Assembly (NCBI RefSeq): GCF_000472285.1
Contig: NZ_KI421421.1
Location: 673,158-737,157 of the forward strand
Source: Desulfuromonas sp. TF
GTDB lineage: Bacteria; Desulfobacterota; Desulfuromonadia; Desulfuromonadales; ATBO01
Length of the DNA: 64,000 nucleotides
Reading direction: 5' to 3'
Shown: one piece after another, positions 1-64,000 of the stretch
How positions within the stretch are numbered: position 1 is the first letter of the stretch
Layout: each line of letters starts with the position of its first letter
Translations under genes and position numbers: made by a program
The notes under the pieces: generated by a model
Databases searched by the model: none
Seen by the model: only the letters and a program-made list of their open reading frames with translations
What the model was told of the DNA's origin: nothing

Positions 1-12
1 GAAGGTTTTATC

Positions 13-1284
13 ATGAAGGTTCTGGTGATCGGCGGGGGCGGCCGCGAGCACGCCCTGGTTTGGAAAATAGCCCAGTCTCCGCTGGTGGAGCGGATCTACT
101 GCGCTCCCGGAAACCCCGGCATTGCCAGGCAGGCCGAGTGCGTTCCGCTGGCGGTGGATGATGTCGAAAGACTTCTGGCCTTTGCACGGGAGAGGGAGAT
201 CGGCCTGACCGTGGTCGGCCCCGAGCTTCCGCTCACCCTCGGTATCGTTGACCGGTTCCGGGACGCAGGGCTCACCATCTTCGGCGCTGACCGCAAGGCG
301 GCGCAGATCGAAGGGAGCAAAGCGTTTGCCAAGGACCTGATGGCCAGGCACGGCGTTCCCACCGCGGCTTACGGCACCTTCACCGACCATCGGCAGGCGG
401 TCGACTTCATCATGAGCCACGGTGCTCCGATCGTGGTCAAGGCCGACGGTCTGGCGGCGGGGAAAGGGGTGATCGTCGCCCGCACCGAAGAGGAAGCGAT
501 CTCGGCCGTCGATTCGATTCTGCTGGAAGGCGCTTTCGGTGAAGCCGGCAGCCAGGTGGTCATCGAGGAGTTCCTGGAAGGGGAGGAGGCTTCCTTTCTC
601 GCCTTCACCGACGGCAAGACGATTCTGCCTCTGGCCTCGGCGCAGGACCATAAGCCCGTTTTTGACGGCGACCAGGGGCCGAACACTGGCGGCATGGGGG
701 CCTACTCGCCCGCTCCCGTGGTGACGGCGGAGCTGCATGAACGGATCATCGAGACCGTGCTTCGGCCGATAATCGACGGAATGGCCAGCGAAGGATGTCC
801 CTACAGCGGCATTCTCTATGCCGGTCTGATGATCAAGAACGGCGATATCCAGGTTCTCGAATTCAATGCACGCTTCGGCGATCCCGAGGCCCAGCCGCTG
901 CTGGCGCGCCTCAAGTCGGACCTCGTGCCCGTCCTTCTGGCCTGCGCCCGGGGAAGCCTGGAAGGGGTTTCCCTCGACTGGCACGACAAGGCGGCCGTCT
1001 GCGTCGTCATAGCCTCCGGCGGCTATCCAGGCTCGTTCGAGAAGGGATATGAGATCCGCGGACTCGAGGAAGCGTCCACTATCGACGACCTGATGGTCTT
1101 CCATGCCGGAACCGCCCTCAATGACGGACGGATCGTCAACTCCGGCGGTCGGGTTCTGGGCGTCACGGGGCTGGGCGAAACCGTAGCCGCCGCCATCGAC
1201 AAGGCCTACCGCGGAGTGAAGGTGATCTCCTGGGAAGGGGCTCACTACCGGACGGACATCGGCAAGAAGGCGCTGGGCCGATAA
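13..1284 (+). CDS. purD: Phosphoribosylamine-glycine ligase (GAR synthetase)
   Basis: PurD joins phosphoribosylamine and glycine using ATP, the second step of de novo purine synthesis in the cytosol. The protein is 423 aa, the normal family length. It opens with the N-terminal motif MKVLVIGGGGREHAL, followed by an ATP-grasp domain. In that domain VVKADGLAAGKGV (about residues 140-152) and the family signature RFGDPEAQ (about 288-295) are visible. The first ATG at base 13 gives the canonical N-terminus. purE follows 68 bases downstream on the same strand, so the two purine genes are probably cotranscribed. Confidence 0.98.
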   Translation: MKVLVIGGGGREHALVWKIAQSPLVERIYCAPGNPGIARQAECVPLAVDDVERLLAFAREREIGLTVVGPELPLTLGIVDRFRDAGLTIFGADRKAAQIEGSKAFAKDLMARHGVPTAAYGTFTDHRQAVDFIMSHGAPIVVKADGLAAGKGVIVARTEEEAISAVDSILLEGAFGEAGSQVVIEEFLEGEEASFLAFTDGKTILPLASAQDHKPVFDGDQGPNTGGMGAYSPAPVVTAELHERIIETVLRPIIDGMASEGCPYSGILYAGLMIKNGDIQVLEFNARFGDPEAQPLLARLKSDLVPVLLACARGSLEGVSLDWHDKAAVCVVIASGGYPGSFEKGYEIRGLEEASTIDDLMVFHAGTALNDGRIVNSGGRVLGVTGLGETVAAAIDKAYRGVKVISWEGAHYRTDIGKKALGR

Positions 1285-1301
1285 AGTTAAGTCTGAGTCT
1301 T

Positions 1302-1330
1302 ATAGGTCCTCTATGTCCTATAGGACCTAT
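1302..1330. repeat. Intergenic inverted repeat between purD and purE
   Basis: ATAGGTCC (1302-1309) is the exact reverse complement of GGACCTAT (1323-1330). The interior also holds the perfect palindrome GTCCTATAGGAC (1315-1326). There is no following T-run, so it is not a typical terminator. It resembles the other short palindromic spacers in this window, near 12.5 kb and 30.7 kb. Confidence 0.6.
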
Positions 1331-1352
1331 TTAAAAAAATTGGAGGCATCAA

Positions 1353-1874
1353 ATGAGCGAACAAAAGCCCCTGGTTGGAATACTCATGGGAAGCGATAAC
1401 GATTACGAGGTGATGATTGAGGCAGGGCGTGCTCTGAAGAGCTTCGGAGTCCCCTTCGAGATGAACGTCTCCAGCGCCCACCGTACTCCCAAGCGTACCG
1501 CCGGATATGTCCGCGAAGCGCGCGGCAGAGGTATCAAGGTGCTGATCGCCGGCGCCGGAGCCGCCGCTCACCTGGCCGGCGTGGTGGCCGCCGAGACGAC
1601 CCTGCCGGTCATCGGTGTTCCCATCGATTCCTCGTCCCTCAAGGGTCTGGATTCCCTTCTGGCGACGGTGCAGATGCCCGCAGGCATTCCGGTGGCCACC
1701 ATGGCGATCGGCAAGGCCGGAGCCAGAAACGCGGGGATTTTCGCCGTCCAGCTTCTCGCCCTTGGTGACTCCGTTCTTTCCGAAAAACTTTCCGCATACA
1801 AGGAAGAGCTGGCGGCGGGAGTGGCAGTCAGAGCCGAGGCCCTCCAAGAGCGTTTGTCTAAAGAGAAATTTTAA
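1353..1874 (+). CDS. purE: N5-carboxyaminoimidazole ribonucleotide mutase
   Basis: PurE rearranges N5-CAIR to CAIR in de novo purine synthesis. The 173-aa length is standard for the class I (bacterial) enzyme. It carries the early motif GILMGSDNDYEVM (about residues 9-21) and the active-site SSAHRTP segment (about 40-46). A GGAG ribosome-binding site lies about 8 bases before the ATG. No purK partner is seen next to it; the upstream neighbour is purD. Confidence 0.97.
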   Translation: MSEQKPLVGILMGSDNDYEVMIEAGRALKSFGVPFEMNVSSAHRTPKRTAGYVREARGRGIKVLIAGAGAAAHLAGVVAAETTLPVIGVPIDSSSLKGLDSLLATVQMPAGIPVATMAIGKAGARNAGIFAVQLLALGDSVLSEKLSAYKEELAAGVAVRAEALQERLSKEKF

Positions 1875-1937
1875 TATTTACAAGGAGTTGAAGGATAGCG
1901 CCAGGACAGGAGCGAGTGGGATCGGGGGCGATTTTTC

Positions 1938-1964
1938 TTGACAGGTAAAGTTGCCCTATATTAA
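1938..1964 (+). promoter_or_regulatory. Possible sigma70 promoter in the purE-resB gap
   Basis: TTGACA (1938-1943) is followed by TATTAA (1959-1964), with a 15-base spacer that is shorter than ideal. The gap 1875-2155 (281 bases) holds no convincing gene; this is the only signal seen in it. It would drive resB-resC. Confidence 0.3.
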
Positions 1965-2155
1965 CTTCGTCTGGGTTCATCCATTTCGATTTGAGGCCGA
2001 ACAGGGTTGGTTTCGATTGATTTATTTTTCTGTAATCCCGCCTATCGTATTTTTTTCTCATGTTCAGGGATCTGCTGACATCACCCGACTTTTGCGGTCG
2101 TTCAGCAGCGTCCATTTAATAGAGAAGTGGTTGTCGCCACTCCGGGAGATCTGAT

Positions 2156-3523
2156 TTGAACGCAAAAGACCGTAATCCTGCCACGGCTCTCTGGGATTTT
2201 TTCTGTTCCTTGAAGCTGACCATCGTCACTCTGATTCTACTGGCCGCTACTTCGATTATCGGGACTGTCATTCAGCAGAACCGCACCCCTGAAGAATACC
2301 TCCAAGTCTACAGCGAGACCACCTACAGGATCCTTAATACCCTGAAGTTTTTCGACATGTATCACTCCTGGTGGTTTCTGGCACTCCTCGGTATTTTTTC
2401 CATAAACCTCATCTCCTGTTCCATCAAGCGCTTCCCCCGGGTATGGAAGACGGTCAAAGAACCGGTGCTGGTGCCGGATGAGACGCTCTATCGCACCTTC
2501 TCAAACATGGAGGAGATAGTCATCCCGGCTTCCGTCGACGAGGTCAGGAAGAAGGTCGCCGATTTCACAAGCTCCCATTTCTCCACACCCGTGGTGACCG
2601 AAGAAAGCGGCAAGGTGCACCTTTTCGCGCAGAAGGCGGCCTACGCCCGCTTCGGCGTCTACGTCACTCATATCTCCATCCTGATCATCTTCATCGGCGC
2701 CATCATCGGAACCCTCTGGGGATACAAGGCCTTTGTCAATATCGTCGAGGGGACCGCTACCGACAAGGTCTGGCCGCGAGGTTCCAACGAACCCATCGAC
2801 CTCGGTTTTTCAGTTCGCTGCGACGAGTTTTCGGTCTCCTATTACGAGGGATCGAGCCGCCCCAGGGAGTTCAAGAGCCTTCTCACCGTCATCGACGAAG
2901 GGCGGACCATTACCGAGAAGAGACCGGTTGTGGTCAACGATCCCCTCACCTACGAGGGAATTACTTTTTACCAGTCGAGCTACGGACCCGCCGGCGAACC
3001 GGTCTTCAACTTCAAGGTCCGGGTCAAGGAAACTGGTGAGGTGGCGAACATTACGGCGCGGCAGGGCCAGAGGGTTCAGCTGCCAGGGGGCGGCGCCTTC
3101 CGGGTTGTCGACTTCACCCCATCGTACCAGAATTTCGGCCCCGGAGCCCGGCTGGAGGTCTTCACCGAAAGCGGCAAGCGAAACTCCTTCATCGTCCTGC
3201 AGGCTTTCCCTGACTTCGACGCACAGCGGGGCGGCGTCTACAGCTTCACTCTGGTTGATTTCAAGCAGCGTTTTTATACCGGTCTACAGGTGGCCAAGGA
3301 CCCCGGAGTCTGGGTCGTCTGGCTGGGATGCACACTGATGGTGCTCGGCTCCATGATCGCCTTTTTCCTGTCGCACAGGCGCATCTGGATCACCATCATG
3401 CCGGTCGGCGGCAAAACCGGCATCAAGCTCGGTGGAAGCGCCCACCGCAACCAACCGGCCTTTGAATTGTTTTTCGACGATTTCAAGAAGAACCTCAAGG
3501 CAGAACTTGTAGCCAGGGACTAG
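2156..3523 (+). CDS. resB: Cytochrome c biogenesis protein ResB
   Basis: ResB (Ccs1) works with ResC/CcsA in system II cytochrome c maturation, passing haem across the membrane and attaching it to apocytochromes. The 455-aa protein has hydrophobic segments near residues 20-40, 70-90 and 170-195, a large extracytoplasmic domain, and a last helix near 390-410, as in the family. It starts at TTG with a GGGAG ribosome-binding site about 7 bases upstream. resC follows 87 bases downstream, which supports the assignment. An organism with many c-type cytochromes would need this pair, and a cytochrome gene is present at the right edge of the window. Confidence 0.93.
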   Translation: MNAKDRNPATALWDFFCSLKLTIVTLILLAATSIIGTVIQQNRTPEEYLQVYSETTYRILNTLKFFDMYHSWWFLALLGIFSINLISCSIKRFPRVWKTVKEPVLVPDETLYRTFSNMEEIVIPASVDEVRKKVADFTSSHFSTPVVTEESGKVHLFAQKAAYARFGVYVTHISILIIFIGAIIGTLWGYKAFVNIVEGTATDKVWPRGSNEPIDLGFSVRCDEFSVSYYEGSSRPREFKSLLTVIDEGRTITEKRPVVVNDPLTYEGITFYQSSYGPAGEPVFNFKVRVKETGEVANITARQGQRVQLPGGGAFRVVDFTPSYQNFGPGARLEVFTESGKRNSFIVLQAFPDFDAQRGGVYSFTLVDFKQRFYTGLQVAKDPGVWVVWLGCTLMVLGSMIAFFLSHRRIWITIMPVGGKTGIKLGGSAHRNQPAFELFFDDFKKNLKAELVARD

Positions 3524-3610
3524 GGCGGAGAAGACGGAAGATCTAAATCTCGGAATAGTTCTTCGCTCGATTAGAATCGAACCCTCTCTCTGTACGGAGG
3601 CTCAAAAAAC

Positions 3611-4468
3611 ATGTCCAGTACGCAACTTTTCAATATCGTTACCATCGCCTATTTCTCCTCCATGGTTCTGTTCATCATCTATCTGGCGACCCGCAGCAAA
3701 GGGGTTTCCCTGATCGCCAGCATCGCGGCCTACGGCGGGTTGCTGGCTCATACCGCCGCCATCGGTCTGCGCTGGTACGAATCCTACCAGATCCCCGGCG
3801 GTGTCGGCCATGCTCCCCTGTCCAATCTCTATGAGTCGGTGGTTTTCTTCGCCTGGACCATCGTTCTCATCTACATGATCATTGATCTGAAGTACCGTCA
3901 GCCAGCAGTGGGGGCTTTCGTTCTCCCCTTCGCCTTTCTCTCGATGACCTGGGCCCAGCTCAGCCTCGACGATGCTATCGAGCCCCTGGTACCGGCCCTT
4001 CAGAGCAACTGGCTCACTTACCACGTCATCACTTGTTTTCTTGGCTATGCCGCCTTCGCCGTCGCCTGCGGGGTTTCCATCATGTACCTCATCAAGGTGG
4101 GCAAGGAGGATAAGGGTTCCGGAAATTCTCCCGCCGGAGGTATTCTGGCGGTATTCCCCAGCGCCAAAATACTCGATGATATCAATTATAAATCCATCAT
4201 GATCGGCTTCCCCCTGCTTACTCTCGGGATCATCACCGGAGCAGCCTGGGCCAATTATGCCTGGGGAACCTACTGGAGTTGGGATCCCAAGGAAACCTGG
4301 AGCCTTATCGTGTGGTTCATTTACGCAGCTTTTCTTCATGCCCGCTTCACGCGAGGATGGGTGGGAAGAAGGGCCGCATGGCTGTCCATCGTCGGCTTTG
4401 CCGCTACCATTTTCTGTTATCTGGGAGTGAATCTGGTCCTCTCCGGGCTGCATTCCTATGGGGGATAA
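3611..4468 (+). CDS. resC: Cytochrome c biogenesis protein ResC/CcsA (haem handling)
   Basis: This is a polytopic membrane protein of 285 aa with about eight hydrophobic helices. The tryptophan-rich motif YWSWDPKETWSLIVW (about residues 221-235) is the haem-binding WWD signature of the CcsA/CcmC family. With ResB it forms the system II cytochrome c synthetase. A GGAGG ribosome-binding site lies about 10 bases before the ATG. The gene ends 83 bases before a terminator hairpin, which closes the resB-resC unit. Confidence 0.95.
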   Translation: MSSTQLFNIVTIAYFSSMVLFIIYLATRSKGVSLIASIAAYGGLLAHTAAIGLRWYESYQIPGGVGHAPLSNLYESVVFFAWTIVLIYMIIDLKYRQPAVGAFVLPFAFLSMTWAQLSLDDAIEPLVPALQSNWLTYHVITCFLGYAAFAVACGVSIMYLIKVGKEDKGSGNSPAGGILAVFPSAKILDDINYKSIMIGFPLLTLGIITGAAWANYAWGTYWSWDPKETWSLIVWFIYAAFLHARFTRGWVGRRAAWLSIVGFAATIFCYLGVNLVLSGLHSYGG

Positions 4469-4550
4469 AAGGCGCTGAGATTCTTCAGTCGGAGGCGCAT
4501 TTAATTACCTGTCGTAAATTATTGATTCTCCTCGATACCGTCTTTGCCAA

Positions 4551-4586
4551 CGAGGCCCTGCATTGGCAGGGCCTCGCTCTGTTTTT
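4551..4586 (+). terminator. Rho-independent terminator after resC
   Basis: A perfect stem CGAGGCCCTG / CAGGGCCTCG with loop CATTGG occupies 4551-4576. It is followed by a T-rich run (CTCTGTTTTT). It ends the resB-resC transcript. Confidence 0.85.
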
Positions 4587-4698
4587 GCAGATGGCTGTGT
4601 CAGCCTCCTGTCCCGAGACCAATTCCCCGGGCGGTGCGCGAGACCCTTCGATGCCCTTTCAGGCAGCCTCCTTCAGCTGAACCTTTCTGAAAAACTCC

Positions 4699-5466
4699 TT
4701 GAACAGCAGGAATCGCTTGGAAGCAGACTCTCTTGTATACGCCGACGAAACTCTGGATGATCTCCGTCCGGGAGGGCTGAAAATCATCCAGAAATCCGGC
4801 GGTTATCGTTTCTCTCTTGACCCGATCCTGCTATGTGCCTTTGCCTGGATTGAAGAGGGTGATACGGTTGCGGATCTGGGCACCGGGTCCGGGGTGATCC
4901 CTCTTCTTCTGGCCGTCAAGACTGAACCAAAGAGAATTGTCGGGTTGGAACTTCAGCCGGAACTGGCGGACCGCGCACGACGCAGCGTGCTCCTTAACAG
5001 GCTTGAGGAGAAGGTGGAGATACTGGAGGGCGACCTGCGTGTTCTGCCGAAAAGCTTTGCCCCTCACTCTTTTGATGTGGTCCTTTCCAACCCTCCCTAC
5101 CGCCGGACCGGGACAGGCCGCAAGGCGCCCGCGGCCGAGCGGGCGGCAGCGCGCCACGAACTGGCCGGAGGGCTTGAGGATTTTCTCAGGGCGGCGGTCT
5201 TCATGCTGAGGCACGGCGGAAGGTTTTATATCGTCTATCTGGCGGAGCGCCTGGCGGAACTGCTGGATAAGATGCGTAGGGAGCGGCTTGAACCGAAGCG
5301 GCTGCGCTGCGTGCATTCACGGGTGGGGGAGCGGGGACGCATGGTGCTTGTCGAGGCCCGCAAGGGCGGTGGGGAAGGGCTTTCGATAGAGCCCCCTCTC
5401 TTCATCTATGACGGTGAAAAGTATACGGAAGAGGTGCTGGCCATCTATGCGGAGTCGCGGGACTGA
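4699..5466 (+). CDS. tRNA1(Val) (adenine37-N6)-methyltransferase-like protein
   Basis: This is a Rossmann-fold SAM-dependent methyltransferase of about 255 aa. Motif I is VADLGTGSGVIPLLLAV (about residues 56-72) and the catalytic motif of N6-adenine methyltransferases is NPPYRR (about 130-135). Length and motifs match the TrmN6/YfiC group, which methylates A37 of tRNA1(Val). Exact substrate is inferred. The TTG start at 4699 is uncertain; a second in-frame TTG is at 4717. It follows the resC terminator and so is a separate unit. It converges on the minus-strand DUF721 gene, leaving only 18 bases between them. Confidence 0.8.
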   Translation: MNSRNRLEADSLVYADETLDDLRPGGLKIIQKSGGYRFSLDPILLCAFAWIEEGDTVADLGTGSGVIPLLLAVKTEPKRIVGLELQPELADRARRSVLLNRLEEKVEILEGDLRVLPKSFAPHSFDVVLSNPPYRRTGTGRKAPAAERAAARHELAGGLEDFLRAAVFMLRHGGRFYIVYLAERLAELLDKMRRERLEPKRLRCVHSRVGERGRMVLVEARKGGGEGLSIEPPLFIYDGEKYTEEVLAIYAESRD

Positions 5467-5484
5467 GGACTGGGGACCTGGGAA

Positions 5485-5991
5485 TTACTCGGCCTCGGTC
5501 CTGTTTTTCTCCACCTTCGCCTGGCGGACGAGGATGGCTCTCAAACTCTGCCGCAACTCCTGGTCCGCAAGAGGGGCCAGGGCCGCTTCGATGTGGGACT
5601 CTTCCTCTTTCGTGAGGCAAGCGGACTGCCAGGAGGGAGGCGGTGGCGTTTCTGCTTCGGTCGACTCCCTTTCTATTTTGCCTCGCCGCAAATAAAGATC
5701 CTTGATGGCTGCTCCCTCAAGCCGTTCGTTAAGCCGTGCGAGGATTTTCGGCTTCAGCAGCTGCAACTGCTGCATCCATGCCGGCTGCTCGACACGCACC
5801 TCCAGTATCCCTTCCCGGATTCTTATCGGGCGGGCCTTTGCGGCAATCTGTGGACCCACCACCGCGTCCCATACCTGCCAGGCACGATATTCCCGCAGTT
5901 TCCCGTCCAGTCCGTGCTGACGCAGAACGCTTTGAATCAGGTTTCCGACTGACGCGGCGTTTTTCATGGGGGGGCGTCGCTTGTCCTTCAT
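5485..5991 (-). CDS. DUF721 family protein (DciA-like)
   Basis: The 168-aa protein has a DUF721 core at about residues 12-100, including AWQVWDAVVGPQIAAKARP, and a charged C-terminal tail. DUF721 includes DciA, the ancestral DnaB helicase-loading factor of many bacteria; that role here is by family only. I chose the ATG at 5991 because a GGAG sits about 6 bases upstream; an internal ATG at 5967 has no such site. The start overlaps the stop of the small membrane protein gene upstream by four bases (ATGA), so the two are translationally coupled. Confidence 0.8.
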   Translation of the reverse strand: MKDKRRPPMKNAASVGNLIQSVLRQHGLDGKLREYRAWQVWDAVVGPQIAAKARPIRIREGILEVRVEQPAWMQQLQLLKPKILARLNERLEGAAIKDLYLRRGKIERESTEAETPPPPSWQSACLTKEEESHIEAALAPLADQELRQSLRAILVRQAKVEKNRTEAE

Positions 5992-6245
5992 TTCCGACTC
6001 CGCCGGTAAATGCTCCCCCCCACGATTTGCCCTGCCACGGCACAGAGTACGGAGTAGGGAATAATGTCCCATCCGAAGCCATAAGCCAGGCGGATGAAGA
6101 TGATGAAGGGGATGGACAGGTGAATATAGATGAACCATCGCAGGGAGTATTTACGTGAGGGTTCTCTGAGGAATCCCAGGGGAAGGTTCGCGATGAAGGC
6201 AAAGAAAAGAAGATTGGCGAGATTCAGCGCCTGAGGGAGAGTCAA
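5988..6245 (-). CDS. Small conserved-looking membrane protein
   Basis: The 85-aa protein has about three hydrophobic segments: residues 8-25, about 37-54 and about 60-78. It ends in the basic tail YRRSRK. The start codon is TTG with GAGGT about 7 bases upstream. It overlaps the DUF721 gene by ATGA, so the pair forms a two-gene operon. I do not recognise the family. Real translation is supported by the ribosome-binding site, the coupling and the clean membrane pattern, not by any known domain. Confidence 0.6.
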   Translation of the reverse strand: MTLPQALNLANLLFFAFIANLPLGFLREPSRKYSLRWFIYIHLSIPFIIFIRLAYGFGWDIIPYSVLCAVAGQIVGGSIYRRSRK

Positions 6246-6445
6246 TATTTACCTCGGATATCATCGGTCGGATACCCGGCGTGATGACCGGACCGGATCG
6301 GGATGGTAGTGGGGATTGACGGATAATCGCCATAGTCTATCCGGGAATCGGTTGAAATGTCAATTGAAAGAGGCTTTGCACGACGACCTTGCACGGTAAG
6401 GATAAAAGTGGCATCATGAAACGAAATCTGCGGAAAAGGTGAAGC

Positions 6446-6703
6446 ATGGTTCGGGACAAGGATATTGTGGCTATTTTTCACTCCATCCACCGGGTGATGA
6501 AGGCCGAGAAGGTGCTCAAACTGGCCGGCGCCGATTTTCTTCTTATCCCCGTCCCCAGGCAGCTCGCCTCCGACTGCGGCCTGGCCATCCGCTATACGAA
6601 ACAGGAGCAGAACAAGGTTGAGGCTGTTCTGGATTCGGAGGGGCTTCAGCCGGCGGAGCTTTACAGGCGGGAAGGAAAAGGATATATCCGGCTGGAGCCG
6701 TAA
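6446..6703 (+). CDS. DUF3343 domain protein (putative Se/S carrier-like)
   Basis: This 85-aa protein matches DUF3343, small proteins often found with selenium- or sulfur-metabolism genes in anaerobes. The pattern is FHSIHRVMKAEKVLKLAG followed by IPVPRQLASDCGLAIR (about residues 35-50), with a single cysteine in the usual place. AAGGTG lies about 5 bases before the ATG. No selenium gene is adjacent; the gene sits alone between the divergent DUF721 pair and the ffh promoter. The function is unproven in the family. Confidence 0.75.
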   Translation: MVRDKDIVAIFHSIHRVMKAEKVLKLAGADFLLIPVPRQLASDCGLAIRYTKQEQNKVEAVLDSEGLQPAELYRREGKGYIRLEP

Positions 6704-6729
6704 GTACGGCATTCCCGCCGGTTTTTCCC

Positions 6730-6758
6730 TTGACAAAGAAAATCCGCTTCACTATAGT
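6730..6758 (+). promoter_or_regulatory. Promoter of the ffh-rplS operon
   Basis: TTGACA (6730-6735), a 17-base spacer and TATAGT (6753-6758) form a near-consensus sigma70 promoter. It lies 42 bases ahead of the ffh start codon. Confidence 0.8.
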
Positions 6759-6800
6759 CCATGTTTTGCTACACTCCAAGAATGGTGTGCAAGGTAAGCA

Positions 6801-8153
6801 ATGTTTGACAATCTGACCGAAAAATTTGATTCGGTATTCAAGAAGCTTCGCGGCCATGGACGGCTGAACGAAGAGAATATACAGGAGGCCCTGCGGGAAG
6901 TCCGTCTGGTCCTTCTGGAGGCAGACGTCAATTTCCGGGTGGTGAAGGATTTCGTCTCCTCCGTCCGCGAGCGGGCGGTGGGGCAGGATGTCCTGAAAAG
7001 CCTCACTCCGGCCCAGCAGGTCATCAAGATCGTCCGTGACGAGCTTGGTCGCCTGATGGGGGAGGATAACGAAAACCGCCTCGATCTTGCGTCGCGTCCC
7101 CCTGTGCCGATCATGCTGTGCGGTCTGCAGGGGGCGGGAAAGACCACCACCTGCGGCAAACTGGCGCTGAAGCTTCGCAAGGAGAAACGGAACCCCCTGC
7201 TGGTTCCTGCCGACATCTACAGGCCGGCGGCCATCGAGCAGCTCAAGACGGTTGGACGTCAGCTCGGCATCGCGGTGTTCGACTCCTTGCCCGGACAGGA
7301 TCCGGTGAGGATCTGCGAGGAAGCCCGACGCTTCGCCGAGTTGAACGGTTACGACACCCTGATCCTGGATACGGCGGGGCGTCTGCACGTCGATGAAGAG
7401 CTGATGCAGGAGCTGGTCCGGATCAAGGCTTCCCTCGCCCCTCGCGAGGTGCTGTTCGTCGCCGATGCCATGACCGGCCAGGATGCGGTGAATGTGGCCC
7501 AGAGCTTTGACGAGAAGCTCGATATCAGCGGCGTCATCCTCACTAAACTCGACGGAGATGCCCGCGGCGGAGCGGCTCTTTCCATTCGTGCAGTGACCGG
7601 AAAGCCGATTAAGCTGGTGGGCATGGGCGAGAAGATGGATGCCCTGGAGACCTTCCATCCCGACCGGATGGCGCAGCGCATTCTCGGTATGGGTGATGTC
7701 CTCTCCCTGATCGAGAAGGCCGAAGCGGTCATCGATCGGGACCAGGCTGCGGCCCTTGAGCAGAGGCTGCGCAAGGAGGGCTTTACCCTGGAGACCTTCC
7801 GGGACCAGTTGCAGTCCATTAAGAAGATGGGGTCCATGGAGTCCTTGCTCAAAATGATTCCCGGGGCCGGCAAGGCGCTTAAAGAGGCCAAGGGAATGCA
7901 GCTTCCGGATAAGGAATTGAAAAAGATCGAGGCGATCATCAATTCCATGACTCCTGGCGAAAGGCAAAATCATCGTATCCTCAACGGCTCCCGCCGGTTG
8001 CGAATCGCCCGGGGAAGCGGGACGACGGTGCAGGATGTGAATCAGTTGGTCAAGCGCTTCACTGAGGCGCAGAAAATGATGAAGAAAATGCAGCAACTCG
8101 GCCCCAAAGGCCTCAAAGGATTGATGGGGCGCGGCGGGGGGCTGCCGTTTTGA
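6801..8153 (+). CDS. ffh: Signal recognition particle protein Ffh (SRP54)
   Basis: Ffh binds 4.5S RNA and the signal sequences of nascent membrane proteins, and its GTPase docks with FtsY. At 450 aa it has the usual length. It shows an N domain, then the G domain with G1 LQGAGKTTT (about residues 106-114), DTAGRLH (about 190-196) and TKLDGDARGGAALS (about 248-261). The methionine-rich M domain follows, ending in MMKKMQQLGPKG. It is the first gene after a strong promoter and heads the rpsP-rimM-trmD-rplS operon, an arrangement common in bacteria. Confidence 0.98.
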   Translation: MFDNLTEKFDSVFKKLRGHGRLNEENIQEALREVRLVLLEADVNFRVVKDFVSSVRERAVGQDVLKSLTPAQQVIKIVRDELGRLMGEDNENRLDLASRPPVPIMLCGLQGAGKTTTCGKLALKLRKEKRNPLLVPADIYRPAAIEQLKTVGRQLGIAVFDSLPGQDPVRICEEARRFAELNGYDTLILDTAGRLHVDEELMQELVRIKASLAPREVLFVADAMTGQDAVNVAQSFDEKLDISGVILTKLDGDARGGAALSIRAVTGKPIKLVGMGEKMDALETFHPDRMAQRILGMGDVLSLIEKAEAVIDRDQAAALEQRLRKEGFTLETFRDQLQSIKKMGSMESLLKMIPGAGKALKEAKGMQLPDKELKKIEAIINSMTPGERQNHRILNGSRRLRIARGSGTTVQDVNQLVKRFTEAQKMMKKMQQLGPKGLKGLMGRGGGLPF

Positions 8154-8210
8154 AACCAGTTCGAACTTTCAAAACCACTATCTACCGAAAATATTCAGGA
8201 GGAACAGAGC

Positions 8211-8480
8211 ATGTCCGTTAAAATCAGGCTGGCCCGCGGCGGCGCCAAGAAGAAACCTTTCTATCAGGTCGTGGTTGCCGACGAGCGTTATCCCCGTGAT
8301 GGCCGCTTCATCGAAAATCTGGGACAGTACGACCCCAAGCAGGATCCTCCCATGGTTGCATTGCAGGAAGAGCGGACCCTCGAATGGCTGCGCAAGGGAG
8401 CCCAACCCACCGATACCGTGCGGCAACTGCTGCGCAAACAGGGAATCTGGGCCAAGTTCAAACAGCCGGCAGGGGTATAA
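8211..8480 (+). CDS. rpsP: 30S ribosomal protein S16
   Basis: S16 is a 30S assembly protein. The 89-aa sequence begins [18 protein letters not shown] and contains [15 protein letters not shown], both standard S16 signatures. AGGAGG lies about 8 bases before the ATG. It is the second gene of the ffh operon. Confidence 0.98.
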
Positions 8481-8533
8481 GCGCTCTTCGGTAGTGTGAC
8501 AACTGGCACCCCTGTCACCGAAGGACGGACCCC

Positions 8534-8767
8534 ATGAAAGAACTCATCGAATTCATCGCCAAGTCGCTGGTTGAAAATCCCGAGGCGGTCACCATCTCCG
8601 AAGAGGAGGGCGAGGACGGAAGCATCCTCGTGAAGCTGGCCGCCGCCCAGGAGGATATGGGGCGGATCATCGGCAAGCAGGGACGCACAGCCAAGGCCAT
8701 GCGCACCCTGCTCAATGCCAAGGCCACCAGGGAAAACAAGCGGGCTACCCTGCAGATCATGGAGTGA
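8534..8767 (+). CDS. khpA: KH-domain RNA-binding protein KhpA
   Basis: This 77-aa single-KH protein sits between rpsP and rimM, the classical khpA/ylqC position. The GRIIGKQGRTAKAMRTLL segment (about residues 43-60) contains the GxxG loop (GKQG) that contacts RNA. KhpA-type proteins bind many RNAs and in some Gram-positives affect cell division and elongation. Its stop codon overlaps the next gene. Confidence 0.93.
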   Translation: MKELIEFIAKSLVENPEAVTISEEEGEDGSILVKLAAAQEDMGRIIGKQGRTAKAMRTLLNAKATRENKRATLQIME

Positions 8768-9303
8768 TGGGCGTCGAAGAAGGTGAACTCGTTCGTCTCG
8801 GGATGGTGATGGGTACCCACGGGCTGCGGGGAGACCTCAAGATTATGCCGCAGTCACCCGATGCCCAGGCCCTTCTCGATGCCCGGCAGATCTTTCTGCG
8901 CAGGGCGGGAGAGCCGGCCGTCGCGTACAGCCCGGTGCGGACCACTGTCCACAAGGCGGTATATCTGCTTCGCCTTGAGGGGCTGGACCACATCAATGAC
9001 GTTGAATCCCTGGTGGGGTGCGAAGTGCTGATCCGGCGTGACGACCTGCCGGAGCCCGAGGGAGATGACGTTTACTGGATGGACCTGCAGGGAATGACGG
9101 TCGTCGACCGGCTCTTCGGTGAACTGGGAACCCTGGACGATCTGTTTACGACGGCGGCCCATGATGTCTATGTCGTCAATGGCCGTTTCGGCGAAGTCCT
9201 GATTCCTGCGGTCGGCGAGTTCATTGTGGAGATCGATCTGCCTGGCCGTCGGATGTCGGTCGATCTTCCCGAAGGACTGGTCCGGGAACCCGATGAAGTT
9301 TGA
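8767..9303 (+). CDS. rimM: Ribosome maturation factor RimM
   Basis: RimM assists maturation of the 30S head by binding S19. The 178-aa protein has an N-terminal RimM domain beginning [19 protein letters not shown]-terminal PRC-barrel lies at about residues 100-170, including [11 protein letters not shown] and [11 protein letters not shown]. The ATG at 8767 overlaps the khpA stop by one base (TGATG); a GTG one codon earlier is also possible. It overlaps trmD by 11 bases. Confidence 0.95.
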
Positions 9304-10036
9304 TGTACTTACCCTTTTTCCCGCCATGATCGACTCCCCCTTTGCCGGGAGCATTCTCGGGAAGGCGGTGGAAAAAGGATTGATTCGTATTGCCGCCCAC
9401 AACCTTCGGGATTGGGCGGAGGGACGGCACAAGGTTACCGATGACGCCCCTTACGGCGGCGGAGACGGAATGGTGATGAAGCCGGAGCCGGTGGCCCGGG
9501 CCTTGTCGCAGCTGAAGGTGGATTCCCCCGGAGCCAGGGTCCTGCTCATGACTCCCCAGGGCGTTCCCTTTCGTCAGTCCGATGCGCAGGCCCTCTCCCG
9601 GGAGGAAGGGCTTATTTTCGTGTGCGGCCGGTATGAGGGATTTGACGAGCGTATCCGGTCCATGGTGGACGCCGAGTACTCCCTGGGGGACTTCGTTCTC
9701 ACGGGGGGCGAACTGGCCGCGATGGTCATGATTGACGCCGTCGCCCGGCTGATCCCGGGAGTGCTGGGGAGCAGCGGAAGCGCCCTGGGCGATTCGTTCG
9801 CCGACGGGCTTCTCGAATATCCGCACTACACTCGTCCCGTCGAGTTCGAGGGACGGCGGGTGCCGGAGGTTCTTCTCTCAGGCAATCATGCCGAGATCGC
9901 GCGCTGGCGTCGTCGGCAGCAGTTGAAGCGCACGCTGCGGCGGCGGCCGGATCTGCTGCCCGGAGCCCGGCTTTCTGAAGAGGACCGCCGGTTTCTTGCC
10001 GAACTGAAGCAGGATGCGGCGGACGAGGAAGCATGA
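9293..10036 (+). CDS. trmD: tRNA (guanine37-N1)-methyltransferase TrmD
   Basis: TrmD methylates G37 of tRNAs to prevent frameshifting. It is a SPOUT enzyme. The 247-aa protein starts [12 protein letters not shown] and holds the trefoil-knot motif [17 protein letters not shown] (about residues 127-143) with [12 protein letters not shown] near 198-209. I used the ATG at 9293 rather than the longer reading frame, because it gives the canonical N-terminus. It overlaps rimM by 11 bases and the next gene by four. Confidence 0.97.
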
Positions 10037-10596
10037 TCAGGCGTCCGATGGCGGTAGCTCTGGTCCACCACCCGATACGTGACCGCCGGGGCGATACGGT
10101 GACCGCGTCCGTGACCAACCTGGATCTGCACGATATCGCCCGGACCGCCCGGACTTATGGTGTCGATCGTTTCTATCTGGTCACTCCCGTTGCCGAACAG
10201 CGGGTCCTGGTGGAGCGGATTCTGGAGCACTGGCATACCGGCCACGGAGCCTCCTACAATCCGCACCGGGGTGAGGCCCTTGATCTCGTGGAGCCGGTTT
10301 CGACCCTCGACGAGGCTCTTGCCCGATGGCAACAGCGTACCGGCGATGATCCGCTGCCGGTCCTGACCGGCGCCGCCCGGACCGACGGCATCACATTCGC
10401 CCGCTGCCGGGCGCTGGTGCAGCAGCACCCGCTCCTTCTTGTCTTCGGGACCGGGTGGGGGCTGGCCGACGAAGTTTTCGAGCGTGGCTGGACTGTTCTT
10501 GAGCCGGTGTCGGGAGCCGGTGATTACAACCACCTGCCGGTCCGTGCGGCAGCCGCCATTATCCTGGATCGCCTGTTTGCCGGCGAACAGAGATGA
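10033..10596 (+). CDS. SPOUT-type RNA methyltransferase (PF09936-like)
   Basis: This 187-aa protein resembles the SAM-dependent RNA methyltransferase family found between trmD and rplS in deltaproteobacteria and related groups. The N-terminal segment [16 protein letters not shown] is typical. [18 protein letters not shown] (about residues 136-153) and [17 protein letters not shown] (about 163-179) match the SPOUT SAM-binding knot. The RNA target is unknown. It starts with ATGA overlapping the trmD stop, so translation is coupled. Confidence 0.82.
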
Positions 10597-10714
10597 AAAC
10601 GGGCGGATAGCGAATTTAGGATATCTGTCGGAAGCCGCTTGTGGAATCAAGGCTTGCATATCAATAAATAACAAAGCCGATGATCTGAAAAGGATCAGCA
10701 TAGAGGAGGAAGTC

Positions 10715-11062
10715 ATGAACATCATTGACCATCTGGCAATGGAACACATCAGGAAAGATATCCCACCCTTCAAGGCGGGCGATACCCTGCGGGTGCACGT
10801 GAAGATCGTCGAAGGCGACAAACAACGGATCCAGGTCTATCAGGGTGTCTGCATCAAGAGGGTGAACCGGGGCGTCGGATCCACCTTCACCGTCCGCAAG
10901 ATTTCCAACAGTTTCGGTGTGGAGCGGATCTTCTCCCTGCATTCTCCCGCCGTTGAGAAGATCGAGGTGGTGATGGTCGGGCAGGTGCGCCGCGCCAAGC
11001 TTTACTACCTGCGCAATCTTTACGGCAAGGCCGCCCGAATCAGGGAAAAGCGTCTGGCCTGA
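10715..11062 (+). CDS. rplS: 50S ribosomal protein L19
   Basis: L19 sits at the 30S-50S interface. The 115-aa sequence has the signatures [18 protein letters not shown] and [17 protein letters not shown], and ends [20 protein letters not shown]. The ATG at 10715 follows GAGGAGGA by 4 bases; longer in-frame readings have no such site. It is the last gene of the ffh operon, ahead of a strong terminator. The 118-base gap before it could hold an internal promoter, but none is obvious. Confidence 0.98.
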
Positions 11063-11068
11063 TGTTCG

Positions 11069-11110
11069 AAACAGAAAAAGCCCCGGTGTCTGCCGGGGCT
11101 TTTTCTGTTT
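11069..11110. terminator. Strong bidirectional terminator after rplS
   Basis: A perfect 18-bp stem flanks the loop TGTCTG. The left arm is A-rich then GCCCCGG and the right arm is CCGGGGC then T-rich, so it can terminate transcripts from both strands. It closes the ffh operon and the minus-strand small gene at 11163-11348. The tpx terminator at 50001-50042 uses the same loop. Confidence 0.95.
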
Positions 11111-11162
11111 GAACGCGCCGATTCCCGCGGGGCTATTCGGGTCAGACGGTATGAGGGGAAAA

Positions 11163-11348
11163 TCAGTGATGCGTTGAGACGGCTACTGCGGCAGGGGAAA
11201 CCAGGACGGCATAGATCAGGACGGTGATGATGCCGTACAGGACCAGAGCGGCCCATCCTCCCTGGCTCAGGACATCTTTCAACTCTCTCCAGTCGACCAG
11301 GAAACCGAGATAGCCTGCCAGAGCCAAAACGAAAAAGACGACGACCAT
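11163..11348 (-). CDS. Small two-helix membrane protein
   Basis: The 61-aa protein has two hydrophobic segments, residues 1-18 (MVVVFFVLALAGYLGFL) and about 33-55 (ALVLYGIITVLIYAVLV). I chose the ATG at 11348 because AGGAGGA lies about 10 bases upstream. It sits alone between a bidirectional terminator and the rnhB promoter region. I do not recognise the family; translation is supported only by the ribosome-binding site and composition. Confidence 0.5.
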   Translation of the reverse strand: MVVVFFVLALAGYLGFLVDWRELKDVLSQGGWAALVLYGIITVLIYAVLVSPAAVAVSTHH

Positions 11349-11447
11349 GGAATTTTCTCCTCCTTTCGAGAACATTGGAAATCAGCAATTATTGTATACG
11401 AAGCGCGGGGTGAAATCCAGCCGTAAATTCGACTCGGGAGATGTCCC

Positions 11448-12101
11448 ATGACCCTGGAGCTTTTTCCCGCCCTTCCGTTGTCCCCTCTCCATTTTGAAGA
11501 ATGGGCCCTTTCCAGGGGCTTCCGGACGGTGGCGGGAGTGGACGAAGCCGGTCGGGGCCCTCTGGCCGGGCCGGTAGTCGCAGCGGCGGTCGTCCTGCCT
11601 GAGGGCTTCGAGCTGCCGGGACTGGACGATTCGAAAAAACTCTCCGTCGATCAGCGCGAGCGCCTTCTCCCCCTGATTCGTTCGAAGGCGCTGGCCTTCG
11701 GAGTGGGGATCGTGTCCGCCGGCGAAATCGACCGGATGAACATTCTTCAGGCGACCCTCAAGGGAATGGCCCTGGCGGTGCGGCGCCTGCGGACCGCCCC
11801 CGATTATCTCCTCGTCGACGGCATCACACCGGTTCCTCTTCCCCTTCAGCAGAAGACCATCAAGCAGGGGGATTCCCGTTCTCTGTCGGTGGCGGCCGCC
11901 TCGGTGCTGGCCAAGGTGGTGCGCGACCGGCTCATGACCGGTTACGACCAGATCTATCCCGGGTACGATTTAGCCCGGAACAAGGGATATGCCAGCGCCG
12001 GACACCTGGCGGCCATCGCCCGGCTCGGCCCGTCGCCCCTCCACCGGCTCACTTTCAGAGGAGTCCGTGAGCATGTGGTGAAAAACGAGGGTGGGTTATG
12101 A
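11448..12101 (+). CDS. rnhB: Ribonuclease HII
   Basis: RNase HII nicks RNA in RNA-DNA hybrids and removes misincorporated ribonucleotides. The 217-aa protein contains VAGVDEAGRGPLAGPVV (about residues 27-43), with the first catalytic Asp and Glu. Further on it has LDDSKKLSVDQRE and LLVDGITPVPLP with another catalytic Asp. GGGAG lies 7 bases before the ATG. It overlaps the yraN gene by ATGA, a common pairing. Confidence 0.97.
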   Translation: MTLELFPALPLSPLHFEEWALSRGFRTVAGVDEAGRGPLAGPVVAAAVVLPEGFELPGLDDSKKLSVDQRERLLPLIRSKALAFGVGIVSAGEIDRMNILQATLKGMALAVRRLRTAPDYLLVDGITPVPLPLQQKTIKQGDSRSLSVAAASVLAKVVRDRLMTGYDQIYPGYDLARNKGYASAGHLAAIARLGPSPLHRLTFRGVREHVVKNEGGL

Positions 12102-12460
12102 CCGAGGAGCGACTGGCTCTTGGCCGGTGGGGAGAGGAGGAAGCCGCCCGGCATCTGATTCGCCTTGGGATGAAAATCCTTGAACGCAATTTCCGCACTC
12201 CAGTGGGTGAAATCGACCTCATCGCCCGTCATGGGAAGACTCTGGTTTTTGCCGAGGTCAAGACCCGTCGCAGCAACGCTTTCGGAACGCCGCAGGAAGC
12301 GGTCGGCGCCGCCAAGCAGCGTCAGATAATCCGCACCGCCCAGTGGTATCTCGGCAATGGCAAGGGAAAGGGGCTCCAGCCCCGTTTCGACGTTGTCGCC
12401 GTGAGCCCCGGACCCGCGGGAGCCGTTGTGGAGCACATTCCCAATGCTTTCGGGCTGTGA
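12098..12460 (+). CDS. YraN family (UPF0102) endonuclease-like protein
   Basis: The 120-aa protein has the restriction-endonuclease-like core of UPF0102: GRWGEEEAARHLIRLGMKIL at the start. The putative catalytic GEIDLIARHGKTLVFAEVKTR (about residues 37-57) supplies the Asp and the Glu-x-Lys. It often follows rnhB, as here, with a four-base overlap. The cellular role is not established. Confidence 0.9.
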   Translation: MTEERLALGRWGEEEAARHLIRLGMKILERNFRTPVGEIDLIARHGKTLVFAEVKTRRSNAFGTPQEAVGAAKQRQIIRTAQWYLGNGKGKGLQPRFDVVAVSPGPAGAVVEHIPNAFGL

Positions 12461-12467
12461 AAAACCG

Positions 12468-12548
12468 TCTTTTGTCATTTGTCCTTTGTCATCTGTGAGA
12501 AAGGCTATTCATCCGATACAAATGACCAATGACCATGGACTAATGACG
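12468..12548. repeat. Imperfect inverted-repeat spacer
   Basis: The left part has repeated GTCATTTGTCCTTTGTCAT; the right part has its imperfect reverse complement built from AATGACCAATGACC and GGACTAATGAC. Copies of GTCAT and ATGAC alternate. It lies in the 161-base gap between yraN and nadE and contains no gene. It is similar in style to the murG-murC spacer. Confidence 0.5.
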
Positions 12549-12621
12549 ATTTGCCTTTTTGGTCCATCGTCTCTACAATGAGCCGAAATTGACGTACTGA
12601 ATTTCTCGGGAGAAGGTTGCC

Positions 12622-14580
12622 ATGGAAACCGCACTTTCCGCTCTGGGGCTGGTGAGGATCGGGGTCGTTTCCCCCGATCTGCGCGTGGCCGACATCGACT
12701 ACAATCTGGAGCGTATCTGGCTGGCCGTTGACGAGGGTCTTAGCCGCAATTGCCGCTTCCTCGTCTTTCCCGAACTATGTCTCACCTCCTACAGCTGCGG
12801 CGATCTTTTTTTCCAATCCCTTCTGATTGAACGGACGCGAGAAGCACTCTGGCAGCTTGCCGACCTGACTGCCGAAAAGGAAGCGACTCTTGTCGTCGGA
12901 GCTCCGATCGCTCAGGGGGGGCGCCTGTTCAACTGCGCGGTCTTCATCTCCGGCGGCAGGATACTCGGCGTCGTCCCGAAAACCTATCTGCCCAATACCC
13001 AGGAATTTTATGAGGAGCGGTGGTTCTCCTCGGCCCGAGACCTTACGGAGCAGGATCTGGAATGGCGGGGAGAGAGAATTCCCTTCGGAACGGACCTGCT
13101 GTTCCGGGCCGACGACATGCCCGATTGTCTGATCGGCATCGAAATCTGCGAGGACGTATGGTCGGTCAATCCGCCGAGCGGCGGGATGGCGACGGCCGGC
13201 GCCACAGTGCTGCTGAACCTCTCGGCCAGTCCGGAGCTGCTGGGGAAGATGGAATACCGCCGCGCCCTGGTCCAGTCCCAATCGGCCCGCTGTCTGGCCG
13301 TCTATGCTTACGCTTCCGCCGGGCCTGGCGAATCGAGTACCGATCTGGTCTATTCCGGTCACTCCCTGATTGCCGAAAACGGGGTGGTGCTGGCCGAGAC
13401 AGATCGCTTCCTCTTTGCCACGCAGATGGCCCTGGCCGATGTCGATATCGAGCATCTGGGCAACGAACGGCGCAAGAACAGCACCTTTGCCGCCTCGGTT
13501 CAGAAGACCTCCTTCCGCATCATCCCTTTTGCCCTTCCAGATGTGAGTGACGGCAAGCTGTGCAGGGTCATTCCCGCGACCCCCTTTGTTCCCTCCGAGG
13601 AGGATGAACAGACGTATCGCTGCCACGAAATTTTCTCCCTTCAGACCACCGGCCTCGCCAAGCGGCTTCGCCACACCGGGGTAAAAAATGCAGCTATCGG
13701 GGTCTCCGGCGGCCTCGATTCAACCCTGGCTCTCCTGGTGGCCGCAAAGGCATTCGACAAGCTGGGGCTGGACAGAAAGGGAATCATTGCGATCACCATG
13801 CCCGGTTTCGGGACCACCAGCCGAACCCGGACCAACGCCGAAGCGCTGATCCGGCAGCTGGGGGTGACCTTCAAGGAGGTATCGATCGACAAGGCGGTCC
13901 GGCAGCATTTCAAGGACATCGGTCACAGCGAGGAGGTGCATGACATCGTCTTCGAAAACGCCCAAGCCCGGGAGCGGACCCAGATCCTGATGGATGCGGC
14001 CAACCAGGTCCATGGGCTGGTGATCGGCACCGGCGACCTCTCTGAACTAGCTCTCGGCTGGTGCACCTATAATGGCGACCACATGTCCATGTACGCAGTC
14101 AACGCAGGCGTTCCCAAGACCCTGGTGCGATACCTGGTGGCCTGGTGCGCCGAAGCCGAGTTCACGGGAGAGGCTGCGGCCACTCTCCTGGACATCTGTA
14201 AAACGCCCGTTTCCCCCGAACTGCTTCCTCCGGGGGCAGGCGGTGAAATAGGCCAGATCACCGAAGACCAGATCGGGCCCTATCTGCTGCACGATTTTTT
14301 TCTCTACAACATGGTTCGCCTCCAGTATGCCCCTGCCAAGATTTATTGCCTGGCCCGGCACGCCTTCGCCGGCCAGTACGCCGCCGATGAAATCCTGAAA
14401 TGGCTGCGGATCTTCTGCTGCCGGTTTTTCAGTCAGCAGTTCAAGCGCTCCTGCCTTCCCGACGGGCCGAAAATAGGGAGCGTCGCCCTGTCGCCTCGCG
14501 GAGACTGGCGAATGCCCAGTGATGCCAGTGTCGCATTGTGGCTGGCGGAACTCGATAAGCTTGAAGGGAAAGAAGGTTAG
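12622..14580 (+). CDS. nadE: Glutamine-dependent NAD+ synthetase
   Basis: NadE amidates deamido-NAD+ as the last step of NAD synthesis. The 652-aa protein is the long, glutamine-using form. The N-terminal nitrilase domain supplies ammonia, with the catalytic triad visible as Glu in FPELCLTSY (about 51-59), Lys in VVPKTYLPN (about 117-125) and Cys in IGIEICEDVW (about 170-179). The C-terminal synthetase domain has the PP-loop GVSGGLDSTLAL (about 361-372) and later GTGDLSELALGW. GGGAGAAGG precedes the ATG. Confidence 0.97.
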   Translation: METALSALGLVRIGVVSPDLRVADIDYNLERIWLAVDEGLSRNCRFLVFPELCLTSYSCGDLFFQSLLIERTREALWQLADLTAEKEATLVVGAPIAQGGRLFNCAVFISGGRILGVVPKTYLPNTQEFYEERWFSSARDLTEQDLEWRGERIPFGTDLLFRADDMPDCLIGIEICEDVWSVNPPSGGMATAGATVLLNLSASPELLGKMEYRRALVQSQSARCLAVYAYASAGPGESSTDLVYSGHSLIAENGVVLAETDRFLFATQMALADVDIEHLGNERRKNSTFAASVQKTSFRIIPFALPDVSDGKLCRVIPATPFVPSEEDEQTYRCHEIFSLQTTGLAKRLRHTGVKNAAIGVSGGLDSTLALLVAAKAFDKLGLDRKGIIAITMPGFGTTSRTRTNAEALIRQLGVTFKEVSIDKAVRQHFKDIGHSEEVHDIVFENAQARERTQILMDAANQVHGLVIGTGDLSELALGWCTYNGDHMSMYAVNAGVPKTLVRYLVAWCAEAEFTGEAAATLLDICKTPVSPELLPPGAGGEIGQITEDQIGPYLLHDFFLYNMVRLQYAPAKIYCLARHAFAGQYAADEILKWLRIFCCRFFSQQFKRSCLPDGPKIGSVALSPRGDWRMPSDASVALWLAELDKLEGKEG

Positions 14581-14606
14581 ACCCTTTATCCCTGGACCCT
14601 GAACCG

Positions 14607-15458
14607 ATGCCCAGCGGCACTCTTTACATCGTAGCGACCCCCATCGGCAACCTCGAGGATCTGACCTTCCGTGCCCTGCGCATTCTCAGGGAGGTGGACC
14701 TGGTGGCGGCCGAGGATACCCGGCACAGCCGCAAGCTGTTCAGCCATTACGGCATCGGCACCCCCCTGACCTCCTTCTTTCAGCACAACGAGGCGGTCAA
14801 GGGAGAGCGGCTCCTTGAGGATCTGCGCCAGGGCAAGTCGGTGGCGCTGATCTCCGATGCCGGCACCCCGGCCATCGCCGATCCCGGTTTTCTGCTGGTG
14901 CGCCGCTGCCGTGAAGAAGGAATTCCGGTGATCGCGGTTCCCGGCCCCTCCGCCGTGGTGACGGCTCTCTCTATTGCCGGCCTGCCCACCGACCGCTTTG
15001 CTTTCGAGGGGTTTCTCCCCGCCAAAACCAAAGGGAGGCGCGCAGCGCTGCGCCGCCTGCGCCAGGAAGACCGGACCACGGTCTTCTATGAGGCGCCTCA
15101 CCGGCTGCCGGCGGCCCTCAGGGATCTGGCGGAGGAACTGGGCGAGGATCGAGAGGTGGCGGTCGCCAGGGAGCTGACCAAGATTCACGAGGAGCTTTAT
15201 CGCGGAACTGCCTCCGGCGCACTCGATCATTTCGGTTCCGGCAGGGTGAGGGGGGAAATCGTCCTGATGGTGGCTCCGGCGGTAGACGCGGAGTTTGGAG
15301 GTGAGAAGGCGGATGCCGGCTCCCTGGAGGAGGCGCTGCGGAAGCTGTCCGCCGAGGGAATGCCGCCGAGGCAGGCCGTCAAACAGATGGCGAAGGAGTT
15401 CGGCCTGCCGAGAGATGAAGTCTATCGAATCTGGGTGGCGACGAAAGACGAGGATTGA
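14607..15458 (+). CDS. rsmI: 16S rRNA (cytidine1402-2'-O)-methyltransferase RsmI
   Basis: RsmI 2'-O-methylates C1402 in the ribosomal decoding centre. The 283-aa protein belongs to the tetrapyrrole-methylase fold. It starts GTLYIVATPIGNLEDLTFRA, then has LVAAEDTRHSRKL (about residues 34-46) and SDAGTPAIADPG (about 84-95), all diagnostic. It follows nadE by 26 bases and converges on acyP with only 13 bases between. Confidence 0.97.
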   Translation: MPSGTLYIVATPIGNLEDLTFRALRILREVDLVAAEDTRHSRKLFSHYGIGTPLTSFFQHNEAVKGERLLEDLRQGKSVALISDAGTPAIADPGFLLVRRCREEGIPVIAVPGPSAVVTALSIAGLPTDRFAFEGFLPAKTKGRRAALRRLRQEDRTTVFYEAPHRLPAALRDLAEELGEDREVAVARELTKIHEELYRGTASGALDHFGSGRVRGEIVLMVAPAVDAEFGGEKADAGSLEEALRKLSAEGMPPRQAVKQMAKEFGLPRDEVYRIWVATKDED

Positions 15459-15471
15459 GTGCGGGGCGATG

Positions 15472-19220
<3,749 letters not shown>

Positions 19221-19257
19221 CCCCCTTTCCCTGAGGCCTCTTCGGCCCGCCTACCTA

Positions 19258-19284
19258 CCCCCTGTTCCAAGGGGATTTTTTATT
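19258..19284 (+). terminator. Terminator between the CorC-like gene and the dcw cluster
   Basis: A short stem CCCCT / AGGGG with a 6-base loop is followed by ATTTTTTATT. It separates the CorC-like gene from the mraZ promoter. Confidence 0.7.
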
Positions 19285-19327
19285 CCTCCAAATACCTAAA
19301 TCCACGTAAAAAAAACGTTAAAACTCC

Positions 19328-19356
19328 TTGACAAGGCCCAAGTGCGCCGTTATAGT
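19328..19356 (+). promoter_or_regulatory. Promoter of the mraZ-ftsZ (dcw) cluster
   Basis: TTGACA (19328-19333), a 17-base spacer and TATAGT (19351-19356) form an almost perfect sigma70 promoter 49 bases before the mraZ ATG. The same hexamer pair and spacing drive ffh. Confidence 0.88.
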
Positions 19357-19360
19357 TCCC

Positions 19361-19388
19361 CAAAAGGTGTAAAAAAGTGTAAATTTGG
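19361..19388 (+). promoter_or_regulatory. Probable MraZ operator repeats
   Basis: Two direct GTGTAAA repeats (19367-19373 and 19377-19383) lie one helical turn apart, just downstream of the -10 box. A TGGG follows at 19385. MraZ in other bacteria represses its own promoter by binding short direct repeats in this position. The exact site in this lineage is inferred. Confidence 0.5.
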
Positions 19389-19404
19389 GCCAAAGAGGGC
19401 CTCC

Positions 19405-19851
19405 ATGAACTTCCAAGGTGAGTACAACAATTCAATTGATCCCAAAGGAAGGGCCAGCATCCCGGCGAAATTTCGGGATGTCCTGAGCACTTCCTTTGGC
19501 GATGAACGCCTTGTCGTCACTAAAAACCTGGAAAACGGGCTGACCGCCTACCCGCTGTCCAGCTGGAACGAGATCGTGGAGAGGGTGCACCAAAGCGCAC
19601 CCAGCCCGGAAAAAAACGCCGTCATTCGTCTGATGATCGCCCCCGCTGCGGAATGTACTTTCGACAAGCAGGGAAGGATTCAGATTCCCCACGCCCTGCG
19701 TACCTCTGCCGCCCTGGAAAAAGAGATCGTAGTGGTGGGGCTGTTTGAAAAGATCGAGATCTACAGCCAGCTCAAATATGCCGAAGTCACCCGGAAATCC
19801 GAGGAACTCCTTCAGACCGCGTCCCAAGCTGTCTCCGAACTGGGATTCTGA
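19405..19851 (+). CDS. mraZ: Transcriptional regulator MraZ
   Basis: MraZ is an AbrB-like DNA-binding protein that forms ring-shaped oligomers and represses the dcw promoter. The 148-aa protein has the two typical SpoVT/AbrB repeats: EYNNSIDPKGRASIPAKFR (about residues 6-24) and ECTFDKQGRIQIPHALR (about 80-96). I used the ATG at 19405, 21 codons inside the longer frame, because it gives the family N-terminus (MNFQGEY). It heads the cluster. Confidence 0.96.
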   Translation: MNFQGEYNNSIDPKGRASIPAKFRDVLSTSFGDERLVVTKNLENGLTAYPLSSWNEIVERVHQSAPSPEKNAVIRLMIAPAAECTFDKQGRIQIPHALRTSAALEKEIVVVGLFEKIEIYSQLKYAEVTRKSEELLQTASQAVSELGF

Positions 19852-19854
19852 ACC

Positions 19855-20802
19855 TTGGAAAAAGCGGAATTCATCCATAGATCCGTGATGCCCGCCGAGG
19901 TTATGGCATTTCTCGCCCCTATTCCCGGCGGCCTCTATCTGGACGGGACCGTCGGCGCCGGGGGGCATGCGCGTCTCATCCTCGAAGTTGCGGCCCCGGA
20001 TGGCCTTCTGATCGGGCTGGACCGGGATCCGGAAGCCCTGGCGAAGGCCGCCGAGGTCCTGACCCCCTTCGGAAGCAGAGCCGTTCTGAGGCATGGAAAT
20101 TTCTCCGAGGCCGCAGAAATCCTGGCTGAGCTCGGAGTGGACGGGCTGGATGGAATGCTTCTGGACCTGGGGGTTTCTTCATACCAGCTGGATGCGCCCG
20201 AACGGGGATTTTCCTTTCGCGTCGATGCACCGCTGGACATGCGGATGGACCCGACCACGGGAATGACGGCGGCGGAGGTGCTCAAGGATGCCGGGGCCGA
20301 GGAGTTGGCCCGGATCTTCAGGGAATACGGCGAGGAACGGTATGCCCGCCGGATTGCCCGGCGCATTGTGGATACTCGCCGTGAGCATCCCCTGGAAACC
20401 ACCCGCCAACTGGCGGACTTCGTGAGGGAGACGGTCCCCGGCGGAATGATTCCCTCGCGGATTCATCCGGCCACCCGGGTCTTTCAGGCTCTAAGAATTC
20501 ACGTCAATGGAGAGCTGGAGCATGTCTCCCGTGGCGTCTCCCGGGCAATCGATCTATTAAAGCCGGAAGGCAGGCTGGTGGTCATCAGTTTTCATTCCCT
20601 GGAGGATCGCATCGTCAAGCGGATTTTTCAGGATGAGGCTGCAGGGTGCATCTGTCCGCCGCGTCTTCCGGTCTGTGTCTGCAACAAGGCTCCGCGAGTC
20701 GAACTTCTGACCCGCAGGGTCGTCCGGGCGACGGAGGAAGAGGTGGAAGCCAATCCCCGGGCTCGCAGTGCTGTTCTTCGGGCTGTTCGCCGCTGCCCTT
20801 GA
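19855..20802 (+). CDS. rsmH: 16S rRNA (cytosine1402-N4)-methyltransferase RsmH
   Basis: RsmH (MraW) N4-methylates C1402, the base also modified by RsmI at 14.6 kb. The 315-aa protein has the N-terminal [10 protein letters not shown], the SAM-binding [15 protein letters not shown] (about residues 30-44), and the signatures [12 protein letters not shown] and [12 protein letters not shown]. The start is TTG; an ATG at 19888 would cut into the conserved N-terminus. A stop-to-start gap of 3 bases separates it from mraZ. Confidence 0.96.
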
Positions 20803-20818
20803 TATCAAGGAGGATGCC

Positions 20819-21136
20819 ATGTCCGATACTATTTTAAGACCCATTCCCAAGATTAACGGTTTCTCCCTCCAACGCCCCCGTTTATGGTTCCTGTTCACCT
20901 TTATCGCCCTCCTGCTGGCGGTCTCTCTCTTTTTCGTCTGGTCCCGCATTCAGGTGGTCAATCTGGCCTATGACATCTCCAGTCTTGAAGGGCGCATGCG
21001 CGGCATGCAGCAGGAAACTCAGCGTCTTCGACTGGAGGCGGCCAGCCTGCGAAGCCTGGCTCGTATAGAACGGTTTGCCGTAAGCGAATTGGGGCTGCGC
21101 CTGCCTGCTCCCGATCAGGTAGTTATCGTCGACTGA
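20819..21136 (+). CDS. ftsL: Cell division protein FtsL
   Basis: This is a small bitopic divisome protein of 105 aa. It has a short cytoplasmic tail, one transmembrane helix (about residues 22-42; LFTFIALLLAVSLFFVW) and an extracytoplasmic coiled coil with heptad leucines (about 50-85). The sequence is poorly conserved in the family; position between rsmH and ftsI plus topology support the call. AAGGAGG precedes the ATG. The stop overlaps ftsI by one base (TGATG). Confidence 0.85.
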   Translation: MSDTILRPIPKINGFSLQRPRLWFLFTFIALLLAVSLFFVWSRIQVVNLAYDISSLEGRMRGMQQETQRLRLEAASLRSLARIERFAVSELGLRLPAPDQVVIVD

Positions 21137-23112
21137 TGGATGCCCAGGAGAAATGGGTTCGCTTTCGCATCCGCCTTGTCGGATTCTGTTTCATCGCAGC
21201 GTTCGCCCTGATCTCGGTGCGGGCTTTCCAACTCCAGGTTCTCGGTCAGGAAGAGTGGCAGAAGCGGGCCGAACGCCAGCACCAGAAGATCATTCCTCTC
21301 ACCCCTCAAAGGGGTACCATCTTCGATCGCAACGGCGAGGAACTTGCATTGAGCGTAGAGGTTGATTCCATCTTTGCGGAACCCCGAAAGATGTCGAACT
21401 CCGCGGCCGTGGCCGGGCCTCTGGCGGCGGCGCTTTCGCTGCCCCGTTCAGCAATCGAGGCCAAGCTGAATTCGAACCGGGGGTTTGTCTGGGTCAAGCG
21501 TCAGGTCCCGCCGAGGGAGAGCGCGAAAGTTCGAGAGCTGAACCTGCCGGGAATCAATTTTGTCAAGGAACATCGCCGGTATTATCCGAATTCGGAGGTC
21601 GGGGCCCAGGTTCTCGGCTTTACCGGCCTTGACCCCAAAGGGCTGGAGGGGCTGGAACTCAGGTACGACTCGGTGATGCTGGGCCAGGAAGGTTATCTTG
21701 TCACGGAGCGGGATGCGCTTGGGCGGGGGATGGGAGGTGGCGGTCCGGCGATCAAGGGTGGCAGCCGGGGAAGCGATATCCATCTGACCCTGGACAAGAA
21801 TCTCCAGTATATCGCTGAGAAAGAATTGGCCGCCGGTGTGAACGAGGCGAAGGCGCGGGCAGGAACCGTCGTGGTGATGGAGCCCAGGACGGGTAAAATT
21901 CTGGCCATGGCCAGTCAGCCCGACTATAATCCGAACGCCTTTTATAATTACCGTCCCGCCCAGTGGCGCAATCGGGCTCTGTGCGACACCTTCGAGCCGG
22001 GTTCAACCATGAAGGTTTTCGTCCTGGCCGCCGCGCTGAACGAGAAAACAATTCGACCCGGCGAGGCGATAGACTGTGAAAAGGGGACGTACGCGGTTGG
22101 CGGAAAGGTCATTCACGACCACCACCCCTACGGCAATCTGACAATTGCTGAGGTCCTCAAGTACAGTTCCAACATCGGGGCAGCGAAAGTCGGAAAGTCC
22201 CTGGAGCGTGAGCGGCTCTATCGATATCTGACCGATTTTGGTTTCGGGAATCTGTCAGGCCTGGATTTGCCGGGTGAGGTTGAAGGAGTGCTTCGCAAGC
22301 CTTCCCGGTGGTTTGAAGTCGATCTTGCCGCCATCTCTTTCGGCCAGGGAATGACGGTCACTCCGATACAGCTCGCCAGTGCCACCGCGGCTATTGCGAA
22401 CGGAGGCTCCCTTATGGCACCTTATGTGGTGGAGCGAGTCGTCGATAGTTTCGGCGAGACTGCCGAGAGTCGGAAACCCCGGAAGGTGCGCCAGGTCGTC
22501 TCCCCGGAAGTTGCCCATCGCATGCGCGAAATGATGGCTATGACCACTGAAGAAGGAGGAACCGGAACTCTTGCCGCCGTTCCGGGATTCAGAGTTGCGG
22601 GTAAAACCGGTACGGCCCAGAAGGTCGATCCCGTGACGGGAGGATATTCGGTGGACAAACGGATTTCTTCCTTCGTTGGTTTTGTTCCCGCCGAAGATCC
22701 TCGACTGGTTGTTCTCGTAATTATGGATGAACCGTCGGGCAAGACTTATGGAGGACTCGTGGCCGCCCCGGTCTTCTCGCGGATCGCCGACCAGGCCCTG
22801 CGTTATCTGAGGGTCGCGCCGACAGAACCCGGAACGCTAAATCCGCTCCCGCTGTACGTGGAGAAAAAAACCGCCTCTTCGCCCAAGGCGGTCGTCGCAT
22901 TTCAGGGGCAGGAGCCGGAACAGCATGAAGGGGCTCCCCGCATGCCCGACTGCGTCGGCATGAGCAGCCGCCAGGTATTGCAGACGATGGGGCGTACCGG
23001 ACTCAATATCAAGCTGAAGGGCAATGGTCGGGTGGTGGAGCAGTCGCCACCTGCCGGCAGACCCATAAAATTCGGCGCGGAGGTTTGGGTGAGGCTGGCG
23101 CCCCCCGCGTGA
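21136..23112 (+). CDS. ftsI: Division transpeptidase FtsI (PBP3) with PASTA domain
   Basis: FtsI cross-links septal peptidoglycan together with FtsW. The 658-aa protein has an N-terminal membrane anchor (about residues 14-34), a pedestal domain, and a transpeptidase domain. The catalytic motifs are visible: STMK in FEPGSTMKVF (about 289-292), SSN (about 343-345) and KTGT in VAGKTGTAQK. A single C-terminal PASTA domain (about 600-656; MPDCVGMSSRQVLQTMG) is extra relative to E. coli FtsI and recalls SpoVD/PBP2x. Confidence 0.95.
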   Translation: MDAQEKWVRFRIRLVGFCFIAAFALISVRAFQLQVLGQEEWQKRAERQHQKIIPLTPQRGTIFDRNGEELALSVEVDSIFAEPRKMSNSAAVAGPLAAALSLPRSAIEAKLNSNRGFVWVKRQVPPRESAKVRELNLPGINFVKEHRRYYPNSEVGAQVLGFTGLDPKGLEGLELRYDSVMLGQEGYLVTERDALGRGMGGGGPAIKGGSRGSDIHLTLDKNLQYIAEKELAAGVNEAKARAGTVVVMEPRTGKILAMASQPDYNPNAFYNYRPAQWRNRALCDTFEPGSTMKVFVLAAALNEKTIRPGEAIDCEKGTYAVGGKVIHDHHPYGNLTIAEVLKYSSNIGAAKVGKSLERERLYRYLTDFGFGNLSGLDLPGEVEGVLRKPSRWFEVDLAAISFGQGMTVTPIQLASATAAIANGGSLMAPYVVERVVDSFGETAESRKPRKVRQVVSPEVAHRMREMMAMTTEEGGTGTLAAVPGFRVAGKTGTAQKVDPVTGGYSVDKRISSFVGFVPAEDPRLVVLVIMDEPSGKTYGGLVAAPVFSRIADQALRYLRVAPTEPGTLNPLPLYVEKKTASSPKAVVAFQGQEPEQHEGAPRMPDCVGMSSRQVLQTMGRTGLNIKLKGNGRVVEQSPPAGRPIKFGAEVWVRLAPPA

Positions 23113-23162
23113 AAAAAATCCCTTTGACTTTTATCGGCTAGGGGAGGAAGATAGTTGATTCT

Positions 23163-24674
23163 ATGAAGATTTCAGCCCTGCTAGACAACCTGACCCCACG
23201 CCGGGTCGACGGACCGCCGGACACCGAAATCACGGGTCTTTATCACGACTCTCGCCAGGTGCTGCCCGGGGGAGCTTTTTTCGCCCTGCGCGGCGCATTG
23301 ACCGATGGACACCGGTTCATCGACGATGCCCTGGCGAGGGGTGCCTCCGCAGTCTTCATGGAGGAGAAGAGGCCTTTGCCGGACGGTGTCGTCGGCGTTC
23401 TGCTCGATGACGCCCGCCAGGCGATGGGCAGGGTCGCGGCCGCATTTTATGGCAACCCGACCGCTGGAATTCCCGTGGCTGGAGTGACGGGGACCAACGG
23501 CAAGACCACGATCACTTATCTGCTCGAATCGATTTTGAATGTGGCCGGCAGACGTCCGGCCGTCATCGGAACGATCAATTACCGCTTTGGAGTAACGCAG
23601 ATCCCGGCGCCGCACACGACCCCCGAATCGACGGATCTGTTCCGGACCATCGCCGATTTTCGACGTCAGGGAGCCGGCGCCCTGGTCATGGAGGTCTCCT
23701 CCCATGCCCTCGACCAGCATCGGGTGGAGGAGGTCCGTTTCAGTGTGGGGATTTTCACGAATCTCACCCCTGAACATCTCGACTACCACCAGGATATGGA
23801 AGGGTATTTCGCCACCAAGCGGCGGCTTCTGACCGATTTGCTGGAGTCCGCGGGCGGCCGCGCCGTGATCAACATCGACGATGAGTACGGCCGACGGATT
23901 GCCTCAGAGCTTCCCGGCTCCCTGACCTGCGGCCGAGACGAAAAGGCTCGTGTCCGGCCTCTCGAGATGACCGTCTCTCTGAGGGGGATTGAAGGAATGG
24001 TGGACACGCCGGTCGGCTCCTTCCACCTGAAATCCCCCCTGCTTGGCACATTCAATCTGCAGAATCTCCTGTGCGCCGCCGGCGCCGCGGTGGCGATGGA
24101 TATTCCCCTGGAGGTCATCTCCGAGGGGCTCGCCGGTGCGCCGCAGGTACCCGGCCGGATGGAGCGGATAGAGAACGACCGTGACGCATTGATACTGGTC
24201 GATTACGCCCATACGGGCGACGCTCTGGAGAAGGTCCTGAGCACCCTTCAGGACCTTTCCCCCCGCCGGATCATTACCGTCTTCGGATGCGGCGGCGACC
24301 GGGACCGGGGCAAACGTCCGGTGATGGGGGAGGTCGCCGCCCGATTTTCGGACTTGACGGTTCTTACCTCGGACAACCCCCGCTCGGAGGATCCTCTTGC
24401 CATCCTGGAGGAGATCCGTATGGGAGTAAGGCGCATCTGCGAGAGGGAATTGACCCGGAAAGAAGCCCTTGCCGGAGAGGAAAAAGGGTTCGTGATCATT
24501 CCGGATCGTCGAGAAGCCATCTCCTTTGCCGTCGAGGCCCTTCACCCGGGCGAACTTCTGCTGGTGGCGGGCAAGGGACACGAGGATTATCAGATCATCG
24601 GCAGGGAGCGGCGTCATTTCGACGATCGGGAGGAACTGCGCCGGGCTCTCACCCGGGGAGAGAGGAAGCCATGA
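23163..24674 (+). CDS. murE: UDP-MurNAc-L-Ala-D-Glu:meso-diaminopimelate ligase
   Basis: MurE adds the third amino acid of the peptidoglycan stem. The 503-aa protein has the ATP-binding GVTGTNGKTTITYLLE (about residues 109-124). The motif TSDNPRSEDP (about 403-412) has the DNPR signature that selects meso-diaminopimelate rather than lysine, so the wall is of the Gram-negative type. It is 50 bases after ftsI and overlaps murF by ATGA. Confidence 0.97.
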   Translation: MKISALLDNLTPRRVDGPPDTEITGLYHDSRQVLPGGAFFALRGALTDGHRFIDDALARGASAVFMEEKRPLPDGVVGVLLDDARQAMGRVAAAFYGNPTAGIPVAGVTGTNGKTTITYLLESILNVAGRRPAVIGTINYRFGVTQIPAPHTTPESTDLFRTIADFRRQGAGALVMEVSSHALDQHRVEEVRFSVGIFTNLTPEHLDYHQDMEGYFATKRRLLTDLLESAGGRAVINIDDEYGRRIASELPGSLTCGRDEKARVRPLEMTVSLRGIEGMVDTPVGSFHLKSPLLGTFNLQNLLCAAGAAVAMDIPLEVISEGLAGAPQVPGRMERIENDRDALILVDYAHTGDALEKVLSTLQDLSPRRIITVFGCGGDRDRGKRPVMGEVAARFSDLTVLTSDNPRSEDPLAILEEIRMGVRRICERELTRKEALAGEEKGFVIIPDRREAISFAVEALHPGELLLVAGKGHEDYQIIGRERRHFDDREELRRALTRGERKP

Positions 24675-26065
24675 AACTCACCCTCCAGCAACTCGCCCAG
24701 ATCCTTGGGGCGGACATTACCCCCTCCGGCGCCCGGGCGACCGTCAGCGGCATCTCCACGGACAGCCGGACCGTCGGCCGGGGGGAATTGTTCGTCCCCT
24801 TGCGCGGCGACCGGTTCGACGGGCATGATTTTCTTTGCCAGGCAGCCCGCCAGGGGGCGGCCGCCTGCCTGAGCGAGGAAGTTCTTTCCGGCTTTCCCGT
24901 GCCCGTCATACGAGTGGAGAACACCCTGGCCGCCTTGGGCAATTTGGCGGCTTCGCTGCGCCGGGGTTTTTCTGGTCCCGTCATCGCGGTGACGGGTTCC
25001 TCCGGCAAGACCACGACCAAGGAAATGCTCTCCGCCATTCTCTCCCTCTCGGATGTAGGGCTCAAGACCGCCGGCAATTTCAATAACCTGATCGGTCTGC
25101 CGCTGACTCTCTTCCGTCTTGAGCCGCGGCACCGGTGGGCCATCCTCGAGATGGGGATGAGCGCCCGCCGCGAGATCGCCCGTCTTGCCGAGATCGCCGA
25201 TCCGACGGTCGGGGTGATTACCAATGTGGGCCCTGCCCACCTGGAAACTCTTTTAAACCTGGACGGCGTTGCCCGGGCCAAGGGGGAGCTCTTTGCCGCC
25301 CTGAAGCCGGGGGGGACGGCGGTCATCAACGCAGACGACGAACTGGTGGCGCAATTGCCCGTCGCCAACGGCGTGAGACGCCTTCTGTTCGGGACTTCCC
25401 CGGAAGCGCAGGTGCGGGCGGAGGAAATCGAAGTGACCGGAGAGGCGGTCTGCTTTCGCCTCCTTGTTCCCGAAGGGGAGCGTTTCGTCACTCTGAAGGT
25501 GCCGGGACGCCATAACGTATCCAATGCCCTGGCCGCCGCGGCGGCGGCGGCCTCTGTGGGCGTCGGAATCGATCTCATCGTCAGGGGGCTGGAGAACTTC
25601 ACCCCCGTCTCCGGACGGATGGAAGTTGTCCGGGGGGAAGACGGCGTTCTCTTCATCGAGGACGGTTACAATGCCAACCCCCTCTCGGTGCGCGTGGCTC
25701 TGGAAGCCCTCGATGAAATGGGGGGCTCCGGACGGCGTGTCGCCGTGCTGGGAGACATGCTCGAGCTCGGCAGCGGCTCCGACGGCTTCCATCGCGAAGC
25801 GGGATGGGTGGCGGCCAGGCGTTGCGACTATCTCCTGCTGATGGGGGGGATGGCCGAGCACACCTCGGCGGGAGCCCGGGAAAGGGGGATGCAGAGCGAC
25901 CGTGTCCGGGTTGTCGGCTCCCATGACGAGGCGGCCGAATATCTGAGGAGAATCCTCAGGCCGGGGGATCGGGTCCTGATCAAGGGGTCCCGCGGGATGA
26001 AAATGGAAAAAATCGGAGCCGCCCTGAGGGCGCCTTCCTCGCCGCTTGCGGTCAACCATGGCTAG
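24671..26065 (+). CDS. murF: UDP-MurNAc-tripeptide:D-Ala-D-Ala ligase
   Basis: MurF completes the pentapeptide by adding D-Ala-D-Ala. The 464-aa protein has the P-loop [14 protein letters not shown] (about residues 111-124), and [15 protein letters not shown] and [10 protein letters not shown] in the central and C-terminal domains. The ATG at 24671 overlaps the murE stop; a longer in-frame reading that runs antiparallel through murE is not real. Confidence 0.97.
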
Positions 26066-26076
26066 GCTTGGATAAT

Positions 26077-27153
26077 ATGCTGTATCATTTCCTCTATCCG
26101 CTGCATACGGAATTTTCGGTCCTGACCGTGTTTCGTTTCATCACGTTCAGAACCATCTACGCCACCATCACGGCTCTGGTGATTTCGTTTATTCTTGGCC
26201 CCTGGCTGATCCAGAAGCTCTCGAGCCTGCAGATCGGCCAGAGCATTCGCAAGGTGGGCCCCGAGTCCCATTTCAAGAAGGAAGGGACGCCGACCATGGG
26301 CGGGACCCTCATTCTGCTGGCCATCTTTCTGCCGACCATTCTCTGGGCCGACCTGGGCAACATCTATGTCTGGATTACCCTGATGGTCACCGTAGGCTTC
26401 GGGGTGGTGGGTTTTATCGACGATTACCGCAAAGTGAAGATGAAGAACAGCGAGGGCCTTTCGGCCCGCCAGAAGATGTTCTGGCTGCTGCTGATCTCTT
26501 TTTCGGCGGGTGTAGCGCTCTTTGCCTATCCACCCTTCCAGACCGTCCTCGTATTCCCCTTTTTCAAAGGATTGCGTCCAGACCTGGGATTGTTCTATAT
26601 CCCCTTTGCCATGCTGGTGATCGTCGGGGCCGGCAATGCGGTCAATCTTACTGACGGTCTTGACGGCCTTGCGATCGGTCCCATGATCATCGCCACGGGA
26701 ACTTACCTCCTCTTCGCCTATCTGGCCGGCAACGCCCGCCTTGCCGAATATCTGCAGATCAGCAGCGTGCAGGGCGCCGGAGAGCTGGCGGTGCTGTGCG
26801 GTGCGATGGTCGGGGCAGGGCTGGGATTTCTCTGGTTCAACAGCTATCCCGCGCAGGTCTTCATGGGGGACGTGGGAAGTCTCTCCCTCGGCGGAGCCCT
26901 GGGGACCATCGCGGTGATCACCAAGCAGGAAATCGTGCTGGTCATCGTGGGCGGCATATTCGTTATGGAGGCGCTCTCGGTCATTTTCCAGGTGACATCG
27001 TTTCGCTTCTACGGCAAGCGGATCTTCCGCATGGCCCCCATCCATCACCATTTCGAGCTCAAAGGATGGCCTGAACCGAAGATCATCGTCCGCTTCTGGA
27101 TCATCAGCATTATCCTTGCCCTGGTCGGTCTGTCGACCCTGAAGCTGAGGTGA
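26077..27153 (+). CDS. mraY: Phospho-N-acetylmuramoyl-pentapeptide transferase MraY
   Basis: MraY transfers phospho-MurNAc-pentapeptide to undecaprenyl phosphate, forming lipid I. The 358-aa protein has ten or so hydrophobic helices. Signatures include [16 protein letters not shown] (about residues 60-75), [13 protein letters not shown] with catalytic aspartates (about 190-202), and [15 protein letters not shown] (about 318-332). I took the ATG at 26077; a TTG three codons earlier is possible. Confidence 0.97.
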
Positions 27154-27154
27154 T

Positions 27155-28513
27155 ATGAAACGAGATTTCAGCCATAAGAAAGTGGTCGTGACGGGAGGCG
27201 GACGCACCGGGCTCGCCCTGGCCGACTATTTTCTCCGGCGCGGAGCGGAGGTCACTCTCTCGGACCGTCGTCCGGCAGCGCGCATTCCCGGTCTGCAGTC
27301 CCTGGAGGGGAAGGGCGTCAACCTGGATCTCGAAGGGCACACTCCGGAGCTCTTTACCTCTGCCGATCTTGTGGCCATCAGCCCGGGAGTGCCCCTTACG
27401 GCTCCGGCCGTGGCGGCTGCCCTCGCCGCAGGAGTGCCGGTGCTGGGCGAGATCGAGATCGCCTTTTCAGAGGTCTTCGCGCCGATCGTGGCCATCACCG
27501 GAACCAACGGGAAGTCGACCACCACCACCCTGATGGGGGAGATCTTCAAGGCCTGGGGAAAGAAGACCTTCGTCGGGGGAAATCTGGGAACTCCCCTGAC
27601 CGAGGCGGTGGACGGCGAATGGGACTGGCTGGTGGCGGAGCTCTCCTCCTTTCAGCTCGAAGCGATTCATGAATTTCGTCCCCGCTATGCCCTGCTGCTC
27701 AACCTCAGCGAGGACCATCTTGACCGCTACCCCGACATGGACTCCTATGTGGCGGCCAAAGTACGGATTTTCGAGAACATGGACGGCGGGGACGTAGCCG
27801 TGCTGAATGCAGAGGATCCCATGGTCATCGAGGCGGCCGAAGGGATCGCGCCCCGGGTGGTGTTGTTTTCCTCCCGTCGGAAGCTTTCCTCGGGGATGGG
27901 GTTTGCCGACGGCGACATGGTCTGGCGCCGGGGCGATGATGAATATCGGTTTCCGGCAGGGGAATTGCTGCTCAAGGGGCTGCACAATATCGAGAACGTC
28001 ATGGCGGCCCTTATCCCCCCGCTTATGGAGGGTTGCCCTCCGGAGCTCGCCTGGCGGACCGCCTGCGCCTTTGCGGGCCTCGACCACCGGATGGCCCCGG
28101 TGCGGGTTCTGGACGGTGTAACCTGGTACAACGATTCCAAGGGGACGAACGTCGGCAGCGTGGTCAAGAGCCTGGCCGGCCTTCCGGCCCCCGTGACCCT
28201 GATCGCCGGAGGGAAGGACAAGGGGGGTGATTACTCTCCGCTGGCCGATCCGGTTCGGGCGAAGGTTCGGCATCTGATTCTTATAGGTCAGGCCGGTCCC
28301 CGAATGGCGTCGGCTCTCGGCGAATTCACCCATACGGTCATGGCCGGCACCCTGGAGGAAGCGGTCCAGCGGGCCAGGGAAGTGACTCCGGAAGGCGGTT
28401 CGGTTCTTCTGTCGCCCGGATGTTCGAGTTTCGACATGTTCGAGAGTTTCGAGCAGCGGGGCGAGGTCTTCACCCGGGCGGTGCGGGCCTTGCCGGAGAG
28501 GAAGGCGATTTAG
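27155..28513 (+). CDS. murD: UDP-MurNAc-L-Ala:D-glutamate ligase
   Basis: MurD adds D-Glu to UDP-MurNAc-L-Ala. The 452-aa protein has the N-terminal Rossmann motif VVVTGGGRTGLALADY, the P-loop ITGTNGKSTTTTLMGE (about residues 113-128), and TWYNDSKGTNVGS (about 325-337) near the C-terminal domain. It starts one base after the mraY stop codon and ends 3 bases before ftsW. Confidence 0.97.
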   Translation: MKRDFSHKKVVVTGGGRTGLALADYFLRRGAEVTLSDRRPAARIPGLQSLEGKGVNLDLEGHTPELFTSADLVAISPGVPLTAPAVAAALAAGVPVLGEIEIAFSEVFAPIVAITGTNGKSTTTTLMGEIFKAWGKKTFVGGNLGTPLTEAVDGEWDWLVAELSSFQLEAIHEFRPRYALLLNLSEDHLDRYPDMDSYVAAKVRIFENMDGGDVAVLNAEDPMVIEAAEGIAPRVVLFSSRRKLSSGMGFADGDMVWRRGDDEYRFPAGELLLKGLHNIENVMAALIPPLMEGCPPELAWRTACAFAGLDHRMAPVRVLDGVTWYNDSKGTNVGSVVKSLAGLPAPVTLIAGGKDKGGDYSPLADPVRAKVRHLILIGQAGPRMASALGEFTHTVMAGTLEEAVQRAREVTPEGGSVLLSPGCSSFDMFESFEQRGEVFTRAVRALPERKAI

Positions 28514-28516
28514 ACG

Positions 28517-29623
28517 ATGGAAATGAGGAGAGGATTCGATACCACGATTCTCCTGCTGGCGGTGGTGCTCACCTGCCTCGGCGTGGTCATGGTTTATTCC
28601 TCCTCTTCCGTCATGGCCGCCAAGCGTTATGCCGACGGCTTCTACTTTCTCAAGCGACAGGGCCTCTACGCACTGGCGGGATTCACGGTCCTGGCGGTGA
28701 CAATGCGCATCGACTACCATATCCTGCGGCGGCTGGCGGTCCCTTTTTTCCTCGGCTGCGCGGTCCTTCTGGCTGCGGTGCTCATACCCGGAATCGGTTC
28801 CCATGCCGGCGGCGCCTCCCGCTGGATACGCCTGGGCGGCATCTCGATCCAGCCTTCGGAACTGGCGAAGCTCGGACTCATCATTTACATGGCCCATTCG
28901 CTGGCCAAGAAGCGCGACAAGGTCAAAAGCTTCAAACTCGGGTTCATCCCGTACATGGTTGTATTAGCCCTGCTCCTGGTTCTGTTGCTGATGCAGCCTG
29001 ACCTTGGAAGCGCTCTCACCATGGGGGTTGTGGCCATGGTGATGCTCCTGGTGGCGGGAACCCGCTTCACCTATATCGTGTCCCTGGTAATCGTGGCCCT
29101 GCCGTTTCTGTATTTCGCGGTCATGAATGTGGACTATCGCCGCAAACGGATTCTATCCTTTCTCAATCCCTGGGACGATCCGACCAATACCGGTTTCCAG
29201 ATCATTCAGAGCTGGATCGCTTTCGGCAGCGGCGGCCTGTTCGGCAACGGCCTGGGGGAAGGAAAACAGAAACTTTTCTATCTCCCCGAGGCGCATACGG
29301 ATTTCATTTTTTCGGTGGTGGGGGAGGAGCTCGGATTCGTCGGCGTATTCGTGATCTCTGCCATGTTCCTGGTGCTGATCATGAGGGGTATTCGCGCCGC
29401 CCAGGGGGCTCCGGATGACTTCGGCCGATACCTCGCCTGCGGCGTGACCCTTCTGCTGGGTATGGAGGCGTTCGTCAATATTGCCGTCGTCATGGGGATG
29501 CTCCCCACCAAGGGAATGGCCCTGCCCTTTCTCTCCTACGGGGGAACGAGCCTGCTGACCACTCTGCTGGCGGTCGGAATACTGCTGAACATATCGAGTC
29601 ACGCTCCGGGAGAACTGCGATGA
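28517..29623 (+). CDS. ftsW: Septal peptidoglycan glycosyltransferase FtsW (SEDS)
   Basis: FtsW polymerises septal glycan strands with FtsI. The 368-aa polytopic protein has about ten helices. It carries SEDS signatures such as GGASRWIRLGGISIQPSELAK (short form around residues 97-115), the extracellular catalytic loop near GEGKQKLFYLPEAHTDFIF, and FLSYGGTSLLTT near the end. It overlaps murG by ATGA. Confidence 0.97.
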   Translation: MEMRRGFDTTILLLAVVLTCLGVVMVYSSSSVMAAKRYADGFYFLKRQGLYALAGFTVLAVTMRIDYHILRRLAVPFFLGCAVLLAAVLIPGIGSHAGGASRWIRLGGISIQPSELAKLGLIIYMAHSLAKKRDKVKSFKLGFIPYMVVLALLLVLLLMQPDLGSALTMGVVAMVMLLVAGTRFTYIVSLVIVALPFLYFAVMNVDYRRKRILSFLNPWDDPTNTGFQIIQSWIAFGSGGLFGNGLGEGKQKLFYLPEAHTDFIFSVVGEELGFVGVFVISAMFLVLIMRGIRAAQGAPDDFGRYLACGVTLLLGMEAFVNIAVVMGMLPTKGMALPFLSYGGTSLLTTLLAVGILLNISSHAPGELR

Positions 29624-30696
29624 AAATGCTGCTGGCCGGCGGCGGCACCGGCGGACATCTCTTCCCGGCCGTAGCCCTGGCCCAGCGCCTTCTGGAGCAG
29701 ACGCCGGAGAGCGAAGTGCTCTTCGTCGGCACCGAACGGGGGATCGAGTCACGAATCCTGCCGGAACTCGGCCTTCCACTGGCGACCATCGATATCGCCG
29801 GGTTCGCCGGCAAGGGGATCGGGGGAAAGCTGGCCCTGATTCCCCGGCTCTTTAAAAGCGTGCACCAGTCACTGCGCATTCTCGACCGTTTCCGGCCTCA
29901 GGTCGTGGTTGGAGTCGGCGGATACGCATCGGGGCCGCTTCTGCTTGCGGCCCGTCTCAAGGGGTACCCGGTATTGATTCACGAGCAGAATGCCTGGCCC
30001 GGGCTGACCAATCGACTTCTGGCCCGGTGGGCGGAGCGGATCTGTCTCTCCTTTGCCGAGGCGGACCGGGCGTTCCATCACGGGGCCACAGTGCTGACCG
30101 GCAATCCGTTGCGCCGCGGCATGGAGGATTGTCCTCCCATCTCCCCGGATAACCCGCTGCTCCTGGTCTTCGGCGGCAGCCGGGGAGCCAGGGCCATTAA
30201 CGAAGCCATGGTCCGTGCTCTGCCTCTTCTCGAGGAATTCCGGGGGCGGCTCGGCATTCTGCACCAGACCGGGGCTGAGGATGTGGAATGGACCCGGGAG
30301 GAATATCGACAGGCCGGCTGGGACCCGAACGGGGTGGTGCCGTTCATCAATGACATGGCCGACGCCTACGCCAGGGCCCACCTTGTTCTGTGCCGGGCCG
30401 GCGCAACGACGGTGGCCGAACTGACCGCCTGCGGTCGTCCGGCGATCATGGTGCCGTATCCCCATGCCGCCGGAGACCACCAGAGCGCCAATGCCCGGGC
30501 CCTGGCCCACAGGGGAGCGGCGTTGATGCTCCCCCAGTCCGAGCTTACGGCAGAGAACATCGCCCGGATCGCGGGAGACCTCCTCAGGGACCGGGAGCGG
30601 CTGCTGAACATGGCCGGCGTCGCCCGGTCGATGGGAAAAAGAGGGGCTTCCGACCTCATCCTGAGGGAATGCAGGGCGATAGCGAAGGAACGGTGA
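29620..30696 (+). CDS. murG: UDP-GlcNAc:lipid I GlcNAc transferase MurG
   Basis: MurG makes lipid II at the inner face of the membrane. The 358-aa GT-B enzyme has the N-terminal GGGTGGHLFPAVALAQ (about residues 7-22), VVGVGGYASGP, HEQNAWPGLTNR and GGSRGARAINE (about 185-195). Its stop codon lies within the inverted repeat that fills the murG-murC spacer. Confidence 0.97.
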   Translation: MKMLLAGGGTGGHLFPAVALAQRLLEQTPESEVLFVGTERGIESRILPELGLPLATIDIAGFAGKGIGGKLALIPRLFKSVHQSLRILDRFRPQVVVGVGGYASGPLLLAARLKGYPVLIHEQNAWPGLTNRLLARWAERICLSFAEADRAFHHGATVLTGNPLRRGMEDCPPISPDNPLLLVFGGSRGARAINEAMVRALPLLEEFRGRLGILHQTGAEDVEWTREEYRQAGWDPNGVVPFINDMADAYARAHLVLCRAGATTVAELTACGRPAIMVPYPHAAGDHQSANARALAHRGAALMLPQSELTAENIARIAGDLLRDRERLLNMAGVARSMGKRGASDLILRECRAIAKER

Positions 30697-30763
30697 TCTG
30701 TGATCAGTGATCGGTGAAGGTAGAAACCGATCCCCGACGAATCGTCAACCGATCACAGATCAC
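30693..30763. repeat. Inverted repeat in the murG-murC spacer
   Basis: GTGATCTGTGATC (30693-30705) is the perfect reverse complement of GATCACAGATCAC (30751-30763). Further GATC-rich words and ATCACG copies follow up to 30780. The left arm includes the murG stop codon. This 92-base spacer is the only sizeable interruption between murE and ddl, and it looks like an inserted clade-typical repeat. Confidence 0.7.
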
Positions 30764-30788
30764 GAATAACCAATCACGGATTTTAGAT

Positions 30789-32165
30789 ATGTACGGAAAA
30801 ATAAGAAAAATCCACTTTATCGGCATCGGCGGCATCGGCATGAGCGGGATAGCTGAAGTTCTTCTCAACCTTGGCTACCAGGTCTCCGGCTCCGATCTCA
30901 GGGAAACGGAGATCACCCGCAGGCTGGGCGGACTCGGAGGCGAGATCGTCTACGGACATCAGGCCGAAAACGTTCGAGAGGTGGACGTCGTGGTCACCTC
31001 CACCGCGGTGAAGGGCGACAACCCTGAAGTCCTCGAAGCACACCGCAGGCTCATCCCCGTCATCCCCCGGGCCGAAATGCTGGCGGAGCTGATGAGGATG
31101 AAGTTCGGCATCGCCGTGGCGGGAACCCACGGAAAGACGACGACCACCAGCATGGTCGCCACCATCCTTTCCCACGCCGGCATTGATCCGACGGCGGTGA
31201 TCGGAGGCCGTCTCGACTCCCTCGGCTCCAACGCCAAACTGGGGCAGGGGAAGTTTCTGGTGGCCGAGGCGGACGAGTCGGACGGCTCCTTCCTCCACCT
31301 CTCGCCCACCATTGCCGTGGTGACCAACATCGATGCCGACCACCTTGATTTTTACCGGGACCTGGACGAGATCAAGGAAGTCTTCGTCGATTTCATCAAC
31401 AAGGTCCCCTTTTACGGGACGGCGGTTCTGTGTCTCGATGATCCCAACATCCAGGGGATCGTGCCCCAGGTCAAGAAACGGTTCGTGACCTACGGGTTGG
31501 CCGGACAGGCGGACTTCAGGGCCACCGATATCGAGCACCGGGAGGATCGCACCACCTTTTCGGTGCACCATCACGACTCGCGCCTGGGTTCACTCACTCT
31601 GCGCATGCCGGGGCGGCACAATGTCCTGAACGCCCTGGCGGCCGTGGCCGTGGCCGTGGAGCTGGATATCCCCTTCGCCGCGATTGCCGAAGGAATGCAG
31701 GACTTCGGCGGGGTGCAGAGGCGTTTCCAGGTCAAGTACAACGAAGAGGGAATCATGGTGGTCGATGATTATGGACACCATCCCGCTGAAATCAAAGCGA
31801 CCCTGGCGGCGGCCCGATCCGGCTGGGACCGAAGGGTGGTGGCGGTGTTCCAGCCTCATCGCTTCAGCCGCACCCGGGCCCTGTTCGAGGATTTTCTCAC
31901 CGCCTTTTACCAGGCCGACCACGTGGTGGTCATGGATGTCTATTCGGCGGGAGAGGAGCCGATTCCCGGAGTGAGTTCCGAAGCACTGGCAGCAGGAATC
32001 GGCGAACACGGGCACAAGCATGTGCTCCACATCGCCGAGCGCGACGCTGTGGCGGCGCATCTGATGTCGGTTGTCCGGGAGGGGGATATCGTCATCACCC
32101 TGGGGGCGGGAAACGTCTGGCAGGTGGGGGAACAACTGATACGGCATCTGAAGGAAAAAGGGTGA
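30789..32165 (+). CDS. murC: UDP-MurNAc:L-alanine ligase
   Basis: MurC starts the stem peptide by adding L-Ala. The 458-aa protein has [18 protein letters not shown] (about residues 7-24), the P-loop [15 protein letters not shown] (about 111-125), and [16 protein letters not shown] chose the ATG at 30789; the in-frame GTG at 30714 would translate the repeat and is not conserved. It overlaps murB by GTGA. Confidence 0.97.
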
Positions 32166-33070
32166 CTCGTTCATTCATTGAAAAACTGCAGAGGACTCTG
32201 GCCGGAAAGGTTCTGGAGAACGAACCCCTTGCCCGCCACACCACGTGGCGGGTGGGAGGGACGGCCCGGATCTTCATCGTTCCGGCGGACCACCGTGATC
32301 TGCTGAAGGCGCTGGCGCTGCTGCGCGAAGCGCAAGTGTCGTGGCTGCCCCTCGGCGCCGGCAGCAATCTGCTGGTCAGGGACGGAGGCATCCGGGGCGC
32401 GGTGATCCACACGGTCGCGTTGCGGGAGCTGCACATGGAAGACGGGGGGATGGTGCGGGCCGGCGCCGGTCTGCCCCTGATGACCCTGATCCGGGAAACG
32501 TCCCGCCGGGGTCTGGCGGGGCTGGAGGCACTGGCGGGAATTCCCGGGACGGTCGGCGGTGCGGTCGCCATGAACGCCGGCGCCGGCGGTCAGGAGCTGA
32601 GCGGGGTGCTGAGATCGGTCATCCTGGCCGGGGAAGAAGGGGAGGATGAGTGGTCCGCGGAGAGGCTGAATTTCGGTTACCGCTCCTCGGCGCTTCCGGG
32701 GGATAAAGTGGTAACGGCGGCGCACCTGCGCTTCCGTCCGGCCGATGCCGCGGCGCTGGCGAAGGAGGTCCGCACCCGAATCGCGCTCCGGAGGGATGCG
32801 CAGAGCGTCGGCGCCCCCAACGCCGGATCAGTCTTCAAGAATCCGCCCGGCCTTTCCGCCTGGCGCCTGATCGACGAAGCGGGGCTGCGGGGACTTACGG
32901 CCGGGGGGGCTATGGTGGCTCAGAAACACGCCAACTTCATCGTCAACCGCGGAGGCGCGACGGCCGGCGACATTCTGGCACTGATCCACGGCATCCGGGA
33001 AAAGGTTCTGAAGCAAACCGGCATCGAGCTGGAGCCGGAAGTGAGGATTGTGGGAGAGGAAGTTTCATGA
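32162..33070 (+). CDS. murB: UDP-N-acetylenolpyruvoylglucosamine reductase
   Basis: MurB is the FAD enzyme that makes UDP-MurNAc. The 302-aa length and the absence of the extra E. coli-type loop suggest type II. It shows [16 protein letters not shown] (about residues 21-36), [14 protein letters not shown] (about 61-74), [16 protein letters not shown] (about 122-137) and SVFKNPPG. It starts at GTG overlapping the murC stop. Confidence 0.97.
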
Positions 33071-33993
33071 CCCGGGATGAATTGAAAAAGAAGAAGATCG
33101 CCGTTCTGATGGGCGGACTATCCGCTGAGCGGGAAATCTCCCTGCGCACCGGTCAGGCGGTCTTGAACGCCCTGCAGAAGGCCGGATACCGAGCCAGCGC
33201 CCTGGACGCGGACCGTAACCTGGCATCGCGCCTGGTCGAAGAAGAAATCGAGGTGGCCTTCATCGCCCTTCATGGGAGATACGGAGAGGACGGCACGGTT
33301 CAAGGACTTCTGGAGATGCTGCAGATCCCCTATACCGGCAGCGGAGTACTGGCCTCCAGCGTCGCCATGGACAAAGTGACCACAAAGAAAATTCTTCTTT
33401 ACCATGAACTCCCCACCCCCGGCTTCGAAGTCTACCGCCGCGGCGACGACCGGCAGGCTCTGATGAGTCGCTGCCGTCATTACCCGCTGGTGGTCAAGCC
33501 GGCGAGGGAAGGATCGACCATCGGAGTGAGCATCGTCCGCAATGCGGACGAACTCGGGCAGGGGCTGGACGAAGCCCTCCGGTGCGATGACCTCGTGCTG
33601 GTGGAGGATTACATCAAGGGGATGGAAATCACGGTCGGCGTTCTCGGCGGAGAAGCCCTTCCCATTATTCAGGTTGTGCCCAAGGGGGGATTTTACGACT
33701 TCAACGCCAAGTACACGGGGGGGCAGACCGAGTATATTCTTCCCGCCCCCCTGGACGGGGCGCTTTACGAAAGGATTCGCCAGGTGGCCGTGGAAGCATC
33801 CCGGGCGCTTGGCTGCGCCGGAGCGGTCCGGGTCGATTTCATGGTGCGGGAGAGGGAGTTCTACTGTCTGGAAGTAAATACGATCCCTGGAATGACCGAA
33901 ACCAGCCTGCTGCCCAAGGCCGCGGCGCATGCCGGGATCTCTTTCGGCGAACTGACCCAGCGGATTCTCGAAGGAGCTGCGCTTGGGAAATAA
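33067..33993 (+). CDS. ddl: D-alanine-D-alanine ligase
   Basis: Ddl makes the D-Ala-D-Ala dipeptide used by MurF. The 308-aa ATP-grasp protein has VLMGGLSAEREISLRTG (about residues 14-30), VKPAREGSTIGVS (about 142-154) and LEVNTIPGMTETSL (about 270-283). The ATG overlaps murB by four bases. Confidence 0.97.
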   Translation: MTRDELKKKKIAVLMGGLSAEREISLRTGQAVLNALQKAGYRASALDADRNLASRLVEEEIEVAFIALHGRYGEDGTVQGLLEMLQIPYTGSGVLASSVAMDKVTTKKILLYHELPTPGFEVYRRGDDRQALMSRCRHYPLVVKPAREGSTIGVSIVRNADELGQGLDEALRCDDLVLVEDYIKGMEITVGVLGGEALPIIQVVPKGGFYDFNAKYTGGQTEYILPAPLDGALYERIRQVAVEASRALGCAGAVRVDFMVREREFYCLEVNTIPGMTETSLLPKAAAHAGISFGELTQRILEGAALGK

Positions 33994-34063
33994 TTGTTTG
34001 AATGTTATCAGACTCAGGTTTTACAATTCATCAAGATCTTAAAACAAAATTCGAGGTTCCAGA

Positions 34064-34906
34064 GTGAGGGATTTGAAATCCCAGAAACCGACCCGGACCA
34101 AGGGAAACCGGCGCAAGCGCAAGAAAGAGGCGCGGGACTGGAAGAAGTTTTTCCACCGGTTTCTGCGCATCTCGATCTTCGCCGGCAGCGTCGCCCTCGT
34201 GGCCAGCGCAACCGTGCTGGTGGGCCGCCTGCTTTCCGATTCGGACTTCTTCCGCATCGACAGCGTCCGGGTGGCGGACCTTCAGAGGGTCAGCCGGGAA
34301 GAGATTCTTTCCCTCTCCGATATCCAGCCCGGGATGAACATCTTCAATCTCGATCTGGAGATGATCGGCCGGAAGATCGAAGAGAACCCCTGGATCTCAA
34401 CCGCCTCCGTTCAGAGGATTTTCCCCCGGGAGGTGAGCATCCAGGTGACCGAAAGGGTGCCGCGGGCAGTGGTGTCTCTGGGATATCTCTATTATGCCGA
34501 CGAATCGGGGGAAATTTTCAAGCTCCTGGATCCCGAGGACCGACTCGATTATCCGCTGGTAACCGGTCTGGACCGGAGCGACGTTCTGGATAATCCGGCA
34601 ACGGCCCGCCGCCACCTGAAGGAGGCCATGGTCCTGCTGGAGGACCTTGCCGACAGAAAACGGTTCAATCTGGATGATGTTTCCGAGCTGCATATCGATC
34701 AGACGGAAGGATTCATTGTTTATACCTATTACGGCGGAGTCCCCGTCCGGATGGGGTGGGGTAATTTTACCGGTAAGCTGGATCGCCTGGAGAGCATTTA
34801 CCGGGACCTGGAACCGAGACTCTCGACCCTCAAGCACATTGACCTGAATGTCGCCGATCGGGTGATCGTCAAGCTTGAAGCCAGGGGGCCGAATGAAAAG
34901 GGATAG
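34064..34906 (+). CDS. ftsQ: Cell division protein FtsQ
   Basis: FtsQ is a bitopic divisome scaffold. The 280-aa protein has a basic N-terminus (KGNRRKRKKE), one transmembrane helix (about residues 36-60), and a POTRA domain (about 65-135) with FFRIDSVRVADLQRVSREE. The FtsQ beta domain ends it. It starts at GTG with GAGG about 7 bases upstream. The 70-base gap after ddl holds no gene. Confidence 0.92.
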   Translation: MRDLKSQKPTRTKGNRRKRKKEARDWKKFFHRFLRISIFAGSVALVASATVLVGRLLSDSDFFRIDSVRVADLQRVSREEILSLSDIQPGMNIFNLDLEMIGRKIEENPWISTASVQRIFPREVSIQVTERVPRAVVSLGYLYYADESGEIFKLLDPEDRLDYPLVTGLDRSDVLDNPATARRHLKEAMVLLEDLADRKRFNLDDVSELHIDQTEGFIVYTYYGGVPVRMGWGNFTGKLDRLESIYRDLEPRLSTLKHIDLNVADRVIVKLEARGPNEKG

Positions 34907-34930
34907 CATTCAAGGGGGAAAGGGAGAACG

Positions 34931-36160
34931 ATGAGCAACAGAAAAGAAAACCTGGTCGTGGGACTGGATATCGGCACCACCAAGATCTGCGCCATAGTCG
35001 GGAGCCTTACCGATGAAGGTCTGGACATTGTCGGGATCGGCACCAGTCCTTCCAAAGGGCTGCGAAAAGGGGTGGTGATCAATATCGAGAGCACCGTCGA
35101 GGCGATCCGCAAGGCGCTGCAGGAGGCGGAGCTCATGGCCGGCTGCGAGATCAAGTCGGTCTTCGCCGGAATCGCCGGAGGCCACATAAAGGGTTTCAAT
35201 TCCCAGGGGGTCATCGCGATCAAGAACCGGGAGGTCAACAACGACGACATCCGCCGGGTGATCGATGCGGCCAAGGCCATCGCCATTCCCATGGACCGGG
35301 AAGTGATCCACATCCTCCCCCAGGAATTCATCATCGACGACCAGGACGGCATCAAGGAGCCTCTCGGGATGAGCGGCGTCCGCCTCGAGGCCAAGGTGCA
35401 CATCGTCACCGGGGCCGTGGCCAGCGCCCAGAACATCATCAAGAGCTGCAACCGGGGCGGCGTTGATGTGGCCGATATCGTTCTCGAGCAGCTCGCCTCC
35501 TCCGAGGCGGTCCTCTCCCCAGACGAGAAGGAACTAGGGGTGGCCCTTATCGACATCGGCGGCGGCACCACCGACATCGCCATCTTCGTCGACGGCGCCA
35601 TCAAGCACACCTCGGTGCTCTCGCTGGGCGGAAACCATCTGACCAACGACATCGCCGTGGGGCTTCGCACCCCCATGGCCGATGCGGAAAAGATCAAGCA
35701 GCGCTTCGGCTGCTGCCTGACCTCCATGGTCGGCAAGGACGAAACCATCGAGGTCCCCTCGGTGGGCGGGCGCGAGCCGCGGGTGCTCTCACGCCAGCTC
35801 CTGGCCGAGATCCTGGAGCCCAGGGTCGAGGAGATCTTCACCCTGGTGAACCGGGAGATCGTCAAGAGCGGTTTCGAGGATCTGATCGCCTCGGGAGTGG
35901 TGATCACCGGCGGGACCTGCATCCTGCCCGGGATGCCGGAGCTGGCGGAGCAGATCTTCAATCTTCCGGTGCGCCGGGGGGTCCCCCAGGACATCGGCGG
36001 GCTGACCGACGTGGTCAACTCCCCCGTCTACGCCACGGGCGTCGGACTGGTCAAATACGGCAGCCGGAACCTGCAGTCCCGCAATTTCGTCATCGGCCAG
36101 ACGAATGTTTTCGACAAGGTGGTCCGCCGGATGAAGGAATGGTTCGGCGAGTTTTTCTAA
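34931..36160 (+). CDS. ftsA: Cell division protein FtsA
   Basis: FtsA is an actin-like ATPase that tethers FtsZ to the membrane. The 409-aa protein has the phosphate-1 motif VVGLDIGTTKICAIVG (about residues 8-23), VALIDIGGGTTDIAIF (phosphate 2, about 205-220) and VITGGTCILPG (about 321-331). It ends in an amphipathic helix (VRRMKEWFGEFF) suited to membrane targeting. GGGAGAACG precedes the ATG. Confidence 0.97.
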   Translation: MSNRKENLVVGLDIGTTKICAIVGSLTDEGLDIVGIGTSPSKGLRKGVVINIESTVEAIRKALQEAELMAGCEIKSVFAGIAGGHIKGFNSQGVIAIKNREVNNDDIRRVIDAAKAIAIPMDREVIHILPQEFIIDDQDGIKEPLGMSGVRLEAKVHIVTGAVASAQNIIKSCNRGGVDVADIVLEQLASSEAVLSPDEKELGVALIDIGGGTTDIAIFVDGAIKHTSVLSLGGNHLTNDIAVGLRTPMADAEKIKQRFGCCLTSMVGKDETIEVPSVGGREPRVLSRQLLAEILEPRVEEIFTLVNREIVKSGFEDLIASGVVITGGTCILPGMPELAEQIFNLPVRRGVPQDIGGLTDVVNSPVYATGVGLVKYGSRNLQSRNFVIGQTNVFDKVVRRMKEWFGEFF

Positions 36161-36235
36161 TTGATATAATCGGATGTTCAACAAACGGTCGGGGATGCGG
36201 AGACACTCCGGCCACACAGGAGAAGGGAGGGAGTC

Positions 36236-37381
36236 ATGTTCGAATTTGATGAGAGCATCGATCAGACGGCCAAGATCAAGGTCATCGGCGCCGGCGGCGG
36301 AGGAGGCAACGCGGTCAACACCATGATCCTGTCGCAGGTGGAGGGGGTGGAGTTCATCGCCGCCAACACCGATGCGCAGGCGCTCAAGAACAGCCGGGCG
36401 CCGATGAAGATCCAGCTCGGCAGCAAGCTGACCAAGGGGCTCGGAGCCGGAGCCAATCCCGAGGTCGGGCGCGAGGCCGCCATGGAGGACAAGGCCCGCA
36501 TCGCCGAGATCCTCCAGGGCGCCGACATGGTGTTCATCGCCGTCGGCCTGGGAGGCGGAACCGGAACCGGGGCCGCTCCGGTCATCGCCGAGGTGGCCAA
36601 GGAGCTTGGAGCCCTGACCGTGGGAGTGGTGACCAAACCCTTCTCCCGCGAAGGAAAACAGCGCCAGAAGAAGGCCGACGAGGGGGTGGAGTGCCTCAAA
36701 GGGGTGGTCGACTCGCTCATCGTCATCCCCAACGACCGGCTCCTCGGTCTGGCCGGCAAGAACATGAGCATCCTCGATGCCTTCAAGCCGTCGGACGACG
36801 TGCTGCGCCAGGCGGTGCAGGGGATCTCCGATCTCATCACCACCAGCGGCCTGATCAACGTCGACTTTGCCGACGTCAAGGCGATTATGAGCGAGCGCGG
36901 CATGGCGATGATGGGGATCGGCATCGCCGAAGGGGAAAGACGGGCGGCCGAGGCGGCCCAGAAGGCCATCAGCAGCCCCCTTCTGGAGGACATAGACATC
37001 TCCGGGGCCAAGGGGGTGCTGGTCAACATCTCCGGCTCCTCCAACATGACCATGGAGGAGTTCGACGAGGCTTCCCGCATCATCCACGAGAAGGTGCACG
37101 AAGACGCCAACATCATCATCGGCCTGGTGATCAACGAGGATCTGGGGGATCAGATCAAGATCACCGCCATCGCCACCGGCTTCGGCGCCTCCTTTGAAAA
37201 GGGACGCCGGCACGCCGAAGAGCTCAAGAGCCGGGCCGCCACGACGATGGGGAAGGTCGACCGCGATCTGCCCACCTTCATCCGCGACCGGCAGAAGGAA
37301 AACCCCCGCGCCCTGCGCTCCACCATGCGCGAGGATGAGGAGTTCGACATCCCCACCTTCCTGCGCAAGCGCGTCGACTGA
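36236..37381 (+). CDS. ftsZ: Cell division GTPase FtsZ
   Basis: FtsZ polymerises into the Z-ring. The 381-aa protein has [17 protein letters not shown] at the start, the tubulin signature [13 protein letters not shown] (about residues 103-115), and the conserved C-terminal tail [14 protein letters not shown] that binds FtsA and ZipA-type partners. It is the last gene of the dcw cluster; a terminator lies 138 bases downstream, and the integron follows. Confidence 0.98.
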
Positions 37382-37518
37382 GGCTGCGCATCGGGCCCCG
37401 TGCCCGGGCGCTCCTCCGTCTCCTGATTCACTGCTGTCAGACCCCCGCCGGTTCTCCGCCCGGCAACCGGGGGATCTGTCTATCTGTCTGTTATGTGACG
37501 TCGACTCCCTCGTCAACG

Positions 37519-37550
37519 GGGGACCGCCTGGTGCGGTCCCCTTTTCTTTT
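37519..37550 (+). terminator. Terminator closing the dcw cluster
   Basis: The perfect stem GGGGACCGC / GCGGTCCCC with loop CTGGT (37519-37541) is followed by TTTTCTTTT. It ends the ftsZ transcript and separates it from the integron. Confidence 0.92.
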
Positions 37551-37573
37551 GGGACCGCCGGCGGGAACGGAGC

Positions 37574-37602
37574 TTGACAAAAGGAGGTAAAAGGTTTTCA
37601 AT
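37574..37602 (+). promoter_or_regulatory. Candidate intI promoter
   Basis: TTGACA (37574-37579), a 17-base spacer and TTCAAT (37597-37602) form a plausible sigma70 promoter just after the ftsZ terminator. Because intI and the cassettes share this strand, it could also supply cassette transcription. I see no obvious LexA-type palindrome over it. Confidence 0.55.
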
Positions 37603-37645
37603 GAGCGAACTTGCTTTGATGCATTGACTTCTCGGGAGGGACCCG

Positions 37646-37672
37646 ATGGAGGGTGGAAAAGAAAGAAATTGA
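37646..37672 (+). CDS. Possible leader mini-ORF (MEGGKERN)
   Basis: An 8-codon frame has an ideal GGGAGGG ribosome-binding site 5 bases before its ATG, and its stop codon lies 3 bases before the hairpin at 37676. That layout is typical of translation-linked attenuators, but the peptide has no run of one amino acid that would name a signal. It is too short to be judged by composition. Confidence 0.3.
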   Translation: MEGGKERN

Positions 37673-37675
37673 GTT

Positions 37676-37720
37676 AAGCCGCCGAACCGGCCTTGAGCCG
37701 GTGGGTGGCTTTTTGTTTTT
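37676..37720 (+). terminator. Terminator/attenuator hairpin directly upstream of intI
   Basis: Two nested stems stack: the outer AAGCCGCC / GGTGGCTT and the inner ACCGGC / GCCGGT with loop CTTGA. A T-rich run (TTTTTGTTTTT) follows. It ends where the intI ribosome-binding site begins. Placed between the candidate promoter and the intI gene, it should limit intI and cassette expression. Confidence 0.7.
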
Positions 37721-37729
37721 GGAGGGGGG

Positions 37730-38752
37730 ATGGACGAATTGGTCAAGCATGGCAATAGAGAGGAGGGTCGTAAAACTCCGGTTCAGGGGGCCGGCGGCCC
37801 AAAGCTGCTCGACCGCCTGAGGGAGTCGTTGCGCACCCGACACTACAGCCGCAGGACCGAGGAGGCCTACTCCCACTGGGTCAAGCGGTTCATTTACTTC
37901 CATGGCGTGCGTCACCCGAAGGAAATGGCGGAGCCGGAGATCAACGCGTTTCTGACCCACCTGGCGGTAAAGGGACAAGTCAGCGCCTCGACCCAGAACC
38001 AAGCGCTATGCGCTTTGCTGTACCTTTACAAATACGTTATCGGCAGGGAAGTCGGAGAGTTTGGAGATGTCGTTCGCGCTAGAAAGCCGAAGCGGTTGCC
38101 AGTCGTTTTGACACGTGAAGAGATTAAAGTCGTCCTCGGACATCTAGCGGGTGACAAGTGGCTCATGGCCAGTTTGATGTACGGGACCGGATTGCGATTG
38201 ATGGAGTGCCTGCGGTTGAGAGTGCAGGATATCGATTTTCGACAGAGCGAGATCACCATCCGGGATGGTAAAGGTGGCAAGGACCGACGGACGATGTTGC
38301 CCCAAACTTTATCGGCACCGGTTCAGGCTCACCTTCTCAAGGTGAAAAAAACGCATGAACAGGATTTATCCCATGGCTGGGGACAGGCAAGCATGCCCGA
38401 GGCGTTAGGGCGAAAATACCCTAATGCCTCTACAGAGTGGCGCTGGCAGTGGGTATTCCCTCAGGAAAATCGATGGAAAAACCTGAAAACTGGAGAAGAG
38501 GGCCGACACCATGCTGATGAATCCATTTTGCAGAAGGCATTCAAAAGGGCGGTAAACCAAGCGGGCCTCGTCAAGAGAGCCAGTTGCCATACACTGCGGC
38601 ATTCATTTGCTACACATCTGCTGGAAAATGGGCATGATATCCGAACTGTTCAGGAACTGCTTGGACACAAGGATGTTCGAACAACTATGATTTACACTCA
38701 TGTGCTCAATCGGGGAGGACAGGGAGTGCCCAGCCCGATCGACTCTCTATAG
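37730..38752 (+). CDS. intI: Integron integrase IntI
   Basis: IntI is a tyrosine recombinase that inserts and excises cassettes at attI and attC. The 340-aa protein has a SAM-like N-terminal domain (about residues 25-115) and a catalytic domain with Arg146 (GTGLRLMECLRLRVQDID), Lys171 or 174, His287-x-x-Arg290 (CHTLRHSFATH), His313 (LLGHKDVRTTMIYTHV) and nucleophile Tyr322. The stretch GRKYPNASTEWRWQWVFPQ (about 227-245) is the extra segment found only in integron integrases, so this is not a generic phage integrase. GGAGG precedes the ATG. No frameshift is seen, so it may be active. Confidence 0.95.
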   Translation: MDELVKHGNREEGRKTPVQGAGGPKLLDRLRESLRTRHYSRRTEEAYSHWVKRFIYFHGVRHPKEMAEPEINAFLTHLAVKGQVSASTQNQALCALLYLYKYVIGREVGEFGDVVRARKPKRLPVVLTREEIKVVLGHLAGDKWLMASLMYGTGLRLMECLRLRVQDIDFRQSEITIRDGKGGKDRRTMLPQTLSAPVQAHLLKVKKTHEQDLSHGWGQASMPEALGRKYPNASTEWRWQWVFPQENRWKNLKTGEEGRHHADESILQKAFKRAVNQAGLVKRASCHTLRHSFATHLLENGHDIRTVQELLGHKDVRTTMIYTHVLNRGGQGVPSPIDSL

Positions 38753-38908
38753 AGCAACGTAACGAGATTTATTTGGAAACCGGATAAAATTCCGGTCCAC
38801 TTGTAAATAGCCGAAAATCGATATATTTTTAATTTTCTGAATGAATTTTATCCGGAAGGAAAATTGAATTTCGGATCTATCTGGAAACCATATAAACAAT
38901 AGTTAGCT
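38753..38908 (+). other. attI-like region with core site GTTAGCT
   Basis: The core GTTAGCT (38902-38908) is the insertion point of the first cassette, which begins TTAGCT. Upstream is an AT-rich 149-base stretch. It contains an inverted repeat (38780-38855) and two similar direct words, TTTGGAAACCGGATAAAA near 38773 and ATCTGGAAACCATATAAA near 38879. Paired repeats beside the core recall accessory integrase sites of attI. A weak promoter-like pair, TTGTAA (38801) and TATTTT (38824), lies inside the inverted repeat and could be a cassette promoter. Confidence 0.6.
38780..38855. repeat. 13-bp perfect inverted repeat in the attI region
   Basis: CCGGATAAAATTC (38780-38792) and GAATTTTATCCGG (38843-38855) are exact reverse complements separated by 50 bases. 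The left arm is itself part of the near-palindrome CCGGATAAAATTCCGG. Confidence 0.7.
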
Positions 38909-38919
38909 GCTGAGGGAAG

Positions 38920-39471
38920 ATGAAAATACCCATTTCCCATTACTTGCGGTTCTGGATCATAAACTCAGCAATGGCCTTCGGTACTGGCTTTGTGATGGGT
39001 ATGATGTTCGATCGGTTTTTATTTTTTCTACTCCCGCCTATCACATTCCCCTTCGTATTTGCTCTCATTTACCAGTTCTTCGTTTTGTCCTACTTCTTTG
39101 GGGGCCGCAGGGGGGCATTCGAGTATTCATACCTTGAAAGATCCGCCGAAAGGGACCCAGCCTTAAGGGCAGACTTCAAGGAGGTTAAAAATGAATACAA
39201 ACTTGGGGATCCAAAAACAGCTAATTTGAAGCTAAATGAGATCACAGAGAAAGCCCCGAACCACTTCGTAGCACGCTTCAAGTATGCCATTTCGTGTGAG
39301 AAGCTTGGACAAACCCAAGAGGCAATTGTCTCCTATGAAGCGGCAGCTGACCTCTCGGAAGTTGATTCAAAGATTCTGCACGAGTATGTCCTTACGCAGA
39401 TCGACCGCGTCAGAAGAAAAGGGCCGTCAACCAAAACGACAGCACCTGGTTTGCAGTATGTGATCTATTGA
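38920..39471 (+). CDS. Cassette 1: two-helix membrane protein with TPR-like tail
   Basis: I do not recognise a named family. The 183-aa protein has two hydrophobic helices (about residues 12-35 and 38-60). A soluble part follows with a TPR-like pair of helices (about 88-140; GDPKTANLKLNEITEKAPNH and LGQTQEAIVSYEAAADL). TPR pairs usually mediate protein binding. GAGGGA lies just before the ATG, and the cassette begins 17 bases upstream. Its attC R'' (AGCTAAC) mirrors the cassette start. Confidence 0.8.
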   Translation: MKIPISHYLRFWIINSAMAFGTGFVMGMMFDRFLFFLLPPITFPFVFALIYQFFVLSYFFGGRRGAFEYSYLERSAERDPALRADFKEVKNEYKLGDPKTANLKLNEITEKAPNHFVARFKYAISCEKLGQTQEAIVSYEAAADLSEVDSKILHEYVLTQIDRVRRKGPSTKTTAPGLQYVIY

Positions 39472-39479
39472 CCAAGCGC

Positions 39480-39582
39480 AGCTAACCCTCGCATGCAGCG
39501 GGCGGCGTGACAGCAGTGGTCCTCGAAAAATTTCTACATGACTGAAGGGTCGCTAGCCGCCGCTGATGCAAATCCGTTAAAC
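39480..39582 (+). other. attC site 1
   Basis: R'' is AGCTAAC (39480-39486) and R' is GTTAAAC (39576-39582), a 103-base site. The interior arms GCAGCGGGCGGC and GCCGCCGCTGATGC are imperfect complements, as needed for the folded single-strand substrate of IntI. The next cassette starts at the R' TT. Confidence 0.85.
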
Positions 39583-39591
39583 GGAGGGAAA

Positions 39592-40179
39592 ATGTCACAG
39601 CTCCTAGCTGCGGTCGTAGGCGGATTTTTAGCTGCAGGGACGGGTTGGTTCCTACAGTGGCGGCTTGAGGCGTCGCGGCTCAAACTAACCAAATCGCTGC
39701 TAGTCACCGGCATAGTCGACGACCTCAAATCGTCGGTAAGTTTGTACGAGCGCCTAATCGATGAATGGGAGAAAAGTGGGACCATTTGGTTCACTACCCT
39801 AAACGAATTACGCGAATCGCGGCAGATCTATCTCAAGAACCGCGACTGGTTGGTTTTAGTCAAAGCCGAGGATCTTCGGCAGCGGGTTTTCAAGTATTAC
39901 CACCGAAGCTCAGATCACATAAATCTTCTTGAAAATCAGCAAAGTCGTAAGTACGTGATCCAGCAAAAGCTGAATGAGATCATTCGCGATATCAAGCTGC
40001 GGCAGGAAGGGGTCACTCATAAGCAGGCTCTCGAGCAGGCGGTCAATGCAATGCAAGCTGAAGACCAGGAGCTGGTCGGAATAAATGAGTTAATCCCTCA
40101 AAATATTCAGAAGGTGCGTGACTATAGAGATGAGGCTAAGGAATTGGTCACGGCCCTTCAGAAGGAACGTTCCGTTTAA
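39592..40179 (+). CDS. Cassette 2: N-terminally anchored coiled-coil protein
   Basis: This 195-aa protein has one N-terminal hydrophobic helix (about residues 4-22; LLAAVVGGFLAAGTGWFL) and a long, charged, mostly helical body with probable coiled coil (about 100-190). It resembles unnamed integron-cassette proteins of similar layout. I chose the ATG at 39592, not an earlier frame start at 39538. The earlier start lies inside attC1, whereas GGAGGG sits 5 bases before 39592, just inside the cassette boundary. The stop codon is embedded in the R'' box of attC2. Confidence 0.8.
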   Translation: MSQLLAAVVGGFLAAGTGWFLQWRLEASRLKLTKSLLVTGIVDDLKSSVSLYERLIDEWEKSGTIWFTTLNELRESRQIYLKNRDWLVLVKAEDLRQRVFKYYHRSSDHINLLENQQSRKYVIQQKLNEIIRDIKLRQEGVTHKQALEQAVNAMQAEDQELVGINELIPQNIQKVRDYRDEAKELVTALQKERSV

Positions 40180-40245
40180 CAAGTCGCTCCATCCGACCGC
40201 AAAACCGCTGCGCGCTTTTGCGACGGCTGAGCTTTATCGTTAGGT
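40174..40245 (+). other. attC site 2
   Basis: R'' is GTTTAAC (40174-40180), which matches the TTAAAC start of cassette 2, and R' is GTTAGGT (40239-40245). At 72 bases it is the shortest of the set. The arms GACCGCAAAA and TTTTGCGACGG pair. Confidence 0.88.
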
Positions 40246-40252
40246 AATTACA

Positions 40253-40579
40253 TTGAATAATAAGCCAACTACAATCATCATTATCAATATTGTACTATTC
40301 CTGCTTTACTTGAAATTTGGAACAATGGCATTTTGGGTCATTGCAGCGTTGGGAGTTTCATCCATCATCTTTATAGTATTTGTAACGCTAATTTTGCAGG
40401 TATTTTTCCACGAATTTTATGAAATAAAATTTTGCCATGTCATAACAAAAATAACGGGAACAAGTTTTGACATGCCAATTTTGACAGAAAACCAAAGAAA
40501 AAAATGTAAGAAAGGCATTTTTCTCATAGTTATAATTATCTTCGCATTGATTTTTATATATATTCCAAGGTTTATATAG
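40253..40579 (+). CDS. Cassette 3: small multi-helix membrane protein
   Basis: Function is not recognised. The 108-aa protein has about three hydrophobic segments (residues 6-20, about 22-46, and about 86-106) and is strikingly rich in Ile and Phe. The DNA is much more AT-rich than the chromosome, a sign of foreign origin. The start is TTG with no clear ribosome-binding site, 12 bases after the cassette boundary; other near starts are possible. Confidence 0.65.
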   Translation: MNNKPTTIIIINIVLFLLYLKFGTMAFWVIAALGVSSIIFIVFVTLILQVFFHEFYEIKFCHVITKITGTSFDMPILTENQRKKCKKGIFLIVIIIFALIFIYIPRFI

Positions 40580-40595
40580 CAGAAATATAATCATT

Positions 40596-40701
40596 ACCTA
40601 ACCATGTAATCAAGCGGACGGTTGGGGCATGAGCAATAATTTTGAATAGTTCGGTGGTGTTCGTAAGGTCGCGTCGCCGCCGCTTATCTCCACCGTTAGC
40701 A
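40596..40701 (+). other. attC site 3
   Basis: R'' is ACCTAAC (40596-40602), mirroring the TTAGGT start of cassette 3, and R' is GTTAGCA (40695-40701); length 106. The arm ATCAAGCGGACGG pairs with CGCCGCCGCTTAT. It is closely similar to attC4 in the L'' and L' parts. Confidence 0.88.
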
Positions 40702-40710
40702 AGTCGAATT

Positions 40711-41052
40711 ATGAAAGCAATAAAATTCATATCAATATTCACCTGCGGGTTCTTACTGGGGGCCTTTGTCGTCTTCAAACTTTTGGCGATAAAAGACGTA
40801 GACATAACTTCCCTTCCCTACATGAATGAAACGGTAATCCTTGAAGAAGGTGTCCGCGTCGAACAGAACGGCAATGCCATTCAACTGCCAAAAGGCATTG
40901 AGATGAATTTAGTCTATCGCATGCCTGAAGGGTTGGAATTTTACAGCATACCGATTCATTTCGATTATTCGAATGAACCAAATATCGACTACGTTTCAAA
41001 GAAAGAACACAAGACAAGTTATTTCTACGGACCAAAAGAAATTGAAAAATAA
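40711..41052 (+). CDS. Cassette 4: exported or signal-anchored protein
   Basis: This 113-aa protein has an N-terminal hydrophobic helix (about residues 4-24; FISIFTCGFLLGAFVVFKLL) and a soluble extracytoplasmic part with beta-rich composition. No known domain is recognised. I used the ATG at 40711; a longer in-frame reading begins inside attC3 and translates the recombination site. The stop lies 8 bases before the next attC. Confidence 0.72.
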   Translation: MKAIKFISIFTCGFLLGAFVVFKLLAIKDVDITSLPYMNETVILEEGVRVEQNGNAIQLPKGIEMNLVYRMPEGLEFYSIPIHFDYSNEPNIDYVSKKEHKTSYFYGPKEIEK

Positions 41053-41059
41053 GAGGCCT

Positions 41060-41176
41060 TGCTAACAAGCAAATCAAGCGGATGGAAAATAGCTGGGTGC
41101 TTCTCGAAAAGCAAAATCAAATTGCGGTAGTAGGCCGAACTTTCGCGTCGCCACCGCTTATCGCGAACCGTTAGGC
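41060..41176 (+). other. attC site 4
   Basis: R'' is TGCTAAC (41060-41066), matching the TTAGCA start of cassette 4, and R' is GTTAGGC (41170-41176); length 117. The arm TCAAGCGGATGG pairs with CCACCGCTTA. Confidence 0.88.
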
Positions 41177-41230
41177 GTCGAAAAGATAATACGGTCATCA
41201 TTAACGACTCAGTCGAAAGGGAATTATGAC

Positions 41231-41596
41231 ATGGCAAAGTTCTTAATTTTAACAGTGTCAATTATCATAATGTCCGCATGCTCACCGACACCCAAGGCGA
41301 TGAGACTTGACGCACCAGTTTCTGTTTATACAAGCAATAAAGAACCAAAAGACATTGCTATTTGTATAACTGAAAAATGGGAGAATACTCGGGTTATTGG
41401 CGGTAGCCTAGACGTCGATTTTCACCCAACAGAAAACGGATACTGCATTACCCAAAAAATATCCGGGAAATTATATTATTTGGCAGACATCGAAAATTCT
41501 CAAAATGGTAGTTTAACAAAACTATATAAATGGAACATGGTTATGTCCATCGGCGAAAATACTTCTATTGTCGGTGTCGCAGAGTGCCAACTTTAA
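41231..41596 (+). CDS. Cassette 5: putative lipoprotein
   Basis: The 121-aa protein has a lipoprotein-type signal: MAKFLILTVSIIIMSAC, with Cys17 as the likely lipidated residue after SA. The mature part is small, beta-rich and of unknown function. A GAAAGGG precedes the ATG by about 10 bases. Composition is AT-rich compared with the chromosome. Confidence 0.75.
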   Translation: MAKFLILTVSIIIMSACSPTPKAMRLDAPVSVYTSNKEPKDIAICITEKWENTRVIGGSLDVDFHPTENGYCITQKISGKLYYLADIENSQNGSLTKLYKWNMVMSIGENTSIVGVAECQL

Positions 41597-41606
41597 TAAG
41601 AAAAAC

Positions 41607-41878
41607 GCCTAACACTTATCAAGGGGTAGACTCCACCGCGCACGAGAAAGAATAACTCCTTCCGCTCTTTGACAAGCGACTGAATCCTCGAAAGACCTGC
41701 CGATTCCGACTTGGGATTTTTTCCTGGTTGCAGACGAATTCTGCACCAAACACTTATCGAGGCTCTTTTGTGCGGGGCTCTTTCGAGTCCTCCCGCCGCC
41801 TGGAATCACGCGCGTGCCCTTATGTCGGCCCAGTCAAAAGGTCGGGGTGCGAGAGACTTCCTCGCCCTGCAGTTAGGT
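41607..41878 (+). other. attC site 5, degenerate or doubled
   Basis: R'' GCCTAAC (41607-41613) matches the TTAGGC start of cassette 5. A second, similar start, ACCAAACACTTATCGAGG, begins at 41747 and copies the first (GCCTAACACTTATCAAGG). The only good R' is GTTAGGT (41872-41878), preceded by CCTCG that pairs with the CGAGG of the second copy. So the span probably holds a broken attC (41607 onward) and a more complete one (41747-41878, 132 bases). No gene is seen between them. Confidence 0.6.
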
Positions 41879-42094
41879 GCACTTTCTGTCGACCTCTCAA
41901 CTTCCGTACCCGTAGAGATACCGTCGATCTGGGGGAAGCGGTCCATGATGGGCAACAGTGTATCCGCCAAGTTCTGCGATGATAATGGGGTTAAGAGGCT
42001 TCAGTTAACAGGGGCGGAAGCCTGGTAAATGGCACCCCCTGTTATATCCTCTAAGAGTAAGGTGGCGACCTGAACCCAGCAGGGAGAGTCAACG
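41879..42094. other. Gene-free spacer with hairpin, decayed cassette material
   Basis: No convincing gene is present. TAACAGGGG (42007-42015) pairs with CCCCTGTTA (42036-42044) around a 20-base loop, without a T-run. A core-like GTTAACA overlaps the left arm at 42005-42011. The short frame ending at 42028 has no ribosome-binding site and no recognisable product. Confidence 0.5.
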
Positions 42095-42583
42095 ATGAAG
42101 AAACAGCTTATCTTTGTCACGATTGTTGTGTTTTCAGTTGTCGGTGTAATTTCCGAGAGTCCGGCGTTTGCCGCGGAAAAGGACATAGAAGGAGTGCGTG
42201 CAGCGGCAGAGCAATTCTACTCTGCTCTCAATGTGATGTTTACCGGTGAATTGCTGCCAATGAAAGAGGTATGGTCGCATAAGGATGATGTGACTTATAT
42301 GGGCCCTGGAGGTGGCTTTCGTCTCGGCTGGAAGGACGTATTGGCCGACTGGGAGACACAAGCAGACTTGAAACTTGGTGGCAAGGTAGAGCCAAAGGAC
42401 ATGCGGATCACGGTGGGGCGTGACCTTGCGATTGTCAGCAACTATGAGATAGGTCACAACGTGACGGCAGATGGAAAGGTTCAGAAAGTTACTATTCGCG
42501 CGACAAATCTTTTTCGTAACGAGAATGGGAAATGGAAAATGATCGGCCATCACACGGATATACTTCCCTTTCTGCAGGAGTGA
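42095..42583 (+). CDS. Exported SnoaL/DUF4440-like (NTF2-fold) protein
   Basis: The 162-aa protein has a Sec signal peptide (about residues 1-27, cleavage after AFA) and a single NTF2-like domain. That domain holds VRAAAEQFYSALN, the central GPGGGFRLGWKDVLADWE, and the terminal TNLFRNENGKWKMIGHHTD typical of the DUF4440/SnoaL_3 group. These are mostly uncharacterised; some bind small ligands. AGGGAG precedes the ATG. A cassette-type core lies upstream (42005) and an attC-like R'' lies downstream (42601), so it may itself be a trapped cassette. Confidence 0.8.
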   Translation: MKKQLIFVTIVVFSVVGVISESPAFAAEKDIEGVRAAAEQFYSALNVMFTGELLPMKEVWSHKDDVTYMGPGGGFRLGWKDVLADWETQADLKLGGKVEPKDMRITVGRDLAIVSNYEIGHNVTADGKVQKVTIRATNLFRNENGKWKMIGHHTDILPFLQE

Positions 42584-42600
42584 CCGCTGTGCCGGAAACT

Positions 42601-42615
42601 GGTTAACAAATCGCC
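42601..42615 (+). other. attC R''-like remnant after the SnoaL gene
   Basis: GGTTAACAAATCGCC closely matches the first 15 bases of attC2 (GTTTAACAAGTCGCT). No L' or R' half follows before the DUF488 gene starts at 42631, so it would be a truncated site. Confidence 0.4.
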
Positions 42616-42630
42616 AAACCGGAGAAGAAA

Positions 42631-43017
42631 ATGACCATAAGGATCGTGAGATTGGGTGCTCCCAGGGAAGAAGGCGAAGGGCTGCGGATAGGAACGGTGA
42701 GACGGCCTCCCCGTGGAGTGAGAAAGGAAGACTACTCCGCAAAGGACATCTATGACGTCTGGTTTCCGAATCTGTCTCCCAGCGAGGCCTTGGTGAAGGA
42801 AGCTCAGGCGGCCGGTGATGAGACGTCATGGAAAGCATTCCAAAGGAAGTTCCTGGCGGAGCTGAAGGCTCCGGGGACGAGCAGGGACCTGGATTTGCTG
42901 GCGGCCCTGTCTCATCAGACAAATATGTCGATAGGCTGCTATTGCGAGGATGAGTCCCGTTGCCATCGGTCAATGTTGAGAGAGCTTCTCGTTCAGAGAG
43001 GAGCTGACGTCAAATAA
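42631..43017 (+). CDS. DUF488 family protein
   Basis: The 128-aa protein has the DUF488 layout: an early RLGAPR, then VRRPPRGV, YDVWFPNLSPS, and a C-terminal cysteine segment IGCYCEDESRCHRSMLREL (about residues 102-120). The family is widespread and uncharacterised, sometimes near DNA or stress genes. GGAGAAGAAA precedes the ATG directly, just after the attC-like remnant. Confidence 0.85.
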   Translation: MTIRIVRLGAPREEGEGLRIGTVRRPPRGVRKEDYSAKDIYDVWFPNLSPSEALVKEAQAAGDETSWKAFQRKFLAELKAPGTSRDLDLLAALSHQTNMSIGCYCEDESRCHRSMLRELLVQRGADVK

Positions 43018-43114
43018 GGATTGCTCAGTTATCACCCTAGGCGTTGGTGCGCAGTCGCTGTTCCAGGCGCTCAACGCGAAGGTCGTAGAATTAATGAGTC
43101 GAATACGAACGTCC

Positions 43115-43198
43115 ATGCCGTCACCCACTCCGCTCATGGCCATCCCCTGGCTTCTGGTCTACTCCGCCGTCCTCATCTGGTCCGCTATCGGACCGAAA
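43115..43198 (+). pseudogene. Truncated 5' copy of the DUF2238 membrane-protein gene
   Basis: The frame reads MAIPWLLVYSAVLIWSAIGPK, in short form nearly identical to MVLPWLLIYFAVLLWSAIGPK at the start of the intact gene at 44766. The similarity is also clear at the DNA level and stops after the PK codons. No downstream half is present before the aldehyde dehydrogenase gene, so this is a remnant of a duplication or insertion. Confidence 0.75.
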
Positions 43199-43247
43199 GC
43201 ATTCCACAGACCCTGCTTAGTACATATTCATCGCCATGGAGGTGCCG

Positions 43248-44666
43248 ATGCAGAATCGCGACAAGTTGTACATTAACGGCCAATGGGTTGAATCCACGGG
43301 GAAGGATTTCATCGACGTCGTCAATGCGTCGACAGAGGAGGTGATGGGGCGCATCCCCGCGGGCACGTCGGAGGATGTGGACGCCGCCGTGGCTGCGGCG
43401 CGCAGCGCCTTCGAGGGGTGGGAGGCCACCCCGGTCGAGGAGCGGGCGGCGGCCCTCACAAGGCTGCACCGGGGGCTGACCGAGCGCGGAGAGGAGATTG
43501 CCGTCACCATCACCGGTGAGGTGGGCATGCCCCTGAAACTCTCCCGGCGGGTCCAGGCGGGGCTGCCGTCGGCGGTCATGGAGAGCTACGCCCGTCTCCT
43601 CAAAGATTTCTCCTTCGAGGAGCGCGTCGGCAACTCCCTAGTGGTGCGCGAGCCCGTCGGGGTCGTCGGGTGCATCACCCCCTGGAACTATCCCCTCAAC
43701 CAGGTGGTGGCGAAGGTGGCCCCGGCCCTGGCCGCCGGCTGCACGGTGGTGCTCAAGCCGAGCGAGGTGGCCCCTCTCACGGCTTTTATCCTTGCCGAGA
43801 TCGTCGACGGGGCCGGCCTGCCGCCCGGGGTCTTCAACCTGGTCACCGGCACCGGCCCGGTGGCGGGCGAGGCCCTGGCACGCCATCCCGAAGTGGACAT
43901 GATCTCATTCACCGGTTCGACCCGGGCCGGCCGGAGAATCTCGGAACTGGCGGCCCCTACGGTGAAGCGACTGGCGCTGGAACTGGGGGGGAAGTCGGCC
44001 GCGGTCATTCTGGAGGACGCCGACCTTGCGGCCGCGGTCAAGGGGACCGTGAACTCCTGCTTCCTCAACTCCGGACAGACCTGCTCGGCCCACACCCGGA
44101 TGCTGGTCCCCGAAAGCCGCTACGAGGAGGCGGCCCGGCTGGCGGTGGAGACGGCCAGCTCCTTCACCCCGGGCGATCCCGGCGACGAGCGGACCCGCCT
44201 CGGGCCGCTGATCTCCGAGGTGCAGCGGGAGCGGGTACGGACCTACATCCGCCAGGGGACCGCGGAAGGGGCGGCGCTGCTCCTCGGCGGCCCCGAGCCC
44301 CCCGAGGGCCTGGAGAAGGGCTACTATGTGCGGCCCACCGTGTTCGGCCGGGTCGCTCCCGGGATGACCATCGCCCGGGAGGAGATTTTCGGCCCGGTCC
44401 TTGTCATTCTCACCTATCGGGACGAGGACGAGGCGGTGCGCATCGCCAACGACACCACCTACGGACTGGCCGGGGCCGTCTGGTCAGGGGACGAGGAGAG
44501 GGCCATGCACGTGGCCAGAAGGTTGCGGGCGGGTCAGATCGACATCAACGGCGGCCGCTTCAACCTCCTGGCCCCCTTCGGCGGCTACAAGCAGTCGGGA
44601 TACGGCCGGGAGATGGGCCGGTTCGGCCTCGAGGAATTTCTCGAGGTCAAGGCAATCCAGCAATAA
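43248..44666 (+). CDS. NAD(P)+-dependent aldehyde dehydrogenase
   Basis: The 472-aa protein is a standard aldehyde dehydrogenase that oxidises aldehydes to acids. It has [20 protein letters not shown] (about residues 143-162), the nucleotide site [11 protein letters not shown], catalytic Glu in LALELGGKS (about 243-251) and catalytic Cys in [12 protein letters not shown] (about 277-288). The ATG at 43248 has GGAGGT 4 bases upstream; the ATG at 43236 does not. The substrate cannot be told from sequence. It is flanked on both sides by DUF2238 sequence. Confidence 0.93.
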
Positions 44667-44765
44667 ATTCGAGATCAAGATTCTGAAGGGTCTCAAAGAC
44701 CGGATTTCGCGGCAGATAACCCAAGCAAAGGGGCGGGGAACATCATCCTCAATAGAATTAAGCCC

Positions 44766-45407
44766 ATGCAATCACGTCTCCCATCCATGGTCCTCCCGTG
44801 GCTCCTGATCTACTTCGCCGTCCTCCTCTGGTCCGCCATCGGGCCGAAGGACCGGTTCACCTGGTTCCTCGAGGTCCTGCCGGCGCTGATCGGCCTGGCG
44901 GTGCTGGCGGCGACCTGGAGGCGTTTTCGTCTGACCCCTCTGGCCTACCTGCTGATCCTGATCCACTGCCTGATCCTGATGGTGGGCGGACATTATACCT
45001 ACGCCGAGGTCCCGCTGTTCGACTGGCTGCGAGATGCGGCGGGCGGGGCGCGGAACAACTACGACAAGCTCGGGCATTTCGCCCAGGGATTCGTTCCGGC
45101 CATGATCGCCAGGGAGCTTCTGCTGCGGCTGGAGGTGGTGAAGGGTAGGAGATGGATGAACTTTCTCGTGGCCTGCATCTGCCTCGCCCTGAGCGCCTTC
45201 TATGAGCTTATCGAGTGGTGGGTGGCACTGGCGTCAGGAGAGGGGGCGGAGGCCTTCCTGGGAACGCAGGGCTATATCTGGGACACCCAGTCCGACATGG
45301 CCCTCGCCCTGGCCGGGGCGATCCTGGCGCTGGCGCTGTTGAGTAGGCTGCATGACCGGCAGCTGGCACCCCTGCCCACTCCGTCCCGTCCTCATTTCAA
45401 TCCTTGA
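44766..45407 (+). CDS. DUF2238 (YjdF-like) membrane protein
   Basis: The 213-aa protein has about six hydrophobic helices. Family motifs are present: WSAIGPKDRFTWFLEVLPAL at the start, HYTYAEVPLF (about residues 75-84), NYDKLGHFAQGFVPAM (about 98-113), ALSAFYELIEWW and GYIWDTQSDM. The function of the family is unknown. A truncated second copy of its 5' end lies upstream of the aldehyde dehydrogenase. Confidence 0.9.
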   Translation: MQSRLPSMVLPWLLIYFAVLLWSAIGPKDRFTWFLEVLPALIGLAVLAATWRRFRLTPLAYLLILIHCLILMVGGHYTYAEVPLFDWLRDAAGGARNNYDKLGHFAQGFVPAMIARELLLRLEVVKGRRWMNFLVACICLALSAFYELIEWWVALASGEGAEAFLGTQGYIWDTQSDMALALAGAILALALLSRLHDRQLAPLPTPSRPHFNP

Positions 45408-45493
45408 TCCGTCCCTGCAAAGCCGTCATACTGCGAGATAAAACGGAGACCATAATAAGATCGAGCGGACCTTAACGAAGAGGTGCAGCTACT

Positions 45494-46315
45494 ATGAAAT
45501 GTCTATTCAGGCGAAACTGGCATACCTCCGTCCGCCGGGGCGACGATGACGTGCTTGAAAGTGAAACCAGCTATCTGGATACGGACAGGGAATCCGTTGC
45601 GCGCCTTCGGGTCGGGGTGTCCGATTTTGTCATCCGGGACGCCGAATGGGAAGAACAGAGGCCGGTGCCCGAGGGAAGGAAAGTTCACCCCGTTCCGATG
45701 CTGACGGGAAAGGATGCGTATTTCAACGCGGGGCCGGCGTTGCGGGAGCTGACCGCGGTCACGGACGATCCTCTGCTCGCGCCTCTGTTTGCCGAGACGG
45801 TCAAGGGGATCATTCAGGCGGAGACTTTTATCTGGAAAGAGCGCGGCTACTCTTCGGCCGAGGAGTATGAGCAGAGCTGGGAGGAGTCTTACAAAGGCAG
45901 CTGCCGCTATTACAGCAACCTGGACCGCCTGACCCAGACCTGGTTTGAACATGTAGGAGAAACCACGCGCGAAGGGAATCTGTTTGTCCGCTTCAAGACC
46001 CAGACCCTCTACTCCCAAGGGAATGACACCTTCCTCCTGGTCGGAAACTTCAGCGATTCCTTTCACCAGGTATCGGTCGCCCTGACCCTTGACCGGGAGA
46101 TGGAAGTGAAGAAGGCCGAAGGCAACCTGCTCAGGGCCCCCGATGCAGTCTGCAAGGAATCCGCTGTTTTCATGGAGGAACTCGTGGGACTCAATCTGAA
46201 AGGCATGACTAAAAAGGAGCTTGCAAACGTCCTCGGCAGAGAGCAGGGATGTGTCCATGTGATCGATCTGACCTATGATGTGGCCCAGGTTCTCCATTAT
46301 TGTGCCGAGCTCTGA
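45494..46315 (+). CDS. DUF2889-like protein with two related halves
   Basis: The family call is tentative. The 273-aa protein has an N-terminal half (FRRNWHTSVRRGDDDVLES, about residues 5-23) and a C-terminal half (FVRFKTQTLYSQGNDTF near 160-176). Both look like starts of the same beta-rich module. The end, CKESAVFMEELVGLNLKGM then LGREQGCVHVIDLTYDV, matches the closing part of DUF2889 proteins. No signal peptide is seen. GAGGTG precedes the ATG by about 9 bases. Confidence 0.55.
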   Translation: MKCLFRRNWHTSVRRGDDDVLESETSYLDTDRESVARLRVGVSDFVIRDAEWEEQRPVPEGRKVHPVPMLTGKDAYFNAGPALRELTAVTDDPLLAPLFAETVKGIIQAETFIWKERGYSSAEEYEQSWEESYKGSCRYYSNLDRLTQTWFEHVGETTREGNLFVRFKTQTLYSQGNDTFLLVGNFSDSFHQVSVALTLDREMEVKKAEGNLLRAPDAVCKESAVFMEELVGLNLKGMTKKELANVLGREQGCVHVIDLTYDVAQVLHYCAEL

Positions 46316-46387
46316 TGACTGCCCGTGCATCACACCCCCTGGTGCTGATACAATGGAAAAAATACGGAATCTTTCGTGAGGTCGACC

Positions 46388-46630
46388 ATGAAGATTGAGG
46401 TTCTCGGCGACGAGTGCAAAAAATGCCGGATTCTCTATGACAACGTCCTGCGGGCGGTGGCTGAAAGCGGCGAACAGATGGAGGTCGTGCGGACCAACGA
46501 TCCCGAGGTCCTGGCAGTTTACGGAGTCCACTCCCTTCCCGGGCTGGCGATCGACGGAACCCTGCAGTCCTCCGGGAAGTTTCTCTCGGTGGAGCAGATC
46601 AGGGATCTGCTTGAACGGGAGCCTTCCTGA
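46388..46630 (+). CDS. Small thioredoxin-like redox protein (CxxC)
   Basis: The 80-aa protein is a compact thioredoxin fold of the MTH895 / thioredoxin_3 type. It opens MKIEVLGDECKKCRILYDNV, with the redox pair C-K-K-C at about residues 10-13, then has HSLPGLAIDG with a cis-proline-type site (about 50-59). GAGGT precedes the ATG at 46388 by 5 bases; an upstream in-frame GTG is less likely. The gene is 6 bases before the radical SAM gene. Confidence 0.85.
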   Translation: MKIEVLGDECKKCRILYDNVLRAVAESGEQMEVVRTNDPEVLAVYGVHSLPGLAIDGTLQSSGKFLSVEQIRDLLEREPS

Positions 46631-46636
46631 ATTTGA

Positions 46637-48394
46637 ATGCGCGACAACTTCCCGAGGCGATCGACATCCATGTCCCGCAAGCTCATCGATAAGGCCCGCC
46701 GTCGCCTGGAAGGCGAGACCGGCTGCCGGTCCAATCCCTGGGGCGGACGTCTGTCCGTGGCCCTGCTCTATCCCAACACCTATCACCAGGCCATGAGCAA
46801 CCTGGGATTCCTCTCGATCTACCACCACATCAACAGCCGCGAGGATGCCCTGTGCGAACGCTTCTTCCTCCCCGATCCCGAGGATCTGGCGGAGCATCGA
46901 AAGACCGGGTACCCTCTCTTCTCTCTAGAATCGGGGCGTCACCTGACCGATTTCGACGTCATCGCCTTTTCGATTTCCTTCGAAAACGACTATATCCATC
47001 TGCCCACCATTTTCGAGTTGAGCCGCCTCCCTCTTTATGCCGAGGATCGCGCCGACCGCTTCCCCCTCCTGCTGTGCGGCGGAGTCTGCGCTTTTCTCAA
47101 CCCCGAGCCGCTGGCGCCGATCATGGACGTCTTCGCCATAGGGGAGGGGGAGGTCCTCCTTCCGGCCTTCTTTGAGGCCATGGCGCTGGAAAAAGCCGGC
47201 GGGACGGATCTGCTCCGCCGTCTTTCCGCCGTCCCCGGTCTGTACGTCCCTTCTCTGTACCGGGTCGATTACAACGAGGACGGCACCGTCAGGAAATATA
47301 CGGCGGAGACGGGGGTTCCCGAGCGGGTTCGCCGCCAGTGGCTGGCTGATCTGAACAGCGCCGAGACCCGTTCCTTCATCCTGACGGAGGAGACGGAGTT
47401 CTCCGATATGGCCCTCACGGAGATCTCCCGGGGCTGCTCCCGCGGATGCCGCTTCTGCGCCGCCGGTTTCCTTTACCTGCCGCCCCGGGAGCGAAACCTG
47501 GAGCATCTGATCGATCAGGTGGACCAGGGTCTTTGCCACCGTGAAAAAGTGGGTCTGGTGGGTGCAGCCATCTCCGATTATTCGCACATCGGGGAACTGG
47601 AAGGGGAAATCCTTGCGCGGGGGGGAAAGGTCTCGGTGGCCAGCCTGCGCATCGATTCCCTCACCCTGCCGGAGGTGGAGGCTCTGCGCGACTCCGGCCA
47701 CCGCACCGTGGCGCTGGCGCCCGAGGCGGGAAGCCAGCGAATGCGGAACCAGGTCAACAAGAACCTCACCGAAGATGAAATCCTCCGCGCCGTGCGGCTG
47801 CTGGCGGAAAACGGGATCCCCAACCTGAAGCTCTATTTCCTGATCGGACTGCCCGGTGAGGAGGAAGAGGACATCGCCGAGATGCTGGAGCTGACCGGCC
47901 GCATTCGTGAGATCTGGGTGGAGGCAGGAAAAAAACAGGGCCGGCTGGGGAGCATTACGCTGTCGGTGAACCCTTTTATTCCCAAGCCTTCGACCCCCCT
48001 GCAGTGGGCGCCCATGGAGGGAGGGAAAAGTCTCGAACGGAAAATGAAAGTCCTGCGCTCCGCCGTGGCGAGACTCCCCAACACCGAGGTGATCTTCGAA
48101 TCTCCGCGCGCCGCCACCGTGCAGGCCTTTCTTTCCCGGGGGGATCGCCGGACCGCGCGGGCGCTGCCGCACCTTGCTTCGGGCAAAAATCTGAAAGCCG
48201 CTTGCCGCGAGACCGGCCTGGATGCGGAGTTTTACGTGACCCGCGAACGAGGAGAAGACGAGGTTTTTCCCTGGGAGATCCTGGACAGCGGGGTGGACCG
48301 GGAGTACCTGTGGCAGGAATTTCAGCGGGGATTGCAGGGGAAACTCACCCCCCGCTGCATGCAGGGCTGCCAGCGCTGCGGAGTATGCGGATAA
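46637..48394 (+). CDS. B12-binding-like radical SAM protein
   Basis: The 585-aa protein has an N-terminal B12-binding-like domain (VALLYPNTYHQAMSNLGF near residues 37-54). A radical SAM core follows with the cluster motif CSRGCRFCAAG (C-x3-C-x2-C, about 268-278). A C-terminal extension ends in a second Cys-rich motif, CMQGCQRCGVCG (about 574-585), which could hold another cluster. This layout matches uncharacterised radical SAM proteins, some paired with DUF2344, which is absent here. The start is uncertain: ATG 46637 or ATG 46670. Confidence 0.88.
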   Translation: MRDNFPRRSTSMSRKLIDKARRRLEGETGCRSNPWGGRLSVALLYPNTYHQAMSNLGFLSIYHHINSREDALCERFFLPDPEDLAEHRKTGYPLFSLESGRHLTDFDVIAFSISFENDYIHLPTIFELSRLPLYAEDRADRFPLLLCGGVCAFLNPEPLAPIMDVFAIGEGEVLLPAFFEAMALEKAGGTDLLRRLSAVPGLYVPSLYRVDYNEDGTVRKYTAETGVPERVRRQWLADLNSAETRSFILTEETEFSDMALTEISRGCSRGCRFCAAGFLYLPPRERNLEHLIDQVDQGLCHREKVGLVGAAISDYSHIGELEGEILARGGKVSVASLRIDSLTLPEVEALRDSGHRTVALAPEAGSQRMRNQVNKNLTEDEILRAVRLLAENGIPNLKLYFLIGLPGEEEEDIAEMLELTGRIREIWVEAGKKQGRLGSITLSVNPFIPKPSTPLQWAPMEGGKSLERKMKVLRSAVARLPNTEVIFESPRAATVQAFLSRGDRRTARALPHLASGKNLKAACRETGLDAEFYVTRERGEDEVFPWEILDSGVDREYLWQEFQRGLQGKLTPRCMQGCQRCGVCG

Positions 48395-48515
48395 GCGAGC
48401 AGGATAGAGAAAGAAAAATCAGACCAGCGGGCTTATAATCCTTGCTCATCATTGGAAATGAACAGTTTGCAGAAACGCGAAGACGGTATTCGGTTTGAAA
48501 TATTGTGATTTGTCC

Positions 48516-48543
48516 TTGACTCTCACCCTGGCGATGTTTAAAT
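48516..48543 (+). promoter_or_regulatory. Candidate promoter of the PilZ gene
   Basis: TTGACT (48516-48521), a 16-base spacer and TTAAAT (48538-48543) lie 28 bases before the ATG. The 177-base gap shows nothing else. Confidence 0.5.
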
Positions 48544-48571
48544 AGTTCTAATTATCAATGGGACGACCTCC

Positions 48572-49318
48572 ATGGAAAAGCCGCTGATCACGATCGTGGA
48601 TGAAAACGAGGCTTTGATTAAACTCCAAGCCGTTTTGCCGCCTCTTGGTTTCCGGGTCCGCATGTTCTTAAAACTGTCCGATTTCATGTCCGCCCCGGAG
48701 AAGACATCGTCCGAAGCGATTATTCTCGACGGCCGATCGGCTGAAGCATTGATCCTTTTAACTGAATCGGGGAGATTACTGTCCTGTATCGAAAATCGTC
48801 CGGTGATCATAATTTCGGAAGCAGGAAATATGAAAATTTATCAAAATTTCCCCAGTAAATACTTTGAACTCCCTTATGTTCTTCCGATGCTTTTCCGCTT
48901 TTTTCAGGAGAACCTACCAGTTTTCAGGCGTGAGCATATGCGTTTGAAGACCAGTCTTCCTGGAATCTATTGTCATGGGGAAGGCTGCCACGTTGCCGAG
49001 ATCATGAGTCTTGGCACCGGTGGAGCGTTTATTAAAACCGGATGGCACCAACTTGAAAATAATGATCTGGTCAGAATCGGCATCCCGCTTCTGGGAATGA
49101 ATAAAGAGTTGGAGATCGAAGGCCGCGTCGTTTACCTTATCGAACCCAACGAGGAGAACAAGTATCTGCAGGGAGTCGGCGTTTGCTTTACTCGACCTGA
49201 AACAGAGACAGTCTGTTACGTGGAGGATTATATCCGGTATTTCCTTCAAGAGGAACTCCTTAAAGTCGATAGAGCCTGCGTCAATCCTGCCCTGAATTTT
49301 TTATCCCTCCCCATCTAA
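48572..49318 (+). CDS. PilZ-domain protein with degenerate receiver domain
   Basis: The 248-aa protein has an N-terminal receiver-like domain (about residues 1-105). ITIVDENEAL and IILDGRSAEAL keep acidic residues, but the conserved Lys position is not evident. A PilZ domain follows (about 115-235). PilZ binds c-di-GMP through an arginine-rich start and a D/NxSxxG motif; here RREHMRLKTSLPG and IMSLGTGGAFI are the equivalents. The second motif is not canonical, so ligand binding is likely but unproven. Confidence 0.75.
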   Translation: MEKPLITIVDENEALIKLQAVLPPLGFRVRMFLKLSDFMSAPEKTSSEAIILDGRSAEALILLTESGRLLSCIENRPVIIISEAGNMKIYQNFPSKYFELPYVLPMLFRFFQENLPVFRREHMRLKTSLPGIYCHGEGCHVAEIMSLGTGGAFIKTGWHQLENNDLVRIGIPLLGMNKELEIEGRVVYLIEPNEENKYLQGVGVCFTRPETETVCYVEDYIRYFLQEELLKVDRACVNPALNFLSLPI

Positions 49319-49399
49319 ACTGCTTCCCAGATGGGCAGTTTGGGCCCTGAAGTTCTGCCGGAGCTGCGGTGCCTATCCCTCTTCTTTTTGCCGTTTCCC

Positions 49400-49427
49400 T
49401 TGACATGCCCCTCTCTCGGGCTAGACT
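49400..49427 (+). promoter_or_regulatory. Promoter of tpx
   Basis: TTGACA (49400-49405), a 16-base spacer and TAGACT (49422-49427) lie 41 bases ahead of the tpx ATG. Confidence 0.65.
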
Positions 49428-49467
49428 TATGTCCGGTCCGACAATCTTTGCTCAAGGAGGATAGTGC

Positions 49468-49986
49468 ATGACAGAAGAAAGAACCGGCATAATCACCTTC
49501 AAGGGAAACCCCATGACCCTTCTGGGCCCGGACGTAAAGCCGGGCGATTCGGCCCCCGATTTCCGGGTGGTGAACACCGACCTGCAGCCCGTCGGCCTGG
49601 CCGATTCCAAGGGGAAGATAAGTCTCGTCGCGGTGGTCCCCTCCCTCGACACGGGAGTGTGCGATACCATGACCCGTAAATTCAACGAACAGACGGCCCG
49701 CCTTCCGGACGAAGTCGTCGTTTACACCGTCAGCATGGATCTTCCTTTCGCTCAGAAGCGCTGGTGCGGCAATGCCGGAATAGAAAAGGTAAAGACTCTG
49801 TCCGACTATCAGGACCGCTCGTTCGGTTTGAACTACGGCGTTCTGATCAAGGAGCTGAAGCTGCTGGCCCGCTCGGTATTCGTCATCGGTAAAGACGGCA
49901 AAGTGGCGTACCGGGAGATCGTGCGCGAGGTGACCGATGAGCCGGATTATGAGTCGGCTCTGGCGGCTACGAAAAAGCTGCTGTAG
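49468..49986 (+). CDS. tpx: Thiol peroxidase Tpx (2-Cys peroxiredoxin)
   Basis: Tpx reduces lipid and hydrogen peroxides using thioredoxin. The 172-aa protein has the peroxidatic Cys in PSLDTGVCDTMTRKFNE (Cys about residue 61) and the resolving Cys in FAQKRWCGNAGIEK (about 95), the atypical 2-Cys Tpx pattern. AAGGAGG precedes the ATG. A strong terminator follows. Confidence 0.96.
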   Translation: MTEERTGIITFKGNPMTLLGPDVKPGDSAPDFRVVNTDLQPVGLADSKGKISLVAVVPSLDTGVCDTMTRKFNEQTARLPDEVVVYTVSMDLPFAQKRWCGNAGIEKVKTLSDYQDRSFGLNYGVLIKELKLLARSVFVIGKDGKVAYREIVREVTDEPDYESALAATKKLL

Positions 49987-50000
49987 CATGTGTCGTTTCC

Positions 50001-50042
50001 AATTGAAAAAGCCCCCGCTGTCTGGCGGGGGCTTTTTCAATT
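50001..50042. terminator. Bidirectional terminator between tpx and the TatA-like gene
   Basis: A perfect 18-bp stem flanks the loop TGTCTG. The arms run AATTGAAAAAGCCCCCGC and its complement, A-rich on the left and T-rich on the right. It serves tpx on the plus strand and the small minus-strand gene. Confidence 0.95.
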
Positions 50043-50049
50043 GATGCGC

Positions 50050-50235
50050 CTATTTATCGTCCCGCCGAAACAGGTTGGTGAAGCTGAAGGACTTCTTCAG
50101 GTCCTGACGGGTCTTGTCGAGCCGCCTGTAAGTATCGAAGCCCTGACGAAGTATCCTTCCGGCTCGCCGGGTCCCGAAGATCAGAATCAGAATCAGGACG
50201 AGGATGCCTATTTCCATATAGCCGAAGCCGAACAT
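50050..50235 (-). CDS. TatA/MttA-like small membrane protein
   Basis: The 61-aa protein has an N-terminal hydrophobic helix (MFGFGYMEIGILVLILILI), the FG hinge (IFGTRRAGRI) and a basic amphipathic helix with a charged tail. This is the TatA topology for twin-arginine export. The ATG at 50235 has GGGAGAG 5 bases upstream, preferred over the one at 50262. No tatC is nearby, so it is an orphan paralogue or a different membrane function. Confidence 0.72.
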   Translation of the reverse strand: MFGFGYMEIGILVLILILIFGTRRAGRILRQGFDTYRRLDKTRQDLKKSFSFTNLFRRDDK

Positions 50236-50385
50236 GCCGTCTCTCCCGTAATACGTGTTCAACCAAGATGCCGTATCGGCATCGAAAAATCAAAGGCTTT
50301 TTCAGAAATGCCGCTGCGAACCGACCGTTGACAGTACCTTTTGTTTCCGTTAGATTGATTCAGCCCTGCAGGTGAATGAGGTCTT

Positions 50386-50838
50386 ATGCTGATATTCAGT
50401 AAGAAGATACTGGTGGCCATCGATGGATCGCCCCAGTCCGATAAGGCAGCCGAGGAGGCGGTTCGAATGGCGGCCGCCTCCGGCAAGCGTTTCAAAAGCA
50501 AGGTGTTTGCCGTACTGGTTCTACCCAGCATGCCGGCGCCTTCATTCACCGATTTCTTTCCTTCTCCTCCGGCCACCGAGCGACCCGATTGGGAAGAGAA
50601 GCGCCAGCGGATCTTTTACGTGATTGAAAAGGCCGCCGCCGAGGCCGATGTTCTGCTGGAGAGCGTGGTGGTTTACGGTGACGCCGCTGAGGAGATCATG
50701 GCCTTTGCCGAGAGCGAGGAGGTCGACGTCATCGTCATCGGCTCCTCCGGTTCCGGGCGTATCAAGCGGACGTTGATGGGAAGCGTCTCGACCAAGGTCG
50801 CCTTGCACGCCAGTCAATCGGTCTACATCGTCCGCTGA
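50386..50838 (+). CDS. Universal stress protein (UspA family)
   Basis: The 150-aa single-domain protein has KKILVAIDGSPQSDKAAEEA at the start and the ATP-binding signature IGSSGSGRIKRTLMGSVS (about residues 126-143; G-x2-G-x9-G-S pattern). Such proteins bind ATP and support survival under stress; the specific trigger is unknown. No operon partner is evident. Confidence 0.93.
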   Translation: MLIFSKKILVAIDGSPQSDKAAEEAVRMAAASGKRFKSKVFAVLVLPSMPAPSFTDFFPSPPATERPDWEEKRQRIFYVIEKAAAEADVLLESVVVYGDAAEEIMAFAESEEVDVIVIGSSGSGRIKRTLMGSVSTKVALHASQSVYIVR

Positions 50839-50930
50839 TTCCCTTTTCGACCTTATCCAGCCATCCAAAGCGTGCATGCGGGGGAAATCGTCGTGTATTC
50901 AATTTTTTCCGGTCAGGATTGAGTGGGACA

Positions 50931-51749
50931 ATGCTGTTCTCCGTTTCCACCGGTACGCTCTTTATCTTTCCGCTCCCGAAGATCTTCGAGATGGCGGCAG
51001 AAGCTGGATTCGACGGCCTGGAGCTGATCATCAACCAGGATTTCGAGCATGTCGATTCGCGGAAATTGGTGGGAGAACTTTCCAGAATCCTGCCTATCCT
51101 CTCCATCCATGCCCCATTCATGTTCCTGGACGGCTGGGGGAGCCCGGTCGACTCCCTCAAAAAGTCCGTGGAGCTGGCCGCCGACGCCGGGATTCCGTTG
51201 GTCAATTTTCATCCTCCCTCCTGGGCCAAGTTCGAATTTGGTTTCTGGCGCTGGATGTATCGAATCCAGGACTTTCAGAAAGAGGTAGGAGGAGGGGAGG
51301 TGCTTCTTACCCTGGAAAATATGCCCTGGGAGGGGAGTCTCAAAATCAACGAGAATATTCTTTCCCGAAGCGAGAAGATGGTCCAATTCATCACCGAGAG
51401 GAACCTCTACCAGACTTTTGATTGTACCCACGCGGGGTCGGGGAAGACCAGTTTTATCAGTGACTTCTATCTTTTTTACAGCAGTGGCCGGGTCAGGAAC
51501 ATCCACTTCTCCGATTACAGCCACGGCCGGCAGCACCTCCTCCCTGGCCGTGGCAGTCTCCCCCTGACACGTTTCCTGAACCACCTCAGTGCCGTCGGGT
51601 ACGGCGAAACCCTCACCCTTGAGCTACTCCCCAACGAATTTCCCAAAGACGAGCGGATCATCGTCGAGAGCCTTAAGGAAATTCTTCAGTATCTGCGGCG
51701 GGAAACTGCCCTCCCACCCCCTGCTGATTCTCCCGTCGAATCCCGCTGA
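50931..51749 (+). CDS. Sugar phosphate isomerase/epimerase-like TIM-barrel protein
   Basis: The 272-aa protein belongs to the AP endonuclease family 2 fold. It has GFDGLELIINQDFEHVDS (about residues 25-42), SIHAPFMFLDGWGS, LVNFHPPSW, LTLENMPWEG (a metal-binding Glu), TFDCTHAG and HFSDYSHGRQH. The repeated His, Glu and Asp positions fit a metal site. Substrate is unknown. I used the ATG at 50931; a TTG four codons earlier is possible. Confidence 0.85.
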   Translation: MLFSVSTGTLFIFPLPKIFEMAAEAGFDGLELIINQDFEHVDSRKLVGELSRILPILSIHAPFMFLDGWGSPVDSLKKSVELAADAGIPLVNFHPPSWAKFEFGFWRWMYRIQDFQKEVGGGEVLLTLENMPWEGSLKINENILSRSEKMVQFITERNLYQTFDCTHAGSGKTSFISDFYLFYSSGRVRNIHFSDYSHGRQHLLPGRGSLPLTRFLNHLSAVGYGETLTLELLPNEFPKDERIIVESLKEILQYLRRETALPPPADSPVESR

Positions 51750-51827
51750 CCACTCCTGAGCATCTTCAGGGCGGCCAATGTGCTTACCTCCTCTTTCCGA
51801 GGTGTCTGGAATACCGGAACGAAAGAC

Positions 51828-52967
51828 TTATGTCGATATAAGGTTGAGTTGGTAACGGTTGTTCATGGTCCGCAGGAAGGGAGTGACCCCTTTGAGTGCT
51901 TGACGGAACTGGCGCCGCTCATCATCGGTCATGTCCAGCGGGTCGACATGGTTTGTGAGTTTATCGTTCGCGGCCAGTTCTCGCAGTTGCCACTGCAGAC
52001 GAAATTGGACCAGGAAGGTGAAGGCTTTTTCTATCGTTTCAAGGTCGTCAGGGGCTAGAACTCCCAGCCTTCCAAGAAGTTCCAGCTTTTCCCAGGTGCT
52101 CCCGCCGATGAAGCCGGCTTCGAGGGCAAGGACGCTCGTGCCAACGGTAATGGCAAAGATACCGGCTTTCTTGAGGTCGACTTTTCCCGCGTGTTCGCCT
52201 CTGCGCTCGACTCTGATGCGTCCGAACATGGAGAGTGGCGGCGGGAAGCGCAAGGCATGGAGCGCCATGTAGGTCAAAAATAAGGAGGAGTGCCGGACTG
52301 CGGCGAGGATGTGGCCGTGTAATTGTTTTTCCATGGCTTTTTCGCCGTGGAGAGCGCGAAGGCCCTGAAACATGCCGAAATTGAGTGTGTTCTCTGGGGT
52401 GGGGGCAGCGATCCATTGGTCGAGAAGCCGCTTCCATTCGGAGAGGCTGTGGCGCCACTGGAGATTGCTGGCCATGATGTTGCCGGGGCAGCGGGGGACG
52501 CCGATTTCTTCGAGGGCATCGACGAACCGAGTTGCGAAGCGCTCAATGTCGGGGAGTTTGTCCTCCGGCAGGTCGTCGACGAAGACGATGGCGCTGTCCT
52601 GGTCGGTGCGCAGGACCTGATCGCCACGCCCTTCACTGCCGAGGGCGAGGAAGGTGGCCCCCTCGGGGAGGCGAATACCCTCGGTGCTTTCCAGCAGGGC
52701 AATGAGGCGTAAGGTGATGGCGTCGTTAAGTCGAGAGATTTTCGGCACCAGGGTTTTTAGGTCGGTGCCCGGGCGGCTGGCGATCCTTACCAGATCGAGC
52801 ATCCTGACCCCGAGCCCCCGCAGGGCGTCGATGGATGGGGCTGTCTCAATCTCCCGAAAGAGAGTGAAGAGAAGCGGGGTGCAAGAGCCGACGGCGCCAT
52901 CCGGGTCCCGACCGGCTGTCCGCCGTGCAGAATTGCCCGGTTTATCAACTTTGCTGTCACCGGTCAT
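51828..52967 (-). CDS. DUF294 nucleotidyltransferase-like protein
   Basis: The 379-aa protein has a GlnD-like nucleotidyltransferase core: FLALGSEGRGDQVLRTDQDS (about residues 106-125), with the GS motif and a D-x-D pair. A C-terminal DUF294 substrate-binding helical domain (about 230-375) follows. It lacks the CBS and cyclic-nucleotide domains that often precede this core. It overlaps the symporter-kinase gene upstream by ATGA, so it is the last gene of that operon. The substrate is unknown; uridylylation or another nucleotidyl transfer is possible by family. Confidence 0.85.
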   Translation of the reverse strand: MTGDSKVDKPGNSARRTAGRDPDGAVGSCTPLLFTLFREIETAPSIDALRGLGVRMLDLVRIASRPGTDLKTLVPKISRLNDAITLRLIALLESTEGIRLPEGATFLALGSEGRGDQVLRTDQDSAIVFVDDLPEDKLPDIERFATRFVDALEEIGVPRCPGNIMASNLQWRHSLSEWKRLLDQWIAAPTPENTLNFGMFQGLRALHGEKAMEKQLHGHILAAVRHSSLFLTYMALHALRFPPPLSMFGRIRVERRGEHAGKVDLKKAGIFAITVGTSVLALEAGFIGGSTWEKLELLGRLGVLAPDDLETIEKAFTFLVQFRLQWQLRELAANDKLTNHVDPLDMTDDERRQFRQALKGVTPFLRTMNNRYQLNLIST

Positions 52968-55900
52968 GCGGCCCCTCGGGCGAGGGGGATGGTGAAGGAA
53001 AACACCGCGCCGCCTCCCACCTCGCTTTCGACCCAGATCTTCCCTCCCATCTTTTCGACGATCTCCCGGGAGATCGTCAGCCCCAGCCCGGTGCCGAGCG
53101 GATGGGATTTCTGCGGGTCCCGTGCCTGCTGAAAGCGCTCGAAAACCTGCTCCAGTCGGTCTGTGGAAATCCCCGGACCTTCATCCGCTACGCTGATCAG
53201 GGCAAAATCATCCTGTTGCCGGCCGCTCAGCCGGATCGTCCCTCCCTCCGGGGAGAATTTCACGGCGTTGGAGAGGAGATTTGTCAGCACCTGGTGGAGC
53301 CAATCCGCGTCGGCATAAACGGGTGGGAGGCCGGCTGCGACTTCGCCGCTCGCTCTGATGTTCTTTTCGGCGAAGAGCGGGTGAGTGGTGCCGAGTGCCC
53401 TGGAGAAGACCGGCTCAAGTTCCATCGGTTCTAGATGCAGGTCCAGGCGGCCGGCTTCGATCTTTGAAAGATCGAGAAGGTCATTGATCATTCGGGTGAG
53501 CCGCTCCGCCTCGTTATTGATGACGCTCACGAACTTCCTGCGTTTTTCCACGTCGTCCACATCGTAGCGCAGCAGAATCTCGGAAAAGGAACGGATCGAG
53601 GTTAGCGGGGTCCGCAGTTCGTGGCTCACCGTGGAGAGGAAATCGCTCTTGAGACGGTCCAGTTCGCGGAGCCGGGCGTTGGCCTTCTCGAGTTCGGCCG
53701 TGCGCCGTGCCACCTTTTCTTCCATTGCATGGCTGTAGGCTTGAACCTCGGTGTAGAGCTGGGCATTGACTGCCGCCATCGCCAGTTGATTGGCCAGAGC
53801 CGCAAACAGCTCGATGAACTCATCGGTGAAGTGCATGGGACCGCGGGTGGCATAGGCGGTGAGCACTCCGATCACCCGCCCCTCATAGGTCATCGGTGCG
53901 TGGATGAATGCGCTCACCGGCACATCCTTGACCAGCTTGGAGAAGAGCAGGGGCTTGTCGATCTCACGGGTGTCCCCCACCACCACCGGTCGAGCATCCA
54001 GGAAACACATGCCGAAATAGGTCTCCCTGGAGGGGACCATCGCTGACTCCGCCACGTAACCCGAGATGAGGCCTACGTGGCTGCGGATCCTCAAAGTTCC
54101 GTCCTCATCCAGCAGCCTTACCGCCAGGTGCTCGAAGCCGAACTCCCGCTTGATCAGGAGCAGCACCTCCTGCAGCAGGGTGTCGATATCGAGGCTTCGA
54201 GACAGGGCGTGCGAGGCCTCGTGGAGAACCACTAACTCCCGAAGTCGTCGCTCCAGGGCATCCCGGCTCTCGGCCAGGGTCTTGGAAACGCCGCCGAAGA
54301 CGTCCAGGATTTCCACAGCGCGTTCCCTGGGCCAGGCCAGAGTGCCGTTGATGATCATGCGAGCCGACTGAGCACCGAGGGCGCTGGCCAGACAACGCTC
54401 TGTCGCTTCGAGGAGCAGTTGGGGGGAGGCGCGCTCGGGAAGAGCCTCCAGCACATCCCGGGCCGTCCGGACACCCACGAAGCGCGCCAGAAGTCCTTCC
54501 ATGTCCGCCCTGGTGGCCCAGGCCGCGGGCAACTCGGAACGCGAGGCCTCCTGTGCAAGCTTTGCGGTCAGGAAGCTGAAGAAGAAATAGGCCCCTACAT
54601 TGAATACCATGCTCCAGATCAGGGCGTGGCTCCAGTTGTCGAAACCCTGCAGCCCGAAGAGTTCCCGCGGCTTCAGCAGTTCTATTCCCCACGGGCCATC
54701 CGTCAGGATCGACGCGCTTGCCCATCCCGAATCGACGAAACTGGGCAGAAGCAAGGTATAAGCCCATATAGCGAATCCGGCCACCAGCCCGGCGAGGGCC
54801 CCGATCCGGGTTCCACCTTTCCAGTACAGGCCGAGAAGGACGGCGGGCGCGAACTGGATTACGGCAGAGAAGGACAATAACCCTGTGGCGACCAGAGTGT
54901 GCGACTCTCCCATCCACCGCTTGAAGGCGTAACCCAGGAGAATGATGCCGAAGATGACGGCCCGCTTGGTGTTCAAAAGAGGACGGGCGAGATCCAACTT
55001 CCCTAAATTGCGGAAGGCAGGGAAGATTTTCCCCAGGAGTCCAACCCCGAAATGGTGAAGTATCATTGTCGACAGAGCGACCGAGGCAACGATAACCATG
55101 CCGGTTGCGGCGGAGAATCCTCCCAGGAAGGCGAGAAACGCCAGATCGGTATGGCCCCGCAACAGCGGCAGGGAAATCATGTAGAAATCGGGGTCCAGAT
55201 CTCCCCCGTACAGGCGCCCGACCAGGGCCACGGGAAGGACGAGAAGGTTGATAAGGAGCAGGTAGGCCGGAAATGCCCACGATGCCGTCCGCAGGTGGCT
55301 CTCCCGAACGTTCTCGACCGCCAGCATATGAAACTGGCGGGGCAAAAGGATGACGGCTGACGCCGAGAGCACGCTCAAAGAGACCCAGGCGGAAAAGGAC
55401 GTCCCGGAAACCTCCCCCATCAGGAAGAGACGAGAGAGGGCGGGGTCGGCCTGGGCCCTTTCGAAAACCTGGGTCAGCCCGCCGCCGATGCCGAAGGTAA
55501 TATAGAAGCCGAGCACCAGGAAGGCCACCAGCTTCACCGCGCTCTCGAATGCTATCGCAGCGACCATTCCCTCGTGCCGCTCGGTGGCAACCAGGCTCCT
55601 CGCCCCGAAGAGCCCGGCGAAAATGGACAGGCCGAGGGCCGCCCAGAAGGACGCATCATCCAGAATCCCCGAGACCACGGCTCTTCCTGTAAGAAAGTCG
55701 AAGGTATGACCGATGGCCTTGAGTTGGAGGGCGATATACGGAGTGATGCCGATCACCATCATGGTGGTGGCCAAGGCGCCCAGTGCCCAGCCCTTGCCGT
55801 ACAGGATTTCGAGGAGGTCCGGCAGGCTGGTGACACCTTCCGCCCGGCAGAAGGAGACCAGGCGCTTGAGCAGGGAGGGCCCCAGAAGAAAGACCAGGGT

Positions 55901-56128
55901 TGGGCCCAGATAAATGGGAAGGAATCCCAGCCCGGTGGTGGCGGCCTGCCCCACGCTGCCGTAAAAAGTCCAGGAGGTACAGTAGACGGCCAGGGAAAAA
56001 CTGTACACCCACGGGTTGTCGACCGGGCTGCGCCCCTCTTCCCTCGCCTTGTCCGTGGCGTAGGCGATGGCGAACAGGCCGAGAAGGTAGCCAAGCCCGA
56101 GGAATGCGACCCAGAAGGGCTGGCTCAT
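52964..56128 (-). CDS. Sodium/solute symporter-histidine kinase fusion (CbrA/CrbS type)
   Basis: The 1054-aa protein has a sodium:solute symporter domain of about 13 helices (residues 1-560, including TSWTFYGSVGQAATTGLGF). Then come a linker, a GAF domain (about 630-790), a coiled coil, and a kinase core with phospho-His in STVSHELRTPLTSIRSF (about residue 838). N box VLTNLLSNAVKFSPEGG and G boxes VADEGPGIS and GTGLGLTISREI are intact. CbrA and CrbS proteins of this type sense carbon sources such as histidine or acetate. Its small upstream partner overlaps it by four bases. Confidence 0.93.
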   Translation of the reverse strand: MSQPFWVAFLGLGYLLGLFAIAYATDKAREEGRSPVDNPWVYSFSLAVYCTSWTFYGSVGQAATTGLGFLPIYLGPTLVFLLGPSLLKRLVSFCRAEGVTSLPDLLEILYGKGWALGALATTMMVIGITPYIALQLKAIGHTFDFLTGRAVVSGILDDASFWAALGLSIFAGLFGARSLVATERHEGMVAAIAFESAVKLVAFLVLGFYITFGIGGGLTQVFERAQADPALSRLFLMGEVSGTSFSAWVSLSVLSASAVILLPRQFHMLAVENVRESHLRTASWAFPAYLLLINLLVLPVALVGRLYGGDLDPDFYMISLPLLRGHTDLAFLAFLGGFSAATGMVIVASVALSTMILHHFGVGLLGKIFPAFRNLGKLDLARPLLNTKRAVIFGIILLGYAFKRWMGESHTLVATGLLSFSAVIQFAPAVLLGLYWKGGTRIGALAGLVAGFAIWAYTLLLPSFVDSGWASASILTDGPWGIELLKPRELFGLQGFDNWSHALIWSMVFNVGAYFFFSFLTAKLAQEASRSELPAAWATRADMEGLLARFVGVRTARDVLEALPERASPQLLLEATERCLASALGAQSARMIINGTLAWPRERAVEILDVFGGVSKTLAESRDALERRLRELVVLHEASHALSRSLDIDTLLQEVLLLIKREFGFEHLAVRLLDEDGTLRIRSHVGLISGYVAESAMVPSRETYFGMCFLDARPVVVGDTREIDKPLLFSKLVKDVPVSAFIHAPMTYEGRVIGVLTAYATRGPMHFTDEFIELFAALANQLAMAAVNAQLYTEVQAYSHAMEEKVARRTAELEKANARLRELDRLKSDFLSTVSHELRTPLTSIRSFSEILLRYDVDDVEKRRKFVSVINNEAERLTRMINDLLDLSKIEAGRLDLHLEPMELEPVFSRALGTTHPLFAEKNIRASGEVAAGLPPVYADADWLHQVLTNLLSNAVKFSPEGGTIRLSGRQQDDFALISVADEGPGISTDRLEQVFERFQQARDPQKSHPLGTGLGLTISREIVEKMGGKIWVESEVGGGAVFSFTIPLARGAA

Positions 56129-56316
56129 GGTTCATCTCCGCGAGACAGCAGCCAGCCGGCCAGCACGAGCGCCCCCCAGGCCGTAAACAGGTAAAGGGGA
56201 AGGACCGGAATCCCCAGGAGTGCACCCGGCCGGTTAAAGGCCCCCAGCAAAGGAGGGTACAGGGCCACGACTCCCATGACAAACAAGGCGGCGAGTCGAC
56301 GCGAGGGCATATCCAT
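56125..56316 (-). CDS. Small two-helix membrane protein, likely symporter accessory
   Basis: The 63-aa protein has two hydrophobic helices (residues 8-25 and about 36-58) separated by FNRPGALLGIP, a pattern like DUF3311-type partners of solute symporters. AAGGAG lies upstream. Its stop overlaps the start of the symporter-kinase gene by ATGA, which suggests that the two proteins are made in equal amounts and may form one complex. The family call is tentative. Confidence 0.7.
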   Translation of the reverse strand: MDMPSRRLAALFVMGVVALYPPLLGAFNRPGALLGIPVLPLYLFTAWGALVLAGWLLSRGDEP

Positions 56317-56367
56317 CCTGCATACTCCTTGCTCTAAAGTGATTCCCAGGCTGATACAGCCTGCTAG

Positions 56368-59103
56368 CTAGAATCGGGATGACTGCCAGCGAAGCAGCAA
56401 ATGCCGGTCGCAGAAGCTCTTGGCTTCGGCGAGGGTCCTCACTTCCCGTCCCGGTAGCAGCGAAAGGAGGCCCAAGAACACTTGGGCGGCGGCACGGGCA
56501 TCACCGAGGGAAGTGTGCCGTCCCTCTATGGTGATCCCCATGCGTTCAGCGATGGCGTCAAGGCTATGTCCTTCGATCCCCTGATGAAGGGCGTAGGAAA
56601 GCAGCAGGGTATCGAGAATCGGATTATCGATCTGGGGAAGCCCCGCAGCGGCTGCGGCCATGTCGAGGCACTTTTTGTCGAATGCCGCGTTGTGAGCAAC
56701 CAGGATCGCGTCTCCCACGTATTCCATGAACTGCGGATATACCTCATCCATGGAAGGGGCATCTGCCACCATGTGGTCCTCGATATGGTGGATTTGTGTG
56801 GATTCGGGGGGAATGGGCCGACCCGGGTTGACCAGGGTGTTGAAGATGTCGGCATTTTGGACCCGCCCCCGGCGAATGCGAACGCCGCTGATGCTGATGA
56901 TCTTGTCCCCCCGGGAAAGCTGCAGTCCGGTGGTTTCGGTGTCGACCACCACATACTCGAGATCTGCAAGGTTGGCCTGCAGCAGATCTTCCCGCTCGAT
57001 AATCGGGCGGGGGAGAAACAGATCAAAATTGTAAAACTCCGGCTCCCCCTCGATCAGCCCGTCCGCACTGCGAACTTCGGGAACGGAGGCTGCCTGCAGC
57101 AGGGCCAGCCGCACCTCGAGGGAATCACCGGAAGACCGGGTCCACAGCTCTCCCCGGTTTCTTCGCACCGCCTCTCCCAAGGGAAGAGGCACTTCGCCGG
57201 CGGGGCATACCTCAAGGGATTCCAACTCGGCCAGGTCGCCGGCGAAAGAACCCCCGATCCGGAAGGTCGTAACTACGGTCCCGTCCTCCACCCGGATGTT
57301 GGCGGCGACCGAAACCTGTCGGGAACTCCTCCGGGCGATCCACTGAAGGACGCACCGCAAGGAGGCCACCCAGGAGAACGGCTCCACCAGAACAGGGGGG
57401 ATGAGGTCGCCGCCGGCCTCGATCTCTACCGAAATTCCCGTGACCGAAATCAAGGATTCCTCCACGAGCTCCAAGGGATTTGAGGGGACGGCCGACCAGC
57501 GCGGCGTCTGTGCGGCGCCGGCGGCCTCCTCCATGACCGTCACCCGCTCGCCCAGGCGATCCATCTCCTCGGCCACCGCAGCGAGGAACACCTGTTGTTT
57601 CTCCTCAGGCATCTCCCGGTGCCGTTGGATTGTCTCGACAAGGAATCGGGAGGTGGCCACCGGCCCCCTCAGGAGTTGGGGCATCTCTCTCAGGGTTTCC
57701 TCGAACAGGTTCCCCTCTTCGGTGGGAGCGCTCAGATCGCGAAATACGAGAAGGAATCCGGCACGTTCTCCATCGGGTCCGGGGATAACCGAAAGGGATC
57801 CCTTGAGAAGCTTCCCGTCGATGAGTGGAAAGACCACTTCTTCCATGGCCTCCCCGCCCGGGTTCCAATTCCGGCGAAGTCGCTTCAAGTGAAAGCTGAG
57901 CCGGTCGCTGGGAAAGATGCGCGACAGCGGAGCTCCTATGCCTGAGGTGTATTCCCGGCCGAGAATTATGCGGGCACGGGGGTTCATCAGGATGGTCTCG
58001 GCGGCCTCGTTGGCCACGACCACACCGTCCACCATGGTGCGAAGCACGGTAGCCAGCCGATTGCGCTCCTCCTGCAGCGTCAGGGTCGCTTCCCGCACGC
58101 GCTCTTCAAGCTTGTCGTAGGCCTTGGCCAGGTTCTCGGCCATGAGGTTGAACTCAAGGGCCAACTCCTCGAGCTCATCCCCCGTATCAAGCTCAATCCG
58201 ATGAGCCAGATTGATGCGGGAAACGATCTCGGCGCCGCGCCGAATCTCCAGGATGGGGCGCAGGAATTGATCCGCCATCCGCCACGCCAGAGTGACGACC
58301 ATTATGCCGAAGACGGCCAGCAGGAAGGCCACCTGACCGCTTACCGAGAAAAAATGGCCGTATACCTGGGATGCCGGTTGGACCACGGCGAGAAACCAGC
58401 CGCGATCCGCGGCGCTCCCAAGTGGCTCCACTGCCGCCACGCCGGCGAAATAGCTCTCATCGTCGGCCTCAAAGGTTGTCCACTTGAACAAGTCTTCGGT
58501 GTAGGGGGGGACGGGAATCGAGGGGTTTCCCGCCAGTCGGTCTCCCCCGGCCGTGAACAGAACCGCGCCCCCTCCTTCCCCCTTTTTCGACACATCGAGG
58601 AACTGTTTCAGGTCTTCCGGAGCGAAGAAAACCTCAAGTGTGCCGAGGCGACCCCCATCGGTGTCCGTCACCACAACCCGGTAGTCCAGGGTCTTCTCGG
58701 AGTACGGGTCGGGGGACGGTTTGTCGCCTGGAATTGTGGGGCCGCCGTTCGGAACCAGAGCGATCCTTTGAAGCCCGGGATGGGATTGACGGGCCGATGA
58801 AAGGATCTCTTCCGGCAAAGGTCCCGTACCCGACAGATATGCCTTGACCTCAGACGATGCCGCCAGGGCAGCCGCAGCCTGCTGGTAACGGTTCAACTCT
58901 GCCCGCAGATGCCCTGCCAGTTGCTCCGCCTCCTGGGCAAGTTGGCGCCCCTGGTTCTCCCCTATGTCGTTGCGGACTATGAAGAACAGTGCCGTCAGCG
59001 CAGCCAGCAGGGGCAGTACAGCCAGTCCCATGAGGGAAACGATCATGCGGCTGCGCAGGCTTTTTCTTCTGCGAAGGGGCGATGCCCCCTGATCAGCCGT
59101 CAT
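56368..59103 (-). CDS. Membrane sensor pseudokinase fused to a DnaQ-type 3'-5' exonuclease
   Basis: The 911-aa protein has a transmembrane helix (about residues 20-43), an extracytoplasmic Cache-like sensor domain and a second helix (about 250-272). HAMP (about 275-325) and PAS domains (about 335-460) follow, then a kinase-like region. There the usual SHELRTPL is replaced by PQLLRGPV, so the phospho-acceptor His is Gln, and no clear ATP-binding boxes remain. The C-terminal exonuclease (about 715-885) has all DEDDh motifs: VVVDTETTGL, VAHNAAFDKKCLD and HTSLGDARAAA. It overlaps the receiver gene by ATGA. Confidence 0.9.
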   Translation of the reverse strand: MTADQGASPLRRRKSLRSRMIVSLMGLAVLPLLAALTALFFIVRNDIGENQGRQLAQEAEQLAGHLRAELNRYQQAAAALAASSEVKAYLSGTGPLPEEILSSARQSHPGLQRIALVPNGGPTIPGDKPSPDPYSEKTLDYRVVVTDTDGGRLGTLEVFFAPEDLKQFLDVSKKGEGGGAVLFTAGGDRLAGNPSIPVPPYTEDLFKWTTFEADDESYFAGVAAVEPLGSAADRGWFLAVVQPASQVYGHFFSVSGQVAFLLAVFGIMVVTLAWRMADQFLRPILEIRRGAEIVSRINLAHRIELDTGDELEELALEFNLMAENLAKAYDKLEERVREATLTLQEERNRLATVLRTMVDGVVVANEAAETILMNPRARIILGREYTSGIGAPLSRIFPSDRLSFHLKRLRRNWNPGGEAMEEVVFPLIDGKLLKGSLSVIPGPDGERAGFLLVFRDLSAPTEEGNLFEETLREMPQLLRGPVATSRFLVETIQRHREMPEEKQQVFLAAVAEEMDRLGERVTVMEEAAGAAQTPRWSAVPSNPLELVEESLISVTGISVEIEAGGDLIPPVLVEPFSWVASLRCVLQWIARRSSRQVSVAANIRVEDGTVVTTFRIGGSFAGDLAELESLEVCPAGEVPLPLGEAVRRNRGELWTRSSGDSLEVRLALLQAASVPEVRSADGLIEGEPEFYNFDLFLPRPIIEREDLLQANLADLEYVVVDTETTGLQLSRGDKIISISGVRIRRGRVQNADIFNTLVNPGRPIPPESTQIHHIEDHMVADAPSMDEVYPQFMEYVGDAILVAHNAAFDKKCLDMAAAAAGLPQIDNPILDTLLLSYALHQGIEGHSLDAIAERMGITIEGRHTSLGDARAAAQVFLGLLSLLPGREVRTLAEAKSFCDRHLLLRWQSSRF

Positions 59104-59471
59104 GGTTCGATCATCGTTCGGATCTTCTCGAGCAGGTCCGCAGCGCTGAACGGTTTCGTTACGTACTCGTCCGCCCCTACCTCAAGCCCCTTCTTCCTCT
59201 CGAGGGTCTGGCCCTTGGCCGTCAGCATGATTACTTTCGTCCCGCTCATATCCTCCCGCTCCTGGATGATTCGGCATACCTCGTAGCCATCTTTCCGGGG
59301 CATGTTGATGTCCAGGAGAATCAGATCCGGCCGCACGCGCTCGGCCACTTCCAGGGCCTCCTCCCCATCCCGGGCAGTATGGACCTCGTACCCCTCCATC
59401 TCCAGAATGAATTCAATGGACATCAGGATGTTGGGCTCATCATCCACTGCAAGAATCTTTTTCTTTCCCAT
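59100..59471 (-). CDS. Stand-alone response-regulator receiver protein
   Basis: The 123-aa receiver has KILAVDDEPNILMSIEFIL (acid pair), phospho-Asp in DLILLDINMPRKDG (about residue 54), Thr in IMLTAKGQ and Lys in EYVTKPFSA. There is no output domain, as in CheY-type proteins. I chose the ATG at 59471 because GAGGAGAACC precedes it; a longer frame start at 59528 does not have one. It begins the operon that continues with the exonuclease sensor. Confidence 0.93.
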   Translation of the reverse strand: MGKKKILAVDDEPNILMSIEFILEMEGYEVHTARDGEEALEVAERVRPDLILLDINMPRKDGYEVCRIIQEREDMSGTKVIMLTAKGQTLERKKGLEVGADEYVTKPFSAADLLEKIRTMIEP

Positions 59472-59754
59472 TGGTTCTCCTCGCGCCTCCGCCGGTTCTT
59501 CCAGTACTAAGTTTATAACATATCTCATAATTACAGAAAAAGAAACGATGTTCTATGTGGCGACGAGGCGCGGCGCAGCGAAGACAATCGCCAGGATGAC
59601 GAATTATGCAGAGATGGTATTTCATGGAAAAACGATAGGGAACCGTAATGCGAAAGCGCGAAAGATCGAGCGGCAATTCGATTTAAGAGCTTATGGTGCA
59701 GGTTATACCGCCTGCGTCAGCAAGGAACTGATAGTGGTTTTTCGCGGTGAGATC
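59472..59754. other. Gene-free gap between receiver and symporter genes
   Basis: About 280 bases with lower GC content. Only short overlapping frames are present, and none has a ribosome-binding site or recognisable product. It probably contains the minus-strand promoter of the receiver operon, but no clear -35/-10 pair stands out. Confidence 0.4.
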
Positions 59755-61272
59755 TCAGGGCGTATGCACCTCCTCCGCCAGAAACTTTCGGATTCTTTCC
59801 GGCGGGGGTGAGGTGGTCAGGGAAACGGCAATCATCACCAGGATCACCAGAGGTGCTCCAAGGAAAGCGGAAGATGTGGGAGGAAACAGGGTGCTGATCA
59901 ATGGAATGAGATCGCCCAGCAACAGGGCGGCGAAGGTAATGCACAGACCCGTGATCATACCGGCGATCGCTCCGAATTTGTTCGTGCGGTCCCACCAGAT
60001 GCCGAGCAGGAAGACGGGAAAGAGGGTGTTGCCGGCCAGGGCGAAAGCCACCGCGGTGATCTCGGCGATGAGGCCCGGTGGGTTGGCGGCAACGATGACC
60101 ACCAGGAAGGCGAGAACCAGGGTCGCTCCTTTGGCGACTTTCATCCGTTTCCCTTCGCTGGCCCCGGGATTGATGAGCCGGAAGTAGATATCGTGGGAAA
60201 AAGCTCCGGCGCCCGTGATGAGCAGCCCCGTTACCGTGGAGAAGGCGGCGATAATCGCTCCCACCGCGACGATGCCCGTCAGCCAGGGTGAGAGTCCCGC
60301 CCATTCTCCGGCCTTGATCACGACAAGATCGGCCATGGCCCGCGCCGTGGCCGGATCAGGTGCGATCTGGTTGTTCAGTTCCCAGACCCGGGCGAAGGTA
60401 GCATAGGCGGGGGCACTCCAATAGAGGAGGCCGATGAAGAAAATACCCCAGATGACGCTCCAGCGGGCATCGCGGATGTTCGGAACCGTGTAGAAATGGG
60501 AGAGGACGTGTGGCAGCCCCGCCGTTCCAACCATGAGGGTGAAACAAAGAGAGATCCATTCAAAAGGGGTGCCGAAGGTCCACGGCGATGTATAGGCGCC
60601 CTTCCCCTGGGCCAGATCCTCCAGGGCAGCACCGTATCCGACCTGAGGGACGGCCCAGAAATAACCCAGCTTCTTTGCGACGAACATCAGGGGAATGATG
60701 AAGGAAAGGATCAGCACCATATAATGAAGCTGCTGGTTGCGGGCGGCGCCGAGAGTGCCCGACAGGACAAGATAGGAGATGGCAACCGTCGTGCCCAGAA
60801 AAAGGGACGCGGTGTAATCCAGGCCGAAAATCCAGGAGAAGACCAGCGCGATCCCCTTGTACTGCGCCACGCAGTAGACCAGTGAGATGAGAATGGCGAT
60901 CGCCGCTGAAAGGAGACGGGCCACCGGGGAGTCGTAGCGCGCCTCGACGAATTCGGGCGCCGTGTATTTGCCGAAACGGCGGATCTGCCCGGCCATGAGG
61001 ATCAGCAGCAGGACGTACCCTCCTGTCCAGCCGATCACGTAGGCCAGGGCGAAATAGCCTTTGAGGTAGAAGATGCCGGCGATCCCGAGAAAAGAGGCGG
61101 CGCTCATCCAGTTCGAGGCGATGGCCGCCCCGATTCCCATGCGGCCTATGTGGAGTCCGGAGACCGCATAGTCCTCCCTTTTTCTGGTTCGACTGGCCAG
61201 CCCCACCAGAAGGGAAAGGGCAAGAAATCCGAACAGCAGCAGGACCGGGGCCAGTTTCAAACCGTCTCTCAT
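59755..61272 (-). CDS. Sodium/solute symporter (acetate permease ActP-like)
   Basis: The 505-aa polytopic protein of about 13 helices belongs to the symporter group that includes ActP. It has FLALSLLVGLASRTRKREDY, AIASNWMSAASFLGIAGIFY (Na+ site region), VGTAGLPHVLSHFYTVPNIRD (short form) and AAFSTVTGLLITGAGAFSHD. Acetate or another short carboxylate is the likely substrate by family and by the DUF4212 partner. It is 12 bases downstream of the DUF4212 gene. Confidence 0.92.
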   Translation of the reverse strand: MRDGLKLAPVLLLFGFLALSLLVGLASRTRKREDYAVSGLHIGRMGIGAAIASNWMSAASFLGIAGIFYLKGYFALAYVIGWTGGYVLLLILMAGQIRRFGKYTAPEFVEARYDSPVARLLSAAIAILISLVYCVAQYKGIALVFSWIFGLDYTASLFLGTTVAISYLVLSGTLGAARNQQLHYMVLILSFIIPLMFVAKKLGYFWAVPQVGYGAALEDLAQGKGAYTSPWTFGTPFEWISLCFTLMVGTAGLPHVLSHFYTVPNIRDARWSVIWGIFFIGLLYWSAPAYATFARVWELNNQIAPDPATARAMADLVVIKAGEWAGLSPWLTGIVAVGAIIAAFSTVTGLLITGAGAFSHDIYFRLINPGASEGKRMKVAKGATLVLAFLVVIVAANPPGLIAEITAVAFALAGNTLFPVFLLGIWWDRTNKFGAIAGMITGLCITFAALLLGDLIPLISTLFPPTSSAFLGAPLVILVMIAVSLTTSPPPERIRKFLAEEVHTP

Positions 61273-61284
61273 TATGTTTGCTCC

Positions 61285-61605
61285 CTACCGGCGCTTCCGG
61301 TATTTCTCTCTCAGGCGGTCGATAGACACGTTGAAGAGAAAACAAAGAAGAATGAACCAGAGGATCAGGAACTGGCTGGTGAACCAGTAGTGGAAAGGAA
61401 AGCCGAAAATGTTCATCGCCGTCAGGGCGCTCTCACCCGAGTTTCGGGCCAGCAGGAGCTGGAAACCGAAGGTTAGAAAGGCCCATCCCGCCAGCATGAT
61501 CCAGATGACGGCCACTTCCCTGCGCATGAACCCGGGCCGGGGACGAAAAAGGTTGACCCGGTAGTCTCCTGACGGTTCGCCGTCAGGGGGCGGATTCTGT
61601 GCCAT
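61285..61605 (-). CDS. DUF4212 small subunit of a solute symporter
   Basis: The 106-aa protein has two helices (about residues 33-55 and 73-95) and the family motif NIFGFPFHYWFTSQF (about 65-79). DUF4212 proteins are encoded directly before ActP-type symporters. GAGGAGGT lies 5 bases before the ATG at 61605; a GTG two codons earlier is less likely. The spacer to truD contains a CCGGGGA / TCCCCGG hairpin at 61624-61641 without a T-run. Confidence 0.9.
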   Translation of the reverse strand: MAQNPPPDGEPSGDYRVNLFRPRPGFMRREVAVIWIMLAGWAFLTFGFQLLLARNSGESALTAMNIFGFPFHYWFTSQFLILWFILLCFLFNVSIDRLREKYRKRR

Positions 61606-61666
61606 GAGCACCTCCTCTGCCGCCGGGGACGTTTCCCCGGAGCATTCAATCCGGCCGGCGTCCGTA

Positions 61667-62872
61667 TCAGGCGCCGGTCGGTTCTGTTTTCATGACTTCT
61701 CTCAGGACGCTGGTGGCATAGCTTCCCTTGGGGAGGCTGAAGGCAAGGACCAGATCGGCCCCGTCAGCGGTGACGTCGACCCCGTTCAGCGGCACGCGCA
61801 GGGGGCGGCGCTCCCCCTCCATGCCCAGGCCGTCCTCAAGGCGAAAGTCCTCCACCCGCAGCTTCTCCTTGTCCCGCAGGCTCTCCTCCAGCAGCCCGGC
61901 CTGGCCGCGGGCGAGCGTTGTCTTGTAGCCGAAGAGCGGCCCCGACGGGCTGATCTCGAAGCGATCGGCCCTCGGCTGCTCGAATGCCGGATCCTCCACG
62001 AAAAAGCAGGCGCCGTTGTCGTGTTTCCAGGCCAGGTCTCCCGCCCAGAGGATGTCCAGGGTGGACAGGCGCATGGTTACCATCCGGTCGAAAAGCTGCG
62101 ACTGGTAGGCCGAAAGGTAGAGGCGGAGCAGCTTGCGCGGCAGCCCCAGAACGGCTGCCCGGGCTGAACGCCCTTCGATCAGGGCGTGTATCATTCTTCT
62201 TTCGTCCCGGTAGCGTGCGGGCAAGGCCGCAAGGGCGCCCTCCAGGTCTCCGGCGGCGAAGCGCTCGGCACCCGTGCGCCAGCGTTCGTTGGAGATCATC
62301 GAAGGGTCTCCGACAATCTGCCGGGCGGCCTCTTCGAAATTCTGCCGCAGCAGGGCTCCGCCAATGAGGTGGGAATTGCCAAGGGAGCCGTAGCGCTGGG
62401 AACCGAAGCGGTTGGGCACGCCGACGTTCTGCAGGACGTGGAGGACATCTCTGGCCTCATCCAGAGAGCCTTCCCGGACCTGCCGGATGCGGATAGTGAA
62501 GCGATTGCCGGCAAGATGGCCGGGACGCAGCTTGTTGCGGTGGAAGCGTGCGGAGAGGATCCGGACGCCCTCCAGTTCGAGGCCCAGGACCTGATCGGGT
62601 TTTACGCCGGGAATGGAGACGGTCTGGCGGGTCGTGGCGCGGGCATCCTTGAGTCCGGCATAGCCCAGTTCCCGCTCGCGAACGCCCAGGGTCCGGGCCA
62701 GGCGACTCAGAAGATCGAAGGTGGTCAGGCCCTGTTTTTCCACCTCGACATAAAGATGTTCCCCCTCCCCGCAAGGAGAATACAGAGGAATCTCCTCGAC
62801 CAGGAAATCTTCCGGGGCTTCCTTGATGACTCCCCCGGTTCCGGGAAATTGGGCGGTGAGATAGTCACTCAT
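61667..62872 (-). CDS. truD: tRNA pseudouridine13 synthase TruD
   Basis: TruD converts U13 of tRNA(Glu) to pseudouridine. The 401-aa protein has the N-terminal VIKEAPEDFLVEEIPLY, the catalytic GYAGLKDARATTRQ (Asp about residue 80), and VPNRFGSQRYGSLGNSH (about 149-165). The ATG at 62872 gives the standard N-terminus. The longer in-frame reading up to 63094 lies inside trmB and is not conserved. It overlaps trmB by 8 bases. Confidence 0.96.
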   Translation of the reverse strand: MSDYLTAQFPGTGGVIKEAPEDFLVEEIPLYSPCGEGEHLYVEVEKQGLTTFDLLSRLARTLGVRERELGYAGLKDARATTRQTVSIPGVKPDQVLGLELEGVRILSARFHRNKLRPGHLAGNRFTIRIRQVREGSLDEARDVLHVLQNVGVPNRFGSQRYGSLGNSHLIGGALLRQNFEEAARQIVGDPSMISNERWRTGAERFAAGDLEGALAALPARYRDERRMIHALIEGRSARAAVLGLPRKLLRLYLSAYQSQLFDRMVTMRLSTLDILWAGDLAWKHDNGACFFVEDPAFEQPRADRFEISPSGPLFGYKTTLARGQAGLLEESLRDKEKLRVEDFRLEDGLGMEGERRPLRVPLNGVDVTADGADLVLAFSLPKGSYATSVLREVMKTEPTGA

Positions 62873-63563
62873 TTTCGGCCCTGTTCCAGCGTACGCGGAA
62901 CCCCTGAGCGACGGCCGGGAGCGGAACGGCATCGGCACATCCTTCCTTCTTCCGGTAGTGAACGAAGTGAATGGGCTGTCCCTGATCGAGAAAACGGCGC
63001 ATATATTTGGAGATCGGATATCCGGGCAGCTCCAGGGCGCAGGGGGCGGAGAGGCAGTTCCGGTACCCTTCGAGGGAGGGGAAAATTCCGGCAACCTGCG
63101 CGGCGTAATCGTCGAAATCCGTGCTGAAATAGAGATCGCCGCCGGGGCGCAGGGAGTGGAAGGCCAGTTGCAGAAACTCCCGGTTGACCAGCCGCCGATC
63201 GCGATGACGCTTCTTCGGCCAGGGGTCGGGGCAGTTGATGTAGATGGCGGAGAGGCATTCCCGGGGGAGGTACCGGGTCAGAAGATAGCGGGCTTCCAGG
63301 CGCGCCACCCGGACATTGTCGAGCTGCGCCGCGTCCACCTTCTTGCAGGTTTTGTGGCACCCCTTATTGTAGATGTCGATGGCGAGAAAATTCGTTTCCG
63401 GCTGCTGCTTCGCCCGTTGCACGATGAAATCGCCGATGCCGCAGCCGATCTCCAGAGCCAGGGGGCACTCCCGGGTGAAGAGTCTTGCAGGGTCGGCGCC
63501 TGCGGCGAGGCTCTCTTCGGGAATGAAAGAGGGAGAAGTGATTTCGATCACTCGCTGAGTCAT
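62865..63563 (-). CDS. trmB: tRNA (guanine46-N7)-methyltransferase TrmB
   Basis: TrmB makes m7G46 in tRNAs. The 232-aa protein has the SAM motif LALEIGCGIGDFIVQRAK (about residues 36-53), IYINCPDPWPKKRHRDRRL (about 114-132) with the catalytic Asp-Pro-Trp-Pro-Lys, and FSTDFDDYA. AAGGAAAG precedes the ATG at 63563; an upstream in-frame start at 63599 is not needed. trmB-truD form a tRNA-modification pair. Confidence 0.95.
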   Translation of the reverse strand: MTQRVIEITSPSFIPEESLAAGADPARLFTRECPLALEIGCGIGDFIVQRAKQQPETNFLAIDIYNKGCHKTCKKVDAAQLDNVRVARLEARYLLTRYLPRECLSAIYINCPDPWPKKRHRDRRLVNREFLQLAFHSLRPGGDLYFSTDFDDYAAQVAGIFPSLEGYRNCLSAPCALELPGYPISKYMRRFLDQGQPIHFVHYRKKEGCADAVPLPAVAQGFRVRWNRAENE

Positions 63564-63656
63564 GAATCCGTTCTTTCCTTCGTTAGGGCACTTGCACAAG
63601 TCGAAAAATACCGGACAATGGTTTTCTTAATGGCTGCAGGGCGGCAAGTGTGGAAA

Positions 63657-63680
63657 GGGGGGATGCGGCCGCATCCCCCC
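63657..63680. terminator. Perfect 24-bp palindrome, likely terminator
   Basis: Twelve bases (GGGGGGATGCGG) are followed by their exact reverse complement. It lies just past the 3' end of the cytochrome gene. The minus-strand side continues TTTCCACAC, a weak T-run. It contains the NotI-like core GCGGCCGC. Confidence 0.65.
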
Positions 63681-63707
63681 TTCGGAAGGTTCTTGCCGCG
63701 GCGTTTC

Positions 63708-64000
63708 TCATTTAAGATCCCCCAGGTAATCGACCAGGGTATTGATGTCCTTCTCGGGGAGATGTCCGAAGGAAGGCATTAAGGAACCGGGATTTGCGGA
63801 TTTGGGATCAAGCAGCTGCCGACGGATTCTCTGCTCATCCAACCGCTTGCCCACTCCGTCGAGAGACGGGCCGAGGGTTCCCCCCTGGCCGTTGATCCGA
63901 TGACATCCCTTGCACCCCAGGGAATTGAGCAGTTCGATGCCCCTGGAAGAATCTTCCGCCGCTCCAGCGGGCGCCGCCATAACAAGAGCCAGAGCGGCAA
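63708..64000 (-). CDS. c-type cytochrome, 3' part (cut by window edge)
   Basis: At least 97 residues are visible. The upstream end, AALALVMAAPAGAAED, is the hydrophobic and cleavage part of a Sec signal peptide, so the true start is beyond base 64000. One haem motif, LGCKGCHRINGQGG (CKGCH), and a distal Met in PGSLMPSFGHLPEKD mark a small single-haem periplasmic cytochrome c. It would be matured by the ResB-ResC system encoded at 2-4.5 kb. Its partner is unknown. Confidence 0.9.
   Translation of the reverse strand, partial: AALALVMAAPAGAAEDSSRGIELLNSLGCKGCHRINGQGGTLGPSLDGVGKRLDEQRIRRQLLDPKSANPGSLMPSFGHLPEKDINTLVDYLGDLK

Follow-up and report, generated by a model that had tools for sequence, protein, structure and literature searches.

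The stretch behind ftsZ raises the question of whether an integrase gene and the genes that follow it on the same strand form a working integron and, if so, where such an integron has its attI site and how its cassettes are transcribed. We analysed 64 kb of DNA around this locus (the window) and find that the integron behind ftsZ is a genuine, cassette-capturing one, with intI and the captured genes on one strand.

The intI reading frame encodes 340 amino acids and scores 477.2 bits against TIGR02249 (cut-off 265), under the cut-off of each of the XerC, XerD and XerA models, and 346.8 bits against the integron-integrase equivalog NF011946, which is under that model's cut-off of 435. Its Pfam matches are Phage_integrase and SAM_4. 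Residues 24-339 align with the solved integrase IntI4 (2a3v; 305 bits), an alignment that includes KYPNASTEWRWQWVFP as well as the R / K / HxxR / H / Y residues, which we take to be the catalytic ones. It covers the extra domain of integron integrases, and the integron-specific segment and catalytic residues named in a preliminary description of this DNA are upheld.

We searched both strands of the 64 kb (E ≤ 1) with a covariance model, R1, built from seven attC sites at other loci, six from relatives and one from beside the genome's second integron, and none from the window; a broader model, R2, likewise contained no window sites. attC folds, whose absence would count against an integron, were found at four places, all on the + strand and all downstream of intI, itself on the + strand (Table 1). 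Thus, both the presence of an integron and the shared strand of intI and cassettes, as claimed beforehand, hold. Across the genome, with scores for 150 of the 1414 first-look candidates, R1 gave at least six matches, at least three of them in the window; the 24.1-bit attC2 is not among the matches listed. A scan for attC box motifs, which gave about 1.8 chance matches per shuffled 7 kb, was replaced by the covariance model. No Rfam family reached its gathering score in the window, and a low-threshold search of 37380-39000 returned sX14 alone (24 bits vs 80).

The preliminary description had counted at least five cassettes. Four are bounded by attC sites, and a fifth is likely, with its attC unrecognised: a model search with filters off found none behind ORF 41231-41596, the best nearby match reaching 5.0 bits (E=6.5), and gave a weak match at 42913-43049 (9.6 bits, E=0.3). 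The end point originally proposed, 41878, is a GTTAGGT that lacks attC model support.

In an integrase tree of 107 rows, which holds a sample of loci (the best 80 of 582), 24 same-strand rows (18 of a main clade and six of a second group) separate from 41 classical rows on a single branch (UFBoot 99, SH-aLRT 90, 99% of 200 bootstrap trees). The same-strand order is a minority layout, as had been suggested. The window IntI groups with the same-strand integron integrases, within the main clade of 47 rows (support 100/98), which also holds L108, from a record titled Treponema denticola, and the Treponema-titled L156. We considered a reading in which two same-strand loci that fall beyond the main clade are strays, and rejected it because R2 shows same-strand arrays in their group; this second integrase group is also same-strand, yet the layout still requires one change on the tree. 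Individual loci varied in detail: L054, labelled same-strand, has attC on both sides of intI, and the classical L124 has one site upstream of intI that scored on the + strand.

The locus is carried on a 753-kb contig next to the dcw genes, and all of the best 5000 records in a plasmid comparison were less than 60% identical. We are highly confident that it is a sedentary chromosomal integron of the inverted-integrase kind, with a candidate extended attI downstream of intI.

Table 1. Features of the integron and its neighbours, in window coordinates
Feature	Position	Strand	Evidence
ftsZ, end of dcw cluster; neighbour outside the integron	36236..37381	+	TIGR00065, 436.7 bits
Intrinsic-terminator-like hairpin behind ftsZ	37518..37542	+	Scan; -20.4 kcal/mol
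Candidate intI promoter, TTGACA-17-TTCAAT	37574..37602	+	By eye; weak
Second terminator-like hairpin and T-run, just ahead of intI ribosome-binding site	37676..37722	+	-24.9 kcal/mol
intI; product belongs to the main same-strand (inverted) clade of integron integrases	37730..38752	+	Profile scores, 2a3v alignment, tree
Palindrome copy 1, TTATTTGG-AAA-CCGGATAA, 16 nt past intI stop; may be an accessory site for IntI within attI	38769..38787	+	15.1 bits
Palindrome copy 2, CTATCTGG-AAA-CCATATAA; right arm is candidate L arm of attI	38877..38895	+	13.3 bits
attI core: 7-nt spacer and R box, GTTAGCT (38902-38908)	38896..38908	+	Crossover would fall at G38902^T38903
Cassette 1: TPR-like protein, 183 aa (38920-39471)	38903..39576	+	ORF, Pfam, attC1
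attC1	39480..39582	+	R1 41.3 bits, E=1.7e-9; R2 47.8 bits
Cassette 2: ORF 39538-40179; probable start ATG 39592, outside attC1	39577..40239	+	ORF, attC2
attC2 (short)	40174..40245	+	R1 24.1 bits, E=2.1e-4; R2 34.5 bits
Cassette 3: small protein, 108 aa (40253-40579)	40240..40695	+	ORF, attC3
attC3	40596..40701	+	R1 54.3 bits, E=2.4e-13; R2 69.4 bits
Cassette 4: ORF 40642-41052; probable start ATG 40711, outside attC3	40696..41170	+	ORF, attC4
attC4	41060..41176	+	R1 58.5 bits, E=1.4e-14; R2 76.5 bits
Likely fifth cassette: ORF 41231-41596, then R''-like GCCTAAC 41607-41613	41171..41613	+	No full attC recognised
Radical SAM gene, context; adjoins ftsZ in relatives	46637..48394	+	Best match TIGR03960, 456.4 bits, just below cut-off 462.3

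Transcription of intI and the cassettes

The shared strand could mean, as the preliminary description suggested, that the locus is one operon, in which the intI promoter drives intI and the cassettes and so links capture with expression. The orientation fits this reading, and scans of the window detected no terminator in the interval from intI to cassette 1, which leaves room for transcripts to run on from intI into the array; stem-plus-T matches in this interval occur in 8/37 main-clade loci. However, the -24.9 kcal/mol terminator-like hairpin, which ends 18 nt ahead of the intI ATG, separates the only candidate upstream promoter from intI, and attI contains a weak promoter-like pair of its own (TTGTAA-15-TATATT). 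We therefore consider a single operon possible but doubtful; the cassettes may be transcribed by read-through from intI or from the weak promoter within attI. TTGACA-17-TTCAAT was not returned by our promoter scan, whose rule calls for an A as the second base of the downstream hexamer.

We also considered the pre-intI terminator as a feature of the clade and rejected it (5/43 main-clade vs 12/36 classical loci); an element like this hairpin occurs at two places in genome G015. Promoter-like pairs between the two palindromes described below showed no enrichment in 25 loci (+ strand 5/25, - strand 3/25, shuffles 17%). lexA was found in the genome, and no LexA box could be assigned in the region upstream of it.

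A palindrome pair behind intI

The DNA that separates intI from cassette 1 contains a palindrome, TTATACGG-(1-3)-CCGTATAA, in two copies, copy 1 close to the intI stop and copy 2 6-7 bp ahead of a GTTRRR core. Both arms and core, the latter agreeing with the attI-like core first noted behind the integrase, are present beside intI by sequence, and we read the palindrome pair and the core together as an extended attI.

Behind intI in the main clade, the best palindrome site exceeded the 95% shuffle level in 33/37 loci and the second site in 32/37, with shuffles that preserved single-base content only and a model fitted on these same 37 loci; six further main-clade loci with too little DNA behind intI were left out of the count. 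The palindrome was found upstream of intI in none of the classical loci (best site 0/36, second 0/36), downstream of intI in few of them (1/36 and 3/36), and seldom in the main clade 700-1020 bp farther downstream (1/25 and 0/25); upstream of intI in the main clade, 6/43 loci passed as well. Among loci outside the clade, the second same-strand group included, the best and second sites passed in 6/61 and 4/61 downstream and in 0/55 and 3/55 upstream; in the second group by itself they passed in 5/13 and 3/13, and the pair is not a hallmark of all same-strand integrons. After fitting, three held-out loci (L160, L161 and L189) showed both copies and the core, L162 showed copy 1 only (its contig stops after 50 bp), and L192 was weak. 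Copy 2 of the window escaped an ungapped palindrome model, which we replaced by a gapped one.

The palindrome and the core are also linked in position, with a core TTR 6-7 nt after an above-threshold palindrome site in 23/37 loci (82 sites in total) against a background of 1.9% of positions. The two copies match better within a locus (11.4/16) than across loci (10.0/16), a value reached in 0/10,000 permutations (26 loci, with kinship left in). A sequence-blind palindrome test was weaker, with at least 13/16 in 6/37 loci and in 0/36 classical upstream regions, the latter nevertheless scoring above shuffles on average (4.06 vs 2.49). The copies are 108 bp apart in the window and 132-135 bp apart in 13/25 loci; helical phasing of the spacings was too weak to retain (best period 11.5; about 0.024 against a uniform null with distinct values counted).

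The palindromes might instead be operators for a separate regulator or a host protein: TTATACGGATCCGTATAA resembles a typical operator for a dimeric protein, and copy 1 lacks a recombination core. We think this rather unlikely, since the palindromes track an integrase clade over many phyla and keep set positions with respect to both the intI stop and the core, and since the right arm, together with the 6-bp spacer and the R box, is built like an Xer-type core. The same genome has a dif-like site, GTCGCATAA-CGAATA-TTATGTAAA (one match with a looser pattern), which is probably dif; the E. coli dif pattern, with three mismatches allowed, gave no match in the genome.

In the reading that we prefer, with the palindromes as IntI sites, IntI would capture circular cassettes by recombining a folded attC with attI, which would extend downstream of intI over about 38769-38908, and the orientation of the core would direct insertion of cassettes in the direction of intI. 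The main-clade attI would consist of an L arm, a 6-7-bp spacer and a GTTRRR box, with the same arms repeated head to head near the intI stop as a putative accessory IntI site. We put at about even the chances of a broader proposal, that an extended attI distinct from the classical one is common to main-clade inverted integrons of many phyla, with two head-to-head Xer-like arm pairs (one beside the intI stop, the other at the core, in many cases separated by 132-135 bp), and that IntI occupying the two pairs could draw the intervening DNA into a loop, by which the integrase level would gate cassette entry or array transcription.

According to PMC3607928, conservation is lower in attI than in attC. 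A simple rule (an arm, 6-7 bp, GTTRRR, plus another arm pair beside the intI stop) finds candidate attI sites across the clade, and with it attI recognition and cassette expression become directly testable where intI faces the array.

State and setting of the integron

The integron could also be a decayed remnant that has lost recombination, given that the fifth attC is unrecognisable and that the genome's second intI, elsewhere, is split between frames; this is improbable, as the window intI is complete and keeps every catalytic position that the alignment covers, and four attC sites have good folds.

The position behind ftsZ is as first described. We rejected a reading of it as peculiar to the window, since among 112 other genomes that carry intI, four likewise place it less than 5 kb from ftsZ. 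In three of these (G181, G270 and G420), intI lies 2.1-2.2 kb behind ftsZ on the same strand, directly after the radical SAM gene; in G251 it lies 4.6 kb away on the opposite strand. ftsZ and the radical SAM gene are adjacent in 11/12 relatives examined, and in the window the integron lies in between. These four genomes are what favours the ftsZ/radical SAM neighbourhood as a preferred or functionally useful integron home, but we consider this very unlikely, as G181, G270 and G420 are all one family, integrase lineages differ, and two terminator-like hairpins separate ftsZ from intI in the window.

Comparison with known integrons

An inverted IntI group is named in published IntI phylogenies (PMC8352920, PMC10500605), so the same-strand layout of the window integron is not new; it was known beforehand from one integrase family, and the window adds to the inverted integrons one further genome, which its named relatives place probably in the Desulfuromonas order. 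Like the members of that group, the window IntI is placed among same-strand integrases, but the accessible parts of the two papers mention no shared attI with paired palindromes, and we found no description of such a pair in the attI of inverted integrons in the portion of the open-access PMC literature available to us.

In Treponema integrons, intI is transcribed toward attI (PMC3607928, PMC4909258). These integrons share with the window this orientation, cassettes on the intI strand and membership of the main clade (L108 and L156). The L108 IntI is 61% identical to that of the window, but the host phylum differs and, with copy 1 of the palindrome present, copy 2 is weak (5.1 bits).

The solved IntI4 resembles the window IntI over the aligned residues given above. 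Class 1 attI1 (L, R, DR1 and DR2) combines core arms with two additional integrase sites, according to PMC10500605, and the candidate attI of the window likewise would have core arms plus two additional sites. In contrast to attI1, the additional sites of the window face each other head to head at a distance of 108 bp from copy 2, and its candidate attI lies behind intI, whereas attI1 lies before it.

An integron integrase and its array downstream of ftsZ

Downstream of a presumed ftsA, of ftsZ (identified with NCBIfam profile TIGR00065) and of a terminator-like hairpin lies a 340-aa ORF that had been described as an integron integrase with the integron-specific segment. Indeed, NCBIfam labels it an integron integrase (477 bits; cut-off 265), and residues 24-339 align with the solved IntI4, with the integron-specific insert and active-site positions covered. 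G+C content is 0.62 in the dcw stretch, 0.54 in intI, 0.32 in the stretch 3' of intI and 0.34-0.50 in the cassettes.

As suggested in the preliminary description, we searched for attC sites with a covariance model (R1), for which R/L-box structure was assigned by hand to seven aligned sites, six from relatives and one next to this genome's second integron. R1 found four attC sites in the window, all on the + strand downstream of intI, and no others at E ≤ 1 on either strand of the 64 kb; the next-best unfiltered match in 38700-43300 scored 9.6 bits. A broader model (R2), built on 79 R1 matches from 40 loci with the window excluded, recovered the identical four sites. Of the five or more cassettes claimed earlier, four are bounded by attC; a fifth, without a scored attC, is likely because an ORF and an R''-like box are present. 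All five cassette ORFs resemble membrane or exported proteins by eye, and none of the five scored above cut-off against curated families.

Genome-wide, where 150 of 1414 candidates were scored, R1 gave at least six sites: three in the window, two by a second intI on the same contig as the window, and one alone on contig 8 (52 bits), a contig for which the integrase search listed no match. The second integron has the classical orientation, with two attC sites before an intI divided between two reading frames. Further downstream in the window, an 85-nt repeat (78% identical) flanks an aldehyde dehydrogenase gene; since the start of a DUF2238 gene forms its second copy, its first may have arisen by partial duplication.

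Features in the window and elsewhere in the genome (G000; C, contig)
Feature	Position	Remark
Terminator-like hairpin	37518-37542	between ftsZ and intI
Strong terminator-like hairpin	37676-37722	directly upstream of intI
intI	37730-38752	340 aa
Palindrome copy 1	38769-38787	near intI stop
Palindrome copy 2	38877-38895	before attI core
Five cassette ORFs	38920-41596	
85-nt repeat, first copy	43113-43197	
85-nt repeat, second copy	44764-44848	start of DUF2238 gene
Radical SAM gene	46637-48394	
Second integron (L058)	G000:C10:14300-34200	classical
Second intI	about G000:C10:23822-24756	- strand
Lone attC (L243)	G000:C8:60822-60926	

In 11 of 12 same-order relatives, picked for room downstream of ftsZ, a radical SAM gene begins 148-763 bp downstream of ftsZ; the twelfth (L277) has none within the stretch taken. 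Given the position of this gene in the window, the integron and several other genes separate two usual neighbors. Among 112 other intI-bearing genomes (44 of a set of 60 that included the window's genome, and all 68 further ones), 108 had an ftsZ match and four had intI less than 5 kb from ftsZ, a count limited by broken contigs. In three genomes of one family (G181, G270 and G420), intI comes immediately 3' of the radical SAM gene and shares its strand; in G251, it is within 5 kb of ftsZ on the other strand. At the loci of that family (L249, L263 and L261, respectively), ftsZ is followed by the radical SAM gene and then by intI, all three co-oriented, and the integrase group differs from that of the window.

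Orientation and integrase phylogeny

We assigned orientation with R1 in 40 stretches, one holding this genome's second integron and the other 39 from relatives; the R1 sites came from six of these stretches. The result was 6 same-strand, 20 classical and 14 without a match; the best 80 of 582 named loci gave 9, 16 and 55. Because two of the 120 loci (L049 and L107) are one record, there are 35 distinct classical loci. In a careful tree of 94 rows, a single branch (UFBoot/SH-aLRT 100/97) divided 16 same-strand integrases, including the window's, from these 35. Another 68 loci yielded 22 classical, 1 same-strand (L170) and 45 without a match, and 14 longer stretches yielded 3 classical, 2 same-strand (L257 and L246, the latter the same place as L170) and 9 without a match. 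With R2, + sites or arrays were found downstream of intI in L246 (3), L254/L265 (5), L115 (6), L264, L257 and L128, as well as in main-clade loci L247/L160 and L189. Those of these loci that lie outside the main clade fell together in a second group (12 rows; 99/98).

In a 107-row tree, one branch (99/90) divided all 24 same-strand rows from 41 classical rows, and the main clade was supported at 100/98; the IntI tree proposed at the outset places the window's integrase among same-strand integrases. Further R2 labels fit the sides of a 121-row tree (L104 same-strand; L157, L146, L138, L127 and L069 classical). One site upstream of intI in L124 was found on the opposite strand. Judging from record titles, members of the main clade come from Planctomycetota, Chlorobiota, cyanobacteria, Spirochaetota, Actinomycetota and other groups. 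The second group (L115, L128, L246, L257, L264, L265) has representatives from Krumholzibacteriota, Rokuibacteriota and the phylum to which the window belongs. On one IMG/VR contig classed as viral (L189), a main-clade intI that shares 80% identity with that of L082 is accompanied by both attI palindromes and a same-strand attC.

A palindrome pair at the candidate attI

Reading the stretch downstream of intI, we noticed a recurring palindrome, which we modeled as a half-site TTATACGG, 1-3 nt and the reverse complement, fitted on 37 main-clade loci. At the 95% shuffle level, the best site passed in 33/37 of these loci and the second in 32/37, compared to 1/25 and 0/25 at 700-1020 bp further on and 6/43 and 4/43 upstream of intI. 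Classical loci gave 0/36 for both sites upstream of intI, and 1/36 and 3/36 downstream; non-clade loci gave 0/55 and 3/55 upstream, and 6/61 and 4/61 downstream. A sequence-blind palindrome test pointed weakly in the same direction. Among five held-out main-clade members, three had both copies and the core, one was weak, and in one the contig stops too early to show more than copy 1. For the second same-strand group, the corresponding counts were 5/13 (best site) and 3/13 (second site), and L261, L263 and L264 retain a copy directly before the core; this group is mostly without the full pair.

Copy 1 lies -10 to 45 nt from the intI stop in 31/37 main-clade loci, and a copy is followed after 6-7 nt by the TTR of the core in 23/37. 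Centers are 132-135 bp apart in 13/25 loci and 108 bp apart in the window. There was no promoter enrichment between the copies, and scans found no terminator from intI to cassette 1 in the window. A terminator-like hairpin before intI was rejected as a clade feature; elements similar to the window's occur 3' of other, unrelated genes in G015 (L235, L239). These two loci share a short repeat after the terminator-like element, followed by what we presume to be an IS30-transposase-like piece (L235) and a four-helix-bundle-like ORF (L239).

Comparison with known systems

The window element is a new member of an already known kind, since same-strand integrons were described in Treponema (PMC3607928) and an inverted-integrase group was named in IntI phylogenies (PMC8352920, PMC10500605). 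Taken together, the right arm of copy 2, the 6-7-bp spacer and GTTRRR are organized like a Xer-type site; in a putative dif site of this genome, the arms CGCATAA and TTATG flank 6 bp. Copy 2 with the core would be the recombination site, and copy 1 would be an accessory pair that IntI may bind, a role comparable to that of DR1 and DR2 in attI1.

Follow-up and report, generated by a model that had tools for sequence, protein, structure and literature searches.

The evidence from sequence supports the view that the fusion protein encoded in the window, that is, the 64,000-nucleotide stretch of Desulfuromonas sp. TF DNA that was analysed (contig NZ_KI421421.1, positions 673,158 to 737,157), is a kinase-derived, catalytically dead signalling chain joined to an intact DEDDh exonuclease. 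Furthermore, the contents of the surrounding operon suggest a signalling pathway that ends in a nuclease, and not in a gene switch. The genes and domains concerned are listed in Table 1.

Table 1. Features of the fusion gene and its operon, in window coordinates.
Feature	Position	Strand	Basis
Fusion gene, 911 aa	56368..59103	minus	ATG start; open reading frame matches these bounds exactly
Periplasmic dCache-like domain, about residues 45-244	58372..58971	minus	Between two TM helices; hydropathy, model, fold search
HAMP domain, residues 276-326	58126..58278	minus	Pfam 31.2 bits, cut-off 25
Pseudokinase module, residues 462-700	57004..57720	minus	hhalign to the active SSS-kinase; model; site tally
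DEDDh (RNase_T, PF00929) domain, residues 718-876	56476..56952	minus	Pfam E 2.8e-36, profile 1-164/164
Receiver-only response regulator (RR), 142 codons	59100..59528	minus	Pfam Response_reg E 7.1e-33, no other domain
SSS symporter-like/GAF/HisKA/HATPase histidine kinase (SSS-kinase)	52964..56128	minus	HisKA E 6.7e-22, HATPase_c E 3.6e-31
DUF294 + DUF294_C putative nucleotidyltransferase	51828..52967	minus	Pfam E 2e-38 and 3.9e-39
VC_2705-family sodium/solute (monocarboxylate-type) symporter	59755..61272	minus	TIGR03648, 481.7 bits (cut-off 320.75)
DUF4212 small symporter subunit	61285..61611	minus	PF13937 E 3.1e-20; TIGR03647 above cut-off

From its N-terminus, the fusion protein is predicted to comprise a transmembrane (TM) helix, a dCache-like domain, a second TM helix, a HAMP domain, a PAS domain, a DHp domain devoid of histidine at the phospho-acceptor site, a degenerate CA domain, and the exonuclease. 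Hydropathy places the two TM helices at about residues 26-44 and 254-272. An earlier, sequence-only reading of this DNA had proposed HAMP, PAS and kinase-like regions, to be checked by domain search and structure prediction. Both were run and bear the architecture out: the HAMP domain scores above its Pfam cut-off, the PAS region (residues 349-456) just below it, and the kinase-like part is recognized by profile-profile comparison. The AlphaFold2 model of the whole protein has a mean pLDDT of 79 and a pTM of 0.41, the latter making the arrangement of the domains relative to one another unreliable. In a Foldseek search, this model matched the WalK sensor kinase from the periplasmic domain through the CA domain (E 6e-25). 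The fusion resembles WalK-type kinases in fold along the whole chain, but has neither their phospho-acceptor histidine nor their ATP-binding motifs.

Pfam lists neither a HisKA nor a HATPase match for the fusion. When residues 462-700 were aligned by hhalign with the active kinase of the same operon, the two matched over 206 columns with a probability of 99.0 (E 2.8e-18), and the halves were also recognized when compared separately (DHp, E 7.6e-11; CA, E 1.1e-9), while an unrelated control reached 0.5%. By these profile comparisons, the DHp/CA part of the fusion provably descends from a histidine kinase; a Neorhizobium homologue retains a HATPase_c match (E 0.0016). The DHp helices correspond to residues 462-494 and 500-531, and the CA-like part to residues 539-670. 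In the hhalign alignment, the phospho-acceptor histidine of the kinase lies opposite Gln476, and the N-box and G-boxes are missing from the fusion both in the profile alignment and in the family alignments.

The replacement of histidine by glutamine had been singled out in the sequence-only reading. While this holds for the window protein, it does not describe a conserved state: position 476 is occupied by Q (11), E (4), A (3), S (3), L (2), R (2), K (1) or T (1) in the 27 family members linked to an RR gene, and by D (8), E (5) or A (1) in the 14 unlinked members. This variation rules out glutamine as a functional substitute for histidine. Histidine occurs at the aligned site in none of these 41 homologues, nor in additional plasmid-encoded ones, and a search for homologues with an intact kinase histidine and ATP site, which the same reading had named as counter-evidence, found none. 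In a survey for fusions that keep both the glutamine and the DEDDh set, it was the latter alone that proved constant (42 of 42 sequences). Near the lost acceptor site, Leu478, Arg/Lys479 and Pro481 are invariant in the 27 RR-linked proteins and mostly gone in the 14 unlinked ones. This context was considered as a marker of RR docking and rejected, as the split tracks phylogeny, the Paracoccus and Cupriavidus proteins have no proline, and two unlinked plasmid proteins retain K/R-P.

The exonuclease domain, in turn, is intact as had been claimed. Its catalytic residues, Asp721, Glu723, Asp809, His863 and Asp868, are invariant across all 42 sequences of an alignment built without plasmid-derived rows, and homologues with a degraded exonuclease site, likewise named as counter-evidence, were looked for and not found. 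The model of this domain adopts the PolC/epsilon fold (rmsd about 1.6-2.3 Å), and its nearest solved relatives are of the PolC type (E 5e-28) and the epsilon type (E 2.5e-18). With these DnaQ-type exonucleases it shares the fold and all five catalytic residues, at 30-37% identity to the solved members; unlike them, it is predicted to follow a signalling chain that ties it to the membrane, and to lie outside any polymerase. A role in anti-phage defence was considered and set aside, since the PADLOC matches were only to DEDDh-exonuclease models and covered that domain alone. In one further observation, the only RNase_T (PF00929) domain detected in genome G214 sits in the fusion, with no separate DnaQ epsilon found by that profile.

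The fusion gene is closely embedded among potential partners. The RR gene lies immediately upstream, and its stop codon overlaps the start of the fusion gene (ATGA). The SSS-kinase gene lies downstream and encodes a protein of CrbS-like architecture in which the phospho-acceptor histidine (SHELRTP) and the ATP site are intact. Its membrane part is related to SSS symporters by hhalign (97.6%, E 3e-12); a direct Pfam SSF match is absent for the window kinase and weak for its Paracoccus homologue. The end of the kinase gene is overlapped by four bases by the start of the DUF294 gene, in whose product the Pol-beta-type motif GSEGRGDQVLRTDQD is intact (GSxGR...TDQD; motif alignment). The symporter and DUF4212 genes sit further upstream than the RR gene.

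Full-length or near-full-length relatives of the fusion are present in 13 of the sampled genomes of the class, that of the window included, at about 68-75% identity, and in other Desulfobacterota at 41-55%. A second clade from the window's own order and the fusions of Paracoccus and Cupriavidus are about 25-32% identical. An RR gene directly precedes the fusion gene at 32 distinct loci in Desulfobacterota, Paracoccus and Cupriavidus, with the phospho-site residues of the RR conserved. The four-base overlap between the two genes recurs at 29 of these loci, and one of the three exceptions (L077) is an artefact of a trimmed start. The second clade keeps the DHp and CA parts of the fusion, and no RR gene adjoins it at 15 of 16 assessable loci; on a tree of 54 rows, some of whose branches are long, three changes of RR linkage are needed.

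The kinase is similarly linked. Among 194 genomes of the class, 12 of the 13 with a close fusion carry an orthologous SSS-kinase (76-84% identity), and in the thirteenth (G160) the kinase half alone adjoins the fusion (locus L042); in class genomes with no close fusion, the best SSS-kinase match reaches about 52% identity or less. The quartet of RR, fusion, SSS-kinase and DUF294 genes is linked in Geobacteraceae, Paracoccus and Cupriavidus. The Geobacteraceae loci are syntenic with the window operon, usually with a second DUF294 gene in addition, while the order is DUF294 - small gene - kinase - RR - fusion in Paracoccus and symporter - kinase - RR - fusion - DUF294 in Cupriavidus. Family f67, whose kinase has no SSS part, and G160 are exceptions to the full quartet, and at several loci the flank was too short to cover DUF294. 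The second DUF294 gene of Geobacteraceae is divergent (24-27% identical to that of the window) and often lies between the symporter and RR genes (for example L038:19429-20724, L041:8215-9504 and L045:8231-9550); the window appears to have no such gene. The window genome itself carries a Geobacteraceae-type fusion (up to 84% identity), whereas in its own order the genomes sampled have only the clade at 30% identity. The module may have been transferred laterally, or the taxonomic placement may be in question.

The association of DUF294 with an exonuclease extends beyond these operons. In a phylum-wide sample of 29 loci, selected by the DUF294_C profile alone, an exonuclease matching the profile of the fusion family lies beside DUF294 at 10, within just 1.5 kb of flank, even though each of five genomes counted has only one or two RNase_T genes. 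Plasmid records pair the two in Vibrio, Microvirga, Methylocella and Limimaricola, and by annotation in Hymenobacter (Bacteroidota); a Skermanella plasmid record with DUF294 has no paired exonuclease. In Microvirga the gene order is acs-DUF485-actP-DUF294-exonuclease, and, judging from gene neighbourhoods, DUF294 is often found beside DEDDh exonucleases within acetate operons. In P. aeruginosa, PA3232-PA3235, including actP, form one propionate-induced cluster (PMC9765439). In P. putida, PP_0354 and PP_0353, encoding a CBS protein and an RNase_T exonuclease, constitute an operon targeted by MxtR/ErdR (also known as CrbS/R); cells lacking PP_0353 show impaired growth on pyruvate (PMC9927547).

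On the exonuclease tree, whose root is unknown, the stand-alone DUF294-linked exonucleases (Vibrio, Microvirga and others) branch apart from those of the fusions, and on this phylogenetic reading the pairing with DUF294 recurs in two lineages. Descent of the fusion exonuclease from a stand-alone, DUF294-linked one finds no support in these separate branches, and the P. putida phenotype is therefore transferable by analogy only. Some of the pairs have neither kinase nor RR, which shows that the RR layer is optional. Shinella and Limimaricola also have a small hypothetical gene (about 170-190 aa) between DUF294 and the exonuclease, and in Skermanella such a gene follows DUF294 (L094:4459-4989, L151:5561-6082 and L149:5490-6071); it may encode another component.

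Since the receiver has no output domain of its own and adjoins a DHp domain that cannot be phosphorylated, the fusion is the obvious partner of the RR. In the mechanism proposed here, the SSS-kinase would phosphorylate the receiver-only RR, which, being unable to bind DNA, would in its phosphorylated form (RR~P) dock on the His-less DHp bundle of the fusion. The fusion would then act as a reader of RR phosphorylation rather than as a kinase, in the way that DivL reads DivK~P, and docking would alter the HAMP-PAS-DHp-CA stack and thereby switch the tethered exonuclease on or off, the exonuclease acting in opposition to DUF294. Such a two-component system with a nuclease output is given an even chance of being the correct description. 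What the sequence itself shows is the architecture, the dead kinase, the conserved linkage, and the fact that exonuclease, kinase, receiver and nucleotidyltransferase each retain their catalytic residues.

The recurrence of the nucleotidyltransferase-exonuclease pair further suggests that the two enzymes share a target and take part in a write-erase cycle. DUF294 would add a nucleotide to this target, which may be a protein or the 3' end of an RNA, and the exonuclease would take it off as a 5'-NMP. The chemistry suits the erasing role, in that DEDDh enzymes cleave off a terminal nucleotide bearing a free 3'-OH as a 5'-NMP, and they could in principle also remove a nucleotide joined to a protein hydroxyl. 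That the operon encodes a reversible nucleotidylation cycle under two-component control, in which the RR-gated fusion erases what DUF294 has written onto a carboxylate-metabolism protein or RNA, is put forward tentatively, as a possibility more doubtful than probable. The cycle would probably serve to adjust how the cell takes up or uses the carboxylate that the neighbouring symporter transports, and, from family context, the ligand of the kinase is presumably acetate or another monocarboxylate, as in CrbS-type systems.

The fusion might instead be a receptor in its own right, with a ligand on the dCache-like domain relayed through HAMP, PAS and DHp to the exonuclease and the RR dispensable, in keeping with the earlier claim that the protein couples an extracellular signal to hydrolysis. 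A Cache domain had been proposed, and it is supported by the modelled fold only, Pfam giving no match for the periplasmic domain: the model of residues 36-252 (pLDDT 77.5) matches dCache chemoreceptor ligand-binding domains with a best E of 7e-8 and TM of about 0.5-0.67. The window protein and several homologues do retain a complete dCache-like domain linked to a TM-HAMP relay, and in one clade the fusion gene has no RR gene in its vicinity. However, among close relatives the periplasmic domain is complete in the proteins of the window, L009 and L038, shortened to about 130-145 residues in five, and absent from eight, and the second clade has just a short loop between the two TM helices; the helices, HAMP, PAS, DHp and exonuclease are retained where the domain is halved or lost. 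Across these sequences the predicted membrane anchoring is the constant part and the extracellular input the least conserved. Because the sensor is eroded or absent in so many relatives, extracellular sensing is not favoured as the main input, and the coupling claim is unsupported as worded, the conserved input partner being the receiver-only RR, encoded at most RR-linked loci by a gene that overlaps that of the fusion. The fusion is thus unlikely to act as the receptor itself.

Alternatively, the pseudokinase could serve as a phosphate sink or phosphatase-like scaffold that tunes the kinase-RR pair, with the exonuclease held at the membrane for housekeeping RNA or DNA turnover only. Dead histidine kinase folds are able to bind response regulators, and DivL stabilises DivK~P (PMC5361649), but the invariant catalytic set of the exonuclease and its recurring linkage to DUF294 point to a dedicated nuclease role, and this explanation appears distinctly improbable. 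The most remote of the alternatives considered concerns the substrate. DEDDh enzymes include Orn and other dinucleases, and the sequence-only reading had accordingly raised pGpG as a target; an Orn-like enzyme might degrade dinucleotides (pGpG or pApA, for instance) or a nucleotide second messenger, and DUF294 could conceivably be the source of such a small nucleotide. Yet the closest relatives of the domain are the PolC and epsilon exonucleases, with no Orn chain among its PDB matches even at E <= 10, and an Orn-type target is therefore disfavoured and held to be very unlikely.

The preferred reading, in which the fusion reads RR~P, combines features of systems already described. As in the CrbS/CrbR (MxtR/ErdR) acetate switch, a kinase with an SSS symporter-like membrane part is encoded beside VC_2705-type symporter genes, and among the genes of the CrbS/R target operon in Pseudomonas are those for an exonuclease and a regulator with a CBS domain (PMC9927547, PMC5715377). 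CrbR, however, activates transcription, whereas the window RR is a bare receiver (142 codons, Response_reg only) that has no DNA-binding domain, and the link to acetate use here consists only of the linkage to a VC_2705-family symporter. In P. putida, an SSS-kinase system likewise controls a single operon that combines a regulator gene with one for an RNase_T exonuclease (PP_0354/PP_0353; PMC9927547), but the exonuclease there is a separate gene, whereas in the window it is fused to the pseudokinase.

The closest parallel to the reading step is provided by DivK and DivL of Caulobacter, which also combine a single-domain RR with a His-less kinase fold preceded by a PAS domain; DivL prefers DivK~P over DivK and passes this state on (PMC5361649). 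The phospho-site of the window RR is intact, as in single-domain regulators of the DivK type, and its docking on the fusion is proposed with DivL and DivK as the precedent. The output of DivL is another kinase, CckA, while here an enzyme is fused to the pseudokinase itself. Studies of bacterial pseudokinases as readers of response regulators are few, and the DivL paper raises the question of whether signal flow is reversed in this manner elsewhere (PMC5361649). No two-component system with a nuclease output was found described in the open-access literature. The operon offers a compact and widespread case, present in the cultured species Paracoccus denitrificans, Cupriavidus necator and Geobacter argillaceus, and it would provide a handle on the role of the DUF294/exonuclease pair in acetate-use operons, of which PP_0353 has the pyruvate phenotype (PMC9927547).

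Two further observations concern relatives of the operon's genes. Within the second clade, one family has a separate DEDDh exonuclease gene (about 240 aa) directly beside the fusion gene, giving tandem exonucleases (for example L062:2446-3162 and 3217-5271; also G083, G051, G071 and others). SSS relatives occur in 173 of the 194 class genomes. These ubiquitous paralogues were considered as partners of the unlinked clade, but the idea was dropped: Pfam identified the two that were checked as SSS-GAF-SpoIIE proteins, and of those examined none lies near a fusion, a receiver-only RR or a DUF294 gene of this kind. These two widespread SSS-like paralogues (L138:6068-9286 and L128:6462-9674) end in GAF-SpoIIE and not in a kinase, are about 45% identical in the membrane part, and join a symporter-like protein to a PP2C-type phosphatase domain.
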